Of a DNA stretch of 64,000 nucleotides, positions 1 through 64,000 are shown in pieces (the first letter of the stretch is position 1; each line of letters begins with the position of its first letter). The notes below the pieces were generated by a model, which was not told where the DNA came from, searched no databases, and worked only from the letters and a program-made list of their open reading frames with translations. A program made the position numbers and the translations under genes. This DNA comes from an uncultured Pelagibacteraceae bacterium (GTDB taxonomy: Bacteria; Pseudomonadota; Alphaproteobacteria; Pelagibacterales; Pelagibacteraceae): the NCBI GenBank assembly GCA_902589455.1, contig CACISX010000001.1, positions 62,001 to 126,000 on the forward strand, in the 5' to 3' direction.

Positions 1-1
1 T

Positions 2-268
2 AATACCGCTGAATATGGTGAATATCAATCTGGCCCGAGGGTTGTAAACAAAGAGGAAACTAAGAAAAGAATGAAAGAAGTTTTGGCTGAAATTCAATCT
101 GGAAAATTCACAAAAGAGTGGATGGATGAATGTAAAAATGGTCAAAAGAACTTTCTTGCAACAAGAGCAAAATTAGCTGAGCATCCAGTTGAAAAAGTTG
201 GCGCAGAGTTAAGAGCTATGATGCCTTGGATTAGCAAGAAAAAATTAGTGGATAGTGATAAAAGTTAA
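2..268 (+). CDS. ilvC: Ketol-acid reductoisomerase, C-terminal fragment (cut by window edge)
   Basis: The last 88 residues of ketol-acid reductoisomerase, the NADPH-dependent enzyme that converts acetolactate or acetohydroxybutyrate into dihydroxy acids in isoleucine, valine and leucine synthesis. The frame is open from base 2, so the start lies outside the window; the methionine at position 71 is internal. The fragment begins with the family's C-terminal 'NTAEYGEY' stretch and continues through the helical region with 'GKFTKEWM', 'NFLATRA' and 'MMPWI', typical of the class I (short) form. It ends in a stop at 268, with 81 bases before the next gene. leuA, also a branched-chain pathway gene, lies 5 kb downstream. 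The family assignment is secure; nothing can be said about the N-terminal Rossmann domain. Confidence 0.93.
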
Positions 269-349
269 ATTTTATTAGTAAATTATTGCTACAATAATTC
301 CATTATTTCACTTATACTTTTTTAAATAAATTTAAAAACGAGGGTTAAA

Positions 350-1918
350 ATGAATACTAAAAATATAGTAAGAATATTACTGTCATTAGTTCTAGTATTT
401 GGATTTTCTTCAGCATGGGCCGCACAAACGATTAAATGGTCTATGCAAGGAGATAGTCTCACACTAGATCCACATGCACAAAACGAGGGTCCAACTACAC
501 AAGTATCTAGACAAGTTTATGAGGCGCTTGTTCAAAGAGGTCTTGATATGAAAATTGGACCTGCTTTAGCTACTAGTTGGAAAGCTACAGATCCAAATAC
601 TTGGGTTTTTCAATTAAGAAAAGACGCAAAGTTTTCTGATGGTTCTGGAATGACATCTGCAGATGTTGTCTTTAGTATCTTAAGAGCTAAACAAAGAACT
701 TCGGACTTTAAGGAATATATCAGCACTGTATCAAATGTTGAGGCAGTAGGAGATTATGCTGTTAAAATAATAACAAGTAAACCAAATCCTATTCTTTTGA
801 ATCAACTTTCAAATATTTTTATAATGTCTAAAGCTTGGTCAGAGAAGAATTTTGCAATGTCGCCACAAAATTGGGACGCTGGACAAGAAACATTTTCTGC
901 AACAAATGCTTTAGGAACAGGTCCATTTAAAATTACTCTTAGAGAGCCAAACACAAAAACAGTGTTTAAAAGAAATAAACATTGGTGGGGTGAAATGGAT
1001 GACAATGGTCTAACTAAGATAGAATTGCTCCCAATTAAAAATGCCGCAACAAGAGTTGCTGCATTATTATCTGGAGAAATAGATATAGTTACGGATGCAC
1101 CAGTTCAAGATTTAAAAAGAATTGGTTCTTCATCAGGTCATAAAGTTGAAAGTACAGCTCAAATGAGAACAATTTTCTTGGGCATGGATCAAGCGGCAGA
1201 CAAGTTAAGAACCGGTAATACTGGTGATAATCCATTCAAGAAAAAAGAAGTAAGACAGGCGCTTTACCAAGCAATTGACATTGAAGCAATTAAGAAAAAA
1301 GTTATGAGAGGTTTGAGTGAACCAGCAGGTATTATAACTTTTCCAGGTGTGAACGGATACACAACTGAACTTGATAAAAGATTACCTTATGATGTTAACG
1401 CTGCAAAAAAACTTTTAGCTGATGCTGGTTATCCTAATGGTTTTAATGTTGAACTTAGATGTCCTAACGATAGATATGTAAACGATGAGGCTATTTGTAC
1501 AGCTGTTGTTGGAATGTTAGGTAAAATTGGAGTTAACGTTAACCTATTTGCTCAAACTAAAAGTAAACACTTCAAAGAGCTTAAAGATAATCAAGGTGAT
1601 TTCTATATGCTAGGATGGGGTGTTCCAACTTTAGATAGTCATTATGTTTTCCATTATTTATATGAAACTGGTGCTAGCTGGAACAAAGTTAACTTTAGTA
1701 ATGCAGATGTAGATGCTGCAATTAGAGTGATGGAAGGTGAAGTTGATTTAGACAAAAGAAATGCTGCAATTGCAAAAGCTTGGAAAATTGTAAGAGATGA
1801 TATTTCTTATCTTCCTTTACATCACCAAGTAATTTCTTGGGCATCTAAAAGTAATGTTAATGTACCTATTAGACCAAACAACGAACCGTTATTTAGGCAC
1901 GCTATTGTTGGTAAATAA
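350..1918 (+). CDS. dppA: Peptide/nickel-type ABC transporter substrate-binding protein
   Basis: A 522-residue extracytoplasmic solute-binding protein of the SBP_bac_5 (DppA/OppA) family. Residues 1-24 are a signal peptide ending in 'SSAWA'. The mature part has the family's early 'LDPHAQNEG' region and a later 'VRQALYQAID' segment, as in dipeptide, oligopeptide and opine binding proteins. The ATG at 350 follows a 'gagg' ribosome-binding sequence. It heads the operon dppA-dppB-dppC-dppDF and is separated from dppB by a 14-bp hairpin, which would allow more binding protein than permease. Length is normal for the family. The ligand cannot be read from sequence; a dipeptide, small oligopeptide or other amino compound is likely. 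The symbol marks the family only. Confidence 0.88.
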   Translation: MNTKNIVRILLSLVLVFGFSSAWAAQTIKWSMQGDSLTLDPHAQNEGPTTQVSRQVYEALVQRGLDMKIGPALATSWKATDPNTWVFQLRKDAKFSDGSGMTSADVVFSILRAKQRTSDFKEYISTVSNVEAVGDYAVKIITSKPNPILLNQLSNIFIMSKAWSEKNFAMSPQNWDAGQETFSATNALGTGPFKITLREPNTKTVFKRNKHWWGEMDDNGLTKIELLPIKNAATRVAALLSGEIDIVTDAPVQDLKRIGSSSGHKVESTAQMRTIFLGMDQAADKLRTGNTGDNPFKKKEVRQALYQAIDIEAIKKKVMRGLSEPAGIITFPGVNGYTTELDKRLPYDVNAAKKLLADAGYPNGFNVELRCPNDRYVNDEAICTAVVGMLGKIGVNVNLFAQTKSKHFKELKDNQGDFYMLGWGVPTLDSHYVFHYLYETGASWNKVNFSNADVDAAIRVMEGEVDLDKRNAAIAKAWKIVRDDISYLPLHHQVISWASKSNVNVPIRPNNEPLFRHAIVGK

Positions 1919-1928
1919 ATAAAAATTG

Positions 1929-1962
1929 TTACAAGCCCTTTATATAGATAAAGGGCTTGTAA
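1929..1962 (+). terminator. Hairpin between dppA and dppB
   Basis: A perfect 14-bp inverted repeat (arms 1929-1942 and 1949-1962, loop of 6) starts 10 bases after the dppA stop. No T-run follows the right arm, so it is not a classical intrinsic terminator. It more likely stabilises the 3' end of a processed dppA message or causes partial attenuation before dppB. Confidence 0.7.
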
Positions 1963-1980
1963 GTAATAACTCCTCTTAAA

Positions 1981-2964
1981 TTGATAAAATATTTTTTTAA
2001 AAGACTGTTTCAATCAGCTTTGGTAATGCTAGTTGTTGCCTTTGTTTCATTTTCTCTGTTCAATTTTGTTGGAGATCCAATAAACAATATGGTTGGAGAA
2101 GAAACCTCAGATGAGGAAAGAGCGGAATTGAGGGAGACATTGGGTCTAATGGACCCAATTCATGTTCAATTTTCTAGATTTGTCATTAATGCCTCTAAAG
2201 GTGAGTTTGGTATTTCTTATCAATTAAGAAGACCTGTATCAGAACTAATTGTTGAGAGGTTGCCAGCAACAATTGAGCTTGTTGTAATTTCTGCTCTAAT
2301 AGCTCTATTAAGTGGTACACTATTGGGAGTATATACAGGCATCAATAGAAAAGGTTTATTAAGTGATTTTGTTTTAGCAGTTTCCTTACTCGGAGTTTCA
2401 CTCCCCACATTTGTAATAGGGATATTATTTATATACTTGTTCGCTGTAATTTTAGGAATACTACCATCTTTTGGAAGAGGTGAAGTTGTTGATTTAGGTT
2501 TTTGGACTACTGGTTTTTTGACAGCATCTGGTCTTAAAGCAATTATTCTTCCATCGGTTACATTAAGTCTTTTTCAAATGACTTATATTATTAGGTTGGT
2601 ACGAGCAGAGATGATGGAAATATTACAAACTGACTATATTAAGTTTGCTCGAGCTCGTGGAATTAACGAAGATAGTATTAAATACAAACATGCATTAAAA
2701 AATGGTTTAATTCCTGTAATTACTATTGCAGGAATAAATATTGGAACTCTAATTGCGTTTTCAATCATCACAGAAACTGTTTTTCAATGGCCTGGCATGG
2801 GATTTTTATTTATTCAGGCTGTTCAATTTGTAGATATACCAATAATGTCAGCATACTTAGTTTTCATTGCATTTGTTTTTGTGATGATAAATTTTATAGT
2901 TGATATTCTTTATTATTTCATTGATCCAAGAATTAGAGTTAAAGGAGACACTGCAAGTGGATAA
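1981..2964 (+). CDS. dppB: Peptide-type ABC transporter permease, DppB family
   Basis: A 327-residue inner-membrane permease of the BPD_transp_1 family. It starts at a TTG codon, chosen because 'MIKYFFKRLFQSALVM' is the standard N-terminus of DppB-type permeases and no better start is nearby. About six membrane segments are visible; the first spans roughly residues 10-30. The cytoplasmic coupling (EAA) loop lies near residues 220-245 ('YIKFARARGI'). It pairs with DppC to form the channel, energised by the fused DppDF ATPase. The gene follows dppA after 62 bases that include a hairpin, and its 3' end overlaps dppC by 8 bases. Substrate follows that of DppA and is not determined. Confidence 0.88.
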   Translation: MIKYFFKRLFQSALVMLVVAFVSFSLFNFVGDPINNMVGEETSDEERAELRETLGLMDPIHVQFSRFVINASKGEFGISYQLRRPVSELIVERLPATIELVVISALIALLSGTLLGVYTGINRKGLLSDFVLAVSLLGVSLPTFVIGILFIYLFAVILGILPSFGRGEVVDLGFWTTGFLTASGLKAIILPSVTLSLFQMTYIIRLVRAEMMEILQTDYIKFARARGINEDSIKYKHALKNGLIPVITIAGINIGTLIAFSIITETVFQWPGMGFLFIQAVQFVDIPIMSAYLVFIAFVFVMINFIVDILYYFIDPRIRVKGDTASG

Positions 2965-3889
2965 CAATTTGAACTTAACAAGATGGGAAAGAATTAAGGA
3001 CAGTGATGTTTACCATAGCTTCATAAAATCTCCGACTGCGATTGTATCATCAGCTATTTTGTTTATAATTTTTTTTTGTTCTTTTTTTATTGAATTTTTG
3101 ACACCTTATACACCTTTTGACCCATCATCCTTATCTTTAATGGATGCATTTACACCACCTTCATGGACTGAGGACGGTCTATCTCAATTTATATTAGGGA
3201 CAGATGGACAAGGAAGAGACATGTTATCAACAATTTTATATGGATGTAGAATTTCACTTATAGTTGGATTTGCTGCAATCATATTTAGTTTAATTCTTGG
3301 AGTTGGTTTAGGATTAACAGCTGGTTATTTTGGTGGCAAATATGAAATGGTAGTAATGAGACTTACAGATGTGCAGTTGACTGTACCAAGTATTTTGATG
3401 GCACTTTTAGTTGATGGTATTGCAAGAGGATTAATTTCAAGAGAGATGCATGACGAGATGGCTATCTATGTTTTAATTTTTGCTATTGGAATTTCTGAAT
3501 GGCCTCAATTTGCAAGAGTATCTAGAGCAGCAACGTTGGTAGAAAAAAATAAAGACTATGTTTCTGCTTCAACAATAATTGGAGTTTCTAATATAATAAT
3601 TATGTTTAAACATATTTTACCAAATATTATGAGACCAGTTTTAGTTATTGGTACTATTGGTTTAGCTCTTGCTATTTTAGCAGAGTCGACTTTAAGTTTC
3701 TTAGGTGTTGGCGTTCCTCCAACTACTCCTTCTTTAGGAACACTAATAAGATTAGGTAATGATTTTTTATTTTCAGGAGAGTGGTGGATTACTTTTTTTC
3801 CAGCAATCTTTTTAGTTATCTTAGCTTTTTCAATTAATTTATTAGGAGACTGGATGAGAGATACTTTAAATCCAAAACTAAAAAAATGA
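2957..3889 (+). CDS. dppC: Peptide-type ABC transporter permease, DppC family
   Basis: A 310-residue second permease of the peptide-type importer. I place the start at GTG 2957, because the purine-rich 'aaaggagac' ribosome-binding sequence sits just upstream and the protein then begins 'VDNNLNLTRW'. A longer reading from 2900 would overlap dppB deeply. The N-terminal soluble tail and first membrane segment (about residues 25-48), followed by a periplasmic region ('LGTDGQGRDMLS'), are DppC signatures. The coupling loop is near 'YVSASTIIGVS'. Its stop overlaps the ATG of the ATPase gene (ATGA), indicating translational coupling. Confidence 0.88.
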   Translation: MDNNLNLTRWERIKDSDVYHSFIKSPTAIVSSAILFIIFFCSFFIEFLTPYTPFDPSSLSLMDAFTPPSWTEDGLSQFILGTDGQGRDMLSTILYGCRISLIVGFAAIIFSLILGVGLGLTAGYFGGKYEMVVMRLTDVQLTVPSILMALLVDGIARGLISREMHDEMAIYVLIFAIGISEWPQFARVSRAATLVEKNKDYVSASTIIGVSNIIIMFKHILPNIMRPVLVIGTIGLALAILAESTLSFLGVGVPPTTPSLGTLIRLGNDFLFSGEWWITFFPAIFLVILAFSINLLGDWMRDTLNPKLKK

Positions 3890-5568
3890 GTTTTTTAAAA
3901 ATAAAAAATCTTAGCGTTGATTATCAGATGAGAAAAGAAACTGTTTATGCAGCTAAAAATGTAAATATTGAGGTAAATAAAGGAGAAATTCTAGGTTTAG
4001 TAGGTGAGTCAGGTTCAGGAAAAAGTACAGTTGGAAATGCTATAATTAATTTAATTGATGAGCCTGGAAGAGTTTCTAGTGGTTCAGTTATTTTAGGTGA
4101 TTTAAATATTCATGAAAATTCTGAGAGTATAGTTAAATATAGGGGGAATAAAATTGGATTAATATTTCAAGATCCTCAAACTTCTTTAAATCCAATACTT
4201 ACAGTTGGTGAACAATTAATAGAAACTATTCAAACACATCTTAAGATGAGCAAAGAGGATGCAAAAAATAAATCTATTAGTTTATTAAAAGAAGTTGGAA
4301 TTAAAGATGCAGAGAAAAGATTTGATAATTATCCTCATCAATTTTCAGGTGGAATGAGACAGAGGGTGGTTATTTCTTTGGCATTATGTTGCGAACCAGA
4401 ATTATTAATAGCAGACGAACCTACAACAGCATTAGATGTTTCCATTCAGTCTCAGATTTTAGAACTTATAAAAAAATTAACAAAGGAAAGAAATCTTGCG
4501 GTTATTTTAATTACGCATGATATGGGTGTGATAGCTGAGACTGCTGACCGAGTTGCAGTTATGAAAAGTGGTAATTTAGTTGAAATTGGTGAAACAAAAA
4601 AAATATTAACTCATCCACAAGAAAATTATACTAAAAGTTTAGTAAGTTCAGTTCCTCCAACTAACAAAAAAATTTCAAGATTTGTAATAGTTGAAAAAGA
4701 CAATAACAATAAAAAAGAAAACAATATTAAAATATTAAATAGGTGGACAAAAAAAGAAATATTAAATCAAGATTTAGTGCAGATCAAAAATCTTAATAAA
4801 AGTTTTGATGACAATTTTTTTGCAGAAAGTTCTAAGAATTCTGTGATGGCTGTGAACGATGTTTCATTTGAAATAAAAGAAGGAGAATCTTTTGGTTTAG
4901 TAGGAGAGAGTGGGAGTGGAAAATCTACTATTGCTAAAATGATTGTAAATTTATTTAAACCTACTAATGGAGACATCTTCTTTGATAATGTTTGTATTAC
5001 AAAAATAGAACAGAGATCTCAGTTAATGAAATTTAGAAAACAAATTCAAATGATTTTTCAAGACCCTTACTCTTCATTAAATGGAAGATTAAAAGTAAAA
5101 GACATTATTGCAGAACCAATAACACTTCATAATCCATCTATTTCCAATGTTGATTTAAATAATTATATTTATGATTTACTAGAGTCAGTAGAATTAACCC
5201 AAAAATCTGCAGATCGATATCCACATGAATTTTCAGGAGGGCAGAGACAAAGAATATCAATTGCAAGAGCGCTTGCTACACAACCAAGACTTTTAGTTTG
5301 CGACGAACCTACCTCTGCTCTAGATGTTAGTATTCAAGCTCAGATACTAAATTTACTAAAAGATCTTCAAGAGCAATTAAATTTAACAATATTATTTATT
5401 AGCCACGATCTGCCAGTTGTTAGACAAATGTGTGATAGAATTGGAGTACTAAAAGATGGTAAGTTATGTGAAGTTTCTGAAACTGAGAAATTGTTTTTGA
5501 ACCCTACTCATGAATACACAAAGGAACTTCTGCACTTAATGCCTAAAATTGAGTCTATTTATATTTAA
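3886..5568 (+). CDS. Fused peptide-type ABC transporter ATPase (DppD-DppF in one chain)
   Basis: A 560-residue protein with two complete ABC ATPase domains that power the DppBC channel. Domain 1 has Walker A 'GESGSGKST' at 40-48, signature 'FSGGMRQR' near 153-160 and Walker B 'LLIADEP' at 173-179. Domain 2 repeats these at 341-349, 450-457 and about 470-476. Each domain ends with the oligopeptide-type C-terminal extension (for example 'HPQENYTKSL' and 'NPTHEYTKEL'). A charged, Lys/Asn-rich linker of about 40 residues (265-305) joins them. Such fusions are known (YejF, GsiA) and here replace separate dppD and dppF genes. It overlaps dppC by 4 bases and ends the operon. Confidence 0.9.
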   Translation: MSFLKIKNLSVDYQMRKETVYAAKNVNIEVNKGEILGLVGESGSGKSTVGNAIINLIDEPGRVSSGSVILGDLNIHENSESIVKYRGNKIGLIFQDPQTSLNPILTVGEQLIETIQTHLKMSKEDAKNKSISLLKEVGIKDAEKRFDNYPHQFSGGMRQRVVISLALCCEPELLIADEPTTALDVSIQSQILELIKKLTKERNLAVILITHDMGVIAETADRVAVMKSGNLVEIGETKKILTHPQENYTKSLVSSVPPTNKKISRFVIVEKDNNNKKENNIKILNRWTKKEILNQDLVQIKNLNKSFDDNFFAESSKNSVMAVNDVSFEIKEGESFGLVGESGSGKSTIAKMIVNLFKPTNGDIFFDNVCITKIEQRSQLMKFRKQIQMIFQDPYSSLNGRLKVKDIIAEPITLHNPSISNVDLNNYIYDLLESVELTQKSADRYPHEFSGGQRQRISIARALATQPRLLVCDEPTSALDVSIQAQILNLLKDLQEQLNLTILFISHDLPVVRQMCDRIGVLKDGKLCEVSETEKLFLNPTHEYTKELLHLMPKIESIYI

Positions 5569-5620
5569 TTTTTATGTTGCCTCAAATGTTCTATTAAATT
5601 ACTTAATTTTACTTATTATT

Positions 5621-5648
5621 TTGCAATCTCTCTTATAGATTGTATTAT
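5621..5648 (+). promoter_or_regulatory. Candidate sigma-70-type promoter for leuA-mreBCD
   Basis: A TTGCAA -35 box (5621-5626), a 16-base spacer and a TATTAT -10 box (5643-5648) lie in the 104-base gap before leuA. Transcription would start near 5655, leaving a leader of roughly 18 bases. The rest of the gap shows nothing clear. Prediction by eye only. Confidence 0.45.
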
Positions 5649-5672
5649 AGTTTTTCTAAAAATATTAGAGTT

Positions 5673-8278
<2,606 letters not shown>

Positions 8279-8283
8279 AAAAA

Positions 8284-9132
8284 ATGGCAGCTGGCAGAGA
8301 TGATTTTGTAATTGCCATTAGGTCAGCTTTTTTAAAAAAAAAAGATAAACAGAAATTTTCATTACTAACTTTAATTTTCTTATCTATTTTTGTAATTATT
8401 TTAAGTAATTTTAATTTTAAGGCAATTCAAATTATAAAATCAAGTATTAATGAGGTGATTTATCGATCATCATTTTTTATTTCTATTCCCGAAAATTATT
8501 TTAAAAATTTAAAAGAAAATTTTGAGATACATATGGGGCTTTATGAAAGTTATAATCAAACTAAAACTGAATTAGAAAATTTAAAGCAACAACAATTATC
8601 AGATGATTTTTTGAAGATTGAAAATGAAAAATTGAGATCATTGATTGATGAAAATATAAAATCTAATGAGATATTTGCTAAAGTTTTAATTGATAAAGAA
8701 AGTCCTTACTTAAAATCAATAGTTTTAAACAAAGGTTCTAAAGACGATGTAAAAATAGGCATGGCAATTATTGATGGTGTTTATTTAGTCGGACAGGTAA
8801 TTGAAGTCAATTATACTAATTCTAGGGCACTTTTATTATCTGATCTTAATAGCAAAATACCTTCCGTTTTAGAGCCAGATGATATTCAAGCTGTAATATC
8901 TGGAACTGGAGGTGACTTTGGAGTAATTGAACATACTCAAGATGAATATGAAAAAAAATTGGAAGAGGGAGATGTAATTGCTTATACATCAGGTTTAGGT
9001 GGTTTGTTTAAACCAGGAATTCCAATTGGAAAAATATTAAAAGAACAAAGAGAAAAAATAAATTTTTTTTCAGACTTTACTCAATTGAATTATGTAAAAA
9101 TAGTATCGTATAAAATAGGAAGTGAAAAATAA
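8284..9132 (+). CDS. mreC: Rod-shape-determining protein MreC
   Basis: A 282-residue bitopic membrane protein that activates the PBP2-RodA complex from the periplasm. It has a short basic cytoplasmic tail, one membrane segment at about 26-45, a coiled coil at about 80-115 (rich in Glu, Lys and Leu), then the beta-barrel MreC domain with 'LNKGSKDDVKIGMAII' and 'GLGGLFKPGIPIG'. It starts 5 bases after mreB and overlaps the mreD start by one base. Gene order and domain layout make the call firm, although the primary sequence is diverged, as is usual for this family. Confidence 0.9.
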   Translation: MAAGRDDFVIAIRSAFLKKKDKQKFSLLTLIFLSIFVIILSNFNFKAIQIIKSSINEVIYRSSFFISIPENYFKNLKENFEIHMGLYESYNQTKTELENLKQQQLSDDFLKIENEKLRSLIDENIKSNEIFAKVLIDKESPYLKSIVLNKGSKDDVKIGMAIIDGVYLVGQVIEVNYTNSRALLLSDLNSKIPSVLEPDDIQAVISGTGGDFGVIEHTQDEYEKKLEEGDVIAYTSGLGGLFKPGIPIGKILKEQREKINFFSDFTQLNYVKIVSYKIGSEK

Positions 9133-9650
9133 TGTCATCACTTAATAAAAGTCCATTTTTAAAAATCTTTTTGTCTTATTTGCCTTTGCTGATATTATTT
9201 TTTTCAGTTTTTAATGAATTTGATTTCAATTATTTAAAACTTGATTATTTTTCATTTAATTTTGTACATTTATTAATTTTCTTTTGGACTTTAAGAAACC
9301 CAGATTATCTAGGCTATCTAGCAATATTTTTTGCAGGTATAATTAATGATGTTGTAATAGGGATACCAATAGGAATTAGTAGTTTTTGTTATTTACTTCT
9401 TTGTTCAGTTACAGCATATATTAGGAATATTACGTTATCCCCCAACTTTATTAAGGATTGGATATCACTTTTGTTTACAATATTGTTAATAAATTCAATT
9501 CAGGTAATAATTTTAGATCTAATTTTTCTAATCAAAGTTAATTACATGGATTATTTAATTAACTCAGGGTTTACATTTTTATTTTACCCAATATTTTTCA
9601 TAATTTTCAATTTTTTAAACGAACGCATTACGAAACAACCTAATGATTAA
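9132..9650 (+). CDS. mreD: Rod-shape-determining protein MreD
   Basis: A 172-residue, very hydrophobic protein with about five membrane segments. MreD homologues are poorly conserved, so identification rests on length, topology and position between mreC and mrdA. The conserved 'GIINDVVIGIPIG' region (about 69-81) resembles the family's 'GLLxDxLxGxPLG' motif. It belongs to the elongasome. The ATG overlaps the mreC stop (TAATG) and its 3' end overlaps mrdA by 8 bases. Confidence 0.85.
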   Translation: MSSLNKSPFLKIFLSYLPLLILFFSVFNEFDFNYLKLDYFSFNFVHLLIFFWTLRNPDYLGYLAIFFAGIINDVVIGIPIGISSFCYLLLCSVTAYIRNITLSPNFIKDWISLLFTILLINSIQVIILDLIFLIKVNYMDYLINSGFTFLFYPIFFIIFNFLNERITKQPND

Positions 9651-11547
9651 ATCTAATTCAGGAATAAGAAAAACAGATGTAATTAACAGAAGGATGTTTA
9701 TAATTGGTGCAGCTAAAATTGTAGTTTTTGTAGGTATTATTGCTAGATTGTTTTCATTGCAAATAAATGAAAATAAAAAATATCTCACTCTTTCAGATAA
9801 AAATAGAATTAGGGAATGGAAACTTCCTCCTACACGAGGAAATATTGTTGATTACTTTGGAAATACAATAGCAGGAAATTTAAAAGTATATCAATTACAT
9901 ATAATTCCTGAGCAAGTTGAAAATTTTAATTATTTGTTATTAAGGTTAAAAAATCTTTTAGATCTTAGTGAAAAGAAAATTGCTAAAATTAATAAATTGA
10001 AATCAAAATTGAAACCTTGGGACAGTATTATCGTTTCTGAAAATTTAACTTGGAGTCAATTTGTTAAAATCAATAATTATTTATATGACCTAGTGGGTGT
10101 TAAACCAGTGATGACGATTTCAAGAAATTATCCGTTTAAGGAGATGTATACTCATGTTCTCGGATATGTAAGTCAACCAAATGAACAGGAGATTTTAGCA
10201 AATGAAACTGTCCAGGAAAGATTTGTTCCTGGAATGAAAATTGGAAAATTAGGTTTAGAGAAAAGACTTGAAAATTATTTAATAGGAACAAATGCTATTC
10301 AAAGATATGAAGTTAACGCCTATGGTAAAAGAATTAATCAACTTGAGCATCAAAAAGGTGAGCAAGGATCAAAAATACGTTTAACTGTTGATACAAAAGT
10401 ACAGAAGGCTTGTGCAGAGTTGTTAAAAGATAAAGCAGGATCTATTAGTGTGATGGATGTTTTTACTGGAGACATAATAGCCATGTATTCTTCTCCGTCT
10501 TATGATCCAAATTTATTTCTTTTTGGAATAAGTCAAGATGAATGGCAATTGATAAGAAATAATCCTCTAAAACCTCTAATAAACAAAACTCTATCAGGGC
10601 TTTATTCTCCAGGTTCTACTATTAAGCCAATAGTTGCTCTTTCTGCATTAGAAAATAACGTTATAGACACAAAGTTTAAAGTTAAATGTACAGGTAAAAT
10701 GGAATTATACGGTCAAACATTTCATTGTTGGAAAGAAAAGGGACATGGTTGGGTAAGTTTAAAAAATGCAATGAAGCAATCTTGCGATACTTATTTTTAC
10801 GAAGTTTCAAGGTTGTTGGGTGTAGATAGGTTGAATATTACAGCAGAAAAATTTGGTTTAGGAAAAAAAGTACTTGGAGAATATTTTGAAAACGAAAAGA
10901 AAGGACTATTCCCTAATACAAAATGGAAAAAAAATAATCTTGGTCGTGGTTGGGTTTTAGGAGAAACATTGATAACTGGTATAGGTCAGGGTTACATTCA
11001 ATCTACTCCATTACAACTTTGCATGATGACAGCACAAATTGCAAACGGTGGTTATAAAATCAAACCAAAAATAATAGTTGATAACAGACCATTAAGTTTA
11101 GAAGAGGCTAAAAAATCAATGCAGGATGAACAACTGCACGATTCAGATAAAAAATTATTTAAAAATAAAAAAAATATAAAGATTGTTCAAGAAGCAATAT
11201 TTAGCTCAACTAATGAAAGATTTGGAACTTCTTATAGGTCAAGAATTGACAATCCTAAATATCAATTTGCTGGAAAAACTGGAACAGCTCAGGTCAAAAG
11301 AATTAGTAAAAGGGAACGTGAATTAGATTTAGAATTAGAACAAATTCCATATAAAGATAGGGATCACGCTTTGTATGTTGCCTATGGTCCTTATATTAAT
11401 CCAAGATATGCTTTAAGTATAATTGTAGAGCATGGTGGATCTGGTAGTAAGGCAGCAGCACCTATTGCAAAAAAATTATTCAAATTAATTATTGATAGAC
11501 ATGAGTTAAGAAATAAACAATCGAATTTTGAGGAGATAAGTATTTAA
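9643..11547 (+). CDS. mrdA: Penicillin-binding protein 2 (elongasome transpeptidase)
   Basis: A 634-residue class B penicillin-binding protein that cross-links lateral-wall peptidoglycan with RodA. It has a short cytoplasmic tail, one membrane segment (about 20-40), a non-catalytic dimerisation domain ('PPTRGNIVDYFG' at 62-73) and the transpeptidase domain. All three active-site motifs are present: S325-T-I-K328 with the catalytic serine, S380-C-D382, and K545-T-G547. Length is normal. It starts 8 bases inside mreD and ends directly against the rodA start. beta-lactams should acylate S325. Confidence 0.95.
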   Translation: MIKSNSGIRKTDVINRRMFIIGAAKIVVFVGIIARLFSLQINENKKYLTLSDKNRIREWKLPPTRGNIVDYFGNTIAGNLKVYQLHIIPEQVENFNYLLLRLKNLLDLSEKKIAKINKLKSKLKPWDSIIVSENLTWSQFVKINNYLYDLVGVKPVMTISRNYPFKEMYTHVLGYVSQPNEQEILANETVQERFVPGMKIGKLGLEKRLENYLIGTNAIQRYEVNAYGKRINQLEHQKGEQGSKIRLTVDTKVQKACAELLKDKAGSISVMDVFTGDIIAMYSSPSYDPNLFLFGISQDEWQLIRNNPLKPLINKTLSGLYSPGSTIKPIVALSALENNVIDTKFKVKCTGKMELYGQTFHCWKEKGHGWVSLKNAMKQSCDTYFYEVSRLLGVDRLNITAEKFGLGKKVLGEYFENEKKGLFPNTKWKKNNLGRGWVLGETLITGIGQGYIQSTPLQLCMMTAQIANGGYKIKPKIIVDNRPLSLEEAKKSMQDEQLHDSDKKLFKNKKNIKIVQEAIFSSTNERFGTSYRSRIDNPKYQFAGKTGTAQVKRISKRERELDLELEQIPYKDRDHALYVAYGPYINPRYALSIIVEHGGSGSKAAAPIAKKLFKLIIDRHELRNKQSNFEEISI

Positions 11548-12672
11548 ATGTATCAAAAAGATAGATTAAATAATGAGATTACTATTTTTCAAAAAATAAA
11601 AAACTTAGATTACACTCTAATAGTATCAGTAATATTGCTTTCCATCGTTAGTTTATTTGTAATGTATTCTACAGATGGAGGTGAAATACTTTTTCATACA
11701 AAAAACCATTTTATAAAACTTGCAGTTTTTTTTCCTTTAATGATTATTGTAGCATTTTTTAATATAAAATTTTGGCATAATCTTTCTTACATAATTTATT
11801 TAATTGTAATACTTTTATTAATTTGGGTTTCGTTTTTTGGTATAAAATCTTCTGGTTCGCAAAGATGGATGGATGTCTATTTATTTGTACTTCAACCCTC
11901 TGAATTAATGAAAGTAGCAATTATTCTTTGTTTAGCAAAATACTATCACAGATTAAAAATTGAAAATGTTAATTCATTTACCAGTATAATTTTTGTTCTA
12001 TCAATAATATCAATTCCAATTATTTTTGTTATATCACAACCTGATCTTGGTACTTCGATATTAATTGCTTTAAGTGGTTTGATAATCTTATGGTTAGGAG
12101 GAGTGAAAGTTAAATACTTTATATACTCCTTTATTACTTTTTTAATATCTTTGCCTTTCATAATTTCATTTTTAAAACCTTATCAAAAATTAAGAATATT
12201 AACTTTTTTAGATCCAGATAGAGACCCTTTAGGTGCTGGTTATCAAATAATACAATCTAAAATAGCTATTGGATCAGGTGGGCTTGATGGAAAAGGTTTT
12301 TTAAAAGGAACTCAAAGTTATTTAGATTTTTTACCAGAAAAACATACTGATTTTATATTTACTTTATTCTCAGAAGAGTTTGGTTTTATAGGTTCAGTTG
12401 GTCTCTTAATATTATACTCAATAATAATTTTTAGAATTGTAAGAATAGGATCTATTTCAAGAAGCAATTTTGCTAGGCTCTTTTGCTTCGGCTATGCTTT
12501 TGCAATTTTTATTTATATTTTTGTAAACTTATCTATGGTTCTGGGTTTGCTACCTATAGTTGGCTCTCCACTACCAATAATGTCATATGGAGGATCTTCA
12601 ATGTTAGCTACCATGATTGGTTTTGGCATAGTATTAAGCGCAAAAATCAATCATAAACAAATTATTGCATAG
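11548..12672 (+). CDS. rodA: Peptidoglycan glycosyltransferase RodA
   Basis: A 374-residue SEDS-family polymerase that extends glycan strands from lipid II, partnered with PBP2. About ten membrane segments are visible. The long conserved extracytoplasmic loop carries 'GSGGLDGKGFLKGTQSYLDF' and 'PEKHTDFIFTLFSEEFGF', and the C-terminal part has 'GLLPIVGSPLPIMSYGGSS', both SEDS hallmarks. It starts immediately after the mrdA stop and is the last gene of the mre operon; 64 AT-rich bases follow with no obvious terminator. Confidence 0.95.
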   Translation: MYQKDRLNNEITIFQKIKNLDYTLIVSVILLSIVSLFVMYSTDGGEILFHTKNHFIKLAVFFPLMIIVAFFNIKFWHNLSYIIYLIVILLLIWVSFFGIKSSGSQRWMDVYLFVLQPSELMKVAIILCLAKYYHRLKIENVNSFTSIIFVLSIISIPIIFVISQPDLGTSILIALSGLIILWLGGVKVKYFIYSFITFLISLPFIISFLKPYQKLRILTFLDPDRDPLGAGYQIIQSKIAIGSGGLDGKGFLKGTQSYLDFLPEKHTDFIFTLFSEEFGFIGSVGLLILYSIIIFRIVRIGSISRSNFARLFCFGYAFAIFIYIFVNLSMVLGLLPIVGSPLPIMSYGGSSMLATMIGFGIVLSAKINHKQIIA

Positions 12673-12736
12673 TAAAATATTACATTTGCATAATTTGTCA
12701 CTCTGATAATTTAAATTTTACTATTATAACAATTTT

Positions 12737-13978
12737 ATGAATAAAAATTTAAAAATAGGAATAGTTGGAGCAGGAATTCAGGGTGTATCTAATGCTTTAT
12801 TCCTTCAAAAAAAAGGTTTCAATGTAACTATTTTTGATAGAGATAATCCAGGTAGCCAGGCAGCATCATATGGAAATGCAGGTCACTTTTCACCTTATGC
12901 ATCTCTCTCTTTAAATCGAACTGATGTTCTTGCTGATGTACCAGCGATGTTATTAAGCTCAACAGGTCCGCTTGCTTTAAAATGGAATTACATTCCTAAA
13001 ATGATTCCTTGGTTTATAAAATTTTTAATAAATACAACTAAAACTAAAATGATGCATACTGCTAAAAATATGCACCAAATTTTAGATTTGGCATTACCAG
13101 CATATGATGAATTGTTCGAAGATATAGATCTAGAGGGTTTAGTTGAAAATAAAGGTATCCTTTATATATGGAATGATAAAGATTTAAAAAGTAGAGAATT
13201 AGAAATTAGAGTCAGGGAAGAATTGGGTGTTAAACAACAATTAGTTACGAAAGCTGAAATACATGATCTTGAACCTCATATTAAACCATTTTATCATGCA
13301 GGCGTATATTATCCTTATGCACGACATGCAAGAAACCCAAAAAGAATTCTTCTAAAACTATTTGATCTGTTCTTAAAAAAAGGGGGAAAATTTAACAAAG
13401 TCAATATTGAAAATATTAATTTTGATGAAGAAAAACCAGTTTTTAAAACCGAAAACCAAAGTTACATTTTTGATAAAGTAGTAATAGCTTGTGGTGCTTT
13501 TTCAAAAAAATTAACAGATAATCTTGGAGAAAAAATACCTTTAGATACAGAACGAGGATATCATGTACATTTCAAAAATTGTGATCACTTATTAAGCAGA
13601 CCAGTAATATTTTCTAATCGCGGTTTTGGAATAACTCCTATGGAACAAGGTTTAAGAGTTGTTGGAACAGTAGAGTTTGGTGGTCTGGATAACCCGTTGT
13701 CTAAATCTAGAGTTAAGAATTTGATAAATAATGCAAAATATATGCTTGGGGATTTACCACAACATGAGGATGAATGGTTAGGATTTAGACCAACTTTGCC
13801 TGATTTTTTACCTGTTATGGGACCTTCAAAAAATTATAAAAATATTTTTTATTGTTTTGGACATCACCATTTAGGATGGACTTTAGGCCCAATTTCTGGA
13901 AAGATTGTTTCTGGAATGATAGCGAACGAAAATACAAACTTAGATTTAAAACCTTATAGTTCGCTTAGATTTAATTAA
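12737..13978 (+). CDS. dadA: FAD-dependent D-amino-acid-dehydrogenase-like oxidoreductase
   Basis: A 413-residue flavoprotein of the DAO/DadA family, which oxidatively deaminates D-amino acids or related amines to 2-oxo acids at the cytoplasmic membrane. The dinucleotide-binding motif 'GIVGAGIQGVSNA' lies at residues 8-20, followed by an acidic residue for FAD ribose ('FDRDNPGSQAAS') and 'YGNAGHFSPY', as in DadA. The C-terminal FAD region has 'GHHHLGWTLGPISGK'. Length matches DadA. It abuts an EamA permease at its stop. The substrate is uncertain: D-alanine or another D-amino acid is likeliest, but other sarcosine- or proline-like amines remain possible. Confidence 0.75.
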   Translation: MNKNLKIGIVGAGIQGVSNALFLQKKGFNVTIFDRDNPGSQAASYGNAGHFSPYASLSLNRTDVLADVPAMLLSSTGPLALKWNYIPKMIPWFIKFLINTTKTKMMHTAKNMHQILDLALPAYDELFEDIDLEGLVENKGILYIWNDKDLKSRELEIRVREELGVKQQLVTKAEIHDLEPHIKPFYHAGVYYPYARHARNPKRILLKLFDLFLKKGGKFNKVNIENINFDEEKPVFKTENQSYIFDKVVIACGAFSKKLTDNLGEKIPLDTERGYHVHFKNCDHLLSRPVIFSNRGFGITPMEQGLRVVGTVEFGGLDNPLSKSRVKNLINNAKYMLGDLPQHEDEWLGFRPTLPDFLPVMGPSKNYKNIFYCFGHHHLGWTLGPISGKIVSGMIANENTNLDLKPYSSLRFN

Positions 13979-14881
13979 GTGACAAAAGATAACAATTTTT
14001 TAGCTTATTTATATTTATTTTTAACAGTTACTTTTTGGGCGGGAAATTTCGTTGTGGGTAAACTGGCAAGCTTTTATGAAGTTCCTCCTTTTTCTTTAAA
14101 TTTTTATAGGTGGTTTTTTGCCTGGCTTATTCTAGCGCCTTTTACAATTCCTGAAATATTAAATAAAAAAGATTATATTTTTAAAAATTATACTCTTTTT
14201 ATTGTTCTAGGAGTTACCAGTATAACAATATTCAACTCTATCGTTTATTATTCATTAAATTTTACTCAAGTAATTAGTGGTGTGTTGATGATATCAACTA
14301 TACCCGTGATGATTATGTTATTTTCTTCAATTTTAAAAATTGAAAGAACAAATATTTTTCAAATTATAGGGGTAATTTTTTCTTTCGCAGGTGTAATTGT
14401 AATCATTACTAAAGCAAATTTAGAAATATTAAAAAATTTAGATTTTAACAAAGGTGATCTCACCATGGTTATAGCGATGTTCTCTTGGGCATTGTACTCC
14501 ACATTGTTAAAAGGCAAAAAATACGAGCTATCTCAATTGTCATTACTTCAAGTCGTAATTACTTTTGGCTTAATATTTTTAATTCCAGTTTATTTTATTG
14601 AATATCAAATTGGATTTAGAATTAATTTAGAACTACCATTTATTTTAATCTTGTCTTATGTGGTTTTGTTCCCAGGTTTGGCATCCTTTCTTTTATGGAT
14701 AAAAGGAATATCCATGATCGGTGCAAATCGATCAGGTGTATTTTTACACTTAATGCCAATTTTAAGTGCAATAATGGCTATGATTTTTTTTAGTGAAAAA
14801 TTTATGTTTTATCATATTTTAGGCGCTTGTTTTATTATTACAGGAATACTGTTGTCAAATAAGAAAGTAAAAAATGCTTAA
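13979..14881 (+). CDS. EamA/DMT-family permease
   Basis: A 300-residue inner-membrane transporter of the drug/metabolite superfamily with about ten membrane helices arranged as two EamA repeats (the second begins near residue 155, 'LTMVIAMFSWALYSTLL'). The GTG start sits directly after the dadA stop. Members export or import amino acids, purines and other metabolites; the sequence does not reveal the substrate. It overlaps the downstream dehydrogenase by 8 bases, so it may move a substrate or product of the flanking amino-acid enzymes. Confidence 0.82.
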   Translation: MTKDNNFLAYLYLFLTVTFWAGNFVVGKLASFYEVPPFSLNFYRWFFAWLILAPFTIPEILNKKDYIFKNYTLFIVLGVTSITIFNSIVYYSLNFTQVISGVLMISTIPVMIMLFSSILKIERTNIFQIIGVIFSFAGVIVIITKANLEILKNLDFNKGDLTMVIAMFSWALYSTLLKGKKYELSQLSLLQVVITFGLIFLIPVYFIEYQIGFRINLELPFILILSYVVLFPGLASFLLWIKGISMIGANRSGVFLHLMPILSAIMAMIFFSEKFMFYHILGACFIITGILLSNKKVKNA

Positions 14882-15821
14882 AGTTGCTATATTGGATGAT
14901 TATCAAAATGTTGCCCAACAATTTGTAGATTTAGAAAAATTATCTGGAAAATATGAGTTTAAGATTTTTAGTGAACCTTTTATAGATGAGGCAGATGCAA
15001 TTGATCAGTTGGCCGATTTTGAAGCTTTATTAATAATGAGAGAAAGAACTCCAATTACAAAAAATTTAATTGATAATCTTAATGATTTAAAATTTGTGAT
15101 CACAAGTGGATTGCGAAACAAATCTATTGATTTGGAGGCAGCAAAAAAAAGAAAAATTATAGTTTGTGGTACAGATATAAATTTAAACCCAACACCTGAA
15201 TTAACTTGGGCACTTATTCTTGGTTTGGCTAGAAATTTTAAAGAAGAGTTTGACAATATGTATCAAGGCTATTGGCAAACTACAATTGGAGTGGAATTGA
15301 AAGGAAAAATCCTAGGTTTAATTGGTCTAGGCAGAGTAGGTACAGAAGTTGCAAAAATTGGAAAAGCATTTGGAATGCAAGTAATGGCCTGGAGTGAAAA
15401 CTTAAGCTTAGATAAGTGCAAAGAATTAGATGTGCTCCCTTGTAGTAAAGATGACTTAATTAAAAATTCTGATGTACTTTCAATTCACGTTCAAGGAGGT
15501 GAAAGATACAAAGACTGTATTTCCATAAAAGAATTTGATAAAATGAAAAAAACAGCATTTTTGATTAATACTTCTAGAGGACCCATTGTTAATGAAGATG
15601 ATTTGATTATTGCATTATCAACAAATGTAATTGCAGGAGCAGGAATAGATGTTTATGACAAAGAACCTCTACCAGAGAATAACAAACTTAGATTTTTACC
15701 TAATGCACTGCTTACTCCACACATAGGCTATGTAACAGCTGAAAATTATAGTATTTTTTATAACCAAATGATTGAAGGACTAGAGGCTTGTGTAAATGGA
15801 AAGCCTATCAGAGTTCTATAG
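14874..15821 (+). CDS. D-isomer-specific 2-hydroxyacid dehydrogenase (SerA-like)
   Basis: A 315-residue NAD-dependent dehydrogenase of the D-2-hydroxyacid family. The Rossmann motif is 'GLIGLGRVGTEVAKIG' (about 143-158). The catalytic Arg is in 'NTSRG', the Glu in 'DVYDKEPLP' and the His in 'LLTPHIGYVT', all intact. It lacks the C-terminal ACT domain of regulatory phosphoglycerate dehydrogenases, so it could act on 3-phosphoglycerate, glyoxylate/hydroxypyruvate or another 2-oxo acid. Following a D-amino-acid dehydrogenase, reduction of the resulting 2-oxo acid is one plausible role. It overlaps the preceding EamA gene. Confidence 0.83.
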   Translation: MLKVAILDDYQNVAQQFVDLEKLSGKYEFKIFSEPFIDEADAIDQLADFEALLIMRERTPITKNLIDNLNDLKFVITSGLRNKSIDLEAAKKRKIIVCGTDINLNPTPELTWALILGLARNFKEEFDNMYQGYWQTTIGVELKGKILGLIGLGRVGTEVAKIGKAFGMQVMAWSENLSLDKCKELDVLPCSKDDLIKNSDVLSIHVQGGERYKDCISIKEFDKMKKTAFLINTSRGPIVNEDDLIIALSTNVIAGAGIDVYDKEPLPENNKLRFLPNALLTPHIGYVTAENYSIFYNQMIEGLEACVNGKPIRVL

Positions 15822-15826
15822 TAAAA

Positions 15827-16726
15827 ATGGAGCTTCCTGTTGTAAATCATGAGGATTATTTTGCTAAAATTGGTGATGATCATAAATTTCCAATTAATAA
15901 ATTTGGAGAGATAGCAAACTACTTAACTCAAAACAAAATAGTAAGTAAATTTCATAAACCCTCAGCCTGTTCATTTGAAACATTAAGCTACGCACATTCA
16001 AAAAATTATATCTTAGATATTAAAAATAAAACTTTAAGCAAAGAAGGAGTAAAAAAAATTGGATTTCCACTTGTAGATAGTGTTGTGCAAAGATCTTTAG
16101 TTGCTACAGGTGGAACTGTTCTTGCATCTAAACTTGCAATAAATTATGGTATTTCATGTAATACAGCAGGAGGTAGTCATCACGCAAGCTATAATGGTGG
16201 AGCAGGTTATTGTGTATTTAATGACGTAGCAGTTGCCGCACATTATTTACTTAATAGAGGTCTAGCAAATAAAATTTTGATTGTTGATCTAGATGTTCAC
16301 CAAGGAAATGGCAATTCAGAAATCTTTAAAGACAATAGAAGTGTTTTTACATTCAGCATGCACTCTAAAACTAATTATCCCGCTAAAAAATCAAATAGTG
16401 ATTTAGATGTAGAACTAGAAGATAATTTAGAGGATGACAATTATATTAAAACACTTAAACATTATTTAAATGAGTTAAATCAAGAAAATTTTGATTTTGT
16501 TTTTTATATAGCAGGTGTTGATATTCATTTTAATGACAGATTAGGTAAACTAAAAATTTCTGATGAGGGAATAAAACTTAGAGATGAGCTTGTAGTAGAA
16601 AACTTTTTTTCTAGACGGATACCATTTTGTGGAGTTTTAGGTGGTGGTTACAATAAAGATTTTAATAAACTTGTTGAATTACATTCAATGTTACATCAAT
16701 CTTGTGCTAAATATATAAGGTCATGA
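15827..16726 (+). CDS. Histone-deacetylase-fold amidohydrolase
   Basis: A 299-residue arginase/deacetylase-superfamily zinc enzyme resembling bacterial class IV-type HDACs. ATG 15827 was chosen because 'MELPVVNHEDY' is the usual beginning; a GTG at 15788 would overlap the previous gene. The tandem catalytic histidines are H118-H119 in 'GGSHHASYNGG'; zinc ligands are D156 and H158 ('VDLDVHQGN') and D235 ('FNDRLG'). Bacterial members deacylate small acylated amines, polyamines or amino acids rather than histones. The physiological substrate here is unknown. It lies 5 bases after the dehydrogenase and overlaps msrB (ATGA). Confidence 0.8.
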   Translation: MELPVVNHEDYFAKIGDDHKFPINKFGEIANYLTQNKIVSKFHKPSACSFETLSYAHSKNYILDIKNKTLSKEGVKKIGFPLVDSVVQRSLVATGGTVLASKLAINYGISCNTAGGSHHASYNGGAGYCVFNDVAVAAHYLLNRGLANKILIVDLDVHQGNGNSEIFKDNRSVFTFSMHSKTNYPAKKSNSDLDVELEDNLEDDNYIKTLKHYLNELNQENFDFVFYIAGVDIHFNDRLGKLKISDEGIKLRDELVVENFFSRRIPFCGVLGGGYNKDFNKLVELHSMLHQSCAKYIRS

Positions 16727-17097
16727 CAAAAAAAATAAATCCAAATTTAACTGCTGAGCAAAAATTAATTTTATTTGAGGAAGGGACTGAGCGTGCAGGA
16801 TCAAGTGAACTCAATCATGAAAAAAGGGAAGGAAGTTTTCATTGTGCAAATTGTGGAGAAAAATTATTTGACTCGAAAACAAAATATGAAAGTGGATCAG
16901 GTTGGCCTTCTTTTTATGAGTCTCTACCAGATGTGTTTGAAACAAAAACAGATCACTATTTAGGTTACGCAAGAACTGAATATCATTGTAAAAAATGCGG
17001 CGGACATCATGGCCATATATTTGAAGATGGTCCTAAACCAACTGGAAAGAGATTTTGTAATAACGGAGTGTGTTTAGTTTTTAAACCAAAGAGCTAA
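16723..17097 (+). CDS. msrB: Peptide methionine (R)-S-oxide reductase
   Basis: A 124-residue MsrB that repairs oxidised methionine (R-sulfoxide) in proteins or as free amino acid. The two zinc-binding CxxC pairs are 'CANCG' and 'CKKCG', and the active-site region 'GHIFEDGPKPTGKRFCNNG' carries the catalytic cysteine. 'SGSGWPSFYESL' is a strong family motif. Length is typical for a single-domain form. It overlaps the preceding amidohydrolase (ATGA) and is 5 bases from the next gene. Confidence 0.95.
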   Translation: MTKKINPNLTAEQKLILFEEGTERAGSSELNHEKREGSFHCANCGEKLFDSKTKYESGSGWPSFYESLPDVFETKTDHYLGYARTEYHCKKCGGHHGHIFEDGPKPTGKRFCNNGVCLVFKPKS

Positions 17098-17102
17098 ATT
17101 TA

Positions 17103-18335
17103 ATGTTTGAAGATATTGATATAAAGGCAATAAAAAAAGAACTAAGAAATTTTTCAAAAAATTACACAGAAAATTTTAATAAAATAGAAAAATTTGTAAA
17201 AGCCGAAATAGATGAAATTTTAACTCTTAAAAAAAAGAATACATCTATAATTCCAGAGATAAGTTTTAATCAGCTAGATCAGGAAAATATTCAAGAAATA
17301 AACAACATTAAAAAAAGAGGCTGTGTAATTATCAGAGATGTTTTTGATGACAAAATGATTCAAAATTTGAATGAGAAACTAGAGAAATATATCGATGAAA
17401 ATAATTATTATGAAGATCAAAAAAAAAAATCTAATTTAGATAAATATTTTAGTGATTTGCAATCTGCAAAACCTCAAATTTATGGTCTCTATTGGTCCAG
17501 AGCACAGATTGAAATTAGACACTCAGAGCAAATGGCTAAAGTAAAAAAATGGCTTAATAATCTTTGGATATATGAAAACTCTGAATATAAAGTTTTTGAT
17601 CCAAATAAAGAATTATCTTATGCAGATAGAGTAAGAAGAAGAGAGCCAGGGGATGATACTTTGGGACTTTCTCCTCATTGTGATGCTGGATCTATTGAAA
17701 GATGGACCGACGGTTATTATCAAAAAATTTATAGAGATATTTTTTCTGACAACTTTGAAAAGTATAATCCATTTGAAGCAAAGTATAGAGATAGAACAAT
17801 AGAGTTTGAGTCTCCTGCGGTTGCACATGTATTTAGAACATTTCAAGGTTGGACTGCATTGACTGAACAAGGACCAAGTGATGGCACTTTACAATTAATA
17901 CCTATTGCCAAAGGAATTGCATATGTTTTAACTAGAGCATTACTAGATGATGTTGAAGAAAATGAATTCTGTGGATCAAAACTTGGAAGAGCTTTATCTG
18001 TAAATAAAGATTATCATTCATTACTTCTGAAAGGTTTAGTTTCAATTCCAAATATGAAACCAGGTGATACTGTTTGGTGGCATCCAGACGTTGTTCATGC
18101 TGTTGAAGATAAACATTCAGGAAAAAATTATTCTAATGTTGTTTATGTTGGCGCAACCCCTTATTGTAAGAAAAATCTTGATTATACAAAAAAACAATCA
18201 AAAAAATTTTTAGAAGGTAAAAGTCCTCCCGATTTTGCTGCTGAAGATTATGAAATTAAATATAAAGATAGAGTTAAAATAAAAGATTTAAGCTCTTTAG
18301 CTAAGAAACAATTAGCTTTAGAAGAATGGAATTAA
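17103..18335 (+). CDS. DUF1479 (YbiU-like) putative Fe(II)/2-oxoglutarate oxygenase
   Basis: A 410-residue protein of the DUF1479/YbiU family, which has a double-stranded beta-helix fold related to 2OG-dependent oxygenases. Residues 1-60 are a Lys-rich helical extension. Candidate iron ligands are H192-x-D194 in 'GLSPHCDAGSIERW' and a distal histidine in 'DTVWWHPDVVHAVED' near residues 330-337, so an active metal site is plausible. No substrate is known for the family, to my knowledge. It ends the dadA-to-msrB gene train, and its stop overlaps convergently with grxC by 4 bases. Confidence 0.75.
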   Translation: MFEDIDIKAIKKELRNFSKNYTENFNKIEKFVKAEIDEILTLKKKNTSIIPEISFNQLDQENIQEINNIKKRGCVIIRDVFDDKMIQNLNEKLEKYIDENNYYEDQKKKSNLDKYFSDLQSAKPQIYGLYWSRAQIEIRHSEQMAKVKKWLNNLWIYENSEYKVFDPNKELSYADRVRRREPGDDTLGLSPHCDAGSIERWTDGYYQKIYRDIFSDNFEKYNPFEAKYRDRTIEFESPAVAHVFRTFQGWTALTEQGPSDGTLQLIPIAKGIAYVLTRALLDDVEENEFCGSKLGRALSVNKDYHSLLLKGLVSIPNMKPGDTVWWHPDVVHAVEDKHSGKNYSNVVYVGATPYCKKNLDYTKKQSKKFLEGKSPPDFAAEDYEIKYKDRVKIKDLSSLAKKQLALEEWN

Positions 18336-18589
18336 TTTTTTAGACGATCTTGAAGTTTATTTCCTTTTTCTAATGCTCTAACTTCATCATAACCACCGAT
18401 ATGCTCTTCATCAAAAAAGATCTGAGGAATTGTTCTTTTACCATTTGCCTTTTTAATCATTTCATCCATTGCTCCTTCAACTTTTGAAATATCAATTTCA
18501 TTATAAGGTGCATTATTTCTAGCTAATAATCTTTTTGCAGCCTCACAATAATTACATAACGGACCTGTATACATGGTAATTTTTTTCAT
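18332..18589 (-). CDS. grxC: Glutaredoxin 3-like thiol oxidoreductase
   Basis: An 85-residue glutaredoxin that reduces disulfides and protein-glutathione adducts with glutathione. The thioredoxin fold is complete: active site C12-N-Y-C15, 'TIPQIFFDEEHIGGYDE' with the cis-proline and glutathione-binding GG-D region. The dithiol motif reads CNYC rather than the common CPYC, which should alter redox potential. It lies 3 bases after the DUF2805 gene on the same strand and ends tail-to-tail with the DUF1479 gene. Confidence 0.9.
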   Translation of the reverse strand: MKKITMYTGPLCNYCEAAKRLLARNNAPYNEIDISKVEGAMDEMIKKANGKRTIPQIFFDEEHIGGYDEVRALEKGNKLQDRLKN

Positions 18590-18592
18590 GAG

Positions 18593-18889
18593 CTATAGAT
18601 AGTCACCTTTTTTAATTTTACTAGCTATTTCTTTTCTAGAATATTCAAATTTTTTTCGATGTTTTATACTTTTTTGATTTACTCTTTTTCTCCATAACCT
18701 GAAAGATGATGGTTTTAGAGATCTTCGCATAATTTTAATTACATCAGATTCTTTCTTCCCTGTTTTTTTTTCAATTTCCTCAAAAGTGATCCTGTCTGCC
18801 CAGGCTGCCCAAATGATCCAATCAGGATCGTCCATTTTGGGCTCTGGATTTTTGACTTTAGTAATTGGCCTGTGACCTTTTTTTTTCAT
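18593..18889 (-). CDS. DUF2805/TIGR03643-family small protein
   Basis: A 98-residue, highly basic protein matching the small TIGR03643 (DUF2805) family. The core 'DPDWIIWAAWADRITFEEIE' followed by 'VIKIMRRSLKPSSFRLWRKR' looks like a helix-turn-helix-type fold with an Arg/Lys-rich helix, suggesting nucleic-acid binding. No function is established. It precedes grxC in the same transcript (3-base gap). It is the only candidate nucleic-acid-binding protein in the window and would be unusual as a classical repressor. Confidence 0.75.
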   Translation of the reverse strand: MKKKGHRPITKVKNPEPKMDDPDWIIWAAWADRITFEEIEKKTGKKESDVIKIMRRSLKPSSFRLWRKRVNQKSIKHRKKFEYSRKEIASKIKKGDYL

Positions 18890-18940
18890 AAATCCTTTAT
18901 ATTTGAAAAAAAAATTTAATGCATTTTTTTTAGCCTCTGA

Positions 18941-19006
18941 TATTATGTCTTAGATAGTCCTTCTTAGCCATCTTTAGCTCCCGGTTTTTAAGGACTATCT
19001 TTTTTT
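18941..19006 (+). ncRNA. Compact hairpin RNA or cis-leader abutting the lysE start codon
   Basis: An 11-bp perfect inverted repeat (arms 18952-18962 and 18990-19000) encloses a 27-base loop, and a run of seven T (including the last base of the right arm) ends exactly where the ATG of the next gene begins at 19007. A TATTAT -10-like box at 18941-18946 would start transcription almost at the first base of the left arm. The whole transcript could therefore be a roughly 55-nt self-terminating hairpin RNA, or a leader controlling lysE. The loop carries 'gctccc', able to pair with purine-rich ribosome-binding sites. The remaining intergenic bases (18890-18940) show only A/T runs. Confidence 0.4.
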
Positions 19007-19621
19007 ATGCTCCCCCTAGATTTTATACTTTATTTACAGATAATTATTTTTTTATTTATTACACCCGGAACTCCCAGGGTTGTAATTATCTCTTATTCAA
19101 TGAATTACGGTGTCGGAAAATGTGTATGGTCTGCTTTAGGAGATGTAACTGCAAATTTGATTCAGGCAACTTTAGTTATTTTTGTGATTGGATCTTTTTT
19201 TTCAGAGAACTCAATGATACTTAATACGTTTAAATGGATCGGAATAGTTTATTTATTATATTTAGCTTACGATATTTACAAATCTCGACCAAAAAATATT
19301 TCAAATGAAGGAGAAATAAAAAAAAGTAACTTATCTTTTTTTAGAGATGGTTTTTTAGTTGCAGGTACAAGTCCTAAGGCTTGGATGTTTTTTCCTTTTA
19401 TCTTTCCACAATTTATTGACTTTAATTCAAATTTATTGGTTCAATTTGTAATTTTAATTACAACTTACATCTTTTTAGATTTTTTATCTTTAATTGGCTA
19501 TGCAATGCTCGCACAAAAATTAATAACCTGGATAACTGCTAATCCAAAAACAATTAATACAATTTCTGCGAGTGTTTTAGTAATTATTGCCTGTATTATT
19601 GTTGTTATGCAACAATATTAG
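19007..19621 (+). CDS. LysE/RhtB-family amino-acid exporter
   Basis: A 204-residue inner-membrane exporter with about six membrane segments. The diagnostic 'FITPGTPRVVIISYSMNYG' near the N-terminus corresponds to the family 'TPGP' motif, with Thr in place of the second Pro. 'GTSPKAWMFF' is the second conserved motif. Members export lysine, threonine, homoserine lactone or similar compounds; the substrate is unknown. The ATG at 19007 is fixed by the family N-terminus but has no ribosome-binding site: it directly follows the T-run of a hairpin, so translation may be leaderless or structure-controlled. Confidence 0.85.
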   Translation: MLPLDFILYLQIIIFLFITPGTPRVVIISYSMNYGVGKCVWSALGDVTANLIQATLVIFVIGSFFSENSMILNTFKWIGIVYLLYLAYDIYKSRPKNISNEGEIKKSNLSFFRDGFLVAGTSPKAWMFFPFIFPQFIDFNSNLLVQFVILITTYIFLDFLSLIGYAMLAQKLITWITANPKTINTISASVLVIIACIIVVMQQY

Positions 19622-19645
19622 ATCTGTTCGCGATTTTATTGTCAC

Positions 19646-19673
19646 TTGCAATAAATTAAATTTCTTATTTAAT
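19646..19673 (+). promoter_or_regulatory. Candidate promoter of the first liv operon
   Basis: TTGCAA (19646-19651), a 16-base spacer and TTTAAT (19668-19673) precede livK. An AAAGAGG ribosome-binding sequence follows at 19694-19700, seven bases before the ATG. The -35 box and spacer length match the leuA candidate. By-eye prediction. Confidence 0.35.
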
Positions 19674-19707
19674 CTGTTCATAATTAATTAATTAAAGAGG
19701 AAATAAA

Positions 19708-20946
19708 ATGAGATTAAATAAAATAATTTTAAGTTTTGTTTCTGCATTAGTAATTTTATTTTCAACTTCAGTTGCATCTTTTGCAAAAGTTGTTGGAGAC
19801 AAAATTATTTTAGGTGCTGCAATTTCATTAACAGGTAAATACTCATCTAATGGTGTTCATACTCAAAATGGTTATAACATGGCCGTTGACAGAATTAACA
19901 ACATGGGTGGTGTTAAAGTTGGTGGAAAGACTTATAAGTTTGACATTATTTATTACGATGATGAATCAAACCCTAAGAGAGCTGCACAGCTTGCAGAAAG
20001 ATTGATATCACAAGATGGTGTTGAGTTTATGCTTGGCCCTTACAGTTCTGGTTTAACTAAAGCGATTGCACCAGTAACTGAAAAATATGGTGTTCCAATG
20101 GTTGAAGCAAATGGTGCATCTAGATCTTTGTTTACTAAAGGTTACAAATATCTATTTGCTGTATTAGCTCCAGCTAATTTATATCTTGATGTTGCGATAG
20201 ATTTAGCAGTTGAAAAGAATAATGGAAAAGGAGTTACCGTTGCAATGGCGTTTGAACAAGACGCATTTTCTCAAGATGTAAGACTTGGTGTGTTAGATGC
20301 AATTAAGAGAACTGGCTCTAAAAAAGTAATTGATGATAAATTACCAAAAGAGCTTAATGATATGGCTGCTACTTTAGTCAAAGTGAAACAAATGAAACCA
20401 GATGTTTTAGTTGTTTCAGGTCATACCAAAGGTGCTCTAACTGCTATCAGACAAATATCTGAGATGAAAGTTGATGTTCCAATGTTAGCCATGACACACT
20501 GTGATGCAGCTAAGTTGTCAAAGCAACATGGTAAAAACTCTCAATATGCTTTATGTGCCTCTCAGTGGCATAAAACACTAACTTACAAAGATGATTTCTT
20601 TAAAGATGGTATGACTTATGATGCAGACTTTACTAAAGAGTTTGGTTACGCACCTCCATATCAAGCAGCAGAATCTTCAGCTGCTCTATTGGTATTTAAA
20701 GATGCATTCGAGAGAGCAAATTCTTTTGATCAAAAGAAAGTAAGAGATGCTCTTGCAGCTACTAACATGCAAACTTTTTATGGAAACATAAAATTTGCAC
20801 CTGGTGGTCAGAATGTTGACAAGCCAATGGTACTTTTCCAAGTAATGTGTGACGATGCAGGAAAATGTGAAAATAAAGTTGTTGCTCCAACTAAATGGGC
20901 ATCAGCTAAGTTAATTCATCCAATTCCTTCTTGGTCTAAAAGATAA
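19708..20946 (+). CDS. livK: Branched-chain-amino-acid-type ABC transporter substrate-binding protein
   Basis: A 412-residue periplasmic binding protein of the Peripla_BP_6 (LivJ/LivK) family. The signal peptide is residues 1-26 ('STSVASFA'). The mature protein opens 'ILGAAISLTGKYSSNGVHTQ', the normal ligand-loop region. A cysteine-rich C-terminal segment ('MCDDAGKCENK') is present. Members bind branched-chain amino acids, amides, urea or short carboxylates. It leads the operon livK-H-M-G-F-azlC-azlD. An intrinsic-terminator-like hairpin directly behind it would yield excess binding protein, matching the usual abundance of such proteins in marine bacteria. Confidence 0.88.
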   Translation: MRLNKIILSFVSALVILFSTSVASFAKVVGDKIILGAAISLTGKYSSNGVHTQNGYNMAVDRINNMGGVKVGGKTYKFDIIYYDDESNPKRAAQLAERLISQDGVEFMLGPYSSGLTKAIAPVTEKYGVPMVEANGASRSLFTKGYKYLFAVLAPANLYLDVAIDLAVEKNNGKGVTVAMAFEQDAFSQDVRLGVLDAIKRTGSKKVIDDKLPKELNDMAATLVKVKQMKPDVLVVSGHTKGALTAIRQISEMKVDVPMLAMTHCDAAKLSKQHGKNSQYALCASQWHKTLTYKDDFFKDGMTYDADFTKEFGYAPPYQAAESSAALLVFKDAFERANSFDQKKVRDALAATNMQTFYGNIKFAPGGQNVDKPMVLFQVMCDDAGKCENKVVAPTKWASAKLIHPIPSWSKR

Positions 20947-20958
20947 AAACAAATCTAT

Positions 20959-20998
20959 AAATACCCCCTAATATATTATATATAGGGGGTATTTTTTT
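20959..20998 (+). terminator. Terminator-like hairpin between livK and livH
   Basis: A perfect 12-bp stem (20959-20970 with 20983-20994), GC-rich in its core (CCCCC/GGGGG), followed by a T-run to 20998. It begins 12 bases after the livK stop. It looks like an intrinsic terminator, but livH follows only 12 bases later without a visible promoter, so read-through is expected: a partial terminator setting the livK to permease ratio. Confidence 0.85.
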
Positions 20999-21010
20999 AA
21001 AGGGTTCAAT

Positions 21011-21904
21011 ATGGATTTCATGGTCTTCCAATATCCAATGATTTCTGTTCAAGCATGCTTGGATGGAATTTTACTTGGAATTTTATTTGCATTGATTGCA
21101 TATGGCATGGCACTTCAATGGGGAGTAATGAATATAATTAATATTGCTCAAGGAGATCTTGTTATATTAGGTGGATACATTGCATATTTTATGTATCTAT
21201 ATGGAATTCATCCAGCCTGGGGAGTAATCGTTGCCCCAGTAATAATGTATTTTGTTGGAATAGCAATTTACAAACTTGTAATTAATAAAGTAGTAGATAG
21301 AGATTTATTTATCTCTATTTTAGCGACTTTTGGAATAAGTATTCTTTTCATGCAATTAATGAACTTTGCATTTGGAGCAGATGTTGTTCTTGCAAATTCA
21401 GATTATGGAACAACTATGTTATTTAATAATAATGTTGTGTTGCCGAATTCAAAAATATTTTCAGCGTTTATAAGTATTTTATTTGCAATTTGTTTAGTAA
21501 TTTATATGAAAAAATCTAAACTTGGACGTGCTATTAGGGCTACAGCACAAAATGCAAGAGCAGCGAAGATATTAGGCGTAGATACAGAAAAAGTTTATGC
21601 AGCAACATTTGGAATTAACGCGGCCCTTTGTGGTGTTGCAGGTGCTTTAATATCTATAACATTTACTATACATCCTTATATGGGCTTACCTTACACAATA
21701 AGATCTTTTATGATCGTAATTGTTGCAGGACTTGGAAATTTACCTGGTGTTGCAATGTCAGGAATGGGGTTGGGTGTATTTGAGGAATTTGCTGACTATA
21801 TTTTAGGAACAGAATTTAGAATAGGATCAGTATTTTTGCTTTTAGTTTTAATACTTATTTACAGAAGATTTAAGCTTTCTAAAAAAAGAGAGTACTTAAA
21901 ATAA
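21011..21904 (+). CDS. livH: Branched-chain-type ABC transporter permease LivH
   Basis: A 297-residue inner-membrane permease of the BPD_transp_2 family with about eight membrane segments. The family region 'ALIAYGMALQWGVMNIINIAQGDLVILGGY' is near residues 21-55 and the cytoplasmic coupling segment 'GRAIRATAQNARAAKILGVD' near 173-192. It pairs with LivM and overlaps it by one base. Substrate specificity follows LivK and is unresolved. Confidence 0.9.
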   Translation: MDFMVFQYPMISVQACLDGILLGILFALIAYGMALQWGVMNIINIAQGDLVILGGYIAYFMYLYGIHPAWGVIVAPVIMYFVGIAIYKLVINKVVDRDLFISILATFGISILFMQLMNFAFGADVVLANSDYGTTMLFNNNVVLPNSKIFSAFISILFAICLVIYMKKSKLGRAIRATAQNARAAKILGVDTEKVYAATFGINAALCGVAGALISITFTIHPYMGLPYTIRSFMIVIVAGLGNLPGVAMSGMGLGVFEEFADYILGTEFRIGSVFLLLVLILIYRRFKLSKKREYLK

Positions 21905-22953
21905 TGAAAAATACTTCAATTTTATACATTGGGATTTTGATCTTTGGTATAGCAGCTCCATTTGTATTTCCAGCTTTTAAAGTTCAGTTATCAATACTAT
22001 GTGTATTAATAGTTCTTGCAACTACCTGGAATATTCAAGGTGGTGAAATGGGGTATAATTCATTTGGAAATATTCTCTTTTATGGTCTTGGTATGTATCT
22101 ATGTGCTTCTGTGCAAGTTGGAATGTTTTTCCCACTAGCTGAGTGGACTGAAAGTGGTGGAGAGAAAACTTTTGTGCATACTCCTGCACAATTTTTTCAG
22201 GGCATGGCTGTCGGATTGATAGTTGCTGCGATTGTACCAACTATTGTAGCAGGTTTAATTGGGTACTCTATTTTAGGGCTAAGAGGACATTATTTTGCAA
22301 TTTGTACATTAGGATTGGGTGTTGCTGCAGGTGAAATTTCTGGAGGAATTGAAATCATTGGAGCTGGACAAGGTTTCACTACGCCGCCATTTCCCGACGT
22401 TGGAAGTTTAGACTCAAGAGGTGAATTTTTTTATTTCTTAAGCTTCTTTACTTTAGTGCTTACATTCATTGCTGTGCGCTCAATTTATTCTACCAGATTC
22501 AAATTAATACTTAATGCCATAAGAGATAATGAAGATAAAGCTGAGGCAATGGGTATTGAAACAATGAAATATAAAATTATTGGCTGGATGATCTCAGCTT
22601 TCTTTTGTGGATTAGCTGGTGGAATTATGGGAGGCTTAGTTGGATATATTGACTCAACAGACGTTGCATTTGATGGAAGAGAGATGGGAGTTTTTATGGT
22701 TTTAATGGCAATACTTGGTGGCAAAGGGACACTTTGGGGCCCAATTATTGGTGCAACTGTTTTTCATATATTTAAAGAAGGCTTTTGGACATTCTTTTTA
22801 GGTTGGCAGTATGTAGCTTTAGGAGTTTTGATTGTTGTAATTGTAATTTATTTCCCAGAAGGAATTATGGGATGGTTAAGAGAAAAATATCCAGAACGAT
22901 TTGGAGAAGTGGTGGATGAAAAGGATCGTAAAGCACAGGTAGAACTTAAATGA
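21904..22953 (+). CDS. livM: Branched-chain-type ABC transporter permease LivM
   Basis: A 349-residue second permease of the importer. The coupling segment 'RFKLILNAIRDNEDKAEAMG' (about 199-218) and 'GLRGHYFAICTLGLGVAAGE' are LivM signatures. A hydrophilic insert near residues 78-95 lies in a periplasmic loop. It overlaps the livH stop (TAATG) and the livG start (ATGA), so the permease and ATPase genes are translationally coupled. Confidence 0.9.
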   Translation: MKNTSILYIGILIFGIAAPFVFPAFKVQLSILCVLIVLATTWNIQGGEMGYNSFGNILFYGLGMYLCASVQVGMFFPLAEWTESGGEKTFVHTPAQFFQGMAVGLIVAAIVPTIVAGLIGYSILGLRGHYFAICTLGLGVAAGEISGGIEIIGAGQGFTTPPFPDVGSLDSRGEFFYFLSFFTLVLTFIAVRSIYSTRFKLILNAIRDNEDKAEAMGIETMKYKIIGWMISAFFCGLAGGIMGGLVGYIDSTDVAFDGREMGVFMVLMAILGGKGTLWGPIIGATVFHIFKEGFWTFFLGWQYVALGVLIVVIVIYFPEGIMGWLREKYPERFGEVVDEKDRKAQVELK

Positions 22954-23690
22954 GCATTTTAGAAGTAAGCAATGTAAGTAAATCATTTGGTGGTGTTAAA
23001 GCTAATGTTGACATCTCAATGAATGTTGAAAAAGGTAAGATAGTTGGATTAATTGGGCCAAATGGCTCAGGCAAAACTACATTGTTTAATTCAATTGTAG
23101 GGACTTACCCAATAGATAATGGATCAATTAAATTTAATGGCAAAGAAGTTTCTGAGTTACCTGTCCCGGTAATTGCTAAGTTAGGACTGCTAAGAACTTT
23201 TCAACAAACTAGAATTTATGGAAAACTTAATTGCATAGAAAATATGCTTATTAGTCACAAAGGTAGTGATGCAAATTTAATGAAAATATTTTCTAAAATT
23301 CCAAAAGAATTAACTGAAAAAGCAGAAAATTTATTAAATTTTGTTGGATTATATCAAAAAAGAAAGCTAAGGGCTGGAGATCTATCTTTTGGTCAGCAAA
23401 AATTATTAGAACTGGCAATGGCACTGATGAATGAACCAGAGATGCTACTGCTAGATGAGCCTACGGCTGGAATTAATCCAACACTAATAAATGGTATTAT
23501 TGATAGGTTAATTAAAGTAAATCAAGATTTTGGAATAACACTTTTGGTGATTGAGCATAACATGAGAGTTATTATGCAATTAGCAGAAAATATTTTTTGT
23601 TTAGCTCATGGTAAAATGTTGGCTAATGGATCACCAGATGAAATTAAAAATGATAAACGTGTCGTCGATGCGTATTTAGGAGCACAATAA
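22950..23690 (+). CDS. livG: Branched-chain-type ABC transporter ATPase LivG
   Basis: A 246-residue ABC ATPase. Walker A 'GPNGSGKTT' lies near residues 36-44, the signature appears as 'LSFGQQKLLE' rather than the common LSGGQ form, Walker B is 'LLLDEPTAGINP', and the switch histidine is in 'VIEHNM'. The C-terminus 'VVDAYLGAQ' is typical of LivG. The F in place of G in the signature is common in this subfamily. It works as a heterodimer with LivF, whose start overlaps its stop. Confidence 0.92.
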   Translation: MSILEVSNVSKSFGGVKANVDISMNVEKGKIVGLIGPNGSGKTTLFNSIVGTYPIDNGSIKFNGKEVSELPVPVIAKLGLLRTFQQTRIYGKLNCIENMLISHKGSDANLMKIFSKIPKELTEKAENLLNFVGLYQKRKLRAGDLSFGQQKLLELAMALMNEPEMLLLDEPTAGINPTLINGIIDRLIKVNQDFGITLLVIEHNMRVIMQLAENIFCLAHGKMLANGSPDEIKNDKRVVDAYLGAQ

Positions 23691-24475
23691 TGGCTAACCA
23701 ATATGAAGTATTAGGAAAAGCTCCAACACCAGATGATTTAAAAAAATTATCTCCAAAAGAAATTCATTTAACTATTAAAAATTTAAATGCAGGTTATGGA
23801 AAAATGGAAATTTTACATAACTTTGATTTATTCGTTAATAAAGCCCAATCTTTATGTTTAATTGGACCTAATGGTGCAGGCAAATCTACAATTCTTCATT
23901 CAATATATGGTTTTACAAATATTTTTTCTGGCCAAATTGAACTTGAGGGAAAAGAAATTACAAATCTTACCCCAGCAGAAAAGTTAAAGTCAGTTGGTAT
24001 AGCCTATATATTGCAGGATAACTCAGTATTTCCGGATATGACAGTAGAAGAAAACTTATTAATGGGAGGATATATAAAAGAAAAAACAGATGAGTCTTAT
24101 GAAGAGGCTGAAAGAATTTTTGAAAAGTATGAAAGGTTAAGAAATAGAAGAAACCAACCTGCAAAAGTTTTATCTGGTGGAGAGAGAAGATTACTAGAAA
24201 TATCTAGAGCGTTAGTTATGAAACCTTCAGTACTTTTAGTAGATGAACCATCAATTGGACTTGAACCTAGATATATTGAGATGGTTTTTGAAATATTAAG
24301 AGATCTTCAGCAAAATGAAAAAAAAACAATCATTCTAGTTGAGCAAAATGCCAAAAAAGGATTGGAGTTTGCAGATATAGGATACGTTTTAGTATCTGGA
24401 CAAACTGCAATTGCAGGTAAAGGAGACGATTTACTTCAAAATCCTGATGTTGGTAGACTGTTCCTAGGTGGATAA
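23690..24475 (+). CDS. livF: Branched-chain-type ABC transporter ATPase LivF
   Basis: A 261-residue ABC ATPase completing the first importer. It carries an extra N-terminal segment of about 28 residues before the usual LivF start ('LTIKNLNAGYG'). Walker A 'GPNGAGKST' is near 63-71, the signature is 'LSGGERR', Walker B 'LLVDEPSIGLEP', and the C-terminus is 'VGRLFLGG'. Start at ATG 23690 overlaps livG by one base; an internal start would lose this coupling. It overlaps azlC at its stop (TAATG). Confidence 0.91.
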   Translation: MANQYEVLGKAPTPDDLKKLSPKEIHLTIKNLNAGYGKMEILHNFDLFVNKAQSLCLIGPNGAGKSTILHSIYGFTNIFSGQIELEGKEITNLTPAEKLKSVGIAYILQDNSVFPDMTVEENLLMGGYIKEKTDESYEEAERIFEKYERLRNRRNQPAKVLSGGERRLLEISRALVMKPSVLLVDEPSIGLEPRYIEMVFEILRDLQQNEKKTIILVEQNAKKGLEFADIGYVLVSGQTAIAGKGDDLLQNPDVGRLFLGG

Positions 24476-25179
24476 TGATTAATAAAAATTTTTTCTTTAA
24501 AGGATATAGATCTATATTTACCCATGATAGTCCTGCAATTGCTCTCACCTGTTGTTTTATAGCTATTGGAGCTCTATTTAAAAATTTAGGTTTTAATATT
24601 CAGGAAAGTATTTTTTCAACTGTTTTGACTTATGCTTTACCAGGCTCACTAGTAATGGCTGAGTCCATGTTAATTGGAGCATCTTTATTGAATATTTTTT
24701 TGGCGGTTTGGTTTGTTAACGCAAGACTTTATCCTATGGCTGTATCTTTATTTCCATTAATGATGCACAAAAGTCAACCTAAGTGGAAGTATTACTTTTC
24801 TTGTCATTTCATCGCTGTTTCTGCATGGCTAATCATGAAAAGTAATTATAAAAAAATCCCAAAAGAGCATAGAATTGATTATTGGATTGGTATTGGAAGC
24901 GCAACAGTAAGTGTATCAGTAATTGGAACATTTATAGGTTTCTCTTTTTCAGAATATTTGAATAAAGATATGATGATGGGTTTAGCAATTCTTAATCCAG
25001 TTTATTTTCTATGTATGATGGTTGGGGCATCTAAGACTGTACCGGTAACTCTATCAGTTTTGCTTGGATCTATATTGGGACCAATTATTTATTTATTCTC
25101 ACCAGAGTGGTCAATTTTGCTAGCAGGTGTAATTGGTGGAACCATAGCTTATTTAGTAGGAGAGCAAAGTGTCAGCTAA
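24475..25179 (+). CDS. azlC: AzlC-family branched-chain amino acid exporter subunit
   Basis: A 234-residue membrane protein of the AzlC family, the large subunit of a two-component exporter (AzlCD/BrnFE/YgaZH type) for branched-chain amino acids or methionine. About five to six membrane segments are visible, with 'VMAESMLIGASLLNIFLAVWFVNARLYPM' (near 60-88) matching the family core. It overlaps livF by one base and azlD by 11 bases. Its presence in an import operon is discussed in the findings. Confidence 0.85.
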   Translation: MINKNFFFKGYRSIFTHDSPAIALTCCFIAIGALFKNLGFNIQESIFSTVLTYALPGSLVMAESMLIGASLLNIFLAVWFVNARLYPMAVSLFPLMMHKSQPKWKYYFSCHFIAVSAWLIMKSNYKKIPKEHRIDYWIGIGSATVSVSVIGTFIGFSFSEYLNKDMMMGLAILNPVYFLCMMVGASKTVPVTLSVLLGSILGPIIYLFSPEWSILLAGVIGGTIAYLVGEQSVS

Positions 25180-25492
25180 TATTGTATATGCAATCCTAGT
25201 TACGTCCCTGGCAACATTTTTGTCTAGATTTTTGGGTGCTCTTACATCTGAAGGTATAAAAGAAACCTCTAAACTTTTTAAATGGTTTAATTGTTTAGCT
25301 TATGCAACATTGGCAGCACTAATAGCTAGAACTATAATTTTCCCTGCTGGTGTTTTGGTAGATGCTAGTTATTCAAGTAGATTTCTTGTTGTGCTGTTAT
25401 CTTTAGTTGTTTTTTTTATTTCAAAGAAAAACTTTGTTTATCCTACAATTTTCTCAGCTATTTGTATGGCAATACTTAATAATTATATCTGA
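25169..25492 (+). CDS. azlD: AzlD-family exporter small subunit
   Basis: A 107-residue membrane protein with about four hydrophobic helices, the AzlD/YgaH partner of AzlC. The 'ATFLSRFLGALTS' N-terminal helix and 'YATLAALIARTII' match the small-subunit pattern. It overlaps azlC by 11 bases and closes the liv-azl gene train; a 39-base AT-rich gap without a terminator follows. Confidence 0.8.
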   Translation: MSANIVYAILVTSLATFLSRFLGALTSEGIKETSKLFKWFNCLAYATLAALIARTIIFPAGVLVDASYSSRFLVVLLSLVVFFISKKNFVYPTIFSAICMAILNNYI

Positions 25493-25531
25493 TTAGATTG
25501 ATTTATAAAATAAGGTAAAATAAAATTTAGA

Positions 25532-26443
25532 ATGCAAAAAATTACAGGCATAGATATCCAAGAGCATGATCAATCGAATAGGATTTTAAAAATTAGTTTA
25601 GAAAATGATATTATAGATAAATTAATTTTCCCATTTAATAAATTTGATTTAACGGCATTGGAGTTAAAACCATTTACAAGATTTACCTTAGCAAAAAGTT
25701 TAGATGATTTAACAGATAATAAATTAAGCAAATTAATGAATTCTATCATTAGAGATAGATCAACTGGCTGTTTTATAATAGGACCAAAAAGTATAACTGC
25801 AAAAATTAATGATAAATTTTTAGTTAAGTTATCAACTGCAATAGCTCATCTTATTGGCATACCAAATCATGATGCAATGGCAGGAAAATATTATGCTCGT
25901 TTCCATGTTAAACACGAGGATACTAGCGACTCTTATTTAAGAAAGGCATATAGAAATATGGATCTTCACACAGATGGAACGTATGTCAAAGATGTTACAG
26001 ATTGGTTAATTATGACAAAGATTGATGAGCAAAATGTAGAGGGAGGCGAAACTGCAATGTTACACCTTGATGATTGGGAACATTGTGAGGACTTGTTTAA
26101 CGATCCAGTAGGAAAGCGGAATTTTGTTTGGGGATCACCAAAAAGTAAAAATATTGATTATAAGGTTGAACATCCTGTATTTTCTTCAGATGAAAAAGGT
26201 AGACCAACAATTTCTTACATAGATCAATTTCCCGAACCACAAAATATGGAACAAGGAATTTTTTTACAGAGATTATCTGATGGATTAGAGGAGAGTAAAA
26301 ATAAAATAATTACAAAATTACCCGTTGGATTCTCTGTGATTGCAAATAATTATTTCTGGCTTCATGGAAGAAAACCTTTCAAAGAAAACAAGGAATTAAG
26401 CAGAGAATTACTAAGAATTAGAGGTTCTTTTTTTGTTAATTAA
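25532..26443 (+). CDS. glaH: Glutarate 2-hydroxylase (CsiD/GlaH), Fe(II)/2OG dioxygenase
   Basis: A 303-residue enzyme matching CsiD/GlaH, which hydroxylates glutarate to L-2-hydroxyglutarate using 2-oxoglutarate and oxygen in lysine/5-aminovalerate breakdown. The facial triad is H146-x-D148 ('MDLHTDGTYV') and H278 ('NNYFWLHGRKPF'). Family-specific stretches include 'KIDEQNVEGGETAMLHLDDW' and 'YIDQF', and arginines in 'SRELLRIRGSF' would bind 2OG. Slightly shorter than the E. coli protein at the N-terminus. No L-2-hydroxyglutarate oxidase or gabDT gene is adjacent; the partner enzymes must be elsewhere. Confidence 0.88.
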   Translation: MQKITGIDIQEHDQSNRILKISLENDIIDKLIFPFNKFDLTALELKPFTRFTLAKSLDDLTDNKLSKLMNSIIRDRSTGCFIIGPKSITAKINDKFLVKLSTAIAHLIGIPNHDAMAGKYYARFHVKHEDTSDSYLRKAYRNMDLHTDGTYVKDVTDWLIMTKIDEQNVEGGETAMLHLDDWEHCEDLFNDPVGKRNFVWGSPKSKNIDYKVEHPVFSSDEKGRPTISYIDQFPEPQNMEQGIFLQRLSDGLEESKNKIITKLPVGFSVIANNYFWLHGRKPFKENKELSRELLRIRGSFFVN

Positions 26444-26475
26444 TTCAATATAATCAATATAAAGTATCCGAAATT

Positions 26476-27243
26476 ATGAATTTAGGTTTTATTGGTACGG
26501 GAAAAATTGCAGCTTCAGTTATTACTGGAATATGTAAATCAAAAATTTCTTATAAGAAAATAATTATTTCACCAAGAAATAAAAAAATAGCTCATGGGCT
26601 AAAAAGAAAGTATAAAAAAATAGTTATTGCTAAGGACAATCAGCAAATTGTAGATCAGTCTAATTGGGTATTTTTATCTGTTACACCTACTGTCGGTGAA
26701 AAAATTATTAAAGATTTAAAATTTAAATCGACTCAAACTGTTGTTAGTTTTATTTCGACAATTACTTTATCTCAATTAAAGAAAGCAATTAAAGTAAGAG
26801 CAAAAATTGTAAGAGCAATACCTCTTCCCCCAATTTCGTTAAAGAAAGGTCCGGTGCCTATTTGTCCTCCTAATCCAAAAGTGAAAGCATTTTTCAATAA
26901 TTTAGGAACAACTGTAGAAATTAAAAATGAAAAATCTTCTATTAATTTTTGGTCAACTTCAGGAATGATGGCACCTTTTTATGAAGTATTAAGAGTGATG
27001 ACTGATTGGTTGGTAAAAAGAGGAGTAAAAAGAAATAATGCTCAAAAATATATTACTTCTTTGTTTTTAGCTTTATCTCAAGATGCTGTAGTAAATTCAA
27101 AAGAAAATTTGAAAAATTTAGTGAAAGAATCTCAAACACCAAAAGGATTAAATGAACAAGGTGTGAAAGAATTAACCAAAGCAGGTTTTTATAAGTCTCT
27201 AGAAAAAACTTTAAATAGTATTCACAGAAGACTAAACAAATAA
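26476..27243 (+). CDS. Pyrroline-5-carboxylate reductase-family protein
   Basis: A 255-residue NAD(P)-binding protein of the ProC family. The Rossmann motif 'GFIGTGKIAASVITG' is at residues 4-18, and the middle carries 'RAIPLPPISLKKGPVPICPP', where canonical ProC has RxMPNxP. The C-terminal helical dimerisation part is present. The substitution PLPP for the usual MPN suggests a divergent member that may reduce a related cyclic imine instead of the proline precursor. It sits 5 bases before the second liv ATPase gene. Specific function is uncertain. Confidence 0.75.
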   Translation: MNLGFIGTGKIAASVITGICKSKISYKKIIISPRNKKIAHGLKRKYKKIVIAKDNQQIVDQSNWVFLSVTPTVGEKIIKDLKFKSTQTVVSFISTITLSQLKKAIKVRAKIVRAIPLPPISLKKGPVPICPPNPKVKAFFNNLGTTVEIKNEKSSINFWSTSGMMAPFYEVLRVMTDWLVKRGVKRNNAQKYITSLFLALSQDAVVNSKENLKNLVKESQTPKGLNEQGVKELTKAGFYKSLEKTLNSIHRRLNK

Positions 27244-27248
27244 ATCAA

Positions 27249-28037
27249 ATGTCTGAAAATATTCTAGAGATTAATAATTTAAGTAAATATTTTGGTGGAT
27301 TAGCTGCAGTTTCGGATTGTTCAATAAAAGTTAAAAGAGGAACAATCACTGGTATTATTGGACCAAATGGATCTGGTAAAACAACTTTATTTAATTTAAT
27401 TGCTGGAAACTTAAAATCCTCTGGCGGTAATGTTGTTTTTGATGATGAAAATATTACAGATGTTCCATCATATGAGTTATTTTCTAAAGGGTTGTTAAGA
27501 ACATTTCAAATTGCACACGAGTTTTCAAATTTATCTGTTTTAGAAAATTTAATGATGGTTCCAGGAAATCAATCTGGGGAAAAAATAATGACTGCATTAT
27601 TTAAACCAGGTTTAGTTGCACAAGAAGAAGCTGTGGTTAAAGAGAAAGCGAAAGAAGTTGTAGAATTTTTAAATCTAGGACATCTATCTAATGAGCTTGC
27701 TGGAAATCTTTCAGGAGGACAAAAAAAGTTATTAGAACTAGGAAGAACCATGATGGTTGATGCAAAATTAGTACTATTAGATGAAGTAGGGGCTGGAGTT
27801 AACAGAACTTTGTTAAAAGATCTTGGAACTGCAATAGAAAAGTTAAATAAAGAAAAAGGTTATACTTTTTGTATGATTGAACATGATATGGATTTTATCG
27901 GAAGATTATGTGATCCAGTGATTGTGATGGCAGAGGGATCAGTATTATTTGAAGGAAGTGTTGAAGAAGCAAAAAAAGATGAAAAAGTTATAGAGAGTTA
28001 CCTTGGCAGAGGATCAAAATTAAAGGATACAAAATAA
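27249..28037 (+). CDS. Second branched-chain-type ABC transporter ATPase (LivG-like)
   Basis: A 262-residue ABC ATPase of the LivG type. Walker A 'GPNGSGKTT' is near residues 37-45, the signature is 'LSGGQKK', and the switch histidine is in 'MIEHDM'. Walker B reads 'LVLLDEVGAG': the catalytic Asp-Glu are present but the usual following Pro is Val. The C-terminus 'VIESYLGRGSKL' fits LivG. It begins a four-gene set without its own binding protein (G-F-H-M) and overlaps the next ATPase by one base. Confidence 0.88.
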   Translation: MSENILEINNLSKYFGGLAAVSDCSIKVKRGTITGIIGPNGSGKTTLFNLIAGNLKSSGGNVVFDDENITDVPSYELFSKGLLRTFQIAHEFSNLSVLENLMMVPGNQSGEKIMTALFKPGLVAQEEAVVKEKAKEVVEFLNLGHLSNELAGNLSGGQKKLLELGRTMMVDAKLVLLDEVGAGVNRTLLKDLGTAIEKLNKEKGYTFCMIEHDMDFIGRLCDPVIVMAEGSVLFEGSVEEAKKDEKVIESYLGRGSKLKDTK

Positions 28038-28744
28038 TGGCATATTTTGAGGGAATAGAAATGACAGGTGGTTATGGTAATGGTCCTGACATTATTAGTT
28101 CGTGTTCAGTAAATGTTAATAAAGGTGAAATAGTTTCTATTCTGGGCCCTAATGGTGCTGGCAAATCAACTGCTATGAAAGCAATGTTGGGTTTGTTGAA
28201 TCTAAAATCTGGATTAGTAAAGATTGATGGCAAAGATATTTCAAAATTATCTCCTCAAGATAGAGTTAAACAAGGTATTTCTTTTGTCCCACAAACTAAA
28301 AATGTTTTTGCAGGAATGACTGTTGAAGAAAACTTAGAAATGGGTGCATTTCTTGTTGAAGATGAAATCAAAAATATAATTGAGGAAATTTATGAATTGT
28401 TTCCAATTTTAAGAGAGAAAAGAAATCAGATGGTTGGTGAACTTTCTGGAGGTCAAAGACAACAAGTAGCTCTAGGCCGAGCTTTAATGATTAAACCCAC
28501 TGTTTTAATGTTAGATGAACCAACAGCCGGTGTATCTCCAATCGTTATGGATGAATTATTTGATCATATTGTAAAAGTTAAAAGAACAAATGTTGCCATT
28601 TTGATGGTAGAGCAAAATGCAAAACAAGCCTTGAGTATTTCTGATAGAGGTTATGTGTTAGTTACTGGAGAAAATCGTTACTCAGGAACAGGAAAAGAAT
28701 TATTAGACGATCCAAGAGTAAGAAGCTCTTTTTTGGGAGGATAA
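28037..28744 (+). CDS. Second branched-chain-type ABC transporter ATPase (LivF-like)
   Basis: A 235-residue ABC ATPase of the LivF type with Walker A 'GPNGAGKST' (near 36-44), signature 'LSGGQRQQ', Walker B 'LMLDEPTAGVSP' and C-terminus 'VRSSFLGG'. It pairs with the preceding ATPase; its ATG overlaps that gene's stop (TAATG). The permease gene follows after one base. Confidence 0.88.
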   Translation: MAYFEGIEMTGGYGNGPDIISSCSVNVNKGEIVSILGPNGAGKSTAMKAMLGLLNLKSGLVKIDGKDISKLSPQDRVKQGISFVPQTKNVFAGMTVEENLEMGAFLVEDEIKNIIEEIYELFPILREKRNQMVGELSGGQRQQVALGRALMIKPTVLMLDEPTAGVSPIVMDELFDHIVKVKRTNVAILMVEQNAKQALSISDRGYVLVTGENRYSGTGKELLDDPRVRSSFLGG

Positions 28745-28745
28745 T

Positions 28746-29756
28746 ATGGATTTTGTAAATGCAATAATTCTTTTATTAAATTATATTTTTATTCCTGCAT
28801 TAACTTATGGATCTCAGTTAGCGCTTGGTGCAATATTTGTAACACTCATCTATGGAATTTTAAGATTTGCAAACTTTGCAACTGGTGACATGATGTCTTT
28901 TGGGACCATGATGACAATTCTGTTTACATGGTATTTTCAATCTTTAGGTGTCTCTTTAGGTGTCTTACCTACTGCTTTGTTGGCTATTCCTTTTGGAATT
29001 ATTTTCATGATTCTTTACATGCTTTTAATAGATAAATTTGTCTTCAAATATTACAGACATCAGAAAAGCCCACCAGTTCAGTTTGCAATGGTAAGTATTG
29101 GAGTAATGTTTGTAACACAAGCAGTGGTAAGAATTATTATTGGACCTGGTGACAGAAGATTTTTTGATGGAGAAAAATTTATTATTAAAGCTCGTGAATT
29201 TAAAGAGATGACAGGCTTAAATGAAGGTCTTGCATTAAAATCAACTCAAGTGTTAACTATTTTTGTAACAATAGTTTTAGTCTCTTTATTATTCTGGTTT
29301 TTAAATAAAACTAAAACCGGCAAAAGTATGAAAGCTTATTCTGATAATGAGGATCTTGCTTTGCTATCAGGTATAGATCCAAAAAAAATAGTTTTAGTTA
29401 CTTGGGTTATTGCTGGTATTTTAGCTACAATAGGTGGAGCTTTGTATGGTTTAGATAAAAGTTTTAAACCATTTACTTATTTTAACAATATGCTTCCTAT
29501 TTTTGCTGCTGCAATTGTTGGAGGAATTGGAAATCCATTTGGAGCTTTCTTAGGAGGATATGTTATTGCTTTTTCTGAAATACTGCTCACTTACGCATAT
29601 AAAAAATTCTTTATGTATATTTTACCGGAAAGTATGGAGCCTAATAGTTTAGTTCAGTTACTGTCTACAGATTATAAGTTTGCAGTCTCATTCTCTATTC
29701 TTGTAATTGTTTTAATTTATCGTCCTTCGGGAATATTTAAGGGGAAAGTATTGTGA
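28746..29756 (+). CDS. Second branched-chain-type ABC permease (LivH-like)
   Basis: A 336-residue BPD_transp_2 permease with about eight membrane segments. It has 'GAIFVTLIYGILRFANFATGDM' near residues 27-48, the family core, and the coupling segment 'GKSMKAYSDNEDLALLSGID' near 193-212. It is longer than the first LivH because of a periplasmic insertion near residues 135-160. It overlaps the next permease by 4 bases (GTGA). Confidence 0.87.
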   Translation: MDFVNAIILLLNYIFIPALTYGSQLALGAIFVTLIYGILRFANFATGDMMSFGTMMTILFTWYFQSLGVSLGVLPTALLAIPFGIIFMILYMLLIDKFVFKYYRHQKSPPVQFAMVSIGVMFVTQAVVRIIIGPGDRRFFDGEKFIIKAREFKEMTGLNEGLALKSTQVLTIFVTIVLVSLLFWFLNKTKTGKSMKAYSDNEDLALLSGIDPKKIVLVTWVIAGILATIGGALYGLDKSFKPFTYFNNMLPIFAAAIVGGIGNPFGAFLGGYVIAFSEILLTYAYKKFFMYILPESMEPNSLVQLLSTDYKFAVSFSILVIVLIYRPSGIFKGKVL

Positions 29757-31123
29757 GAAAAAATTTAAATGTAATTGCAGCTTATAGCATCATGATGGTG
29801 CTTATTCTGATGGTCGGAATATTTCAATCATGGAATATAGCGTTATCAATATTTAATCTTTGTTTAATTTCTGCAGTTATGACAATGGGTGCAAATATTC
29901 AGTGGGGATATGCTGGTTTAATTAATTTTGGAATTATGGGTTACACAGCTTTAGGTGGTTTAGCTGCGGTACTGATATCTGTCGATCCTGTTCAAGAAGC
30001 TTGGAGTGCAGGAGGTTTTGATATTCTAATGTCATTATGGCTGATAGTAGTAATGGTATTAGTTATCCGCTTTATTTTAAAAAGGTTTAAAAAATCAAAA
30101 ATAAGAACATACAGCATAGCTGCAATAATAATTTCAGGTATTTTGCTTATTAGGTTTTCTGCAGAGCCAGGCATAGAAGCTATTGAAGCAGTTGACCCTG
30201 CTAAAACTGGTTTCCTAGGAGGATTTGGATTACCAATTATTTTTTCTTGGATAGTTGGAGCTCTTTTTGCAGGGGGTTTAGCTTTTATAGTTGGAAAAGT
30301 TGCGCTTGGTCTTAGAGCAGACTATTTAGCTATCGCCACTCTTCTTATTTCTGAAATTGTTATCGCGATTATTAAACACGAAGATTGGCTCACAAGAGGG
30401 GTCAAAAATGTTATTGGATTAAAGAGACCCGCACCTTATGAAGTAGATCTTCAAACTACTGATTGGTTTATTGAATTAGTTGAAAAGTTTAATTCAGGAA
30501 AATTAGGTTTAATCGAGAATTTAGCTGATCGACAAGCTGCTTTAAACCAACTTGTTATAGAAGGTTCATCAGTATTTGTAAAACTGTGTTACTCAGGATT
30601 ATTCTTAATAGTAGTAATTATTCTTCTAATTTTAACTCAAAAAGCTCTTTATTCTCCATGGGGAAGAATGATGAGAGCAATAAGAGATAATGAGGAAGCT
30701 GCAAACGCAATGGGTAAAAATGTTGTTAAACAACATTTACTAATTTTTATTTTAGGCTCAGCAATTGTTGGAATTGCTGGAGCAATGTTGGTTACTCAAG
30801 ATGGCTTGTTTACTCCAGGAAGTTATAGACCTATGAGATATACTTTTTTAATATGGGTGATGGTAATTGTTGGAGGAAGTGGAAATAATTTTGGTGCAAT
30901 TTTAGGTGGGTTTGTTGTTTGGTTCTTGTGGATTGAAGCAGCACCAATATCATTATTCTTAATAAACTTTTTCACTGCTGGAATTCCTGAAACCAATGCA
31001 CTTAAAGCTCATTTAATAGAAAGTGTTCCTTATTTCAGATTTTTAATGATGGGGTTAGGTTTGTTATTTATAATGAGGTATCGACCTAAAGGTATACTTC
31101 CTGAAAAAATAGAAATAAAGTAA
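29753..31123 (+). CDS. Second branched-chain-type ABC permease (LivM-like), enlarged
   Basis: A 456-residue permease, about 100 residues longer than ordinary LivM. The family core ('GYAGLINFGIMGYTALGG', 'GLRADYLAIATLLISEIV') is intact, and the coupling segment 'GRMMRAIRDNEEAANAMG' is near 304-321. The extra length lies in a basic loop near residues 105-125 and a large polar insertion near 210-270. This enlarged type is probably specific for a ligand other than simple branched-chain amino acids. GTG start; overlaps the previous gene. Confidence 0.85.
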   Translation: MRKNLNVIAAYSIMMVLILMVGIFQSWNIALSIFNLCLISAVMTMGANIQWGYAGLINFGIMGYTALGGLAAVLISVDPVQEAWSAGGFDILMSLWLIVVMVLVIRFILKRFKKSKIRTYSIAAIIISGILLIRFSAEPGIEAIEAVDPAKTGFLGGFGLPIIFSWIVGALFAGGLAFIVGKVALGLRADYLAIATLLISEIVIAIIKHEDWLTRGVKNVIGLKRPAPYEVDLQTTDWFIELVEKFNSGKLGLIENLADRQAALNQLVIEGSSVFVKLCYSGLFLIVVIILLILTQKALYSPWGRMMRAIRDNEEAANAMGKNVVKQHLLIFILGSAIVGIAGAMLVTQDGLFTPGSYRPMRYTFLIWVMVIVGGSGNNFGAILGGFVVWFLWIEAAPISLFLINFFTAGIPETNALKAHLIESVPYFRFLMMGLGLLFIMRYRPKGILPEKIEIK

Positions 31124-31128
31124 ACTAA

Positions 31129-31200
31129 ATGAAATATATTATATTAGGTGCTGCTGCTGCTTGGGCTTTGTATATGGCTGACAAGTATTTATTCTTTTAA
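31129..31200 (+). CDS. Candidate 23-residue single-pass membrane microprotein
   Basis: A short ORF begins 5 bases after the LivM-like stop and encodes 23 residues: one basic N-terminal residue, a hydrophobic stretch 'IILGAAAAWALYM' and a short tail 'ADKYLFF'. Its stop overlaps the MFS start codon by one base (TAATG), the same coupling pattern as the real genes around it, and it fills the only gap between them. It could be a small transporter-associated peptide or merely a coupling ORF. No ribosome-binding site is evident. It is below usual annotation length limits. Confidence 0.5.
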   Translation: MKYIILGAAAAWALYMADKYLFF

Positions 31201-32369
31201 TGAATAAAAATCTTTCGTTACTTATTTTAAGCCAGATTTTTGCTTTTACAGCCGCTCCTGTTACAGTTTTTTTAAGTGGTATAATTGGCTCAGAATTTAG
31301 TCCAACAAAATCTTTAGCAACTCTTCCAATGGCTTTGTCAGTTGTTGGAATTGCATTGTTCGCTTTATTTGCTGCAAAGATAATGAGTATAATAGGTAGA
31401 AAATTTGGATTTATTTATGCATCAATAGGTACAAGCTTAGCATCTCTTTTAACAGCATACTCAATAATAATAGAAAGTTTTGTCGTATATAATTTAGGAT
31501 GCTTTTTTATTGGCGGAGGTATAGCTTTCAGTCATCAATATCGTTTTGCAGCAGTCGAAATTGTGGATAAGGACTATGCACCAAAAGCGATTTCTATAAT
31601 TTTATTAGCAGGAATAGGATCTGCATTTATTGGCCCAAACATTGCAAATATTTCAAAAGGATTTATTTCAGATCACATATATGCCGGTTCTTATCTTGCA
31701 CTTGCCATTTTATCTATTTCATCAACAATATTTTTATTTTTTTATCAGGAACCAAAAAAACCATCAAACAATGAATATAAAACTGGAAGAAGTTTTTTCG
31801 AACTTATTTCGCAACCGAGATTTTTACAGGCACTTGTAGCTTCTGCTTTTGCCTATGCCGTAATGACTTTTTTAATGACAGCCACTCCTATAAGCATGCA
31901 TTTGATGGAGAAAATAAGTTTATCCAAAACAGGCTTTGTTATTCAGCTTCATATAGCAGCCATGTTTTTACCTTCACTAGTTACTGGAAATTTAATTAAA
32001 AAGTTTGGTCATAGTAAAATTATGTATATGGGGGTTTTATTTTTTTTAGTTACAATTATTACAAGTTTATTTGATCAAAATTTTACTAATTATTTGATTG
32101 CTCTTATTTTTTTGGGGCTTGGATGGAATTTTTTATTTATTTCAGGAACCAGTTTACTTGTTTTAAGCTACAGAGAAGAAGAAAAATTTAGAGCTCAAGG
32201 GTTAAACGATTTAATAGTTTATTCTATACAAGCAGTAGCTAGTTTATCTGCTGGAGTATTTCTTAGTTTAACTAGCTGGAAAACTATGAATTTAATTTGT
32301 TTAATTTTTCTAATTATAATAACTCTTTCTACCATTAGAGCTGATTTAAAAAAAAACCCCAGTAATTAA
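31200..32369 (+). CDS. MFS-family permease
   Basis: A 389-residue major facilitator with about twelve membrane segments. The conserved loop between helices 2 and 3 appears as 'IGRKFGFIYAS' (near 66-76), and a central cytoplasmic loop lies near 185-205. No family motif reveals a substrate. It follows the microprotein by overlapping start/stop, so it probably belongs to the second liv transcript. Its stop codon lies inside a terminator hairpin. Confidence 0.8.
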   Translation: MNKNLSLLILSQIFAFTAAPVTVFLSGIIGSEFSPTKSLATLPMALSVVGIALFALFAAKIMSIIGRKFGFIYASIGTSLASLLTAYSIIIESFVVYNLGCFFIGGGIAFSHQYRFAAVEIVDKDYAPKAISIILLAGIGSAFIGPNIANISKGFISDHIYAGSYLALAILSISSTIFLFFYQEPKKPSNNEYKTGRSFFELISQPRFLQALVASAFAYAVMTFLMTATPISMHLMEKISLSKTGFVIQLHIAAMFLPSLVTGNLIKKFGHSKIMYMGVLFFLVTIITSLFDQNFTNYLIALIFLGLGWNFLFISGTSLLVLSYREEEKFRAQGLNDLIVYSIQAVASLSAGVFLSLTSWKTMNLICLIFLIIITLSTIRADLKKNPSN

Positions 32370-32386
32370 ATTACTGGGGTTTTTTT
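32349..32386. terminator. Bidirectional intrinsic terminator
   Basis: A roughly 16-17-bp stem (left arm 32350-32366, right arm 32370-32386, loop of 3) with an A-run on the left and a T-run on the right, so it can terminate both strands. It lies between the convergent MFS gene (whose stop codon is inside the loop region) and the livK-like gene on the minus strand. Confidence 0.9.
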
Positions 32387-32402
32387 GAATTAAGATAAAA
32401 AC

Positions 32403-33584
32403 TTATCTTTGTTTTTTAGTTTTGAATTTTCCGCCTTTAACTTCTTGTTCTAAGAAAGAACCTTCAGCTTCACCAACACTAGTAAAAGTTACTCCAGTAG
32501 CACCTTCGTAATTAATCTTTTTACCTTTTGCTAATAAATCTAAACCTTTCTTAAGTTCACCTGGATAAATTTTTGTTCCAGGGCCATTAGCAACATCCAT
32601 TACATGTTTTGCAATTGATGCTCTATCAGCAGAGTTACCTGCTTGCATTGCAAGAACGATTAAAGCAGCTGCATCGTAAGATTCACCTGTGTAAGGACCA
32701 GAAGCTTCTACACCTCCAGCTTTTGCAACTTCAGCAAATATACCTGCACCTTTACCAGTAGAACCTGGTAGTGATCCAAATGATTTGCTTAAATCTTTTC
32801 CGAATGTATCAACTAAAGACTGACCAATCATACCATCTGATAAAATAAATGTATCAAATGCACCTGAGTCTAAAGAAGCTTGGATAATTCCTTTTCCTCC
32901 TTGGTCAAGATAACCAATAACTGCTACAGCGTCACCGCCAGCAGAAGCAAGAGTTGCTACTTCAGATGAGTAATCTGCTTTTCCATCTTCGTGAGCAGTT
33001 ACAGTTGTAACTTTAATACCATGAGCTTCAACTGCTGCTTTATAAACATCAGCTAAACCCTTACCATAGTCATTGTTAGTATAAGTGATTGCAACACTTT
33101 TTACTTTTCTATCTTTAGTTATGTCAGCTAAAATTTGACCACCTCTAGCATCTGATGGAGCAGTTCTAAAGAAATATCCATTATCATCTAGAGTTGTTAA
33201 TCCCGGAGAAGTAGCCGAAGGTGAAATCATTACTACACCATTTGGTACAGCAACATTTGATGCAATTGCACCAGTTACACCTGAACAGTCTGCTCCCATG
33301 ATTGCAGCTACACCACCTGAAATTAAACCTTCAGCTGCAGCTGTTGCTGCTGCTGAGTCAACACAAGTTGAATCCGCTCTCATTGCCTCAATTTTTTTTC
33401 CACCTAATAGTGAACCTGAATCAGATGCTTCCTTAAATGCAAGCTCTGCAGATGCAGCCATGGCTGGAGTTAGAGATTCAATAGGACCAGTGAATCCTAA
33501 AATAATCCCCATTTTGATATCTGCCATTACTTTTGTTCCAAAAATAGAAACAAACATAAATGCAGCGATAAATAGTTTTCTCAT
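32403..33584 (-). CDS. Orphan branched-chain-type ABC substrate-binding protein
   Basis: A 393-residue Peripla_BP_6 (LivK-type) periplasmic binding protein. I start at 33584, where 'MRKLFIAAFMFV' begins a clean signal peptide ending 'TKVMA' and a GAGGAAG ribosome-binding sequence precedes it; an upstream start at 33608 is unlikely. The ligand loops include 'GFTGPIESLTP' and 'ADSTCVDSAAATAAAE'. It is the most likely partner for the binding-protein-less liv set at 27249-31123, although encoded convergently as a separate unit. The ligand is unknown. Confidence 0.88.
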   Translation of the reverse strand: MRKLFIAAFMFVSIFGTKVMADIKMGIILGFTGPIESLTPAMAASAELAFKEASDSGSLLGGKKIEAMRADSTCVDSAAATAAAEGLISGGVAAIMGADCSGVTGAIASNVAVPNGVVMISPSATSPGLTTLDDNGYFFRTAPSDARGGQILADITKDRKVKSVAITYTNNDYGKGLADVYKAAVEAHGIKVTTVTAHEDGKADYSSEVATLASAGGDAVAVIGYLDQGGKGIIQASLDSGAFDTFILSDGMIGQSLVDTFGKDLSKSFGSLPGSTGKGAGIFAEVAKAGGVEASGPYTGESYDAAALIVLAMQAGNSADRASIAKHVMDVANGPGTKIYPGELKKGLDLLAKGKKINYEGATGVTFTSVGEAEGSFLEQEVKGGKFKTKKQR

Positions 33585-33658
33585 TATCTTCCTCTTTATT
33601 GTTAACAATTTATAAAAACCAATTTAAGTATGAATACAACTAATATTCAATGACAAAA

Positions 33659-34516
33659 TTATCTCGTTTTTTGAAGCATATATATTGAACTTATTACAAT
33701 TATTCCTCCAAGTATTGTTATAATAGAGGGAACTTCTCCAAAAATAAAAAAAGAGAGTATTAATCCAAAGATTGGAAATAAAGAATAGAAAGGCATAACC
33801 ATGCCAACTGAATAAAATTTATAAAGATAAAACATCATCATATGACCAAAAATTGAAATAATCATTCCAGCATACATAACCGCGAGCCAACCACTTGTTT
33901 CAACTTTTTTAACTTGGTGAAAAATATTTCCTTCGAATATTTGTGAAAAAGTTATTAAAACTAAGAAACCCACAAGACCCATAAAGAAATTAGTAAACTT
34001 CACATCGAGATCTTTGATGTATCTTGAAAAAACTTGAGATAAACCATAAAAAAATGCCATTCCAAAAACTAAAAATGTGCCAATAATTTCATCCAAAATT
34101 TTTGGATCAAAAGATATTAATAATATTCCTATAAATGAGGAAAAAATAAAAATCCATTTTTTTAATCTAATACTTTCTTTTAGAAATAAAGAGCTAATTA
34201 AAATTGAAAATGGGATAGATAATTGTGCTCCAATTGTAATTGGCGCTAATAATGAAACTGAATTAATAGATAGATATAAAAACATATTTACTCCAGCACC
34301 CATACAAATAGAAAATCCTATTAAGGGTAATATGTATTTTTTTTCAGGAATAATTATTTTGCAAAAGGGTAATAAGCATAAAAAAACAAAACCCATTCTT
34401 AAAGCTCCAAAGAAGAGAGGGTTCATTGATGCGTTTAAACCAAATTTGCCTAGAGGATATGCACTTCCTAGAAAAAACATTACCAAAACAATTAAACCTG
34501 TATGTTTTGGAGACAA
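33659..34516 (-). CDS. EamA/DMT-family permease
   Basis: A 285-residue ten-helix EamA transporter ('GSAYPLGKFGLNASMNP' in helix 1, the common 'FWGSxF' position). A TTG start at 34516 fits the family N-terminus. It is the last gene of the minus-strand train, 4 bases after the aldehyde dehydrogenase, and may export a product of, or import a substrate for, the flavin monooxygenase pathway upstream. The 74 bases before the livK-like gene contain no clear terminator. Confidence 0.8.
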   Translation of the reverse strand: MSPKHTGLIVLVMFFLGSAYPLGKFGLNASMNPLFFGALRMGFVFLCLLPFCKIIIPEKKYILPLIGFSICMGAGVNMFLYLSINSVSLLAPITIGAQLSIPFSILISSLFLKESIRLKKWIFIFSSFIGILLISFDPKILDEIIGTFLVFGMAFFYGLSQVFSRYIKDLDVKFTNFFMGLVGFLVLITFSQIFEGNIFHQVKKVETSGWLAVMYAGMIISIFGHMMMFYLYKFYSVGMVMPFYSLFPIFGLILSFFIFGEVPSIITILGGIIVISSIYMLQKTR

Positions 34517-34520
34517 AATT

Positions 34521-36002
34521 TTACCTTATTGAAAAAGGGTCTAGTGTTGGCTCGTCTGAGGTATAGAACCAAGTTGTTTTAACTCTTGTATAATCTTTAA
34601 TTGAATCAATTCCTGCTTCTTTACCATATCCACTATCTTTAATACCTCCAAATGGAGCTGAAGGAGAAATCAACCTGTATGTATTTACAAAAGTTATTCC
34701 CGCTCTAATTGCTTTAGATACTCTCATTCCTCTAGATAAATTGCTTGTATAAACTCCTGAAGATAATCCATATTGGTTATCGTTCATTTTAGAAATAACT
34801 TCTTCTTCTGTTTCAAATTTCATTACTGACAAAACAGGTCCAAACAATTCGTTTTCTGCCACAGGTAGATTGTGATTATCACATTCAATAATAGTTGGTG
34901 GAAAGTAATATCCTTTATTTGAAAAAGAATGTCTTTTACCACCACATTTGATCTTTCCACCTTGATCAATTGTATCTTTTATATTTTTTTCAATTACCTC
35001 TAATTGTTTAAAATTACTTAGTGGACCCATTTCTGTTTGAGGATCCATGGGAGCTCCAATTTTAATTTTTGATGCTCTTTGAGAAAGTTTATCTAAAAAT
35101 TCATCATAAATACCTTTTTGAAGGTAAAGTCTAGAACCAGCTATACAACTTTGACCACTTGCTCCAAATATTCCAGCTGTTATTCCATTAATTGCATTTT
35201 CTTGTTCTGCATCATCAAACACTGCAACTGGACTTTTTCCACCTAACTCTAAACTTACTTCAGATAAATTTTCTGCAGAGTTTCTTATTATATGTCTTGC
35301 AGTTTCTGGTCCTCCAGTAAAAGCAACTTTTTCAACTGAATTATGAGTAGTAAGAGCTTTACCACACGGATCCCCAAATCCAGTAATTACATTTACAACT
35401 CCTTTAGGAATACCAGTTTTTTCAATTAATTTTGCGAATTCAAATAAAACTGCTGGAGCAAGTTCAGAAGATTTAATCACAACTGTGTTACCCATCGCAA
35501 GTGCAGGAGCTAGTTTTGTTGCTGTTAAAAACATTTGTGAGTTCCAAGGAATAATTGCAGCAACGACACCTATTGGTATCCTAGTTGTTATTGCTTGAAC
35601 ATTTGGTTTATCTATTGGCAACACAGTGCCTTCTACTTTATCTGCCAAACCTGCATAGTAATCATAATATTCAGCAATATAGATTGCTTGTTTTTTTGTT
35701 TCTCTATAAAGTTTTCCAGTATCAATTGTTTCTATTTCACCAAGCATCTCAGCGTTAGCTCTAAGTTGATCTCCAATCGATCTTAGAAACTTAGCCCTTT
35801 CTCTTGGAAGTAATTTAGGCCATTCACCCTCGAAGGCTTGTTGTGCCGCTTGAACAGCTTTATCAACATCCTTACTACTAGCTTCAGGTACAATCGCCCA
35901 AGGTTCATTATTTTCTGGATTAAGAGTTTCAAAAGTTTTTTTACTTTCAGACTCAACCCATTCACCGTTAATGAACATTTTATATTCTTTAAGTTTAGTC
36001 AT
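34521..36002 (-). CDS. NAD(P)-dependent aldehyde dehydrogenase
   Basis: A 493-residue ALDH-superfamily enzyme oxidising an aldehyde to its carboxylate. ATG 36002 is preferred to a TTG three codons upstream. Catalytic residues are intact: N154 ('IPWNSQM'), E252 ('LELGGKSP') and C286 ('ASGQSCIAGS'). Length and motifs resemble the betaine-aldehyde / 5-carboxymethyl-2-hydroxymuconate-semialdehyde group, but substrate cannot be assigned. It overlaps the alpha/beta-hydrolase gene by 8 bases, placing it as a late step in that operon's pathway. Confidence 0.9.
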   Translation of the reverse strand: MTKLKEYKMFINGEWVESESKKTFETLNPENNEPWAIVPEASSKDVDKAVQAAQQAFEGEWPKLLPRERAKFLRSIGDQLRANAEMLGEIETIDTGKLYRETKKQAIYIAEYYDYYAGLADKVEGTVLPIDKPNVQAITTRIPIGVVAAIIPWNSQMFLTATKLAPALAMGNTVVIKSSELAPAVLFEFAKLIEKTGIPKGVVNVITGFGDPCGKALTTHNSVEKVAFTGGPETARHIIRNSAENLSEVSLELGGKSPVAVFDDAEQENAINGITAGIFGASGQSCIAGSRLYLQKGIYDEFLDKLSQRASKIKIGAPMDPQTEMGPLSNFKQLEVIEKNIKDTIDQGGKIKCGGKRHSFSNKGYYFPPTIIECDNHNLPVAENELFGPVLSVMKFETEEEVISKMNDNQYGLSSGVYTSNLSRGMRVSKAIRAGITFVNTYRLISPSAPFGGIKDSGYGKEAGIDSIKDYTRVKTTWFYTSDEPTLDPFSIR

Positions 36003-36777
36003 TTTGCTCAATAAATTTTTTGATTGCTAAATTTACCTCATCTGCACACTCAATACCACAAAGATGTTTACCATCTTTAATAACTTTCAACTGACTATTT
36101 TGGATAATATTGTCTAATTCTTTTGACATCTCAACAGTAGAACCAACATCCTTCTCTCCTGTCATCACTAAAGTATTAACTTTAATTTTTTTAAAATCTT
36201 CGTCATTTTTGTGATTTACAAATAGCTCATACACTTTTAAAAAATTTGGCATATTATTTGCTGATAAAATATTGCTTATTTTTTCATAAATATTTGGGTT
36301 ATTTTCTAAATATTTATCTGTAAACCATCTTTTTAAAGCTTGTCTAGAAAGTTTTAATTCCTTCTTAGCTTGTTCAAATCTTTGATTAACTATTTTTTGT
36401 TGTTCATCTGATCTTTTATAAATTGAACCTAATAATATTAATGATTGTAAGTGATCATTAAATCTAGTTGCAAAGTTTCTAGCAATTAATGACCCAATCG
36501 AAAAACCAATTAAGTGTATCTTATTTATATTAAGCTCCTCCATAAGGTTAATTAATTGATCGGAAAAATCATCAAAGCTTATTTTTTCTTTTTCCAGTGA
36601 AGAGTTTCCATGACCTAAAATATCATATGATAGAGTGCTGTGATTTTTAAAGAAATCTAATTGGGGCTGCCAGATTTCATGAGTTAAGCCAACGCCATGA
36701 ATGAACACTATAGGTGTTTGTTGTTCCTTTTTATTAAAGATATAAAATGTACCAGATGCAGTAGTTCCTGTTGTCAC
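35995..36777 (-). CDS. Alpha/beta-hydrolase
   Basis: A 260-residue alpha/beta-hydrolase fold enzyme. The oxyanion region is 'IHGVGLTHEIW' (26-36), the nucleophile elbow G-F-S93-I-G, the acid in 'VMTGEKDVGST' and the catalytic histidine in 'DGKHLCGIE'. GTG start, 5 bases after the DUF1185 stop. Similar proteins hydrolyse esters, lactones (3-oxoadipate enol-lactonase type) or C-C bonds. In this operon it would suit cleavage of an ester or lactone made by the flavin monooxygenase. Substrate unknown. Confidence 0.82.
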   Translation of the reverse strand: MTTGTTASGTFYIFNKKEQQTPIVFIHGVGLTHEIWQPQLDFFKNHSTLSYDILGHGNSSLEKEKISFDDFSDQLINLMEELNINKIHLIGFSIGSLIARNFATRFNDHLQSLILLGSIYKRSDEQQKIVNQRFEQAKKELKLSRQALKRWFTDKYLENNPNIYEKISNILSANNMPNFLKVYELFVNHKNDEDFKKIKVNTLVMTGEKDVGSTVEMSKELDNIIQNSQLKVIKDGKHLCGIECADEVNLAIKKFIEQND

Positions 36778-36782
36778 AAATA

Positions 36783-37370
36783 TTATTTGGGTTCTATGCC
36801 CATTTCTTTCATATCTTGGTATCTGTCACCTGTTCTTGCATGTGCTCTGCCACTTGATGCACCACCTATTGCAATTACCACTTCATCATCAAAAGGTGCG
36901 TCATGAATAGTAAATTCATGAGTAAGATAATATGGTCTTAGTCCTGAATCGGTTTTATGCATCATAGGGATTGCTATCTTTGATCCAGCAGGACCTCTTG
37001 TGTTAGTAAAACTTAAATAAGATGTTCCACCAACAGCATCTCTAAATTTATTTCCAAACCTTAAAGTATGAATAAACGCTGAAGCGTGCTCAATTTCTCC
37101 ATTTAAACCAACTACACCAGCTTTACCATATGCCAATATTTTTTCAGGAGATCCTATTTCTTTTATTAATTCTGGAACTAGTAAGTCCCCTAGTTTAGGA
37201 GCCAGATCTAAAATAGTTGGCCTTAAGTCCTCAACGAATCCTTGACTATGCCAAGGATTTTTAAATACTGCAGCTACAGATACCATCAAAACAGGTTCTT
37301 TTGCCTCTTTACCACCTTCAATAAAAGTTTTATCTACAAATTTATTAAATTTTCTTAATTCTAACTTCAT
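36783..37370 (-). CDS. DUF1185 (amino acid synthesis family) protein
   Basis: A 195-residue protein of the DUF1185 family (labelled 'amino acid synthesis' in Pfam, PF06684). Conserved stretches are 'NPWHSQGFVEDLRP', 'YGKAGVVGLNGEIEHA' and 'IAIGGASSGRAHARTGDR'. The biochemical function is not established, to my knowledge. Its start lies 26 bases inside the upstream ThDP gene, a long overlap implying tight co-expression. In this cluster it probably acts on an intermediate rather than in general amino-acid synthesis. Confidence 0.78.
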   Translation of the reverse strand: MKLELRKFNKFVDKTFIEGGKEAKEPVLMVSVAAVFKNPWHSQGFVEDLRPTILDLAPKLGDLLVPELIKEIGSPEKILAYGKAGVVGLNGEIEHASAFIHTLRFGNKFRDAVGGTSYLSFTNTRGPAGSKIAIPMMHKTDSGLRPYYLTHEFTIHDAPFDDEVVIAIGGASSGRAHARTGDRYQDMKEMGIEPK

Positions 37371-39069
37371 TTTTTTCTCTATGTTTGAAACTATCTCTTC
37401 TAAAACTGTATAACGCTTTTGGATCTACATCAACATCTATCACAGAAGGTTTGTTTGATTTAATCGCCGCTCTCACTGCTTCATTAATTTCAGAAATCTT
37501 TTTAACTTTAAAACCTTTTGCACCATATAGTTCTGCAACTTTATCAAAGGATGGACTAGTAATATCTGCACCTAAATATCTTTTTCCAAAAAAATCCTTT
37601 TGGTAAGCTTTTTCTGCTCCCCAGCTTTTATTGTTCATGACAATAGTTGTGGTGTTAATTCTATATTCAACAGCAGTGCTTAATTCAGATATCGTCATAC
37701 CAAAACCACCATCACCCATAAGACTTATGACTGTTTTTTTTGGTTTTGCAACTTTAACTCCAAGACCACATGCAAATGAAAAACCAACTAAACCAAAATC
37801 CAATGGAGTAAATAATGAGGGAGGATCATAATATTCTAAAGCATCTGTTGCCTGCAAACATAACGTTCCAGCGTCTAGAGTAATTGCTGAGTTTTTTGGT
37901 AGCACTTTTCTTAATTGTTTGAAGAGCCCTTTTGGTTGTATAGGGAAATTTGGACCTAAATTTTCTTTATCTCTATTTAATAAATATTCTTTTCTCTCTT
38001 TTAAATATGAGTTGGTCCAATTTTTAACATTTAATTTTATTTTCTCTTTTTTAATCTCTTCGTAAAGTTGGTTAGTTGCTGTAGCAGCATCTGCGTATAT
38101 CTTTACTTTTACTGGAAAATATTTTCCTAGCATTTTTTTTTCTAGCTCAATTTGAATAATTTTTGCGTTTTTATTAATATTTTCATAAGAATAAAATGTA
38201 GAATTAAAACCTAGACGCGTTCCAATTGCTAAAATTACATCAGCATTTTTAACCAATCTGGATGCAACAGGATTTCCTCTAGGACCCATTTGCCCAGCAT
38301 TTAATTTATGATTAAATGGAATTGCATCCCCATGTCCTGCAGCTGTAACAATTGGTATATTGCACAATTCAGCTAATTTTATTACTTCTTTAAAACTAGA
38401 ATTATACTTAATTCCTGCTCCAACAATTATTACCGAACAGGTTGATGATCCTATTAATTTAGCTGCCTTTTTAATATTTTCTTTACTACCTTTCTGTTTG
38501 CTCTCTTTTGAAAAGGATGGTTTTTTAGTATTAATATTATAGGAGTTTGAAGCTGCTAATATATTTCTCGGTAAATTCAAACAAACAGGTCCTCTCCTAG
38601 GTTTCATTGCTAAATTAAAAGCATCACTCATTATTTTTGGAATAATTTTTGAATTTTTTACTGTCCAAGTTTTTTTTGTAATAGGTGTAAACAAAGACTG
38701 TTGATCCAGACCTTGAAAAGCATCTTCCATTTTGTCTTTAGTTGAATAGGAACCTGCAATTGCTATTACAGGAGAAAATGCTGCTTTAGCTTGTGCTACT
38801 CCTGTCACTAAGTTGGTTGCACCAGGTCCGTTTTGTCCTGCAATAATTACCCCAGGTCTGTTCGAGGCTCTCGCATAACCATCAGCCATATGGGTGCCAG
38901 TTCGTTCATCTCTGACACCAATAAATTTTATACTTTTTTCATGATAAAGAGCATCAAACATTTCCATTGTAGCTGAACCAATAAGTCCAAACACATGTTT
39001 TACTTTTTCTTTTTTTAATGATTGAACAGCAGCTTGTCCACCGCTGATAATTTTTCGTGTTTTTGTCAC
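37345..39069 (-). CDS. Thiamine-diphosphate-dependent enzyme (acetolactate synthase / Xsc-like)
   Basis: A 574-residue ThDP enzyme with the three-domain layout of acetolactate synthases and sulfoacetaldehyde acetyltransferase. E55 ('VRDERTGTH') is the ThDP-activating glutamate. 'GQNGPGATNLVTG' (78-90) follows, the central domain has 'AIGTRLGF', and the ThDP-Mg motif runs from G452-D-G to N479-N480. The 'FGLIGSATM' opening resembles Xsc more than biosynthetic IlvB, and no small regulatory subunit gene is adjacent, arguing for a catabolic role. GTG start overlapping the flavin monooxygenase stop (GTGA). Carboligase, lyase or decarboxylase cannot be distinguished by reading. Confidence 0.8.
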   Translation of the reverse strand: MTKTRKIISGGQAAVQSLKKEKVKHVFGLIGSATMEMFDALYHEKSIKFIGVRDERTGTHMADGYARASNRPGVIIAGQNGPGATNLVTGVAQAKAAFSPVIAIAGSYSTKDKMEDAFQGLDQQSLFTPITKKTWTVKNSKIIPKIMSDAFNLAMKPRRGPVCLNLPRNILAASNSYNINTKKPSFSKESKQKGSKENIKKAAKLIGSSTCSVIIVGAGIKYNSSFKEVIKLAELCNIPIVTAAGHGDAIPFNHKLNAGQMGPRGNPVASRLVKNADVILAIGTRLGFNSTFYSYENINKNAKIIQIELEKKMLGKYFPVKVKIYADAATATNQLYEEIKKEKIKLNVKNWTNSYLKERKEYLLNRDKENLGPNFPIQPKGLFKQLRKVLPKNSAITLDAGTLCLQATDALEYYDPPSLFTPLDFGLVGFSFACGLGVKVAKPKKTVISLMGDGGFGMTISELSTAVEYRINTTTIVMNNKSWGAEKAYQKDFFGKRYLGADITSPSFDKVAELYGAKGFKVKKISEINEAVRAAIKSNKPSVIDVDVDPKALYSFRRDSFKHREKNEVRIKKI

Positions 39070-40235
39070 GAAACTTTTTTTACTTCAGTATCAAAATCAT
39101 CCTGAAAATGCGGCATAACTTTTTCAGTAAAAAGTTTTATACTTTTCATACAATCTTTATGCTTCACTCCTGGAAAATTAGACCAAACTTGTAAATTTTG
39201 TAAGTTAAGTTCAGATTTTAATTCATGAATTTTATCTATCACGTACTCAGGGGTTCCAAATAACATGTTTCTTTTGTGTAAAAATTCATAATTTAATAAA
39301 TCCAATTTACCTTTTGTTTCAGGCAATTCTTCACCTGGATCCATGTGATTTCCTAAACCTCTCCAATGACAAACCCATCTCATGTAATTCACCATATGTT
39401 CACCAGCTTTTTCTTTTGCTTCTTCCATTGTATCAGCAACAAACATATCTCTTACAAGAGAAATTCCTTCACCAAGAGGTATATTTTTTTTTGTTACCTC
39501 TGATCTTTTATTTTTATAAGCCTCAAATTTTGCTTTCAAAGCTTTCACTGTTGGTATCCACATAATAATATTAATATTATTTTCAGCAGCCCACTCAATT
39601 GACCTAATGCCATCAACAACTTGATGAATAGGTGGGTGTGGTTCTTGATATGGATGAGGCAAAACACTAATTTTTTTCATAGTATTATCTTCCATATTCA
39701 TAAATTCATCACTTGGTGGACTCATATCGTGTTGCCAGACATAATTCGGTGATGGGTAAGTATAAAATTCACCTTGATGACTAAAAAATTTTTCAGTCCA
39801 AGCCTTTTTTAATACTTCTAAAGTTTCTGCGAATAATCTGAAATTTTTTGCCTGATCTTTTAAATCAGCTTCTTTATTTAAGTTTATTGCTTCTCTTCCA
39901 TAAATTCCTCTTGCAACACCTATTTCAACTCTGCCTTTAGAAAGTTGGTCTAATGTAGCAATATCTTCAGCTAATCTTATCGGATTATGAAAAGTAATAA
40001 CATTTGCAGCTTGACCTATTCTAATATTTTTTGTTCTCGCTGCCGCATCTGCGCCCATCATTAATGGATTTGTACAAGACTCCATTCCTTCGTGATTGAA
40101 GTGATGCTCTGTAAACCATATTGAATTCCATTTATTTTGATCACAATATTCTGTGATTTCTTTAGTTTCATCTAATAGCTGATGATAAGGTTTGTGTGTC
40201 CAGTTTGTGGTATTACAAAAATAACCAAATTTCAT
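39066..40235 (-). CDS. Luciferase-like (LLM) flavin-dependent monooxygenase
   Basis: A 389-residue TIM-barrel flavin monooxygenase of the bacterial luciferase family, which uses reduced flavin and oxygen. ATG 40235 was chosen because of a perfect AGGAGG ribosome-binding sequence just upstream and the usual 'MKFGYFCNTTNW' start. Family motifs include 'WFTEHHFNHEG' (near 44-54), 'GQAANVITFHNPIRLAEDIA' and 'GVARGIYGRE'. No flavin reductase is adjacent. It begins the operon LLM-ThDP-DUF1185-hydrolase-ALDH-EamA, suggesting oxygenation of the starting substrate. Substrate unknown. Confidence 0.87.
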   Translation of the reverse strand: MKFGYFCNTTNWTHKPYHQLLDETKEITEYCDQNKWNSIWFTEHHFNHEGMESCTNPLMMGADAAARTKNIRIGQAANVITFHNPIRLAEDIATLDQLSKGRVEIGVARGIYGREAINLNKEADLKDQAKNFRLFAETLEVLKKAWTEKFFSHQGEFYTYPSPNYVWQHDMSPPSDEFMNMEDNTMKKISVLPHPYQEPHPPIHQVVDGIRSIEWAAENNINIIMWIPTVKALKAKFEAYKNKRSEVTKKNIPLGEGISLVRDMFVADTMEEAKEKAGEHMVNYMRWVCHWRGLGNHMDPGEELPETKGKLDLLNYEFLHKRNMLFGTPEYVIDKIHELKSELNLQNLQVWSNFPGVKHKDCMKSIKLFTEKVMPHFQDDFDTEVKKVS

Positions 40236-40340
40236 AAAGCCTCCTTTAAAAGTTAATTTAAAGACGACCGATCCCACTTTCGTAAATCTATGAATTTATC
40301 GACGAGTTATGTATCGCTTTATATCTAAACTTTATAATTA
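40236..40340 (-). promoter_or_regulatory. Intergenic gap upstream of the LLM operon
   Basis: This 105-base gap is one of the longest on the minus strand. It holds the AGGAGG ribosome-binding site for the LLM gene, an unusually GC-rich patch near 40262-40280, and an imperfect inverted repeat at about 40279-40302. A promoter or operator for the downstream operon is plausible, but I cannot identify -35/-10 boxes with confidence. Confidence 0.3.
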
Positions 40341-41309
40341 CTAACGTTGATATTCAATAAATTTCTTTAAAGATTTGTTGAGAAATTTCTCATAAATTTC
40401 ACCATTATTTTTAAATTTATTTCCATTTAAAATTGATTGGTTCATATTGAAATCATATGAAGGTTCAAAGAAAAAAGGAACAGAGAGTCTCTTACTTTTA
40501 TTCCACAAAACCCTGTGATTAGTTGCTTTAAATTTACCTTTGCTTAAATATTCTAAAGCTCTTCCCGTATTTACTACTAAAGCCTTTTTATTGAATGGTA
40601 CATCATACCATTTTTTATTTTTCCTATTTTGTACTTGCAATCCACCTTTTCTATCTTGATAAAGAACTGTAAATATTCCACTATCCACATGTGTTTCACA
40701 ACCAAGAGCAACTCCATCTTGTTTTGATATTTCAACTGGTTCTTTTTGGTTTGGATAATAATTAAATCTTAATGTACTTAATGTTTTTAGTCTTGAAAAA
40801 GCTAAACTAGAAATATCAGGATTTTTTTTATTAAGTTTTATTAAACTTTTAAATAAAGTTTCACTCAATCCATAAATATTATCAAAATATTTGTTTAAAA
40901 TATTAATTGAGCTTTTATTCAAACATTTACCTAGATTAAGAAACTCTACGTATTGATTATTTAGATTTGAGGAATATTTTTTAGTTACCTTTAAATCACC
41001 TATATCTAAACCTTCTTTTCCATTCACATCATCAGGAAAATATCCTCTGTATAGATTTTTATTTTTTTTATTCCATTTTTTAGGTGATAATTTTCTCTTT
41101 TTGCTATCTGGTAAATTAAAAAATTTGTTGCCAACTTCGCAGGTTTTATAAATTTCTTTTAAATCAATTCCATGACCTATTATTTGAAAAAATCCTACAT
41201 TGATAAAAGCTTTTTCAATTTTTTTAATCGTCTTAAATGCACTTTGAGTTTCAAAGTTATTTTTTATAAGTGAAGATATATTAATTGTAGGTATATAATT
41301 TTTGGTCAT
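40341..41309 (-). CDS. Isopenicillin-N-synthase-type 2OG-Fe(II) oxygenase
   Basis: A 322-residue non-haem iron oxygenase of the IPNS/plant-DOXC type. The N-terminal domain has 'INVGFFQIIGHGID' (36-49), the catalytic domain H207-x-D209 ('CETHVDSGIFTV'), H265 ('KATNHRVLW') and the R274-x-S276 motif that binds 2-oxoglutarate. All catalytic residues are present. It overlaps the EamA gene upstream by 4 bases (ATGA) and is the last of the amidinotransferase gene group. Relatives hydroxylate amino acids; some act on arginine or homoarginine, a suggestive link to the amidinotransferase. Substrate not proven. Confidence 0.85.
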   Translation of the reverse strand: MTKNYIPTINISSLIKNNFETQSAFKTIKKIEKAFINVGFFQIIGHGIDLKEIYKTCEVGNKFFNLPDSKKRKLSPKKWNKKNKNLYRGYFPDDVNGKEGLDIGDLKVTKKYSSNLNNQYVEFLNLGKCLNKSSINILNKYFDNIYGLSETLFKSLIKLNKKNPDISSLAFSRLKTLSTLRFNYYPNQKEPVEISKQDGVALGCETHVDSGIFTVLYQDRKGGLQVQNRKNKKWYDVPFNKKALVVNTGRALEYLSKGKFKATNHRVLWNKSKRLSVPFFFEPSYDFNMNQSILNGNKFKNNGEIYEKFLNKSLKKFIEYQR

Positions 41310-42259
41310 CTTCTTACCGGAGTTTCTGTTGCAATATATTGATCTCTAGCTTTTTCTCTTAAGTAAATATAAATACCGGCTGCTATAATACATGCAACTC
41401 CAAAAAATGTTCTAGCTGATGGAATTTCATCAAATAAAAAATACCCAGGTATCATAGACATTATAATTAATGAATACTCAAACAGAGAAACTACAGAAGG
41501 TGAAGCGACAATATAAGCTGAAAATATACATAGAAAAGCAATAGAGGCGACAAAACCAAAAAATAAGATAAATTTCCATGTATATTCAATATTTGAAAAC
41601 CACTCTCTAAAAATAAACTGTGTAGTTGGATCAAAGTCGAGGTTATTCAATTGTCCATTTCCCATAAACAAATAAATAAGACCACATAAAATTAGAGCTA
41701 TTAAATAAAAATAAAATAATTGAGTATTTACGTCATCTTTATCGGATGTATATTTTGTTATAGTCATGGATGCAGCATAAAAGAAAGCACATACCACTGG
41801 GAGTAAACTTTTATATTCAAAATCAGAAAAGTTTGGGTCAAGTACAATAAAAACTCCTATGAAACCAAATACAATTGCAGACCATCTTCTTATTCCAATA
41901 AACTCTTTTAAAAAAAATTTAGCAAAAATAGATACAAAAAAAGGACAAGAAAAAAATAAGGCATTTGCCGTTGCTAGCGGCATGTAAGTAAGAGAAATAA
42001 AGAAAGCTGAAAATGCCAAAAAGTGAAGAGCAACTCTAACAATTGTTAAAATAGGATAATAAGTTTTTAGTGAAACTTTTTGTTTTTTAAATTTTATGTA
42101 ACTAAAAAGCAGAACAGCAGCAACAAAATACCTTCCAAAAAAAATCTCATAAAGAGAAGCTTTTTCAAAAATATATTTAATTAAAGAGTCTTGCATTGCA
42201 AATAAAGTCATTGCAATGATTATTAAAATAATACCTTTTGAATTATTATCTTTTGTCAT
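41306..42259 (-). CDS. EamA/DMT-family permease (copy 2 of a tandem pair)
   Basis: A 317-residue ten-helix EamA transporter. It is clearly a paralogue of the gene immediately upstream: both share 'SKGII/PKGIV' starts, 'FFLKE-IGIRRWSAIV-GFIGV' and the 'EKA-(R/N)-DQ-IATE-P-R' tail. The pair probably arose by tandem duplication and may form two exporters or a heterodimer. It starts directly after the upstream stop and overlaps the IPNS-type oxygenase gene. Substrate unknown; a guanidino compound is one idea from context. Confidence 0.82.
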   Translation of the reverse strand: MTKDNNSKGIILIIIAMTLFAMQDSLIKYIFEKASLYEIFFGRYFVAAVLLFSYIKFKKQKVSLKTYYPILTIVRVALHFLAFSAFFISLTYMPLATANALFFSCPFFVSIFAKFFLKEFIGIRRWSAIVFGFIGVFIVLDPNFSDFEYKSLLPVVCAFFYAASMTITKYTSDKDDVNTQLFYFYLIALILCGLIYLFMGNGQLNNLDFDPTTQFIFREWFSNIEYTWKFILFFGFVASIAFLCIFSAYIVASPSVVSLFEYSLIIMSMIPGYFLFDEIPSARTFFGVACIIAAGIYIYLREKARDQYIATETPVRR

Positions 42260-43210
42260 TTATCTAAGAGGTTTTTCTGTTGCTATAGATTGATTTTGTG
42301 CTTTTTCACGAATAAAAATATAAATACCACTGGATACAATTATTAAAATTCCAATAACTGTATTTAATGAGGGAATTTCATCAAAATATAACCATCCTAC
42401 AAGTGGTGACCAAAATAATATTGAATATTCAAAAGGTGAAACAACAGCCGGAGAAGCTATACTGTAAGCAGTAAATAAAAAAAGAAAAGCAATAGTAGCC
42501 GTCACTCCAGTTGCAGTCATTAATAAAATATTAGAATTAAAATCAACAAACCATTCCCTAAATATAAATTGATAAGCTGGGTGATCTGAAGTGTTGTATT
42601 GCCCATCACCAATAATAAAATAAAAAATTATACTAAGAATTATTGCGCCAATATAAAATGTGAATGTTTGTGTATAAACACTATCCTTATCAGATGTTTT
42701 TTTTATTATTATCATTGATAATGAATAACAAAACGCGCACAAAATAGGCAGTAAACTTAAATAGTTAAAATTACTAAAATTAGGATTTAAAGTTATATAA
42801 ACTCCAATAAATCCAACGACTATAGCGGACCATCTTCTTATTCCTATTTCTTCTTTTAAAAAAAAATGAGCAAATATTGTAATTAAAAATGGAGTAACAA
42901 AAAATAAAGCAGTAGCAGTACCGAGTGGTAATACGGTCAAAGAAACATAAAAAGAACTAAAACCAAAGAAAAAAAGTATTACACGGGTAATAGTTAAAAT
43001 AGGATATTGGGTTCTAAATACAATTGGTTGTTTTGTAATTATTAAAAAAATTAAAATAAGTACAAAACTTATAACTGTCCTTATTAAATAAATTTCATAA
43101 AGGGAAACAAAATTATAAATATGCTTCATAATTCCATCTTGGACAGAAAAAACCATCATGGCTATTAATATGAATACTATCCCTTTGGGATTATTATCAG
43201 GGGTGGACAT
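42260..43210 (-). CDS. EamA/DMT-family permease (copy 1 of a tandem pair)
   Basis: A 316-residue ten-helix EamA transporter, paralogous to the gene that follows it. Conserved pieces are 'VSLYEIYLIRTVISF' in the first repeat, 'FLKEEIGIRRWSAIVVGFIG' near the middle and 'ASPAVVSPFEYSILFW' in the second repeat. It lies 19 bases after the amidinotransferase and its stop abuts the next start, so all four genes look co-transcribed. Confidence 0.82.
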   Translation of the reverse strand: MSTPDNNPKGIVFILIAMMVFSVQDGIMKHIYNFVSLYEIYLIRTVISFVLILIFLIITKQPIVFRTQYPILTITRVILFFFGFSSFYVSLTVLPLGTATALFFVTPFLITIFAHFFLKEEIGIRRWSAIVVGFIGVYITLNPNFSNFNYLSLLPILCAFCYSLSMIIIKKTSDKDSVYTQTFTFYIGAIILSIIFYFIIGDGQYNTSDHPAYQFIFREWFVDFNSNILLMTATGVTATIAFLFLFTAYSIASPAVVSPFEYSILFWSPLVGWLYFDEIPSLNTVIGILIIVSSGIYIFIREKAQNQSIATEKPLR

Positions 43211-43229
43211 TAATTATTTTACAACGAAT

Positions 43230-44339
43230 TTATTGTTTTGGAAAATAGTTCTGAAGATCACCTTCTCTGAAAACATCAGTTGTGCTACAATGTAAACTAC
43301 CACCAAAAGCGTATACTTCTCTAAAATCTATTGGAATTACTTCCATACCGAGCTTATCTAATTGTTCAGCTTGATAAACTTCTGTCTTTTCTACACATAC
43401 TGTTTTTGGATCTAGTACCAAAACATTCATTGATAGCCATACAGAATAATAACTCAGGTCTGGAGGTGAATTATGGGCAGGCTGAGCTGCATAAACAATT
43501 TCCCAGCCATTGTCTTCAAAAAGTTTCCTTTGTTCTTTTGGAAGTTTTCTAACCGGATTATTTAAAATTAACCCAGGTTTTATAGGTGTAAAAGTTGCAT
43601 CTATATGAATTGGGTAGGGATCTCCTGGAAAATTTACTGTATGGATTCTGTGATCTGGAAAATGTCTTTTTAACCAGTCAATTCCTTTTAGATTAGTTGT
43701 AAATCCATGTTGAACAATTAAATCCTTCCCAAATCTTAAAATATCTGCAGCATCAAAAAGTGGCTCCTCTTCAGTTGTAACAAAATATTTTTTCTCTGCC
43801 CACTGTAATCTTTGATCGATACTCACATCTTCAGATAAATAATTCATATGATAATCGGCATCAGTCAATCTAGGCTTAGGTGCTGTTTCGTGTCTCATGC
43901 CTGGATCCTCAACAAAGTACTTTTGTAATAATGGTCTATAGGCCAAATACTCAAACCATCTACATCTAAAACTCATTGTGGCTTCCAGCATTTCTTTTCC
44001 AACTGTAATTATAACGTCTCTAGACGGCATACACCCAAACATATGTTCTACTTCCCAATCAGGAGTAGCAATTTTTTCATCAAATTTAAGTGGAGTAGGT
44101 CTATCAACTCTTATGCCTCTTCCTTCAAGTGTTTTAACAAATTTATCTAAAAGTTCATTAGCTCTATCTATAGAATCTTGTGTTCGTCTTCCGTGTTTAC
44201 CTTTCATCACAGAGTCAGGTGGAATTTTACAATCAACAGCTGGTTCAGGTGCAGGAATACAGCAATTATCTGCCCTTCCAACAATTACATGTTTGAGCGG
44301 ATCCCATTCATTCCAACTTTGAACAATAGTCTTTTTCAT
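43230..44339 (-). CDS. Glycine-type amidinotransferase (AGAT family)
   Basis: A 369-residue amidinotransferase that moves the amidino group of arginine to an amine acceptor (glycine in animals, giving guanidinoacetate and ornithine). The catalytic triad is visible: D196 or D199 in 'LFDAADILRFG', H245 in 'PIHIDATF' and C351 in 'GGSLHCSTTD'. The 'WLSMNVLVLD' and 'NNPVRKLP' regions match human AGAT closely. The acceptor-site segment reads 'PYPIHID' where human AGAT has 'PNPMHID', so acceptor specificity may differ. No guanidinoacetate methyltransferase is present. It heads a group with two EamA permeases and a 2OG oxygenase. Confidence 0.85.
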   Translation of the reverse strand: MKKTIVQSWNEWDPLKHVIVGRADNCCIPAPEPAVDCKIPPDSVMKGKHGRRTQDSIDRANELLDKFVKTLEGRGIRVDRPTPLKFDEKIATPDWEVEHMFGCMPSRDVIITVGKEMLEATMSFRCRWFEYLAYRPLLQKYFVEDPGMRHETAPKPRLTDADYHMNYLSEDVSIDQRLQWAEKKYFVTTEEEPLFDAADILRFGKDLIVQHGFTTNLKGIDWLKRHFPDHRIHTVNFPGDPYPIHIDATFTPIKPGLILNNPVRKLPKEQRKLFEDNGWEIVYAAQPAHNSPPDLSYYSVWLSMNVLVLDPKTVCVEKTEVYQAEQLDKLGMEVIPIDFREVYAFGGSLHCSTTDVFREGDLQNYFPKQ

Positions 44340-44390
44340 TTTATGTAAATGATTAATTTAAATAAAAGTTAATTTCAATAAATTTTAATA

Positions 44391-45974
44391 CTAAGAATTT
44401 AAAATAAATTCTGATGCTCTTTCTGCAATCATTAAAGTTGGAGCATTTAGATTTCCACTTGTAATTTCTGGCATTACAGAAGCATCAACTACTCTTAAGT
44501 TTTCTATACCATGAACTTTTAGTTTTTGGTCAACTACAGCCATATTGTCTACTCCCATTTTTAAAGTACAAGATGGGTGATATGCTGTCTCTGCTTTTGA
44601 ACGAATATATTCCTCAAATACTTCATTGGTTTGAGAATGTTCTCCTGGTCCAATTTCTTTTCCCGCATATGGTTTTAAAGAATCTTGTCCCAAAATTTTT
44701 CTAGCTACATGAATACATTCTATTGTTTGCTTTAAATCATCTTCATGTTCTAGATAATTAAATTGAATTTTTGGGTAATCGTGAGGGTTCGAGCTATTTA
44801 ATGTTACGTGGCCTCTACTTTTTGGGTGGTTTGGACTTGCGTGTAATTGATATCCATGTCTATCTGGATCAACTAATCCATGATCGATTACAAAGGCAGG
44901 AAAAAAATGAAATTGAATATTTGGATATTCCCTTTCTGGAGAAGATTTACAAAAACCACCGGCTTCTAAAAAAGAGGTAGAGCAGGGACCACTTCTATTC
45001 AAAAACCATTGAATTCCAATTCTAACCATATTTAACTTATTAACGTATGAATATAAGGTATCTTTAGTTTTGCATTCTTGCTGAACATAAGTTTCCAAGT
45101 GATCTTGTAAGTTTTTTCCAACACCCTCTAAGTTATGAACAACATCAATTCCATTATCTTTTAAGTGTTGGCTTGGACCAATTCCAGAAAGCATTAGTAA
45201 TTGTGGTGAATTAATTGCACCTCCACTTAAAATTACTTCTTTATTGGCAAAAATTTTTTCAACTTTATTTTTAATTTTTACTTCAATTCCAATTGCTTTT
45301 TTTCCATCAAAAATAATTCTCTCAACAAAAGCATCTGTAAATATTTTTAAATTCTTTCTTTTTTTGGCGGGATTTAAATAATATTTTGACACACTAGCTC
45401 GCTCACCTTTGTGAATAGTAACATCGTACATTCCAAAACCTTCTTGTTCTTTACCATTCATGTCATTATTTATTTTATAACCAGCCTCACCAGCAGATTC
45501 GATAAATGCTTTAAATAAAGGATTTTTATTTTTAGATTGGTTTACTGGTAGTATTCCGTTACCACCTCGATATTCATTTTCACCTTCAGACCATGTTTCA
45601 ATTTTTTTGAAATAGGGAAGAACTTTGTCATAAGACCAATCCTCTAATCCAAAAGATGCCCATCTTTGATAATCATTTGGATTTCCTCTAACAAATACCA
45701 TTCCATTATGAGCAGAACACCCGCCAATCATTTTTCCCCTTGGACAAAACAATCTTCTGTTATGTAGATGAGGCTCTGGTTCTGAATAATATTTATAATT
45801 ATATTTTGGATCATGCATTGTATATAAAATCGCAAGTGGCATGTTAACTTTCCAAATATCACTGGGTTTTCCTGCCTCAAATATTGCTACATTGTTTTGA
45901 TCATTTTCTGTCAATCGATTTGCGAGTACACAGCCTGCACTTCCAGCGCCAATTATTAAATAATCAAAATTCAT
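44391..45974 (-). CDS. GMC-family FAD oxidoreductase, choline-dehydrogenase-like
   Basis: A 527-residue GMC oxidoreductase, resembling choline dehydrogenase (BetA) and other alcohol dehydrogenases. The FAD motif 'LIIGAGSAGCVLANRL' is at residues 5-20, 'GGCSAHNGMVFVRGN' is the second GMC signature region, and the C-terminal active-site histidine is in 'AYHPSCTLKMG'. It overlaps the HD-oxygenase stop (ATGA). In the glycine-betaine context, oxidation of choline or a related quaternary amino alcohol is the best guess; other alcohols are possible. A 51-base AT-rich gap precedes the amidinotransferase. Confidence 0.83.
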   Translation of the reverse strand: MNFDYLIIGAGSAGCVLANRLTENDQNNVAIFEAGKPSDIWKVNMPLAILYTMHDPKYNYKYYSEPEPHLHNRRLFCPRGKMIGGCSAHNGMVFVRGNPNDYQRWASFGLEDWSYDKVLPYFKKIETWSEGENEYRGGNGILPVNQSKNKNPLFKAFIESAGEAGYKINNDMNGKEQEGFGMYDVTIHKGERASVSKYYLNPAKKRKNLKIFTDAFVERIIFDGKKAIGIEVKIKNKVEKIFANKEVILSGGAINSPQLLMLSGIGPSQHLKDNGIDVVHNLEGVGKNLQDHLETYVQQECKTKDTLYSYVNKLNMVRIGIQWFLNRSGPCSTSFLEAGGFCKSSPEREYPNIQFHFFPAFVIDHGLVDPDRHGYQLHASPNHPKSRGHVTLNSSNPHDYPKIQFNYLEHEDDLKQTIECIHVARKILGQDSLKPYAGKEIGPGEHSQTNEVFEEYIRSKAETAYHPSCTLKMGVDNMAVVDQKLKVHGIENLRVVDASVMPEITSGNLNAPTLMIAERASEFILNS

Positions 45975-46507
45975 ATAAGTTTTGAACTTAACAACTTTTC
46001 ATAGTCATGAATAGATTTCATTTTAATGTCAGTTCTTTTAGCGGCTTCGTCAAATTTTCGGAGTAGAATTGATGGCTTAAAGTAAGATTTATTCTCAAAC
46101 TTTTTACTTTCTTTATCATTTAAAACTCCTCCTTGTAACTTGAGGCTTATTTTTGACGCATCTGATAAAAAATCAAAATATTTTTTATCTCTAGCTAAAT
46201 AACGTTTAGCTAAAACATGATATTTAATTGGCTCAACAACTTTTTGTCCAAAAAATTTTTTTAGATACTGATATCCAATATTTTCATGTTCTCCATCTAA
46301 TTTATTTTTAACTAATTCATCTGGATCTTCTAAAAGAAAGTGACCATAGTCATGAAGTAAACATGCACAAATTAAATCATCATTACATTTAGCTTTTTCA
46401 GCTAGCATGGCAGACTGAATCATATGCTCTGACATAGTTACTTTCTCACCAATGTACAAAGATTTATTATTTATAAAATTTGAAATGATTTTATAAATTA
46501 TCTTCAT
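45971..46507 (-). CDS. PhnZ/TmpB-type HD-domain di-iron oxygenase (C-P bond cleavage candidate)
   Basis: A 178-residue HD-domain protein matching the PhnZ/TmpB oxygenases, which oxidatively split 1-hydroxy-phosphonates to a carboxylate plus phosphate. Residues corresponding to all PhnZ iron ligands are present: H28, H52-D53 ('LLHDYGH'), H74 ('GEHENIG'), H97 ('HVLAKRYL') and D153 ('KFDEAAK'). The substrate-site Tyr/Glu pair occurs as Y18-I-G-E21, and 'SDASKISLKLQGG' matches the family. These align with PhnZ numbering (recalled from memory) at a shift of 6-8. Automatic annotation would call it a phosphohydrolase. It follows a TauD-type dioxygenase by 3 bases and overlaps the GMC gene. Confidence 0.78.
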   Translation of the reverse strand: MKIIYKIISNFINNKSLYIGEKVTMSEHMIQSAMLAEKAKCNDDLICACLLHDYGHFLLEDPDELVKNKLDGEHENIGYQYLKKFFGQKVVEPIKYHVLAKRYLARDKKYFDFLSDASKISLKLQGGVLNDKESKKFENKSYFKPSILLRKFDEAAKRTDIKMKSIHDYEKLLSSKLI

Positions 46508-46510
46508 TTA

Positions 46511-47341
46511 TTATTTCGGATGATCCCCTTCAACAGCTATACGATCCATTACTCTTTCAAAACCAAGCCCTTTATTTGGATAAAAATCAGCAATAGCATA
46601 ATGTTGAACACTTCTATTATCCCAAATAGCTATTGCATTTTCGGTCCATTTAAATCTACAAGTAAGATCTAATCTTGCCTGATGTTCAAATAAATAATTT
46701 AATATCTCTTTACTTTCTTCTTTGTCCATACCAACAATTTCTTTTGTGTAAGTCCAATTTACAAAAAGAATTTTTTTACCTGTTTCTGGATGAGTTCTTA
46801 AAATTGGATGAGTGTTTGAGTATTCATCCATATTTCCATTACTTTGCATTGCTTTATATTTATCAAGAAAAAACCCACCTCCTAGTGACGAATGAACTGC
46901 TGTTTTATTTTTGATTTTATTTTTTATCTCTTCTTCTAGGGTCTCCCATGCAAGTTCCATGTTTGAGAAAACAGTATCTCCTCCAACTGGTGGAATTTTA
47001 ATTGATTTTAAAATTACGGCCTTAGTTGGTTTTTCGTTATAGCTAACATCTGAATGCCAACCTTCACCCCATTGTGTTTTTTCTTCAGGCTTTTTTATTA
47101 TTCTTATTATTTCAGGGAATTCACTTAAACCTCTTACATAAGCATGTGTTTCTAATGGTCCAAATTTTGAAGCTAGAGCAACATGTTGTTCTGAGGTCAA
47201 AGGTTGATTTCGAAAAAATATAACTTTGTGTTCTAATAATAGTTTATTTATTGTTTTAAAATTTTCATCTGAAACGTCAGTCAAGTCAATTCCACTTATT
47301 TCAGCACCTAATGCTCCTGATAATAATTTTACATCAATCAT
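46511..47341 (-). CDS. TauD/TfdA-family 2OG-Fe(II) dioxygenase
   Basis: A 276-residue dioxygenase of the TauD family. The iron triad is H96-x-D98 ('GEGWHSDVSYNEKPTKA') and H247 ('WDNRSVQHYAI'), with 2OG-binding arginine near 263 ('FERVMDR'). Length is normal. Relatives hydroxylate taurine, sulfonates, 2,4-D or other small acids at the carbon next to the leaving group. Its neighbour is a PhnZ/TmpB-type oxygenase, which needs a prior hydroxylation of its phosphonate, so this gene is a good candidate for that step. It overlaps the thioesterase gene by 4 bases. Confidence 0.85.
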   Translation of the reverse strand: MIDVKLLSGALGAEISGIDLTDVSDENFKTINKLLLEHKVIFFRNQPLTSEQHVALASKFGPLETHAYVRGLSEFPEIIRIIKKPEEKTQWGEGWHSDVSYNEKPTKAVILKSIKIPPVGGDTVFSNMELAWETLEEEIKNKIKNKTAVHSSLGGGFFLDKYKAMQSNGNMDEYSNTHPILRTHPETGKKILFVNWTYTKEIVGMDKEESKEILNYLFEHQARLDLTCRFKWTENAIAIWDNRSVQHYAIADFYPNKGLGFERVMDRIAVEGDHPK

Positions 47342-47805
47342 TTTTTAAGTTTTCCAATAATGGATAAATTGTCAGAATTAAATTCATTTTTATTTTCATT
47401 TATAAAATCATCCATAATTTTAATTTTTTCATCTTCAAATTCTGTAACTTTTCTTTTACTAAGATCAATATAAAGCGATAACATTTCAATAGTTGCCGAT
47501 AATTTTTTTGATGATTTTTCAATCATTTCCATCTTAAAATGTAATCTCTTTCTATCACGATCAAAGAAGGTTAAAACAATTTCAACTTCATCTCCCTCTT
47601 TAACTTCACCATCATATGTAGTGCGAGTTTCAACAACCATGGTACTTCTTTGGGTATCCTTTGCAGATTTTTCACCCATCTTAAATTTTTCTAGAATTAT
47701 CTCCCAAGTCTGATCAAAAACTAAGACATAGTAAGCCATGTTCATATGATTATTATAATCAGTCCATTCTTTTTTGATTGTTTGGTTTGTTATGTGAAAA
47801 GACAT
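47338..47805 (-). CDS. Hot-dog thioesterase, probable betainyl-CoA thioesterase
   Basis: A 155-residue 4-hydroxybenzoyl-CoA-thioesterase-like hot-dog protein. The active-site region is 'D16-Y-N-N-H20-MNMAYYV', followed by the typical 'TTYDGEVKEGDEVEI' strand. It matches the betainyl-CoA thioesterase (CdhB-type) of carnitine degradation, which releases glycine betaine. The match is supported by its divergent partners across 47 bases: BKACE and carnitine dehydrogenase. A 'gaggg' ribosome-binding sequence precedes its ATG. It is the first gene of the long minus-strand train. Confidence 0.82.
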   Translation of the reverse strand: MSFHITNQTIKKEWTDYNNHMNMAYYVLVFDQTWEIILEKFKMGEKSAKDTQRSTMVVETRTTYDGEVKEGDEVEIVLTFFDRDRKRLHFKMEMIEKSSKKLSATIEMLSLYIDLSKRKVTEFEDEKIKIMDDFINENKNEFNSDNLSIIGKLKK

Positions 47806-47852
47806 TTTTTTATTCCCTCGTCCTTTTTATAATAGTATAAATCTTACTTAAA
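47806..47852. promoter_or_regulatory. Divergent promoter region, carnitine genes
   Basis: Only 47 bases separate the divergent starts of the thioesterase and BKACE genes, so both promoters must lie here or overlap the coding ends. A 'tataatagtataaat' stretch could provide -10 elements on either strand. BKACE has no visible ribosome-binding sequence. Confidence 0.4.
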
Positions 47853-48740
47853 ATGAACAACAAGGTATTCATATCATGTGCTGTGACGGGGTCAGGAGAT
47901 ACCGCAGGTAAGCATCCAGAATTACCAAAAACACCAGAACAAATTGCTAAAGCATCAATTGAAGCCGCAAAAGCTGGAGCTGCTATTGCTCATATTCATG
48001 TGAGGGAGGAAGACGGAACTCCAAGTAGAAGATTAGAGTTATATAAAGAGGTTGTAGATAGAGTTCGTTCAAGTGATACAGATGTGATTTTGAATCTAAC
48101 AACCGGTATGGGTGGAGATTTAGATATTGGTCAAGGCAAAGACCCATTAGAGTTTGGACCAATGACTGATATGGCAAATGTTATGGAAAGAATTGCAAAT
48201 GCTGAGCAATTTTTACCAGAGATTTGCACTTTAGATTGTGGAACTTTAAACTTTGGTGATAGTTCAGTTATAACCGTTAATACTCCAAACGATTTAAGAA
48301 AAGCTGCAAAAAGATTGAAAGAAATTAAAGTAAAACCTGAAATCGAGGCATTTGATTTAGGCAATATGTGGTTTGGTGCACAGCTATATAAAGAAGGATT
48401 GTTGGATGATCCGCCTATGTTTCAAATGTGTTTAGGAATTCCTTGGGGAGCACCAGCTACTCCATTAGCAATGCAAGCTATGAAAGATATTATGCCAAAA
48501 GAAGGCGTGTGGTCAGGCTTTGCAATTTCAAAAAATGAGATGCCATTTGTAGCACAAACAGTAATTATGGGCGGTAATCCTAGAGTAGGTTTAGAAGATA
48601 ATTTGTATTTATCTAAAGGAAAACTGGCAACAAATGCCCAATTAGTTGAAAAGGCAATTAGAATTGTTGAAGATCTAGGTGTATCAACAATGACACCCGC
48701 AGAAACAAGAGAGAAGTTAAAACTTGTTAAACACAAGTAA
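47853..48740 (+). CDS. 3-dehydrocarnitine cleavage enzyme (BKACE, DUF849)
   Basis: A 295-residue beta-keto acid cleavage enzyme. This family condenses a beta-keto acid with acetyl-CoA, yielding acetoacetate and a new acyl-CoA. The zinc-binding residues are H47 and H49 ('AIAHIHVREEDG') and E229 ('ISKNEMPF'). Co-location with carnitine dehydrogenase and a hot-dog thioesterase points to the CdhC role: 3-dehydrocarnitine plus acetyl-CoA to betainyl-CoA and acetoacetate. The downstream dehydrogenase start overlaps its stop (TAATG). Length is typical. Confidence 0.9.
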   Translation: MNNKVFISCAVTGSGDTAGKHPELPKTPEQIAKASIEAAKAGAAIAHIHVREEDGTPSRRLELYKEVVDRVRSSDTDVILNLTTGMGGDLDIGQGKDPLEFGPMTDMANVMERIANAEQFLPEICTLDCGTLNFGDSSVITVNTPNDLRKAAKRLKEIKVKPEIEAFDLGNMWFGAQLYKEGLLDDPPMFQMCLGIPWGAPATPLAMQAMKDIMPKEGVWSGFAISKNEMPFVAQTVIMGGNPRVGLEDNLYLSKGKLATNAQLVEKAIRIVEDLGVSTMTPAETREKLKLVKHK

Positions 48741-49681
48741 TGCAAAATATTAAAAAAGTTGCTGTGATTGGAACAGGTGTAATCGGAGCAGGGTGGATTA
48801 TACGTTGTTTGGCTCATAACAAAATTGTTTATGCATTTGATAAAGATATTAAGTTAAAAAAAAAATTGTTATCTGAAATTAAAAGAACTTGGCCATTTAT
48901 AAAAAAACTATTTAATAAAAAAAAATTAAATCTAAAGAATTTTTATTTTTTTACCTCAATAGAACAAACATTAAAAAATGCAGACTTTATTCAGGAGTGT
49001 GCAACTGAAAATTATTCTTTAAAAACTAAATTGATGAGCGCTATTGGAAAATACGCAAAATCTAATTCAATAATTGCTTCAAGCTCATCGGGTTTATTAC
49101 CAACGAGAATTTATTCAAAATGTAAAAATCCAGAAAGGGGAATAATTGGACATCCATTCAATCCTGTCTATTTATTGCCTGCTGTAGAAATTGTTCCAGG
49201 TAAGAGAACCTCAAAAAAAAATTTAAATTTGGCTAAAAACTTTTACAAATCAATTTCAATGAATCCAATTATGGTTAAAAATGAATTACCTGGATATTTG
49301 TCTGACAGATTACAAGAAGCTTTATGGAGAGAAGGACTACATATTATTAATGAAGGATATGCAACCACGGAAGAGTTAGATAGAGCAATTGAAGATGGCC
49401 CAGGATTAAGATGGTCTTTGATGGGTACATTTTTAACCTTTCATCTAGCTGGAGGAAAAATGGGAATGAAACATATGTTGGAACAATTTGGACCTGCTTT
49501 AAAATTACCATGGACTAAATTAAAGGCCCCTAAGCTATCAAAAAAATTATCTTCTAGATTGATTTCAGGAACAGCAAAACAGGCTAAAGGTAAATCGGTT
49601 GCAATGATATCTAATATAAGAGACCAGTATTTGGTTGATATTCAAAAGTTAAGAAAGAAATACGAAAAAAAACTTAGGTAA
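48740..49681 (+). CDS. L-carnitine 3-dehydrogenase
   Basis: A 313-residue member of the 3-hydroxyacyl-CoA dehydrogenase superfamily, matching L-carnitine dehydrogenase (CdhA/LcdH). The NAD motif is 'VIGTGVIGAGWI' (9-20). The catalytic region 'GHPFNPVYLLPAVEIVPG' and the carnitine-dehydrogenase-type 'LQEALWREGLHIINEGYAT' and 'GPGLRWSLMGTFLTFHLAGG' are very well conserved. It oxidises carnitine to 3-dehydrocarnitine for the preceding BKACE. Translationally coupled to that gene. Convergent with the SDR gene, one base apart. Confidence 0.92.
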   Translation: MQNIKKVAVIGTGVIGAGWIIRCLAHNKIVYAFDKDIKLKKKLLSEIKRTWPFIKKLFNKKKLNLKNFYFFTSIEQTLKNADFIQECATENYSLKTKLMSAIGKYAKSNSIIASSSSGLLPTRIYSKCKNPERGIIGHPFNPVYLLPAVEIVPGKRTSKKNLNLAKNFYKSISMNPIMVKNELPGYLSDRLQEALWREGLHIINEGYATTEELDRAIEDGPGLRWSLMGTFLTFHLAGGKMGMKHMLEQFGPALKLPWTKLKAPKLSKKLSSRLISGTAKQAKGKSVAMISNIRDQYLVDIQKLRKKYEKKLR

Positions 49682-49682
49682 A

Positions 49683-50471
49683 TTAATCATTTCTTTCTGT
49701 GTGACCATCTACAGAAATTACTTGTCCTGAAACCTTGCTTGAATCGTCTGAAATCAAAAATGCACACATCTTTCCTATATCTTCTTCAAGAATCCACTTT
49801 TTCATAGAACTCATTGAAATAAAATCTTTCTCAATTTTTTTCGATGAAACTTTTGTAAATTTTGCTTTATCTCTGATCACTCTTTTCATTCTTTCACCTT
49901 TAATTGAACCAGGGCATACTGCATTAACTCTTATATTGTATTTTCCAAGTTCCATTGCGAGAGTTTTGGTAATTCCAATAATTGCCCATTTACTTGCTGC
50001 ATAAGGAGATCTTAATGGAAAACCGAGTATTCCTGCTGTTGATGAAATATTTATTATTGAACCATTTCTAGATTTTTTAATCAAGGGTATAGCTCTTTTG
50101 GTAAAATAAAAATGACTATTAACATCTACTTGAATAGTTTTTTCCCAGTCTTTAGACTTTAGTTTTTCTAGTGATCCTGTTGGTCCAGCAATTCCAACAT
50201 TGTTGATTAAAGCGTCAATTTTTTTTGTTTTCTTACTTATTTTTTTAAATAAATCTAATACTTGGTTTTCGTCGGAAGCATCGCAATTATATGTAAATAG
50301 TCTCTTATTTTTAAGAGGGTGTTTGTTTAGTTTACTTAAGGATTTATTATCAATATCACAAAGGTACAAATATGCTCCACGTGAAAGACAAACTTTAGCA
50401 GTTGCTAAGCCAATACCAGATGCACCTGCAGAAATTATTATTTTTTTATTTTTTAATGATTGATTAACCAT
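49683..50471 (-). CDS. Short-chain dehydrogenase/reductase
   Basis: A 262-residue classical SDR. The cofactor motif is 'SAGASGIGLATA' (14-25), with 'NNVGIAG' at 90-96 and catalytic S143/S144, Y157 and K161 ('YAASK'). The C-terminus has 'SGQVISVDGHTE'. It lies 3 bases behind proV in the betaine transporter transcript and tail-to-tail with carnitine dehydrogenase. A role with quaternary-amine substrates, for instance a D-carnitine or hydroxybetaine dehydrogenase, or reduction of the acetoacetate formed by BKACE, is inferred from position only. Confidence 0.85.
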   Translation of the reverse strand: MVNQSLKNKKIIISAGASGIGLATAKVCLSRGAYLYLCDIDNKSLSKLNKHPLKNKRLFTYNCDASDENQVLDLFKKISKKTKKIDALINNVGIAGPTGSLEKLKSKDWEKTIQVDVNSHFYFTKRAIPLIKKSRNGSIINISSTAGILGFPLRSPYAASKWAIIGITKTLAMELGKYNIRVNAVCPGSIKGERMKRVIRDKAKFTKVSSKKIEKDFISMSSMKKWILEEDIGKMCAFLISDDSSKVSGQVISVDGHTERND

Positions 50472-50474
50472 TAA

Positions 50475-51500
50475 TTATGATTTTGTTAATGATGTCTGTA
50501 ATTCTTTATTAGATATATAACCTTTAACATTTCCACTTTTGTCAACTACTTCACAATTAGAATTGGAGCATACAATTTGCGGTAAAAATTCCTCTATAAA
50601 TTGATCTTCATTAACTTTGATTAAGTTAGATTTATCAATGTCATTAGCCTCATTAGCACTCTTCATAATAATTTTAGCTTTAATTACTTTTGCTCTATTA
50701 ACGTCTTTAACAAATGCTTTTACATAATCATCTGCTGGTTTCATAATTATATCAACTGGGGTTCCAACTTGAACTAATTTTCCAGCGTTCAATATACCAA
50801 TATGATCTCCAAGTCTTAAAGACTCGTCTAAGTCATGCGTAATAAATACAATTGTTTTTTTTAATTCTGATTGAAGATCTAGTAATTGTTTTTGCATATC
50901 ACTTCTTATTAATGGATCTAATGCACTAAAAGCTTCATCCATTAACATTATATCACTGTCAGTTGCTAAAGCTCTTGCAAGGCCAACACGCTGCTGCATA
51001 CCACCTGATAATTGATTTGGAAATTGATTTTCAAAACCACTTAAACCAACTGCTTCAATTTTTTCCATGGCGGTCTTATTTATTTCTTCCAATGGTTTTC
51101 CTTGCATTTCTAATCCATAGCCAACATTTTGAATAACTGTTTTATGTGGAAATAGACCGAACCTTTGAAAAACCATGCTCATCTTATGTCTTCTAAAATC
51201 AATTAGTTGTTCTTTATTGAAAGACATAACGTTATTTCCTTCTACTATTATTTCACCATCAGTAGGATCGATTAATCTATTTAAATGTCTAATTAGTGTT
51301 GATTTTCCAGAACCTGACAAACCCATACAAACAAAAGTTTCACCTTCTTCTATTTTTAATGAAACATTATCAAGCCCAACAGTATGACCAGTTTGTTCTA
51401 ATACCTCTTCTTTATTTGCACCATTCTTTACCATTGGCATTACTGATTGAGGATTGCTACCAAAGATTTTATAAACATTATTAATTTCAATTTTAGACAT
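50475..51500 (-). CDS. proV: Glycine betaine/proline ABC transporter ATPase
   Basis: A 341-residue ProV/OpuAA-type ABC ATPase. Walker A 'GLSGSGKST' is at 60-68, signature 'LSGGMQQRVG', Walker B 'IMLMDEAFSALDP', with the betaine-family N-terminal extension ('KIFGSNPQ') before the ATPase core. The C-terminal ~70 residues form a short CBS-type region, which in homologues senses ionic strength. Its start overlaps the proW stop by one base. Substrates may include glycine betaine, choline or carnitine. Confidence 0.92.
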   Translation of the reverse strand: MSKIEINNVYKIFGSNPQSVMPMVKNGANKEEVLEQTGHTVGLDNVSLKIEEGETFVCMGLSGSGKSTLIRHLNRLIDPTDGEIIVEGNNVMSFNKEQLIDFRRHKMSMVFQRFGLFPHKTVIQNVGYGLEMQGKPLEEINKTAMEKIEAVGLSGFENQFPNQLSGGMQQRVGLARALATDSDIMLMDEAFSALDPLIRSDMQKQLLDLQSELKKTIVFITHDLDESLRLGDHIGILNAGKLVQVGTPVDIIMKPADDYVKAFVKDVNRAKVIKAKIIMKSANEANDIDKSNLIKVNEDQFIEEFLPQIVCSNSNCEVVDKSGNVKGYISNKELQTSLTKS

Positions 51501-52531
51501 TATTTACCTTTCTTTGTATTTGGTGCTGTTCTCTCTTGCAGAGTTTCTCCATAAGATTGAGTTATTCTATCAAGAACTATTGCTAAAAGTACAATTGCAA
51601 TTCCAGCTTCAGCAGCCCTTCCTACATTTAATTGTTGAAGACCAAGTAAAACTTCATCTCCCAAACCTCTAGTACCTATCATCGATGCAATAACAACCAT
51701 TGCTAAAGCCATCATTGTGCACTGATTTATACCTTGCATTATATTTGGTAAAGCTAATGGCATTTGTACGCCCCATAGCTTTTGTTTCTTACTTGCACCA
51801 AATGCATCTGCAGCTTCAATTACCTCAGTATCAACAAGCCTTATTCCTAAATCTGTAAGTCTTACTAAAGGAGGAACTGCATAAATAAATGTTGCTATAA
51901 TCGCTGGAACTGCACCTAAGCCAAACAACATAATACCTGGAATTAGGTAACAGAAACTTGGAATAGTTTGCATTAAATCTAAAACTGGTAAAATTATATT
52001 TCTTGTTCTTACGCTTCTTGCCATCGCTATTCCCAATGGGATTCCTGCAACTACACAAAGAAATATTCCAATTAACATTATAGCAGTTGTTTCAATTGCT
52101 TTTTGCCAAAATATTGGGTGAAGAAAACCTATAAAAAAAGTGCAAAACCCTACAAATACTGTTGTTCCAACTTTTCTACCACTTGCAAAATAAGTTAGAA
52201 CTACGACACCGAGTATAACCAATGGCCATGGAGCTTGAATTAAAAAATTTTTTACAAGCATTAACATATAAAGAAGGACATTATTTATTGCTTCAAATAT
52301 ATATCCATATTTTTCATTAAGTGTTTTAAAACCAACATTGATCCAATTCATTAAAGGTAAATCTAACCATTTTGGCCATTTACCTCCTAACCAAGAAAAA
52401 TCATTTAATAATTCTCCAATATTATCTGGTTTTCTTTTTGATTGAGAATAGCTAGTTATTAATAACCACACAAAGATAACGAGCAAACCAATATTAAAAA
52501 ATATTTTTTTATTTTTCTTTAATGCTTCCAT
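51500..52531 (-). CDS. proW: Glycine betaine/proline ABC transporter permease
   Basis: A 343-residue permease of the ProW/OpuAB family. After an N-terminal membrane segment and a polar region (about 35-85), it has the usual five to six helices of the transport domain. The coupling segment 'AADAFGASKKQKLWGVQMPLALP' lies near 242-264. 'GLGDEVLLGLQQLN' is a family motif. It overlaps proV by one base and is separated from proX by 64 bases containing a UUCG-type hairpin. Confidence 0.92.
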   Translation of the reverse strand: MEALKKNKKIFFNIGLLVIFVWLLITSYSQSKRKPDNIGELLNDFSWLGGKWPKWLDLPLMNWINVGFKTLNEKYGYIFEAINNVLLYMLMLVKNFLIQAPWPLVILGVVVLTYFASGRKVGTTVFVGFCTFFIGFLHPIFWQKAIETTAIMLIGIFLCVVAGIPLGIAMARSVRTRNIILPVLDLMQTIPSFCYLIPGIMLFGLGAVPAIIATFIYAVPPLVRLTDLGIRLVDTEVIEAADAFGASKKQKLWGVQMPLALPNIMQGINQCTMMALAMVVIASMIGTRGLGDEVLLGLQQLNVGRAAEAGIAIVLLAIVLDRITQSYGETLQERTAPNTKKGK

Positions 52532-52551
52532 AATTTACTTCTTACTTAAAG

Positions 52552-52573
52552 AAAGAGCCCCGAAGGGCTCTTT
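52552..52573 (-). terminator. UUCG-tetraloop hairpin between proX and proW
   Basis: On the transcribed (minus) strand, a perfect 9-bp stem is capped by C(TTCG)G, the extra-stable UUCG tetraloop. The tail 'ctttaag' is a weak U-run. It sits 22 bases after the proX stop. Likely a partial terminator or 3'-end stabiliser that raises proX mRNA over proWV. Confidence 0.85.
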
Positions 52574-52595
52574 TATAATTATTTAATATATTGGA

Positions 52596-53612
52596 TTATA
52601 GAGCGGCGCTAACTTTTTTAGCAACGTCTGCTGGCACCCAATCTTTCCACATGCTTTCATTTTTTAAGAAGTGCATCGCGGTAAGTTCCATATCACCATC
52701 TGACTCATCTTCGTAAAAAGCTAACATTTTGTTAACTGTAGCTGTTGGAATAGTATATTTCTTTAAGAAATCAGTTTCTTTTGGATTAGCTTTCGCCCAA
52801 TCAGTTAAAACAGATTTAGTCAAAGCCATATCTCTATATTCACATGCACAGCTTTTTTTGTAAGCATCTGGTCCGTTTGCTTTAATATCTTCAACAACTG
52901 CGGACATAGAATTCCAACAATCAGAATCAAATTTTGGTTCTGTAAGTCTAACTAGGTCAACTTTACCCATTAAACCAGTTGGCGCCCAGTAATATGTAAA
53001 GATTGGTTTTTTCTTGGCAAAAGCTCCTGCAATAGCAGCATCTAATGCTCCACCTGAACCTGGGTCAAAGTTAGTATAGTATTTATCTAAACCATACTCT
53101 ATTTGTTTAACCAAGTTTACAGTGTAACAAGTCCAACCAGATATACAGCTAGTCATTCGTCCTTTTGAAGGATCTTCTGGATCTTTAAATAAAGCTGCAA
53201 TTTTTGGATCTTTCATATCATCAACTGATTTCAAATTGTATTTATCAGCTGTTGTTTTATCTACATAGAAAGCTTGTTGTGAGTCAGGAGTGTTAACTCC
53301 AATATTAATAATAGTACCAGCCTTTTCATGTGGCTCGTAATTAGCAATAATGTTGTCATACCAAACTTCTGTAATAACATCTAATTGACCGTCGTAATGA
53401 GCAGCCATTATTGGGGTAGTACTCCCTTTAGTTACAGAAACTTCACACCCGTATCCTTTTTCAAGGATAAAAGTAGTAATTGCTGTATGGATGTTAGCAC
53501 TACTCCAGTCAAAATCTCCTAATCTTGCCTTACAATCACCAGCGTTTGCATTACTTACAATCAAAGATGACAGAAGGAAAATTGAGATTGTTAATCTCTT
53601 TAAAAACTTCAT
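52596..53612 (-). CDS. proX: Glycine betaine-type ABC substrate-binding protein
   Basis: A 338-residue OpuAC/ProX-family periplasmic binding protein. The signal peptide is residues 1-24 ('SNANA'). Several cysteines occur in the mature protein ('CISGWTCY' and 'SCACEY'). Tryptophans such as those in 'TEVWYDN' and 'TYYWAPTG' could form the aromatic box for a quaternary ammonium group. A strong AAGGAGA ribosome-binding sequence precedes the ATG. It opens the operon proX-proW-proV-SDR. Context with carnitine genes makes carnitine or gamma-butyrobetaine as likely as glycine betaine. Confidence 0.88.
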   Translation of the reverse strand: MKFLKRLTISIFLLSSLIVSNANAGDCKARLGDFDWSSANIHTAITTFILEKGYGCEVSVTKGSTTPIMAAHYDGQLDVITEVWYDNIIANYEPHEKAGTIINIGVNTPDSQQAFYVDKTTADKYNLKSVDDMKDPKIAALFKDPEDPSKGRMTSCISGWTCYTVNLVKQIEYGLDKYYTNFDPGSGGALDAAIAGAFAKKKPIFTYYWAPTGLMGKVDLVRLTEPKFDSDCWNSMSAVVEDIKANGPDAYKKSCACEYRDMALTKSVLTDWAKANPKETDFLKKYTIPTATVNKMLAFYEDESDGDMELTAMHFLKNESMWKDWVPADVAKKVSAAL

Positions 53613-53694
53613 TAAATTATCTCCTTAAGGTTAAGTTTTAATTTTAAGATTTAATAATGAATGTAGATAAAAAACAAGCTTTGAATTATAAATA

Positions 53695-53733
53695 CAACTA
53701 TCAATTGAGTTGATTTGGATACTCTTTTATATA
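53695..53733 (+). promoter_or_regulatory. Candidate promoter and operator in the proX/BBOX divergent gap
   Basis: In the 131-base divergent gap, TTGAGT (53705-53710), a 17-base spacer and TATATA (53728-53733) face the BBOX-like gene. The start would fall near 53740, giving a leader of only 3-4 bases. An imperfect dyad with arms CAACT (53695-53699) and AGTTG (53708-53712) overlaps the -35 box and could be an operator. The remaining bases contain the proX ribosome-binding site and AT-rich sequence. Confidence 0.35.
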
Positions 53734-53743
53734 AAAATTAACT

Positions 53744-54871
53744 ATGAGCTCAATTTCTAAATTAGAAAAAAATTCAACATATTTAAAAGTTATTTGGAAT
53801 GATGGGGAAGAAAGTAAGTTTAATTATCTTTGGTTAAGAGATAATTGTCCAACTGCTCATGACAAAGATTCAAGACATAGAATGTTTAATATTTTGGAAG
53901 TCTCAAAAAATATTAATCCCACGAAATATTCAATAGGTTCAGATGGAAAATTAGAAATTGAATGGAGCGAAGGAAATCACATAAGTTATTACGATCCTAA
54001 ATGGTTAAGAGAAAACTGTTATACTTTAAAAAATAAGCAAAAGTATGTGTCACCTTATAAACTTTGGGATAGTTCTTTAGAAAATAACTTAAAATCTATT
54101 CATATTGATCACGATGAAATTTTAAACTCTGATGATGGTTTGATTAAATGGTTAGAGCTCTTACATTATATTGGAATAGCAATTGTTAAAAATGCTCCAG
54201 TAGAAAAAAATTCTGCATTAAATGTTTTAAATCGTATAAGTCATACTCGAGAAACTTTTTTTAAAACACCTTTTGAAGTAATTAATATTCCAAAACCAAA
54301 TAATTCTGCATATACAGCGCACGCTTTAAGGAATCATATGGATTTGCCTTGGTTTGAAAATCCACCTGGATATCAATTTTTACACTGTTTAATAAATTCA
54401 GCGAAGGGCGGCGACTCATCTGCTGTAGATGCATTTGCTGTGGCAGATTATTTAAAAAATAACGAAAAAGATACTTTTGATATATTGGTAAATACTCCAC
54501 TTAAGTTTAGAGATAAAGACTATACTCAAGAAGCAGTCAGAAGTGTCTATGGTACAGCAATATCACTCACTAAAGACGGAGATTACAACGATGTTCGTTA
54601 TAGTATTGCAACACTAGATGCTCTTGATTGCCACCCAGATATAATGGATTCAGTTTATAAAGCTCATCATCGATTTGGAAATTTATTACATGATGCTAAA
54701 TTTCAAATTAAATTTAGATTAGAGCCAGGTGATATTTTTTCATTTAACAATAGAAGATTACTTCATGGAAGAACTGAGTTTGATCCTAATTCAGGTCATA
54801 GACATCTCCAAGGCTATTACATGGATAGAGATGAAATTATAGGAAGATTAAAATATCTTAAAAGTTATTAA
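53744..54871 (+). CDS. Gamma-butyrobetaine hydroxylase-like 2OG dioxygenase (BBOX/TmpA type)
   Basis: A 375-residue dioxygenase with an N-terminal DUF971-like domain (about 1-105) and a TauD-type catalytic domain. Iron ligands are H198-x-D200 ('LRNHMDLPW') and H341 ('RRLLHGRTEF'). BBOX enzymes convert gamma-butyrobetaine to L-carnitine; the homologous TmpA hydroxylates trimethylaminoethylphosphonate. The N-terminal segment 'LRDNCPTAHD' keeps only one of the cysteines that bind zinc in human BBOX. With carnitine dehydrogenase, BKACE and thioesterase nearby, a carnitine-forming role is likely; TmpA activity is the main alternative. Faces proX divergently. No ribosome-binding site is seen. Confidence 0.82.
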   Translation: MSSISKLEKNSTYLKVIWNDGEESKFNYLWLRDNCPTAHDKDSRHRMFNILEVSKNINPTKYSIGSDGKLEIEWSEGNHISYYDPKWLRENCYTLKNKQKYVSPYKLWDSSLENNLKSIHIDHDEILNSDDGLIKWLELLHYIGIAIVKNAPVEKNSALNVLNRISHTRETFFKTPFEVINIPKPNNSAYTAHALRNHMDLPWFENPPGYQFLHCLINSAKGGDSSAVDAFAVADYLKNNEKDTFDILVNTPLKFRDKDYTQEAVRSVYGTAISLTKDGDYNDVRYSIATLDALDCHPDIMDSVYKAHHRFGNLLHDAKFQIKFRLEPGDIFSFNNRRLLHGRTEFDPNSGHRHLQGYYMDRDEIIGRLKYLKSY

Positions 54872-54993
54872 CAGATACAACCTGATTTAGAAAAATTATA
54901 TATTTTAATATTTAAGTAATTTGAATTTAACGTTATCTTAACATTTATATTTTACTTAATTGTAAATACATAAATTAAAAAGAGAGGGAAAAA

Positions 54994-56301
54994 ATGAAAA
55001 AAATACTTAGTATTTTAACAATTCTATTTACATTCTCTTTTACATCACACAGTTACTCAAAGACAGAAATTCATTGGTGGTACGGAAACAGTGGTTTTCT
55101 TGGTGATGTAATTATTGAAATTGCAAATAGATTTAATGCTTCACAAGATCAATATACGGTCATTCCTACAGGTAAAGGAAGTTACGAAGATAACATGGCT
55201 GCAACTATTGCAGCTTTTAGAGCAGGAGATCAACCACACTATTCACAGGTTTACGATGCTGGTGCTGCGATAATGGTGGCACAAGTAAAAAATGGTGTTG
55301 TCATTGGTTTTGAAGAAATGGCAGAGAAATATGGAATTAAAGTCGATGCAGACAATTATATTCCAGGAATTAAAAATTTCTATGCTGACTCTGATGGAAA
55401 AATGATTGGTGTTCCTTTTAATAGTTCAACTTGTTTAATGTATGCAAACATGGACATATTAAAAAAAGTAGGAATTGAATCAGTGCCAAAAACTTATGAA
55501 GAGTTTGAGGCTATGGCTCCAAAAATTAAAGCTGCTGGATACATACCTTTAGTTCAAAGTCACTTTCCTTGGATCTGGACAGAAAATTTCTTTTCAAGAC
55601 ATAATCTACTTATGACTGATGGAAACAATGGTTACGATGCTGTTCCAACAAAAACTTTATTTGCTGAAACAGATGCATTTGTGATGCATTGGAAAAAAGT
55701 TAAGGAATGGTATGAAAAAGGTCTTTATGGTTATAAAGGAAGAGCATGGGGAGACAACCAAGCTCCATTTATAGCTGGTGAAGCTGCGTTTTGGTTTGGT
55801 TCAGCTGCATCGTTCGGTGGAATGAAAGGTGTTGTACCTAACTTTACAGTAAATCATATTCCTTACTGGGACTCTGTAACGGGCGGTAAAGAGTATCCAA
55901 CGTTTATCGGTGGTGCTGCTAACTGGATATTAAATGGTCATACAGAAGAAGAGTACAAAGGACTTGCTAAATTTATAGAATTTATGGGTTCTCCAGAGAT
56001 GGATCTGTATTATCACAATATGACTGGTTACTCTGCAGTAACTAAAGGTGGTATAGAGTTAGCTGAAACTATAAACTTCTATAGAGCTTCTCCATATCAT
56101 AAAGCAGTTGGTGAACAATTAAGCTTAGAAGGTTCGACTATTCCTGGTGGATATAGAGCTGGTAACTGGCCGCAAATTCGTGAAGTAATTTACGAAAATG
56201 TTGAGCCAATGTTAAACGGCAAAATATCAATCGAAAAAGGATTGAAGAACATGGATAAAGGTGCAGCTAAATTGTTAAAACAATTTGCTAAAACTTTATA
56301 A
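54994..56301 (+). CDS. ugpB: sn-glycerol-3-phosphate-type ABC substrate-binding protein
   Basis: A 435-residue SBP_bac_1 binding protein closely resembling UgpB. The signal peptide is residues 1-22 ('SHSYS'). Shared features include 'IHWWYG', 'PTGKGSYEDNMAATIAAFRA', 'PFNSSTCLMYANMD' and 'IGGAANWIL'. It starts behind an 'agagagg' ribosome-binding sequence. The 122-base gap before it is AT-rich; I see no convincing Pho box. It heads the ugp operon, and a terminator-like hairpin separates it from ugpA. Likely ligands are glycerol-3-phosphate and glycerophosphodiesters, supported by ugpQ in the same operon. Confidence 0.9.
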   Translation: MKKILSILTILFTFSFTSHSYSKTEIHWWYGNSGFLGDVIIEIANRFNASQDQYTVIPTGKGSYEDNMAATIAAFRAGDQPHYSQVYDAGAAIMVAQVKNGVVIGFEEMAEKYGIKVDADNYIPGIKNFYADSDGKMIGVPFNSSTCLMYANMDILKKVGIESVPKTYEEFEAMAPKIKAAGYIPLVQSHFPWIWTENFFSRHNLLMTDGNNGYDAVPTKTLFAETDAFVMHWKKVKEWYEKGLYGYKGRAWGDNQAPFIAGEAAFWFGSAASFGGMKGVVPNFTVNHIPYWDSVTGGKEYPTFIGGAANWILNGHTEEEYKGLAKFIEFMGSPEMDLYYHNMTGYSAVTKGGIELAETINFYRASPYHKAVGEQLSLEGSTIPGGYRAGNWPQIREVIYENVEPMLNGKISIEKGLKNMDKGAAKLLKQFAKTL

Positions 56302-56311
56302 TTAATAATTT

Positions 56312-56348
56312 AAATAAGGAGGGTAAATCAATACCCTCCTTATTTTTT
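56312..56348 (+). terminator. Terminator-like hairpin between ugpB and ugpA
   Basis: A perfect 14-bp stem (56312-56325 with 56332-56345, loop of 6) with a GC-rich core and a T-run to 56348 lies between ugpB and ugpA. ugpA starts 12 bases later with no visible promoter, so this is likely a leaky terminator favouring ugpB expression. The left arm contains a ribosome-binding-like AAGGAGGG that would be masked in the stem. Confidence 0.85.
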
Positions 56349-56359
56349 ATTTTATTTAT

Positions 56360-57238
56360 ATGAAAAAAGTCCAATTTAAATCTAGCTATTCACAATATTT
56401 ATTCTTAGCACCTCAGTTAGGAATTTTATTAATTTTTTTATATTGGCCAATCATACAAACTTTTAGAGATGCATTTACAATGCAAGATGCTTTTGGATTT
56501 GGAGCGACGTTTGTATGGTTTGATAATTTTTTATTTATTTTTGATGATCCAGCTTATTTCATAGCTTTCAAATTTACTATTATTTATAGTTTTGTGATTA
56601 CATTAATTACAGGCTCAATTGGATTGTTGCTTGCCGTTCAGGCTAATAATGTAATGCATGGTAAAAGCACTTACAAAACACTTTTAATTTGGCCTTATGC
56701 AATCGCGCCTGCTGTTGTTGGTGTAATGGCAAATTATTTTTTTAGTGAAAGATTTGGACTTCTTTACCATTTATTTCATGAACTTTGGGGATTTAATTGG
56801 TACGAAAGTGTTTTCGACTCTTATATTTACGTAATAATAGCTGGTTCTTGGAAGCAAATCAGTGCTAATTTCATTTTCTTCTTGGCAGGTCTTCAAGCTA
56901 TACAAAAATCTGTAATTGAAGCATCAATGATTGACTGTAAAAATAGTTTTAGAAGATTTTGGACAATTACATTCCCATTATTAATGCCAACTACGTTCTT
57001 TTTAATAATTATTAATATAACCTATGCTTTCTTTGATACATTTGGAATTATCGATACCACAACAATAGGTGCTCCTTCAGGTGAAACAAGAACTCTAGTT
57101 TATAAAGCCTACATGGATGGATTTAGAGGATTAGATTTAGGAAGCGCAGGAGCTCAATCAATAATGATGATGTTGATTGTATTAGTAATTACAATTTTTC
57201 AATTTAGATATATCGAAGGGAAAATACATTATAATTAA
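56360..57238 (+). CDS. ugpA: Glycerol-3-phosphate-type ABC permease UgpA
   Basis: A 292-residue MalF/UgpA-type permease with six membrane segments. The first helix follows 'YSQYLFLAPQLGILLIFLYW'. The coupling loop is 'EASMIDCKNSFRRFWTITFP' (near 193-212). Length is normal for UgpA. Its stop overlaps the first ugpE copy by one base. It should form the channel with one of two UgpE proteins. Confidence 0.88.
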   Translation: MKKVQFKSSYSQYLFLAPQLGILLIFLYWPIIQTFRDAFTMQDAFGFGATFVWFDNFLFIFDDPAYFIAFKFTIIYSFVITLITGSIGLLLAVQANNVMHGKSTYKTLLIWPYAIAPAVVGVMANYFFSERFGLLYHLFHELWGFNWYESVFDSYIYVIIAGSWKQISANFIFFLAGLQAIQKSVIEASMIDCKNSFRRFWTITFPLLMPTTFFLIIINITYAFFDTFGIIDTTTIGAPSGETRTLVYKAYMDGFRGLDLGSAGAQSIMMMLIVLVITIFQFRYIEGKIHYN

Positions 57239-58059
57239 TGACTAGATTTATCACATCAAGTTTTTCACATTTAATTTTACTCATTGGAATACTTATCATG
57301 GTAGTTCCTGTATGGATGATTTTTGCTAGCTCAACGCACACAAGTTCAATGATTAATATGAATGGTCTTCAAATGTTTTTAGGAGATAGCTTTTATGAAA
57401 ATTACTTACGAGTTTTATTATATGAGGGTGGTTTTTTTAAAGAGATAACAGCATTAAAAATGTTTTTTAATAGTTTTATCATGGCTACAGGAGTTGCAAT
57501 ATTATCTGTTGTTACATCTTTAATGGCTGCGTACGCTTTAGTTTATTACAGAATTAAACATGCAACATTATTGTTTTGGATAATATTTATAACAATTTTA
57601 GTTCCATTAGAGTTAAGAATTTTTCCTACTTATTCAGTAATGGCTGAACTTAATCTAGTAAATTCTTACTTTGGATTAATAGTTCCTATTTCAGCCTCAG
57701 CTATAGCAACCTTATTCTTTCGACAATTTTATAAAACTGTTCCAGATGAATTACTTGAGTCCGCAAAACTTGATGGGGCAAATACTTGGAGATTTTTTGT
57801 TGATTTTTTAATTCCTTTGTCCAAAACAATGATTGTAGCAATGTTAATATTTATGTTTGTCTTTGGTTACAACCAGTACTTATGGCCACTATTGGTAACA
57901 ACTTCAGAACAATATTGGACAGTGGTTATGGGACTAAAAATGATGTCAGGTTCTATTGTTAATCGTTTTGCTTTCGTGATGATGTCTATGGTTCCACCAG
58001 TTTTAATTATAATTGTGTTACAGAAACATTTTATTAAGGGGGTTTTTCAAGATAAATGA
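57238..58059 (+). CDS. ugpE: Glycerol-3-phosphate-type ABC permease UgpE, copy 1
   Basis: A 273-residue MalG/UgpE-type permease. Its coupling loop 'ESAKLDGANTWRFFVDFLIP' is intact, and 'FRQFYKTVPDELLES' is typical. It is one of two adjacent ugpE genes; the next copy is clearly paralogous along its full length. Both overlap their neighbours by 1-4 bases and neither is degraded, so both probably make protein. Confidence 0.87.
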   Translation: MTRFITSSFSHLILLIGILIMVVPVWMIFASSTHTSSMINMNGLQMFLGDSFYENYLRVLLYEGGFFKEITALKMFFNSFIMATGVAILSVVTSLMAAYALVYYRIKHATLLFWIIFITILVPLELRIFPTYSVMAELNLVNSYFGLIVPISASAIATLFFRQFYKTVPDELLESAKLDGANTWRFFVDFLIPLSKTMIVAMLIFMFVFGYNQYLWPLLVTTSEQYWTVVMGLKMMSGSIVNRFAFVMMSMVPPVLIIIVLQKHFIKGVFQDK

Positions 58060-58907
58060 AAATTAAACCACTTCAAATAATTGCTCATATTATTTTAATA
58101 TTAGGAGTCTTGTTAATGGTAGTTCCTATTTGGATATCTTTTGCAAGTTCTTCACATGACTCTGTAACTATACTGACAGAAGGTATGAAGTTTCATATAG
58201 GTGATCAGCTAGCAAGAAACTATAACGAAGTTTTAAATGAAAAAGGTGGTTGGTCCGAAGAAGTGACTGCTGCAAAAATGTTTATTAATAGCTTTATAAT
58301 GGCGTTAGGAATTGCAACACTTAAAGTAGTTATTTCTGCAATGTCTGCGTACGCCTTGGTTTATTATAGATTTAAATTAGCTGTACCAATTTTTTGGCTG
58401 ATCTTTATTACTTTACTTGTTCCTTTGGAGGTAAGAATTTTTCCAAGTTATAAAATTGTATCAGATTTAGGTTTAACAAATTCATATACAGGCCTTATTC
58501 TTCCGTTAGTTGCTTCAGCAACAGCAACTTTTTTCTTCAGACAATTTTACAAAACAATTCCAGATGAACTTTTGGAGTCAGCAAAATTAGATGGAGCAAA
58601 TGCTTGGAGTTTTTTCATAGATTTCTTGGTTCCATTATCTAAAACTATGATAGCAGCAATGTTTATCTTTATGTTTGTATATGGATATAGCCAATATTTA
58701 TGGCCGCTAATAATGACAACTGCAGAAGAATACTGGACTGTTGTAATGGGAATGAAAATTATTTACACAGAAAGCTACGAAGGAGTTGCCCTGCCAAGAA
58801 CGGCAGAAAGATTTGCGTATATCATTTTATCAATGATCCCACCAGTTTTAGTGGTAGTATTTTTACAAAAATGGTTCATAAAAGGATTAATTCAAACGGA
58901 GAAATAA
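58056..58907 (+). CDS. ugpE: Glycerol-3-phosphate-type ABC permease UgpE, copy 2
   Basis: A 283-residue second UgpE paralogue. The coupling loop is 'ESAKLDGANAWSFFIDFLVP'. It differs from copy 1 mainly in the first periplasmic loop (near 34-75) and in a longer region near 232-255 ('TESYEGVALPRTAERF') that copy 1 lacks; the E. coli UgpE region between the last helices also carries an extra segment here, so copy 2 may be the ancestral type. It overlaps copy 1 (ATGA) and ends just before ugpC. Confidence 0.87.
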   Translation: MKIKPLQIIAHIILILGVLLMVVPIWISFASSSHDSVTILTEGMKFHIGDQLARNYNEVLNEKGGWSEEVTAAKMFINSFIMALGIATLKVVISAMSAYALVYYRFKLAVPIFWLIFITLLVPLEVRIFPSYKIVSDLGLTNSYTGLILPLVASATATFFFRQFYKTIPDELLESAKLDGANAWSFFIDFLVPLSKTMIAAMFIFMFVYGYSQYLWPLIMTTAEEYWTVVMGMKIIYTESYEGVALPRTAERFAYIILSMIPPVLVVVFLQKWFIKGLIQTEK

Positions 58908-59960
58908 ATGAGTTTTTTAGAATTAAAAAATGTGACTAAGATTTACCCAAACGGAACTAAGGCTGTTCATGAAACCTCATTAAGTATTGATGAAGGAGAA
59001 TTTATGGTTTTTGTAGGACCTAGCGGGTGTGGAAAATCAACTTTATTAAGAATGGTTGCAGGTTTAGAAGATATTACAGATGGTGATATCAATCTTGATG
59101 GAAAATTAATGAATGAAGTTGATCCATCTGAAAGAGATGTAGCAATGGTGTTTCAGAACTATGCATTATACCCACACATGAATGTTTACAATAATTTAGC
59201 ATATGGTTTAAAAAATAGAGGAATTGATAAACAAACAATCGAGCAAAAAGTAAATGATGCAGCTAAGCTTTTACAAATTTCAGAATATTTACAGAGAAAA
59301 CCTTCAATGTTATCTGGGGGTCAAAGACAAAGAGTTGCAATGGGCAGAGCAATTGTAAGAAATCCAAAAATATTCTTATTTGACGAGCCTCTTTCAAACT
59401 TAGATGCAAAATTAAGAATTCAGATGAGACTTGAAATTAAAAAACTTCAGCAGAAAGTCGGAGTAACAAGTATATTTGTTACGCATGATCAAGTTGAGGC
59501 CATGACACTCGCTGATAGGTTAGCAGTAATTAATAATGGAATTATTGAACAACTTGGTACTCCTATAGAGATATATGATAATCCAAAATCTTTATTTGTT
59601 GCCGGTTTTATTGGCTCACCGCAAATGAATTTTTTAGACGGTAGTTTAAAAAATAAAACATTATCTGCAGAAGGTTTTGAAATTAAAGATATTAATAGTA
59701 ACTATGAGGGAGAAGTTATATTAGGAATAAGACCTGAGCATTTAAGTCAAACTGAAAATGGTTTAATTAATTTAAAAGTAGACTTAGTGGAACAACTTGG
59801 TTCGGATAATCTTGTTTATGGTCAATTGAAAGATAAAAAAGACTTTTGTTACAGGTGTCCAGGAAATCAAACAATTGAAAAAAGTTCTAACCTAAGTTTG
59901 AATATTGATAATAACAAATATTATATTTTTGACAAGAGTACTGGCAAAAGAGTTAATTAA
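58908..59960 (+). CDS. ugpC: Glycerol-3-phosphate-type ABC transporter ATPase UgpC
   Basis: A 350-residue MalK/UgpC-type ATPase. Walker A 'GPSGCGKST' is near 37-45, signature 'LSGGQRQRVA', Walker B 'FLFDEPLSNLDAKLR', plus the C-terminal TOBE-type regulatory domain ('GIRPEHL' near 275). The start is directly behind the second ugpE. It energises the UgpA-UgpE channel; the family C-terminal domain can mediate regulation by phosphate or by GlpQ-like proteins in other species. The ugpQ gene follows after two bases. Confidence 0.9.
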   Translation: MSFLELKNVTKIYPNGTKAVHETSLSIDEGEFMVFVGPSGCGKSTLLRMVAGLEDITDGDINLDGKLMNEVDPSERDVAMVFQNYALYPHMNVYNNLAYGLKNRGIDKQTIEQKVNDAAKLLQISEYLQRKPSMLSGGQRQRVAMGRAIVRNPKIFLFDEPLSNLDAKLRIQMRLEIKKLQQKVGVTSIFVTHDQVEAMTLADRLAVINNGIIEQLGTPIEIYDNPKSLFVAGFIGSPQMNFLDGSLKNKTLSAEGFEIKDINSNYEGEVILGIRPEHLSQTENGLINLKVDLVEQLGSDNLVYGQLKDKKDFCYRCPGNQTIEKSSNLSLNIDNNKYYIFDKSTGKRVN

Positions 59961-59962
59961 AT

Positions 59963-60886
59963 TTGATTTTAAGTAAACCAAATCATATAAAAATTTATGG
60001 TCACCGTGGAGCTAGAGGAGATCTTCCTGAAAACACTCTAGAAAGTTTCAAATATTTATTTGAAAACAATATTAATGCATATGAAGCAGATATTTTGATT
60101 TCAAAAGATCTTATTCCTGTGATTACTCACGACTTTAGATTAGACCCAAGTTTTACAAAAGATAGTGAGGGAAGTTGGATAGAGGATGAAAATATAAAAA
60201 TTTTTGATTTAACTTATGAAGAACTTTTAAAATTTGATGTAGGTTCTATTAATAAATTATCTAGATATGGAAGAAGATTTGTTAATCAAAAATCTTTAGA
60301 AAATCAGAGAATACCAAAACTTTCTGAATTATTGGACTTGTCTTCAAAAAATAAATCTGAAAATTTATTAATAAATTTAGAAATTAAATCTACCCCAGAT
60401 GAAGAAAATTTAACACCTGCTCCTGAAGATATGGTAAAATTAGTTGTCAACGAGATAAACAAATCAAATTTAAAAGACAAAATAATTGTTTCTTCATTTG
60501 ACTGGAGAACCCTGACAGAAATTAAAAACCAATATCCTGAAATATCAAGAGCATATTTAACTTATCAACAGGTGAGGGGAATAAAAATTAAAAAAACTAT
60601 ATACAATAGATCCCCATGGATGAGTTTTTTACCTTTTTATGAAGATCATGAATTGCCAAAAATTATAAAGTCCCAAGGTGGAAAAGCTTGGCATCCATAC
60701 AGAAAAGACATTACAAAAAAACTAGTCGATATTTCTCATCAAGAGGATTTGCCGGTTAATGTATGGACTGTAAATGAAGAGTACGAAATGTTAAAAATGA
60801 TTGAGTACGGTGTAGATGGCATCATGACAGATTACCCACAAAGGTTGAAGGAACTTTGTAAAAAAGAAAATATAAACTGGTTCTAG
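59963..60886 (+). CDS. ugpQ: Glycerophosphodiester phosphodiesterase
   Basis: A 307-residue GDPD-family TIM-barrel enzyme that splits glycerophosphodiesters (for example glycerophosphocholine or glycerophosphoethanolamine) into glycerol-3-phosphate and an alcohol. The signature HR(x)nExD(x)nH is present as H14-R15, E24 ('LPENT'), E41-x-D43 and H56 ('ITHDFRLDP'). There is no signal peptide, so it acts in the cytoplasm on imported diesters. TTG start; no ATG precedes the conserved HRG. Co-transcribed with ugpABEC and followed by a 2H phosphoesterase gene. Confidence 0.9.
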   Translation: MILSKPNHIKIYGHRGARGDLPENTLESFKYLFENNINAYEADILISKDLIPVITHDFRLDPSFTKDSEGSWIEDENIKIFDLTYEELLKFDVGSINKLSRYGRRFVNQKSLENQRIPKLSELLDLSSKNKSENLLINLEIKSTPDEENLTPAPEDMVKLVVNEINKSNLKDKIIVSSFDWRTLTEIKNQYPEISRAYLTYQQVRGIKIKKTIYNRSPWMSFLPFYEDHELPKIIKSQGGKAWHPYRKDITKKLVDISHQEDLPVNVWTVNEEYEMLKMIEYGVDGIMTDYPQRLKELCKKENINWF

Positions 60887-60895
60887 TTTATTTTT

Positions 60896-61615
60896 ATGGA
60901 TTTAAACATAGTTAATAATGAGGAAAAATTTTTAGCAGGTAAACTTCAAGGATATTCTTTAAATGATGCAGAAAATAAATTTGATGAAAAAGGAAATCCT
61001 TTACCATTTTCAGGCTGCACAATAATTTGCAATATTCCTTTAAATACTGATTTATCAGATGAGATAATTAGTCTTCAAAAAAAAATAGAAAATTATAATC
61101 CCAACAAAACTTATTTCTATTTACCTCCTTCCAGTTTTCATATGACATTATTTGATTGTTGCAATTTTAATACAAAAAACACCAATTATTGGCCATCAGA
61201 TATAGATCCTGATATGGATTACAAAGATATAGCTATTGAATTAAATAAAAGAATTCAGAATTATAAATTTCCAGAAGAATTTAATCTTAAACTAAAAATG
61301 TTTTTTGGTGGTTACAGTATTATTTTAGAACCATATTCTGAAAAGGATGAAAAAATATTAAGAAATTGTAGAGATGAACTAAGCAATTTATTAAAAATTA
61401 AATTTGAAAACCATCAAAGATATACTTTTCATATTACTTTGGGATATATCTTGAGAGAACTTAATCAGATTGAAATAAAAAATTTAATTGAATTTAATAA
61501 AAATCTATCTCTGGACTTTAGTAAAAAATTTCCAAAAATTACTTTTACAAAACCTGAAATATGTACTTTTGAAGATATGCTAGAATTTAAAAGTATTAAT
61601 CTTTCCAGCCTGTAA
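60896..61615 (+). CDS. DUF1868 2H-phosphoesterase-family protein
   Basis: A 239-residue protein matching DUF1868, a branch of the 2H phosphoesterase (LigT-like) superfamily. Two HxT motifs are present: H82-M-T84 ('SFHMTLFDCCN') and H179-I-T181 ('YTFHITLGYIL'), which would form the catalytic pair. 'GYSLNDAENKFDEKGNPLPF' is the conserved N-terminal region. The family's substrate is not settled. Its place 9 bases after ugpQ suggests a role in cleaving glycerophosphodiester-derived or cyclic glycerophosphate compounds. Its 3' end overlaps the convergent ALDH gene by 20 bases. Confidence 0.78.
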   Translation: MDLNIVNNEEKFLAGKLQGYSLNDAENKFDEKGNPLPFSGCTIICNIPLNTDLSDEIISLQKKIENYNPNKTYFYLPPSSFHMTLFDCCNFNTKNTNYWPSDIDPDMDYKDIAIELNKRIQNYKFPEEFNLKLKMFFGGYSIILEPYSEKDEKILRNCRDELSNLLKIKFENHQRYTFHITLGYILRELNQIEIKNLIEFNKNLSLDFSKKFPKITFTKPEICTFEDMLEFKSINLSSL

Positions 61616-63029
61616 CAGTTTTTACTTCTAAATATTCTTCAAGCCCCCAAACTCCACCTTCTCTTCCATTTCCTGATTGTCTATATCCTCCAAATGGTGT
61701 TCCGGCATCAGCTGTATTTCCATTGATATAAACACATCCTGACCTTAGTTTTTTTGCAACCCTATGAGCTTTCTCTCTATCATCTGTTTGTAAATAATTT
61801 CCTAAACCATAAGATGTATCATTTACAATATTTATAGCCTCATCTTCATTTTCAAAAGGGATTATGGAAAGTACAGGACCAAAAATTTCCTCCTTTGCAA
61901 TTCTCATTTCATTTGTAACGTTTGTGAAAATTGTTGGCTTAATAAAATAACCTTTATTTAATCCATTAGGCAGCTCGGGACCACCCGCAGATAATGTTGC
62001 TCCTTCTGATATTCCACTTTCAATTAAATTTATAATTTTATCATACTGAGTTTTAGAAATAACCGGACCAATATGATCTCCTTTTTTTGATGCTTGATCT
62101 ACTTTTATCTTATTGGCTTCATCTACTGCCTCATCCACTGCTCTTTTATAAATAGATTTTTCAACCAACATTCTTGTTGGAGCATCACATGACTGACCAG
62201 AATTACTCATTACATTTCTTATGCCATCTCTAACTGCATTTTTATAACTATCTGCAAAAACTATATTTCCACCTTTGCCACCAAGTTCTAAGCAAACTCT
62301 TTTTATTGTTTCGGCTGCATTTTTCGAAATTAGTCGTCCAGCACGTGTTGATCCTGTAAATGAAACCATATCTATATCTGGATGACTAGATATTTGTGTC
62401 CCTACTCCTGCACCATCTCCATTAACAAGGTTAAATACTCCTTTTGGGAAACCAACTTCATCAATCATTTCTGCAAACAACATTCCAGAAATAGGTGCTA
62501 TCTCAGATGGTTTTAGTATCATTGTACATCCAGTTGCAAATGCTGGAACTACCTTGAGGGCTATTTGGTTGATTGGCCAATTCCATGGGGTAATTAGTCC
62601 GCAAACTCCGATTGGTTCATAATAAATGTGGTTATTAGATTTTTGATTAAAATGTTCATCAAACTCAAAGTCTTTAAGTCTTAAAATAAAATCTTCTAAG
62701 TGTGTTTGCCCAGATCCGGTTTGAACATCTGTTGCCCAATCCATTGGTGCACCCATTTCAAGAGAAATAGCTTCTGCCATTTCTCCGAACCTTTTTTTAT
62801 AAACTACTAGCAATTTTTCGAGAAGTTCTAACCTTTCTTCTTTGCTAGTTTCTTTCCAGGTTTCAAATGCTGTTTTTGCGGCTTGAACCGCATTATCTGT
62901 ATCTTTTTTTGAGCCTAATGAAATAACTGCAAAGGGATCTTCATTACAAGGGTTAATTACCTCAAAGTCATTTTTTTCTATTGGATCAACCCATTTACCA
63001 TTAATATAAAATTTCCTTTTATCTAGCAT
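61596..63029 (-). CDS. NAD(P)-dependent aldehyde dehydrogenase
   Basis: A 477-residue ALDH-superfamily enzyme. Catalytic residues are N150 ('TPWNWPI'), E248 ('LELGGKGGNIVF') and C281 ('NSGQSCDAPTRM'). The ELGGKGGN and SCDAP variants set it apart from the ALDH at 34.5 kb and from ordinary betaine aldehyde dehydrogenases. Substrate unknown. It lies 21 bases after a 3-hydroxyisobutyrate-dehydrogenase-family gene on the same strand, so the two may act successively on one compound. Confidence 0.88.
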   Translation of the reverse strand: MLDKRKFYINGKWVDPIEKNDFEVINPCNEDPFAVISLGSKKDTDNAVQAAKTAFETWKETSKEERLELLEKLLVVYKKRFGEMAEAISLEMGAPMDWATDVQTGSGQTHLEDFILRLKDFEFDEHFNQKSNNHIYYEPIGVCGLITPWNWPINQIALKVVPAFATGCTMILKPSEIAPISGMLFAEMIDEVGFPKGVFNLVNGDGAGVGTQISSHPDIDMVSFTGSTRAGRLISKNAAETIKRVCLELGGKGGNIVFADSYKNAVRDGIRNVMSNSGQSCDAPTRMLVEKSIYKRAVDEAVDEANKIKVDQASKKGDHIGPVISKTQYDKIINLIESGISEGATLSAGGPELPNGLNKGYFIKPTIFTNVTNEMRIAKEEIFGPVLSIIPFENEDEAINIVNDTSYGLGNYLQTDDREKAHRVAKKLRSGCVYINGNTADAGTPFGGYRQSGNGREGGVWGLEEYLEVKTVTGWKD

Positions 63030-63050
63030 TTAATAATCTTAGCACATTAA

Positions 63051-63992
63051 TTAAATTTCATATCCTTTTTCTTCAGGTTCATTATCCACAAGTTCATCAG
63101 GAAAACCTTCAGCTCTAAAATCAATTTTATTTAAATCTTCCATTCTTTTTACAATCATCGAAGACCATGCTCTTGAACCATATTTTTTTTGACCATCTTT
63201 AAATATTTCAACTATCTTTGGAGAAATCTCTAAAGGAGTGTTTAATTTCTTAGCCAGATTATCAAATAAACCAGTATCTTTTAAAACAAGATCCATTGTG
63301 AAATTAATATTATAAGAGCCATTTAAAATAACCTGACTTTCTGTTTCATGAACAAATGAATTTCCAGATGAAACTGCTATACCTTTAAATACTTTAGCTA
63401 GATCTAAATTTGATTTTTTTGCAATAGTCCATGCTTCACCTAAAGCCACTAAATGAACCGATGCCAAATAATTTGTTATGACTTTAAGAACCGATGCACT
63501 ACCTAATTCACCAGTATGCAGTACTTTTCTGCCCATTACAGTTAATGCAGGCAAAATTTTTTCAAAAGCTTTTCTTTCTCCACCTACAAATATAGCAATA
63601 TTACCTGTAGCAGCTCTATGACAACCACCACTTACAGGTCCATCTAGTGGAATAGCTTTTTTTGATATTACCTTGTTTCCAAGTCTTTTAACTTCGTTTT
63701 CATCTGTTGTACTCATTTCTAACCAAATTTTATTTTTTGATAAACCATTTATAATTCCATCTTCATTTTCCATAACTTCTGCAGAAACGTCAGGTGAAGG
63801 AAGAGAAGTAATAATTAGATCTGATTGTTCTGCTAATTCTTTAGGAGACTTTGCAATTTTAGCTCCAAGCCCTTTAAGTGAATTTGTTAAACTTTCATCT
63901 ATATCTCTAACAGTAACATCGAAATTATTTCTTAATAAGCTTCCAGCGAGTTTACCGCCTACATTACCCAATCCAATAAAACCTATTTTCAT
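63051..63992 (-). CDS. 3-hydroxyisobutyrate dehydrogenase-family NAD(P) oxidoreductase
   Basis: A 313-residue beta-hydroxyacid dehydrogenase. The Rossmann motif 'GFIGLGNVGGKLAGSL' is at 4-19, the substrate loop 'LDGPVSGGCHRAATG' at 117-130 (family DxPVSGG), and the catalytic lysine is K170 ('SASVLKVITNYL'). Length is slightly above the usual 290-300 because of an acidic C-terminal tail. Members oxidise 3-hydroxyisobutyrate, tartronate semialdehyde, 6-phosphogluconate-like acids or sulfolactaldehyde-type compounds. Complete: the ATG is 8 bases from the window edge. Precedes an ALDH in the same transcript. Confidence 0.87.
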   Translation of the reverse strand: MKIGFIGLGNVGGKLAGSLLRNNFDVTVRDIDESLTNSLKGLGAKIAKSPKELAEQSDLIITSLPSPDVSAEVMENEDGIINGLSKNKIWLEMSTTDENEVKRLGNKVISKKAIPLDGPVSGGCHRAATGNIAIFVGGERKAFEKILPALTVMGRKVLHTGELGSASVLKVITNYLASVHLVALGEAWTIAKKSNLDLAKVFKGIAVSSGNSFVHETESQVILNGSYNINFTMDLVLKDTGLFDNLAKKLNTPLEISPKIVEIFKDGQKKYGSRAWSSMIVKRMEDLNKIDFRAEGFPDELVDNEPEEKGYEI

Positions 63993-64000
63993 TTTATTTC

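Follow-up and report, generated by a model that had tools for sequence, protein, structure and literature searches.

A probable TmpB-like HD-domain oxygenase beside a TauD-type dioxygenase in a SAR11 genome: a candidate two-enzyme phosphonate pathway

A packed gene run among betaine and carnitine genes

The window (the whole stretch of DNA analysed here, 64,000 nucleotides of contig CACISX010000001.1 from an uncultured Pelagibacteraceae bacterium) encodes a small HD-domain protein and, separated from it by the 3-base gap described in a first-pass annotation made from the sequence, an upstream TauD-type Fe(II)/2-oxoglutarate (2OG) dioxygenase. The HD ORF is overlapped by 4 bases by a GMC oxidoreductase gene, and the TauD gene is overlapped, also by 4 bases, by a gene for a 4HBT thioesterase; with these two overlaps and the 3-base gap, the four genes form a single packed run. 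Neither overlap had been noticed in the first-pass annotation. The run and its neighbours are as follows.

44391..45974, minus strand: GMC oxidoreductase, choline-dehydrogenase-like, 527 aa (PRK02106, 752.3 bits, cut-off 605; PDB match 9lq0)
45971..46507, minus strand: predicted di-iron oxygenase of the HD-domain type, 178 aa, TmpB-like (all six ligands and the YxxE loop present; substrate-loop residues as in TmpB; fold of PhnZ/TmpB)
46511..47341, minus strand: TauD-type Fe(II)/2OG dioxygenase, candidate hydroxylase, 276 aa (Fe/2OG residues; PF02668, its sole significant Pfam match)
47338..47805, minus strand: 4HBT thioesterase, probable betainyl-CoA thioesterase (like the thioesterase end of carnitine 3-dehydrogenase)
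47853..48740, plus strand: BKACE (beta-keto acid cleavage enzyme), putatively for the dehydrocarnitine step (PF05853, 308.5 bits); inconstant neighbour
48740..49681, plus strand: L-carnitine 3-dehydrogenase-like (PRK07066, 350 bits, cut-off 414); inconstant neighbour
50475..53612, minus strand: glycine betaine/choline ABC transporter genes proX, proW and proV (OpuAC domain; proV subfamily, 355.8 bits, cut-off 326.6)
53744..54871, plus strand: gamma-butyrobetaine-hydroxylase-like (GBBH-like) 2OG dioxygenase (TIGR02409, 316.3 of 414.75)
61596..63992, minus strand: aldehyde dehydrogenase and 3-hydroxyisobutyrate-dehydrogenase-like (HIBADH) genes, whose relatives adjoin TmpA in sister genomes

The GMC protein resembles the choline dehydrogenase BetA both in its PRK02106 score and in its best PDB match (choline dehydrogenase 9lq0, 512.5 bits), but it falls under the betA equivalog cut-off (686.4 bits versus 732.1) and its gene overlaps that of the HD oxygenase. 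The 4HBT thioesterase matches PRK07531 over its end (60.6 bits, cut-off 592), and its gene is absent from one related locus (L047). The glycine betaine and carnitine genes, presented in the first-pass annotation as the setting of the pair, did not prove to be a constant context: BKACE is absent upstream in six loci with 10 kb of sequence on that side, and a fixed partnership with the carnitine and betaine genes was ruled out because neighbours vary among loci. Among the other ORFs scanned, which cover part of the window, no further phosphonate-specific gene was found.

Residues, fold and family of the HD protein

The six residues proposed as di-iron ligands (H28, H52, D53, H74, H97 and D153) all stand at those positions of the HD ORF, as do Y18 and E21, proposed for the substrate position, which form the YxxE loop; these residues align with TmpB (PDB 6npa, E 1.3e-30) and with PhnZ (PDB 4mlm, E 2.7e-27) in phmmer comparisons. 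Y18, E21 and the six ligands are invariant across 12 aligned SAR11 HD proteins (75-100% identity), and the YxxE loop, described in a passage of PMC8177086 as separating PhnZ/TmpB oxygenases from MIOX, is present in 24 of 24 rows of the TauD/GMC-type SAR11 group. The ORF is full length in all 47 fetched SAR11 loci, and its dN (0.12-0.19 in five comparisons) lies far below its dS (1.8-2.5, saturated), indicating that its conservation is not due to chance. The structural model (mean pLDDT 81.9) matches PhnZ with a VIA Z of 21.9, TmpB with 21.2 and MIOX with 10.9, with lower values for other HD proteins; overall, PhnZ/TmpB structures give Z of 20.5-21.9 versus at most 10.9 for MIOX and hydrolases.

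Fold, ligands and YxxE loop thus group the protein with PhnZ/TmpB, in agreement with the family proposed for it at the outset, and the clustering with HD hydrolases that would have spoken against that proposal is disfavoured by fold and sequence alike. That it is an ordinary HD phosphohydrolase (a nucleotidase or alarmone hydrolase), as its sole Pfam match over the cut-off, the general HD family at 34 bits, might suggest, is hardly credible: its fold and sequence lie with PhnZ/TmpB far above hydrolases, the YxxE loop and the six ligands are conserved, and we rejected this identity on fold, ligands and loop. The Phn-HD model TIGR03276 scores the protein at 167.3 bits, under the curated cut-off of 214.6 (reached in none of the 147 family genomes), and the PhnZ1 model gives the lowest score among the three phosphonate models (139.4). 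The TmpB equivalog model NF049941 gives 153.4 bits against a cut-off of 300, and we accordingly file the protein as TmpB-like rather than as TmpB. From its sequence and structural model, the HD protein is very probably an oxygenase of the PhnZ/TmpB kind and TmpB-like, with a predicted chemistry and substrate to match.

The loop residues distinguish TmpB from PhnZ. T24 is T in all 20 TmpB-clade rows and all 29 SAR11 rows, against nine S, three T and one N in the 13 PhnM-linked rows; M25 corresponds to 18 M and two I in the TmpB clade and to 20 M, eight I and one T in SAR11, against 12 Q and one H; M29 is kept in 20 of 20 and 29 of 29 rows, against 12 A and one G; and F57 corresponds to 14 F and six Y in the TmpB clade and is F in 29 of 29 SAR11 rows, against L in all 13. 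With T, M, M and F, the window HD protein carries the pattern of the TmpA-linked clade (T24, M/I25, M29, F/Y57). TmpB of Leisingera caerulea (6npa), which works with TmpA, shares with it the six ligands, the YxxE loop, the T, M/I, M and F loop residues and the fold; it differs in that it is 39% identical by structural alignment, that the HD protein belongs to a SAR11 clade of its own, and that the window HD gene adjoins a TauD-type hydroxylase candidate instead of TmpA. PhnZ, the partner of PhnY* (PDB 4mlm, 4n71), has the fold, ligands and YxxE in common with the HD protein, but its residues at the four loop sites are N, Q, S and Y, so the 2-aminoethylphosphonate (2-AEP) signature of PhnZ is lacking here in the loop; it is lacking also in the partner, as no PhyH-type counterpart of PhnY* occurs in the gene run (44391-47805).

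Other TmpB signatures are absent: C93, C105 and I54 are replaced by P, mostly A, and Y, respectively, in the SAR11 TauD-type rows. A quick tree placed the SAR11 proteins apart from TmpB in their own clade, and a tree with SAR11 and TmpB as one clade was not rejected (p-AU 0.626, lnL 4.83 higher versus the free tree); both trees give PhnZ a long branch, and the composition of the SAR11 rows is atypical. Outside SAR11 we found 25 HD relatives among 398 genomes of the phylum, and in 10 of the 11 of these that were read a TmpA-like gene adjoins HD (39.5-71.8% identity to one plasmid TmpA). The quaternary-ammonium phosphonate first proposed as the substrate fits this TmpB-not-PhnZ character (loop residues, TmpA-linked relatives), although the betaine neighbourhood also advanced for it is not constant.

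The TauD-type dioxygenase and the TmpA position

The window TauD has H96, D98 and H247 as equivalents of the Fe ligands of E. coli TauD and R263 as the 2OG arginine, and it keeps H66 and R267 (equivalents of H70 and R270) and an equivalent of V102; by contrast, the taurine-amine residues D94/N95 are W91/G92, Y73 is V69, and the taurine dioxygenase model scores it at 231.4 bits versus a cut-off of 313. The amine-binding residues and the model score rule it out as a canonical taurine dioxygenase. The retained residues are not specific, R270 being found in 29 of 29 and H70 in 20 of 29 returned class relatives, and W91 was dropped as a marker of quaternary ammonium, the D94 site being F in 24 of the 29 and W in three (these counts leave out a distant TauD at L127). 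Plasmid relatives of the TauD comprise 61 records, with 38-40% identity among the matches listed.

No match to the TmpA model NF049936 was found for 46511-47341 at E 0.01. The lack of a DUF971 domain, by which the first-pass annotation set the dioxygenase apart from TmpA, is correct for TauD but a poor discriminator, since a true SAR11 TmpA (at L108) is also without a PF06155 match (E 0.01); length (276 versus 381 aa) and the missing NF049936 tell the two better apart. In two sister SAR11 genomes the HD orthologues lie divergent from true TmpA genes (L108, 541.9 bits; L113, 531.7; cut-off 400), whereas in the window HD lies next to TauD. Both of these TmpAs keep N187, N287 and R288, whose roles as TmpA phosphonate residues are given in a section of PMC9296572 (author numbering was converted to that of the chain with a uniform offset of 6). 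Two sister genomes carry TmpA between HIBADH and an EamA-like gene; in the genome of the window (G000), whose EamA-like gene lies immediately past the end of the window, TmpA is missing from this position, and no TmpA over the cut-off was found in this genome or in G423, G463 and G468 (the latter three 98-99% complete). The authentic TmpA beside HD orthologues and the empty slot had both gone unseen in the first-pass annotation.

The empty slot in the genome of the window and the adjacency of HD to TauD suggest that TauD displaced TmpA as the HD partner. The TmpA-like proteins of this genome are unlikely hydroxylases of TMAEP, as the GBBH-like protein (N187 kept, N287 to I, R288 to A) and the protein at C1:242178 each lack two of the three residues. 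Elsewhere in the genome there are three matches to PhyH (PhnY*-type) proteins, and a PhyH-type hydroxylase may act in trans.

Conservation of the pair and candidate pathways

That the pair should be conserved in other SAR11 genomes held for close relatives. In all 47 loci retrieved with the window protein TauD is directly upstream of HD (L050 and L051, not being HD loci of this type, are excluded), and all 46 close loci that extend as far as GMC have HD immediately between it and TauD. More widely, the two genes come and go separately. In a sample of 147 family genomes the pair occurs in 14 of the 22 with this HD type (G415 and G520 left out of the count, as L225, with no PhnZ-family HD, is from the neighbour table). 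No Phn-HD match was found beside TauD-GMC in G485 and G507 (97% complete), G415 has TauD-GMC with another HD type only, and in G437 about 20 kb separate TauD-GMC from HD; neither a close TauD nor an over-cut-off TmpA was found in G449 and G503, which have HD-GMC. The TauD-HD association among 28 GMC genomes is weak (16/3/4/5, Fisher p 0.068). GMC is present in 17 of the 19 genomes with a TauD orthologue (setting aside the 39-40% TauD paralogues of G422), and in both exceptions, G506 and G510, a contig ends at or close to TauD.

The best explanation as a whole, to which we give about an even chance on sequence evidence, is that the HD protein is TmpB-like and that TauD is its hydroxylase, a role assigned from position and TmpA loss; behind it stand direct observations of the family and fold of the HD protein, its ligands and loop residues, the order of the genes, the orthologues linked to TmpA and the vacant TmpA slot. 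TauD would hydroxylate C1 of 2-(trimethylammonio)ethylphosphonate, filling the role of TmpA in sister SAR11 genomes, and so make the substrate of HD, an (R)-1-hydroxyphosphonate that ends in a quaternary ammonium group, with 1-hydroxy-2-(trimethylammonio)ethylphosphonate as the likeliest candidate. The HD protein, a predicted mixed-valent di-iron oxygenase, would contact this substrate through Fe1, E21 and the hydrophobic loop; substrate binding would push Y18 off Fe2, O2 would then bind, and the C-P bond would be cleaved to phosphate and glycine betaine. GMC, by oxidising choline or betaine aldehyde, would feed the same glycine betaine pool, as would the carnitine genes and ProXWV. So read, the TauD-HD pair would be a variant of a known two-enzyme phosphonate pathway.

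TauD-GMC occurs where no HD was found, and HD where no close TauD was, so the substrate of TauD may be a different one, perhaps a sulfonate. It is possible, if on the doubtful side, that HD is TmpB-like and TauD not its hydroxylase, acting instead on a sulfonate or ester analogue, for example converting N,N,N-trimethyltaurine to betaine aldehyde and sulfite; GMC would then oxidise the aldehyde to glycine betaine, the run would be shared as HD and TauD both yield glycine betaine, and the HD substrate would come from another 2OG enzyme or be imported already hydroxylated. The TauD-GMC genomes that lack an adjacent HD of this type, the frequency of GMC with TauD orthologues and the retained equivalents of the sulfonate-binding His and Arg favour such a role, as do a homocysteine S-methyltransferase and a DMGDH-like gene that precede TauD at L247 (and, by reading, at L248) and the trimethyltaurine mentioned for seaweed extract in a part of PMC10538540; against it stand the invariant place of HD between TauD and GMC in close loci and the three nearly complete genomes whose HD would be left with no canonical hydroxylase. 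An unlikely combination of the two would make TauD-HD-GMC a dual phosphono- and sulfono-betaine funnel, one 2OG dioxygenase hydroxylating trimethylaminoethylphosphonate and also trimethyltaurine at C1: the hydroxysulfonate would decay to betaine aldehyde and be completed by GMC, the stable hydroxyphosphonate would be completed by HD, and the yield would be glycine betaine with sulfite or phosphate. Such a funnel would explain why TauD-GMC can occur in the absence of HD, and why HD enters the unit once TmpA is lost. We know of no tested TauD of the clade to which the window TauD belongs.

We consider it quite unlikely that the substrate is a different phosphonate (2-aminoethyl-, methyl- or longer-chain), broken down by the pair in the manner of PhnY*/PhnZ or PhnZ1, and that the betaine neighbours are incidental. 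The same HD family covers such substrates according to a passage of PMC10574752, the neighbours vary, and a 2022 survey, in the part concerned with marine phnZ sequences (45% from Pelagibacterales), reads phnZ as 2-AEP use (PMC9381506); but the HD loop differs from those of PhnZ and the PhnM-linked group and matches TmpB, PhnZ1 scores lowest among the phosphonate models, and HD orthologues adjoin authentic TmpA.

If the HD clade belongs to that surveyed count, much of 'phnZ' would be TmpB-like, turning a quaternary phosphonate into phosphate and glycine betaine, and the clade may account for many marine genes that are currently assigned to 2-AEP 'phnZ'. A split of phnZ into subclades, with the 2-AEP form at very few sites, appears in a passage of PMC8316502, and such scarcity would fit a TmpB-like share. 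Our searches of open-licence PMC papers turned up no description of a TauD-HD pair for phosphonates in SAR11. The dioxygenase swap, if true, would be a clear partner displacement in a two-enzyme phosphonate pathway, and a possible intermediate state is still present in four sister genomes.

One scan of viral contigs confirmed no viral copies. A single phage record holds an unannotated relative.

The gene run and the HD protein

The HD gene is the third of four genes on the reverse strand, which follow one another with a 4-base overlap (4HBT/TauD), a 3-base gap (TauD/HD) and a second 4-base overlap (HD/GMC). In transcription order, they are:

47338-47805, - strand: 4HBT thioesterase
46511-47341, - strand: TauD-type 2-oxoglutarate (2OG) dioxygenase
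45971-46507, - strand: HD protein
44391-45974, - strand: GMC oxidoreductase (choline-dehydrogenase-like)

The di-iron ligands and the Y18/E21 pair named in the first-pass annotation were confirmed on the open reading frame and in the alignment. HD (34 bits) is the sole Pfam match above cut-off; the nearest NCBIfam models are the phosphonate HD family (Phn-HD, 167.3 bits), TmpB (153.4) and PhnZ1 (139.4), each below its own cut-off. The significant sequence relatives in the PDB are confined to TmpB (1.3e-30) and PhnZ (2.7e-27 and similar values), and an AlphaFold2 model built from 12 SAR11 sequences (mean pLDDT 81.9) matches, in descending order, PhnZ (Z 21.9), TmpB (Z 21.2), MIOX (10.9) and then the remaining HD proteins. 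Purifying selection acts on the gene: dN/dS is about 0.06 to 0.09 across five comparisons, with dS saturated. In PhnZ/TmpB enzymes, according to PMC8177086, the hydroxyphosphonate is bound at Fe1, a swing of the YxxE loop brings Glu to the amino group and moves Tyr off Fe2, O2 binds to Fe2, and the C-P bond is cleaved. All residues required for this mechanism are found in the window HD protein, which we consider very probably to be a TmpB-like C-P oxygenase.

We compared residues among 20 TmpA-linked rows of the TmpB clade, 13 PhnM-linked relatives, 29 SAR11 rows and PhnZ. At positions 24/25/29/57 the SAR11 proteins have T, M or I (one T), M and F, the same as TmpB; the residues there are mostly S, Q, A and L in the PhnM-linked group and N, Q, S and Y in PhnZ. 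The signatures are only partly shared, however: in the SAR11 rows of TauD type, TmpB C93 gives way to P, which is also what the PhnM group has there, and C105 mostly to A. In a tree of 137 rows the window protein falls in a clade of 31 rows, all of them SAR11 (SH-aLRT 99); a tree constrained to keep SAR11 and TmpB as one clade was not rejected (p-AU 0.626; 4.83 log units above the free search). The best non-SAR11 relatives reach 45% identity (398 genomes of the phylum searched, 25 matched), and a TmpA-like gene adjoins HD in 10 of the 11 returned as loci.

TauD and TmpA as candidate partners

Equivalents of the E. coli TauD Fe ligands (H96, D98, H247) and 2OG arginine (R263) are present in the window TauD, and taurine-binding H70 and R270 are kept as H66 and R267. 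D94/N95, which hold the taurine amine according to PMC9304159, are W91/G92. Judged from these residues, the pocket could accommodate an anionic head and a non-polar cationic tail. The features are mostly common to 29 class relatives and are present in four TauDs from genomes or loci without an adjacent HD gene, and the residue evidence is therefore permissive, not decisive. Whether TauD is the hydroxylase of the HD protein we regard as evenly balanced; if so, its hydroxylation would supply the HD protein with its substrate, and the two together would form a novel version of the TmpAB pathway.

Among close SAR11 relatives the pair is kept. A search with the window protein recovered 47 SAR11 loci, from close relatives only (75-100% identity in the best segment). 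TauD lies directly upstream of HD in all 47 (the L030 copy is cut by a contig end) and GMC directly downstream in all 46 that reach that far. Among 147 Pelagibacteraceae genomes (G numbers), 24 have a Phn-HD match, 22 of window type; in these 22, GMC follows HD in 17 and TauD precedes it in 14, including three contig-end cuts (G401, G472, G496) and one stop-broken TauD (G453). The two genes are also found apart, however. G485 and G507 have TauD-GMC but no Phn-HD match, G415 has TauD-GMC with a sole HD of another type, and in G437 TauD-GMC lies 20 kb from the HD gene; HD-GMC has TauD four genes off in G484 and no close TauD in G449 and G503; and G489 has 4HBT-GMC without TauD or HD. Relatedness ignored, the 28 GMC genomes divide into TauD plus HD (16), TauD alone (3), HD alone (4) and neither (5; Fisher p 0.068), and all 147 into 17, 4, 5 and 121. 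By the clustering used, no adjacent TauD of the same cluster as the window's turned up outside Pelagibacteraceae (125 HD loci read, 23 from Pelagibacteraceae); one locus, L127, has such a TauD three genes downstream of HD.

TmpA exceeds its 400-bit cut-off in 6 of the 24 HD-bearing genomes, and all six keep N187, N287 and R288, to which PMC9296572 assigns phosphonate binding. This set is incomplete in the window GBBH-like protein and in a protein at C1:242178 of the window's genome (G000), unlike in true TmpAs. Five rows of the SAR11 HD clade (loci L108, L111, L113, L122, L124; SH-aLRT 92) differ in gene setting; HD is divergent from TmpA in L108 (66 bases apart; TmpA 541.9 bits) and L113 (84 bases; 531.7 bits). 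In four of the six TmpA genomes (G453, G472, G496, G502), TmpA lies elsewhere and the sole Phn-HD match is within the TauD-HD-GMC unit, TauD being visible only as a contig-end fragment in G472 and G496. In G453 (L112, C5:844-1664), a TAA splits TauD while HD and GMC remain open, reflecting either decay of this copy or a mistake in the assembly.

The gene order in L249 (G453) and L250 (G502) is aldehyde dehydrogenase (ALDH), 3-hydroxyisobutyrate-dehydrogenase-like (HIBADH), TmpA, EamA (the last labelled by reading); L251 and L252 place a DMGDH-like gene between HIBADH and TmpA. Related genes lie at the right end of the window:

61596-63992, - strand: ALDH and HIBADH genes

Directly beyond the window, HIBADH overlaps EamA by 4 bases, with TmpA absent between them. 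The same site has a 259-aa gene in G468 and a divergent gene in G463; the G423 stretch examined stopped short of it. No TmpA exceeds the cut-off in G423, G463, G468 (98-99% complete) or G000 (84% complete). The window lineage therefore has HD between TauD and GMC, and TmpA is missing from its slot.

Gene neighbourhood and other HD families

In the window, the genes for ProXWV, carnitine dehydrogenase, a beta-keto acid cleavage enzyme (BKACE), the choline-dehydrogenase-like GMC, UgpB (263.7 bits of 411) and GDPD form a district devoted to choline, carnitine and glycine betaine. It is less constant elsewhere: BKACE is missing upstream of TauD-HD-GMC in L029, L031, L036, L042, L043 and L045 (10 kb of upstream sequence each). 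In L247, homocysteine S-methyltransferase and DMGDH-like genes precede TauD-GMC. A deiminase/amidinotransferase-like gene by GMC (window 43230-44339) is swapped elsewhere for an arginase-family gene (L029:12117-13103; assigned from a match scanned in L117). Between the carnitine genes and 4HBT, some genomes have an HpcH/HpaI-type lyase gene (scanned in L123:4377-5709), and L287:3930-5987 has a different 241-aa gene; these insertions perhaps mark a variant carnitine or betainyl-CoA route. G000 has a second choline-dehydrogenase-like GMC (C7:3385-4968, L256; 42% identity), adjoining genes read as a TRAP-type transporter, and the GMC of the run is therefore not the sole one.

A second, unnamed SAR11 HD family (184-185 aa) occurs at L111:6824-8475, L225:3995-4552 (window's own genome, C4), L252:210-764 and L293:1040-1594. 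For the L111 copy, Pfam HD is the only Pfam match, NCBIfam gave none at 1e-10, and the resemblance to PhnZ is remote (2.9e-5). Its gene overlaps that of a TmpA-like 2OG dioxygenase, which scores below the cut-off (333.9 bits) and lacks two phosphonate residues; from sequence, the two are possibly another putative 2OG/HD oxygenase pair. A third SAR11 Phn-HD type (L106:4954-5505 and L107) lies outside the window HD clade; the L106 protein scores 201.8 bits for Phn-HD and 157.0 for PhnZ1, and reading of both loci found no obvious adjoining hydroxylase. Among mobile records, a Pseudomonas phage (L231; OQ658365.1, 61049-61528) has an unannotated PhnZ-like HD stretch near attR, either host flank or cargo, and a C-P lyase operon on a Nostoc plasmid (L230; NZ_CP046705.1) contains a Phn-HD oxygenase gene, accompanied by a fosfomycin-resistance-type gene.
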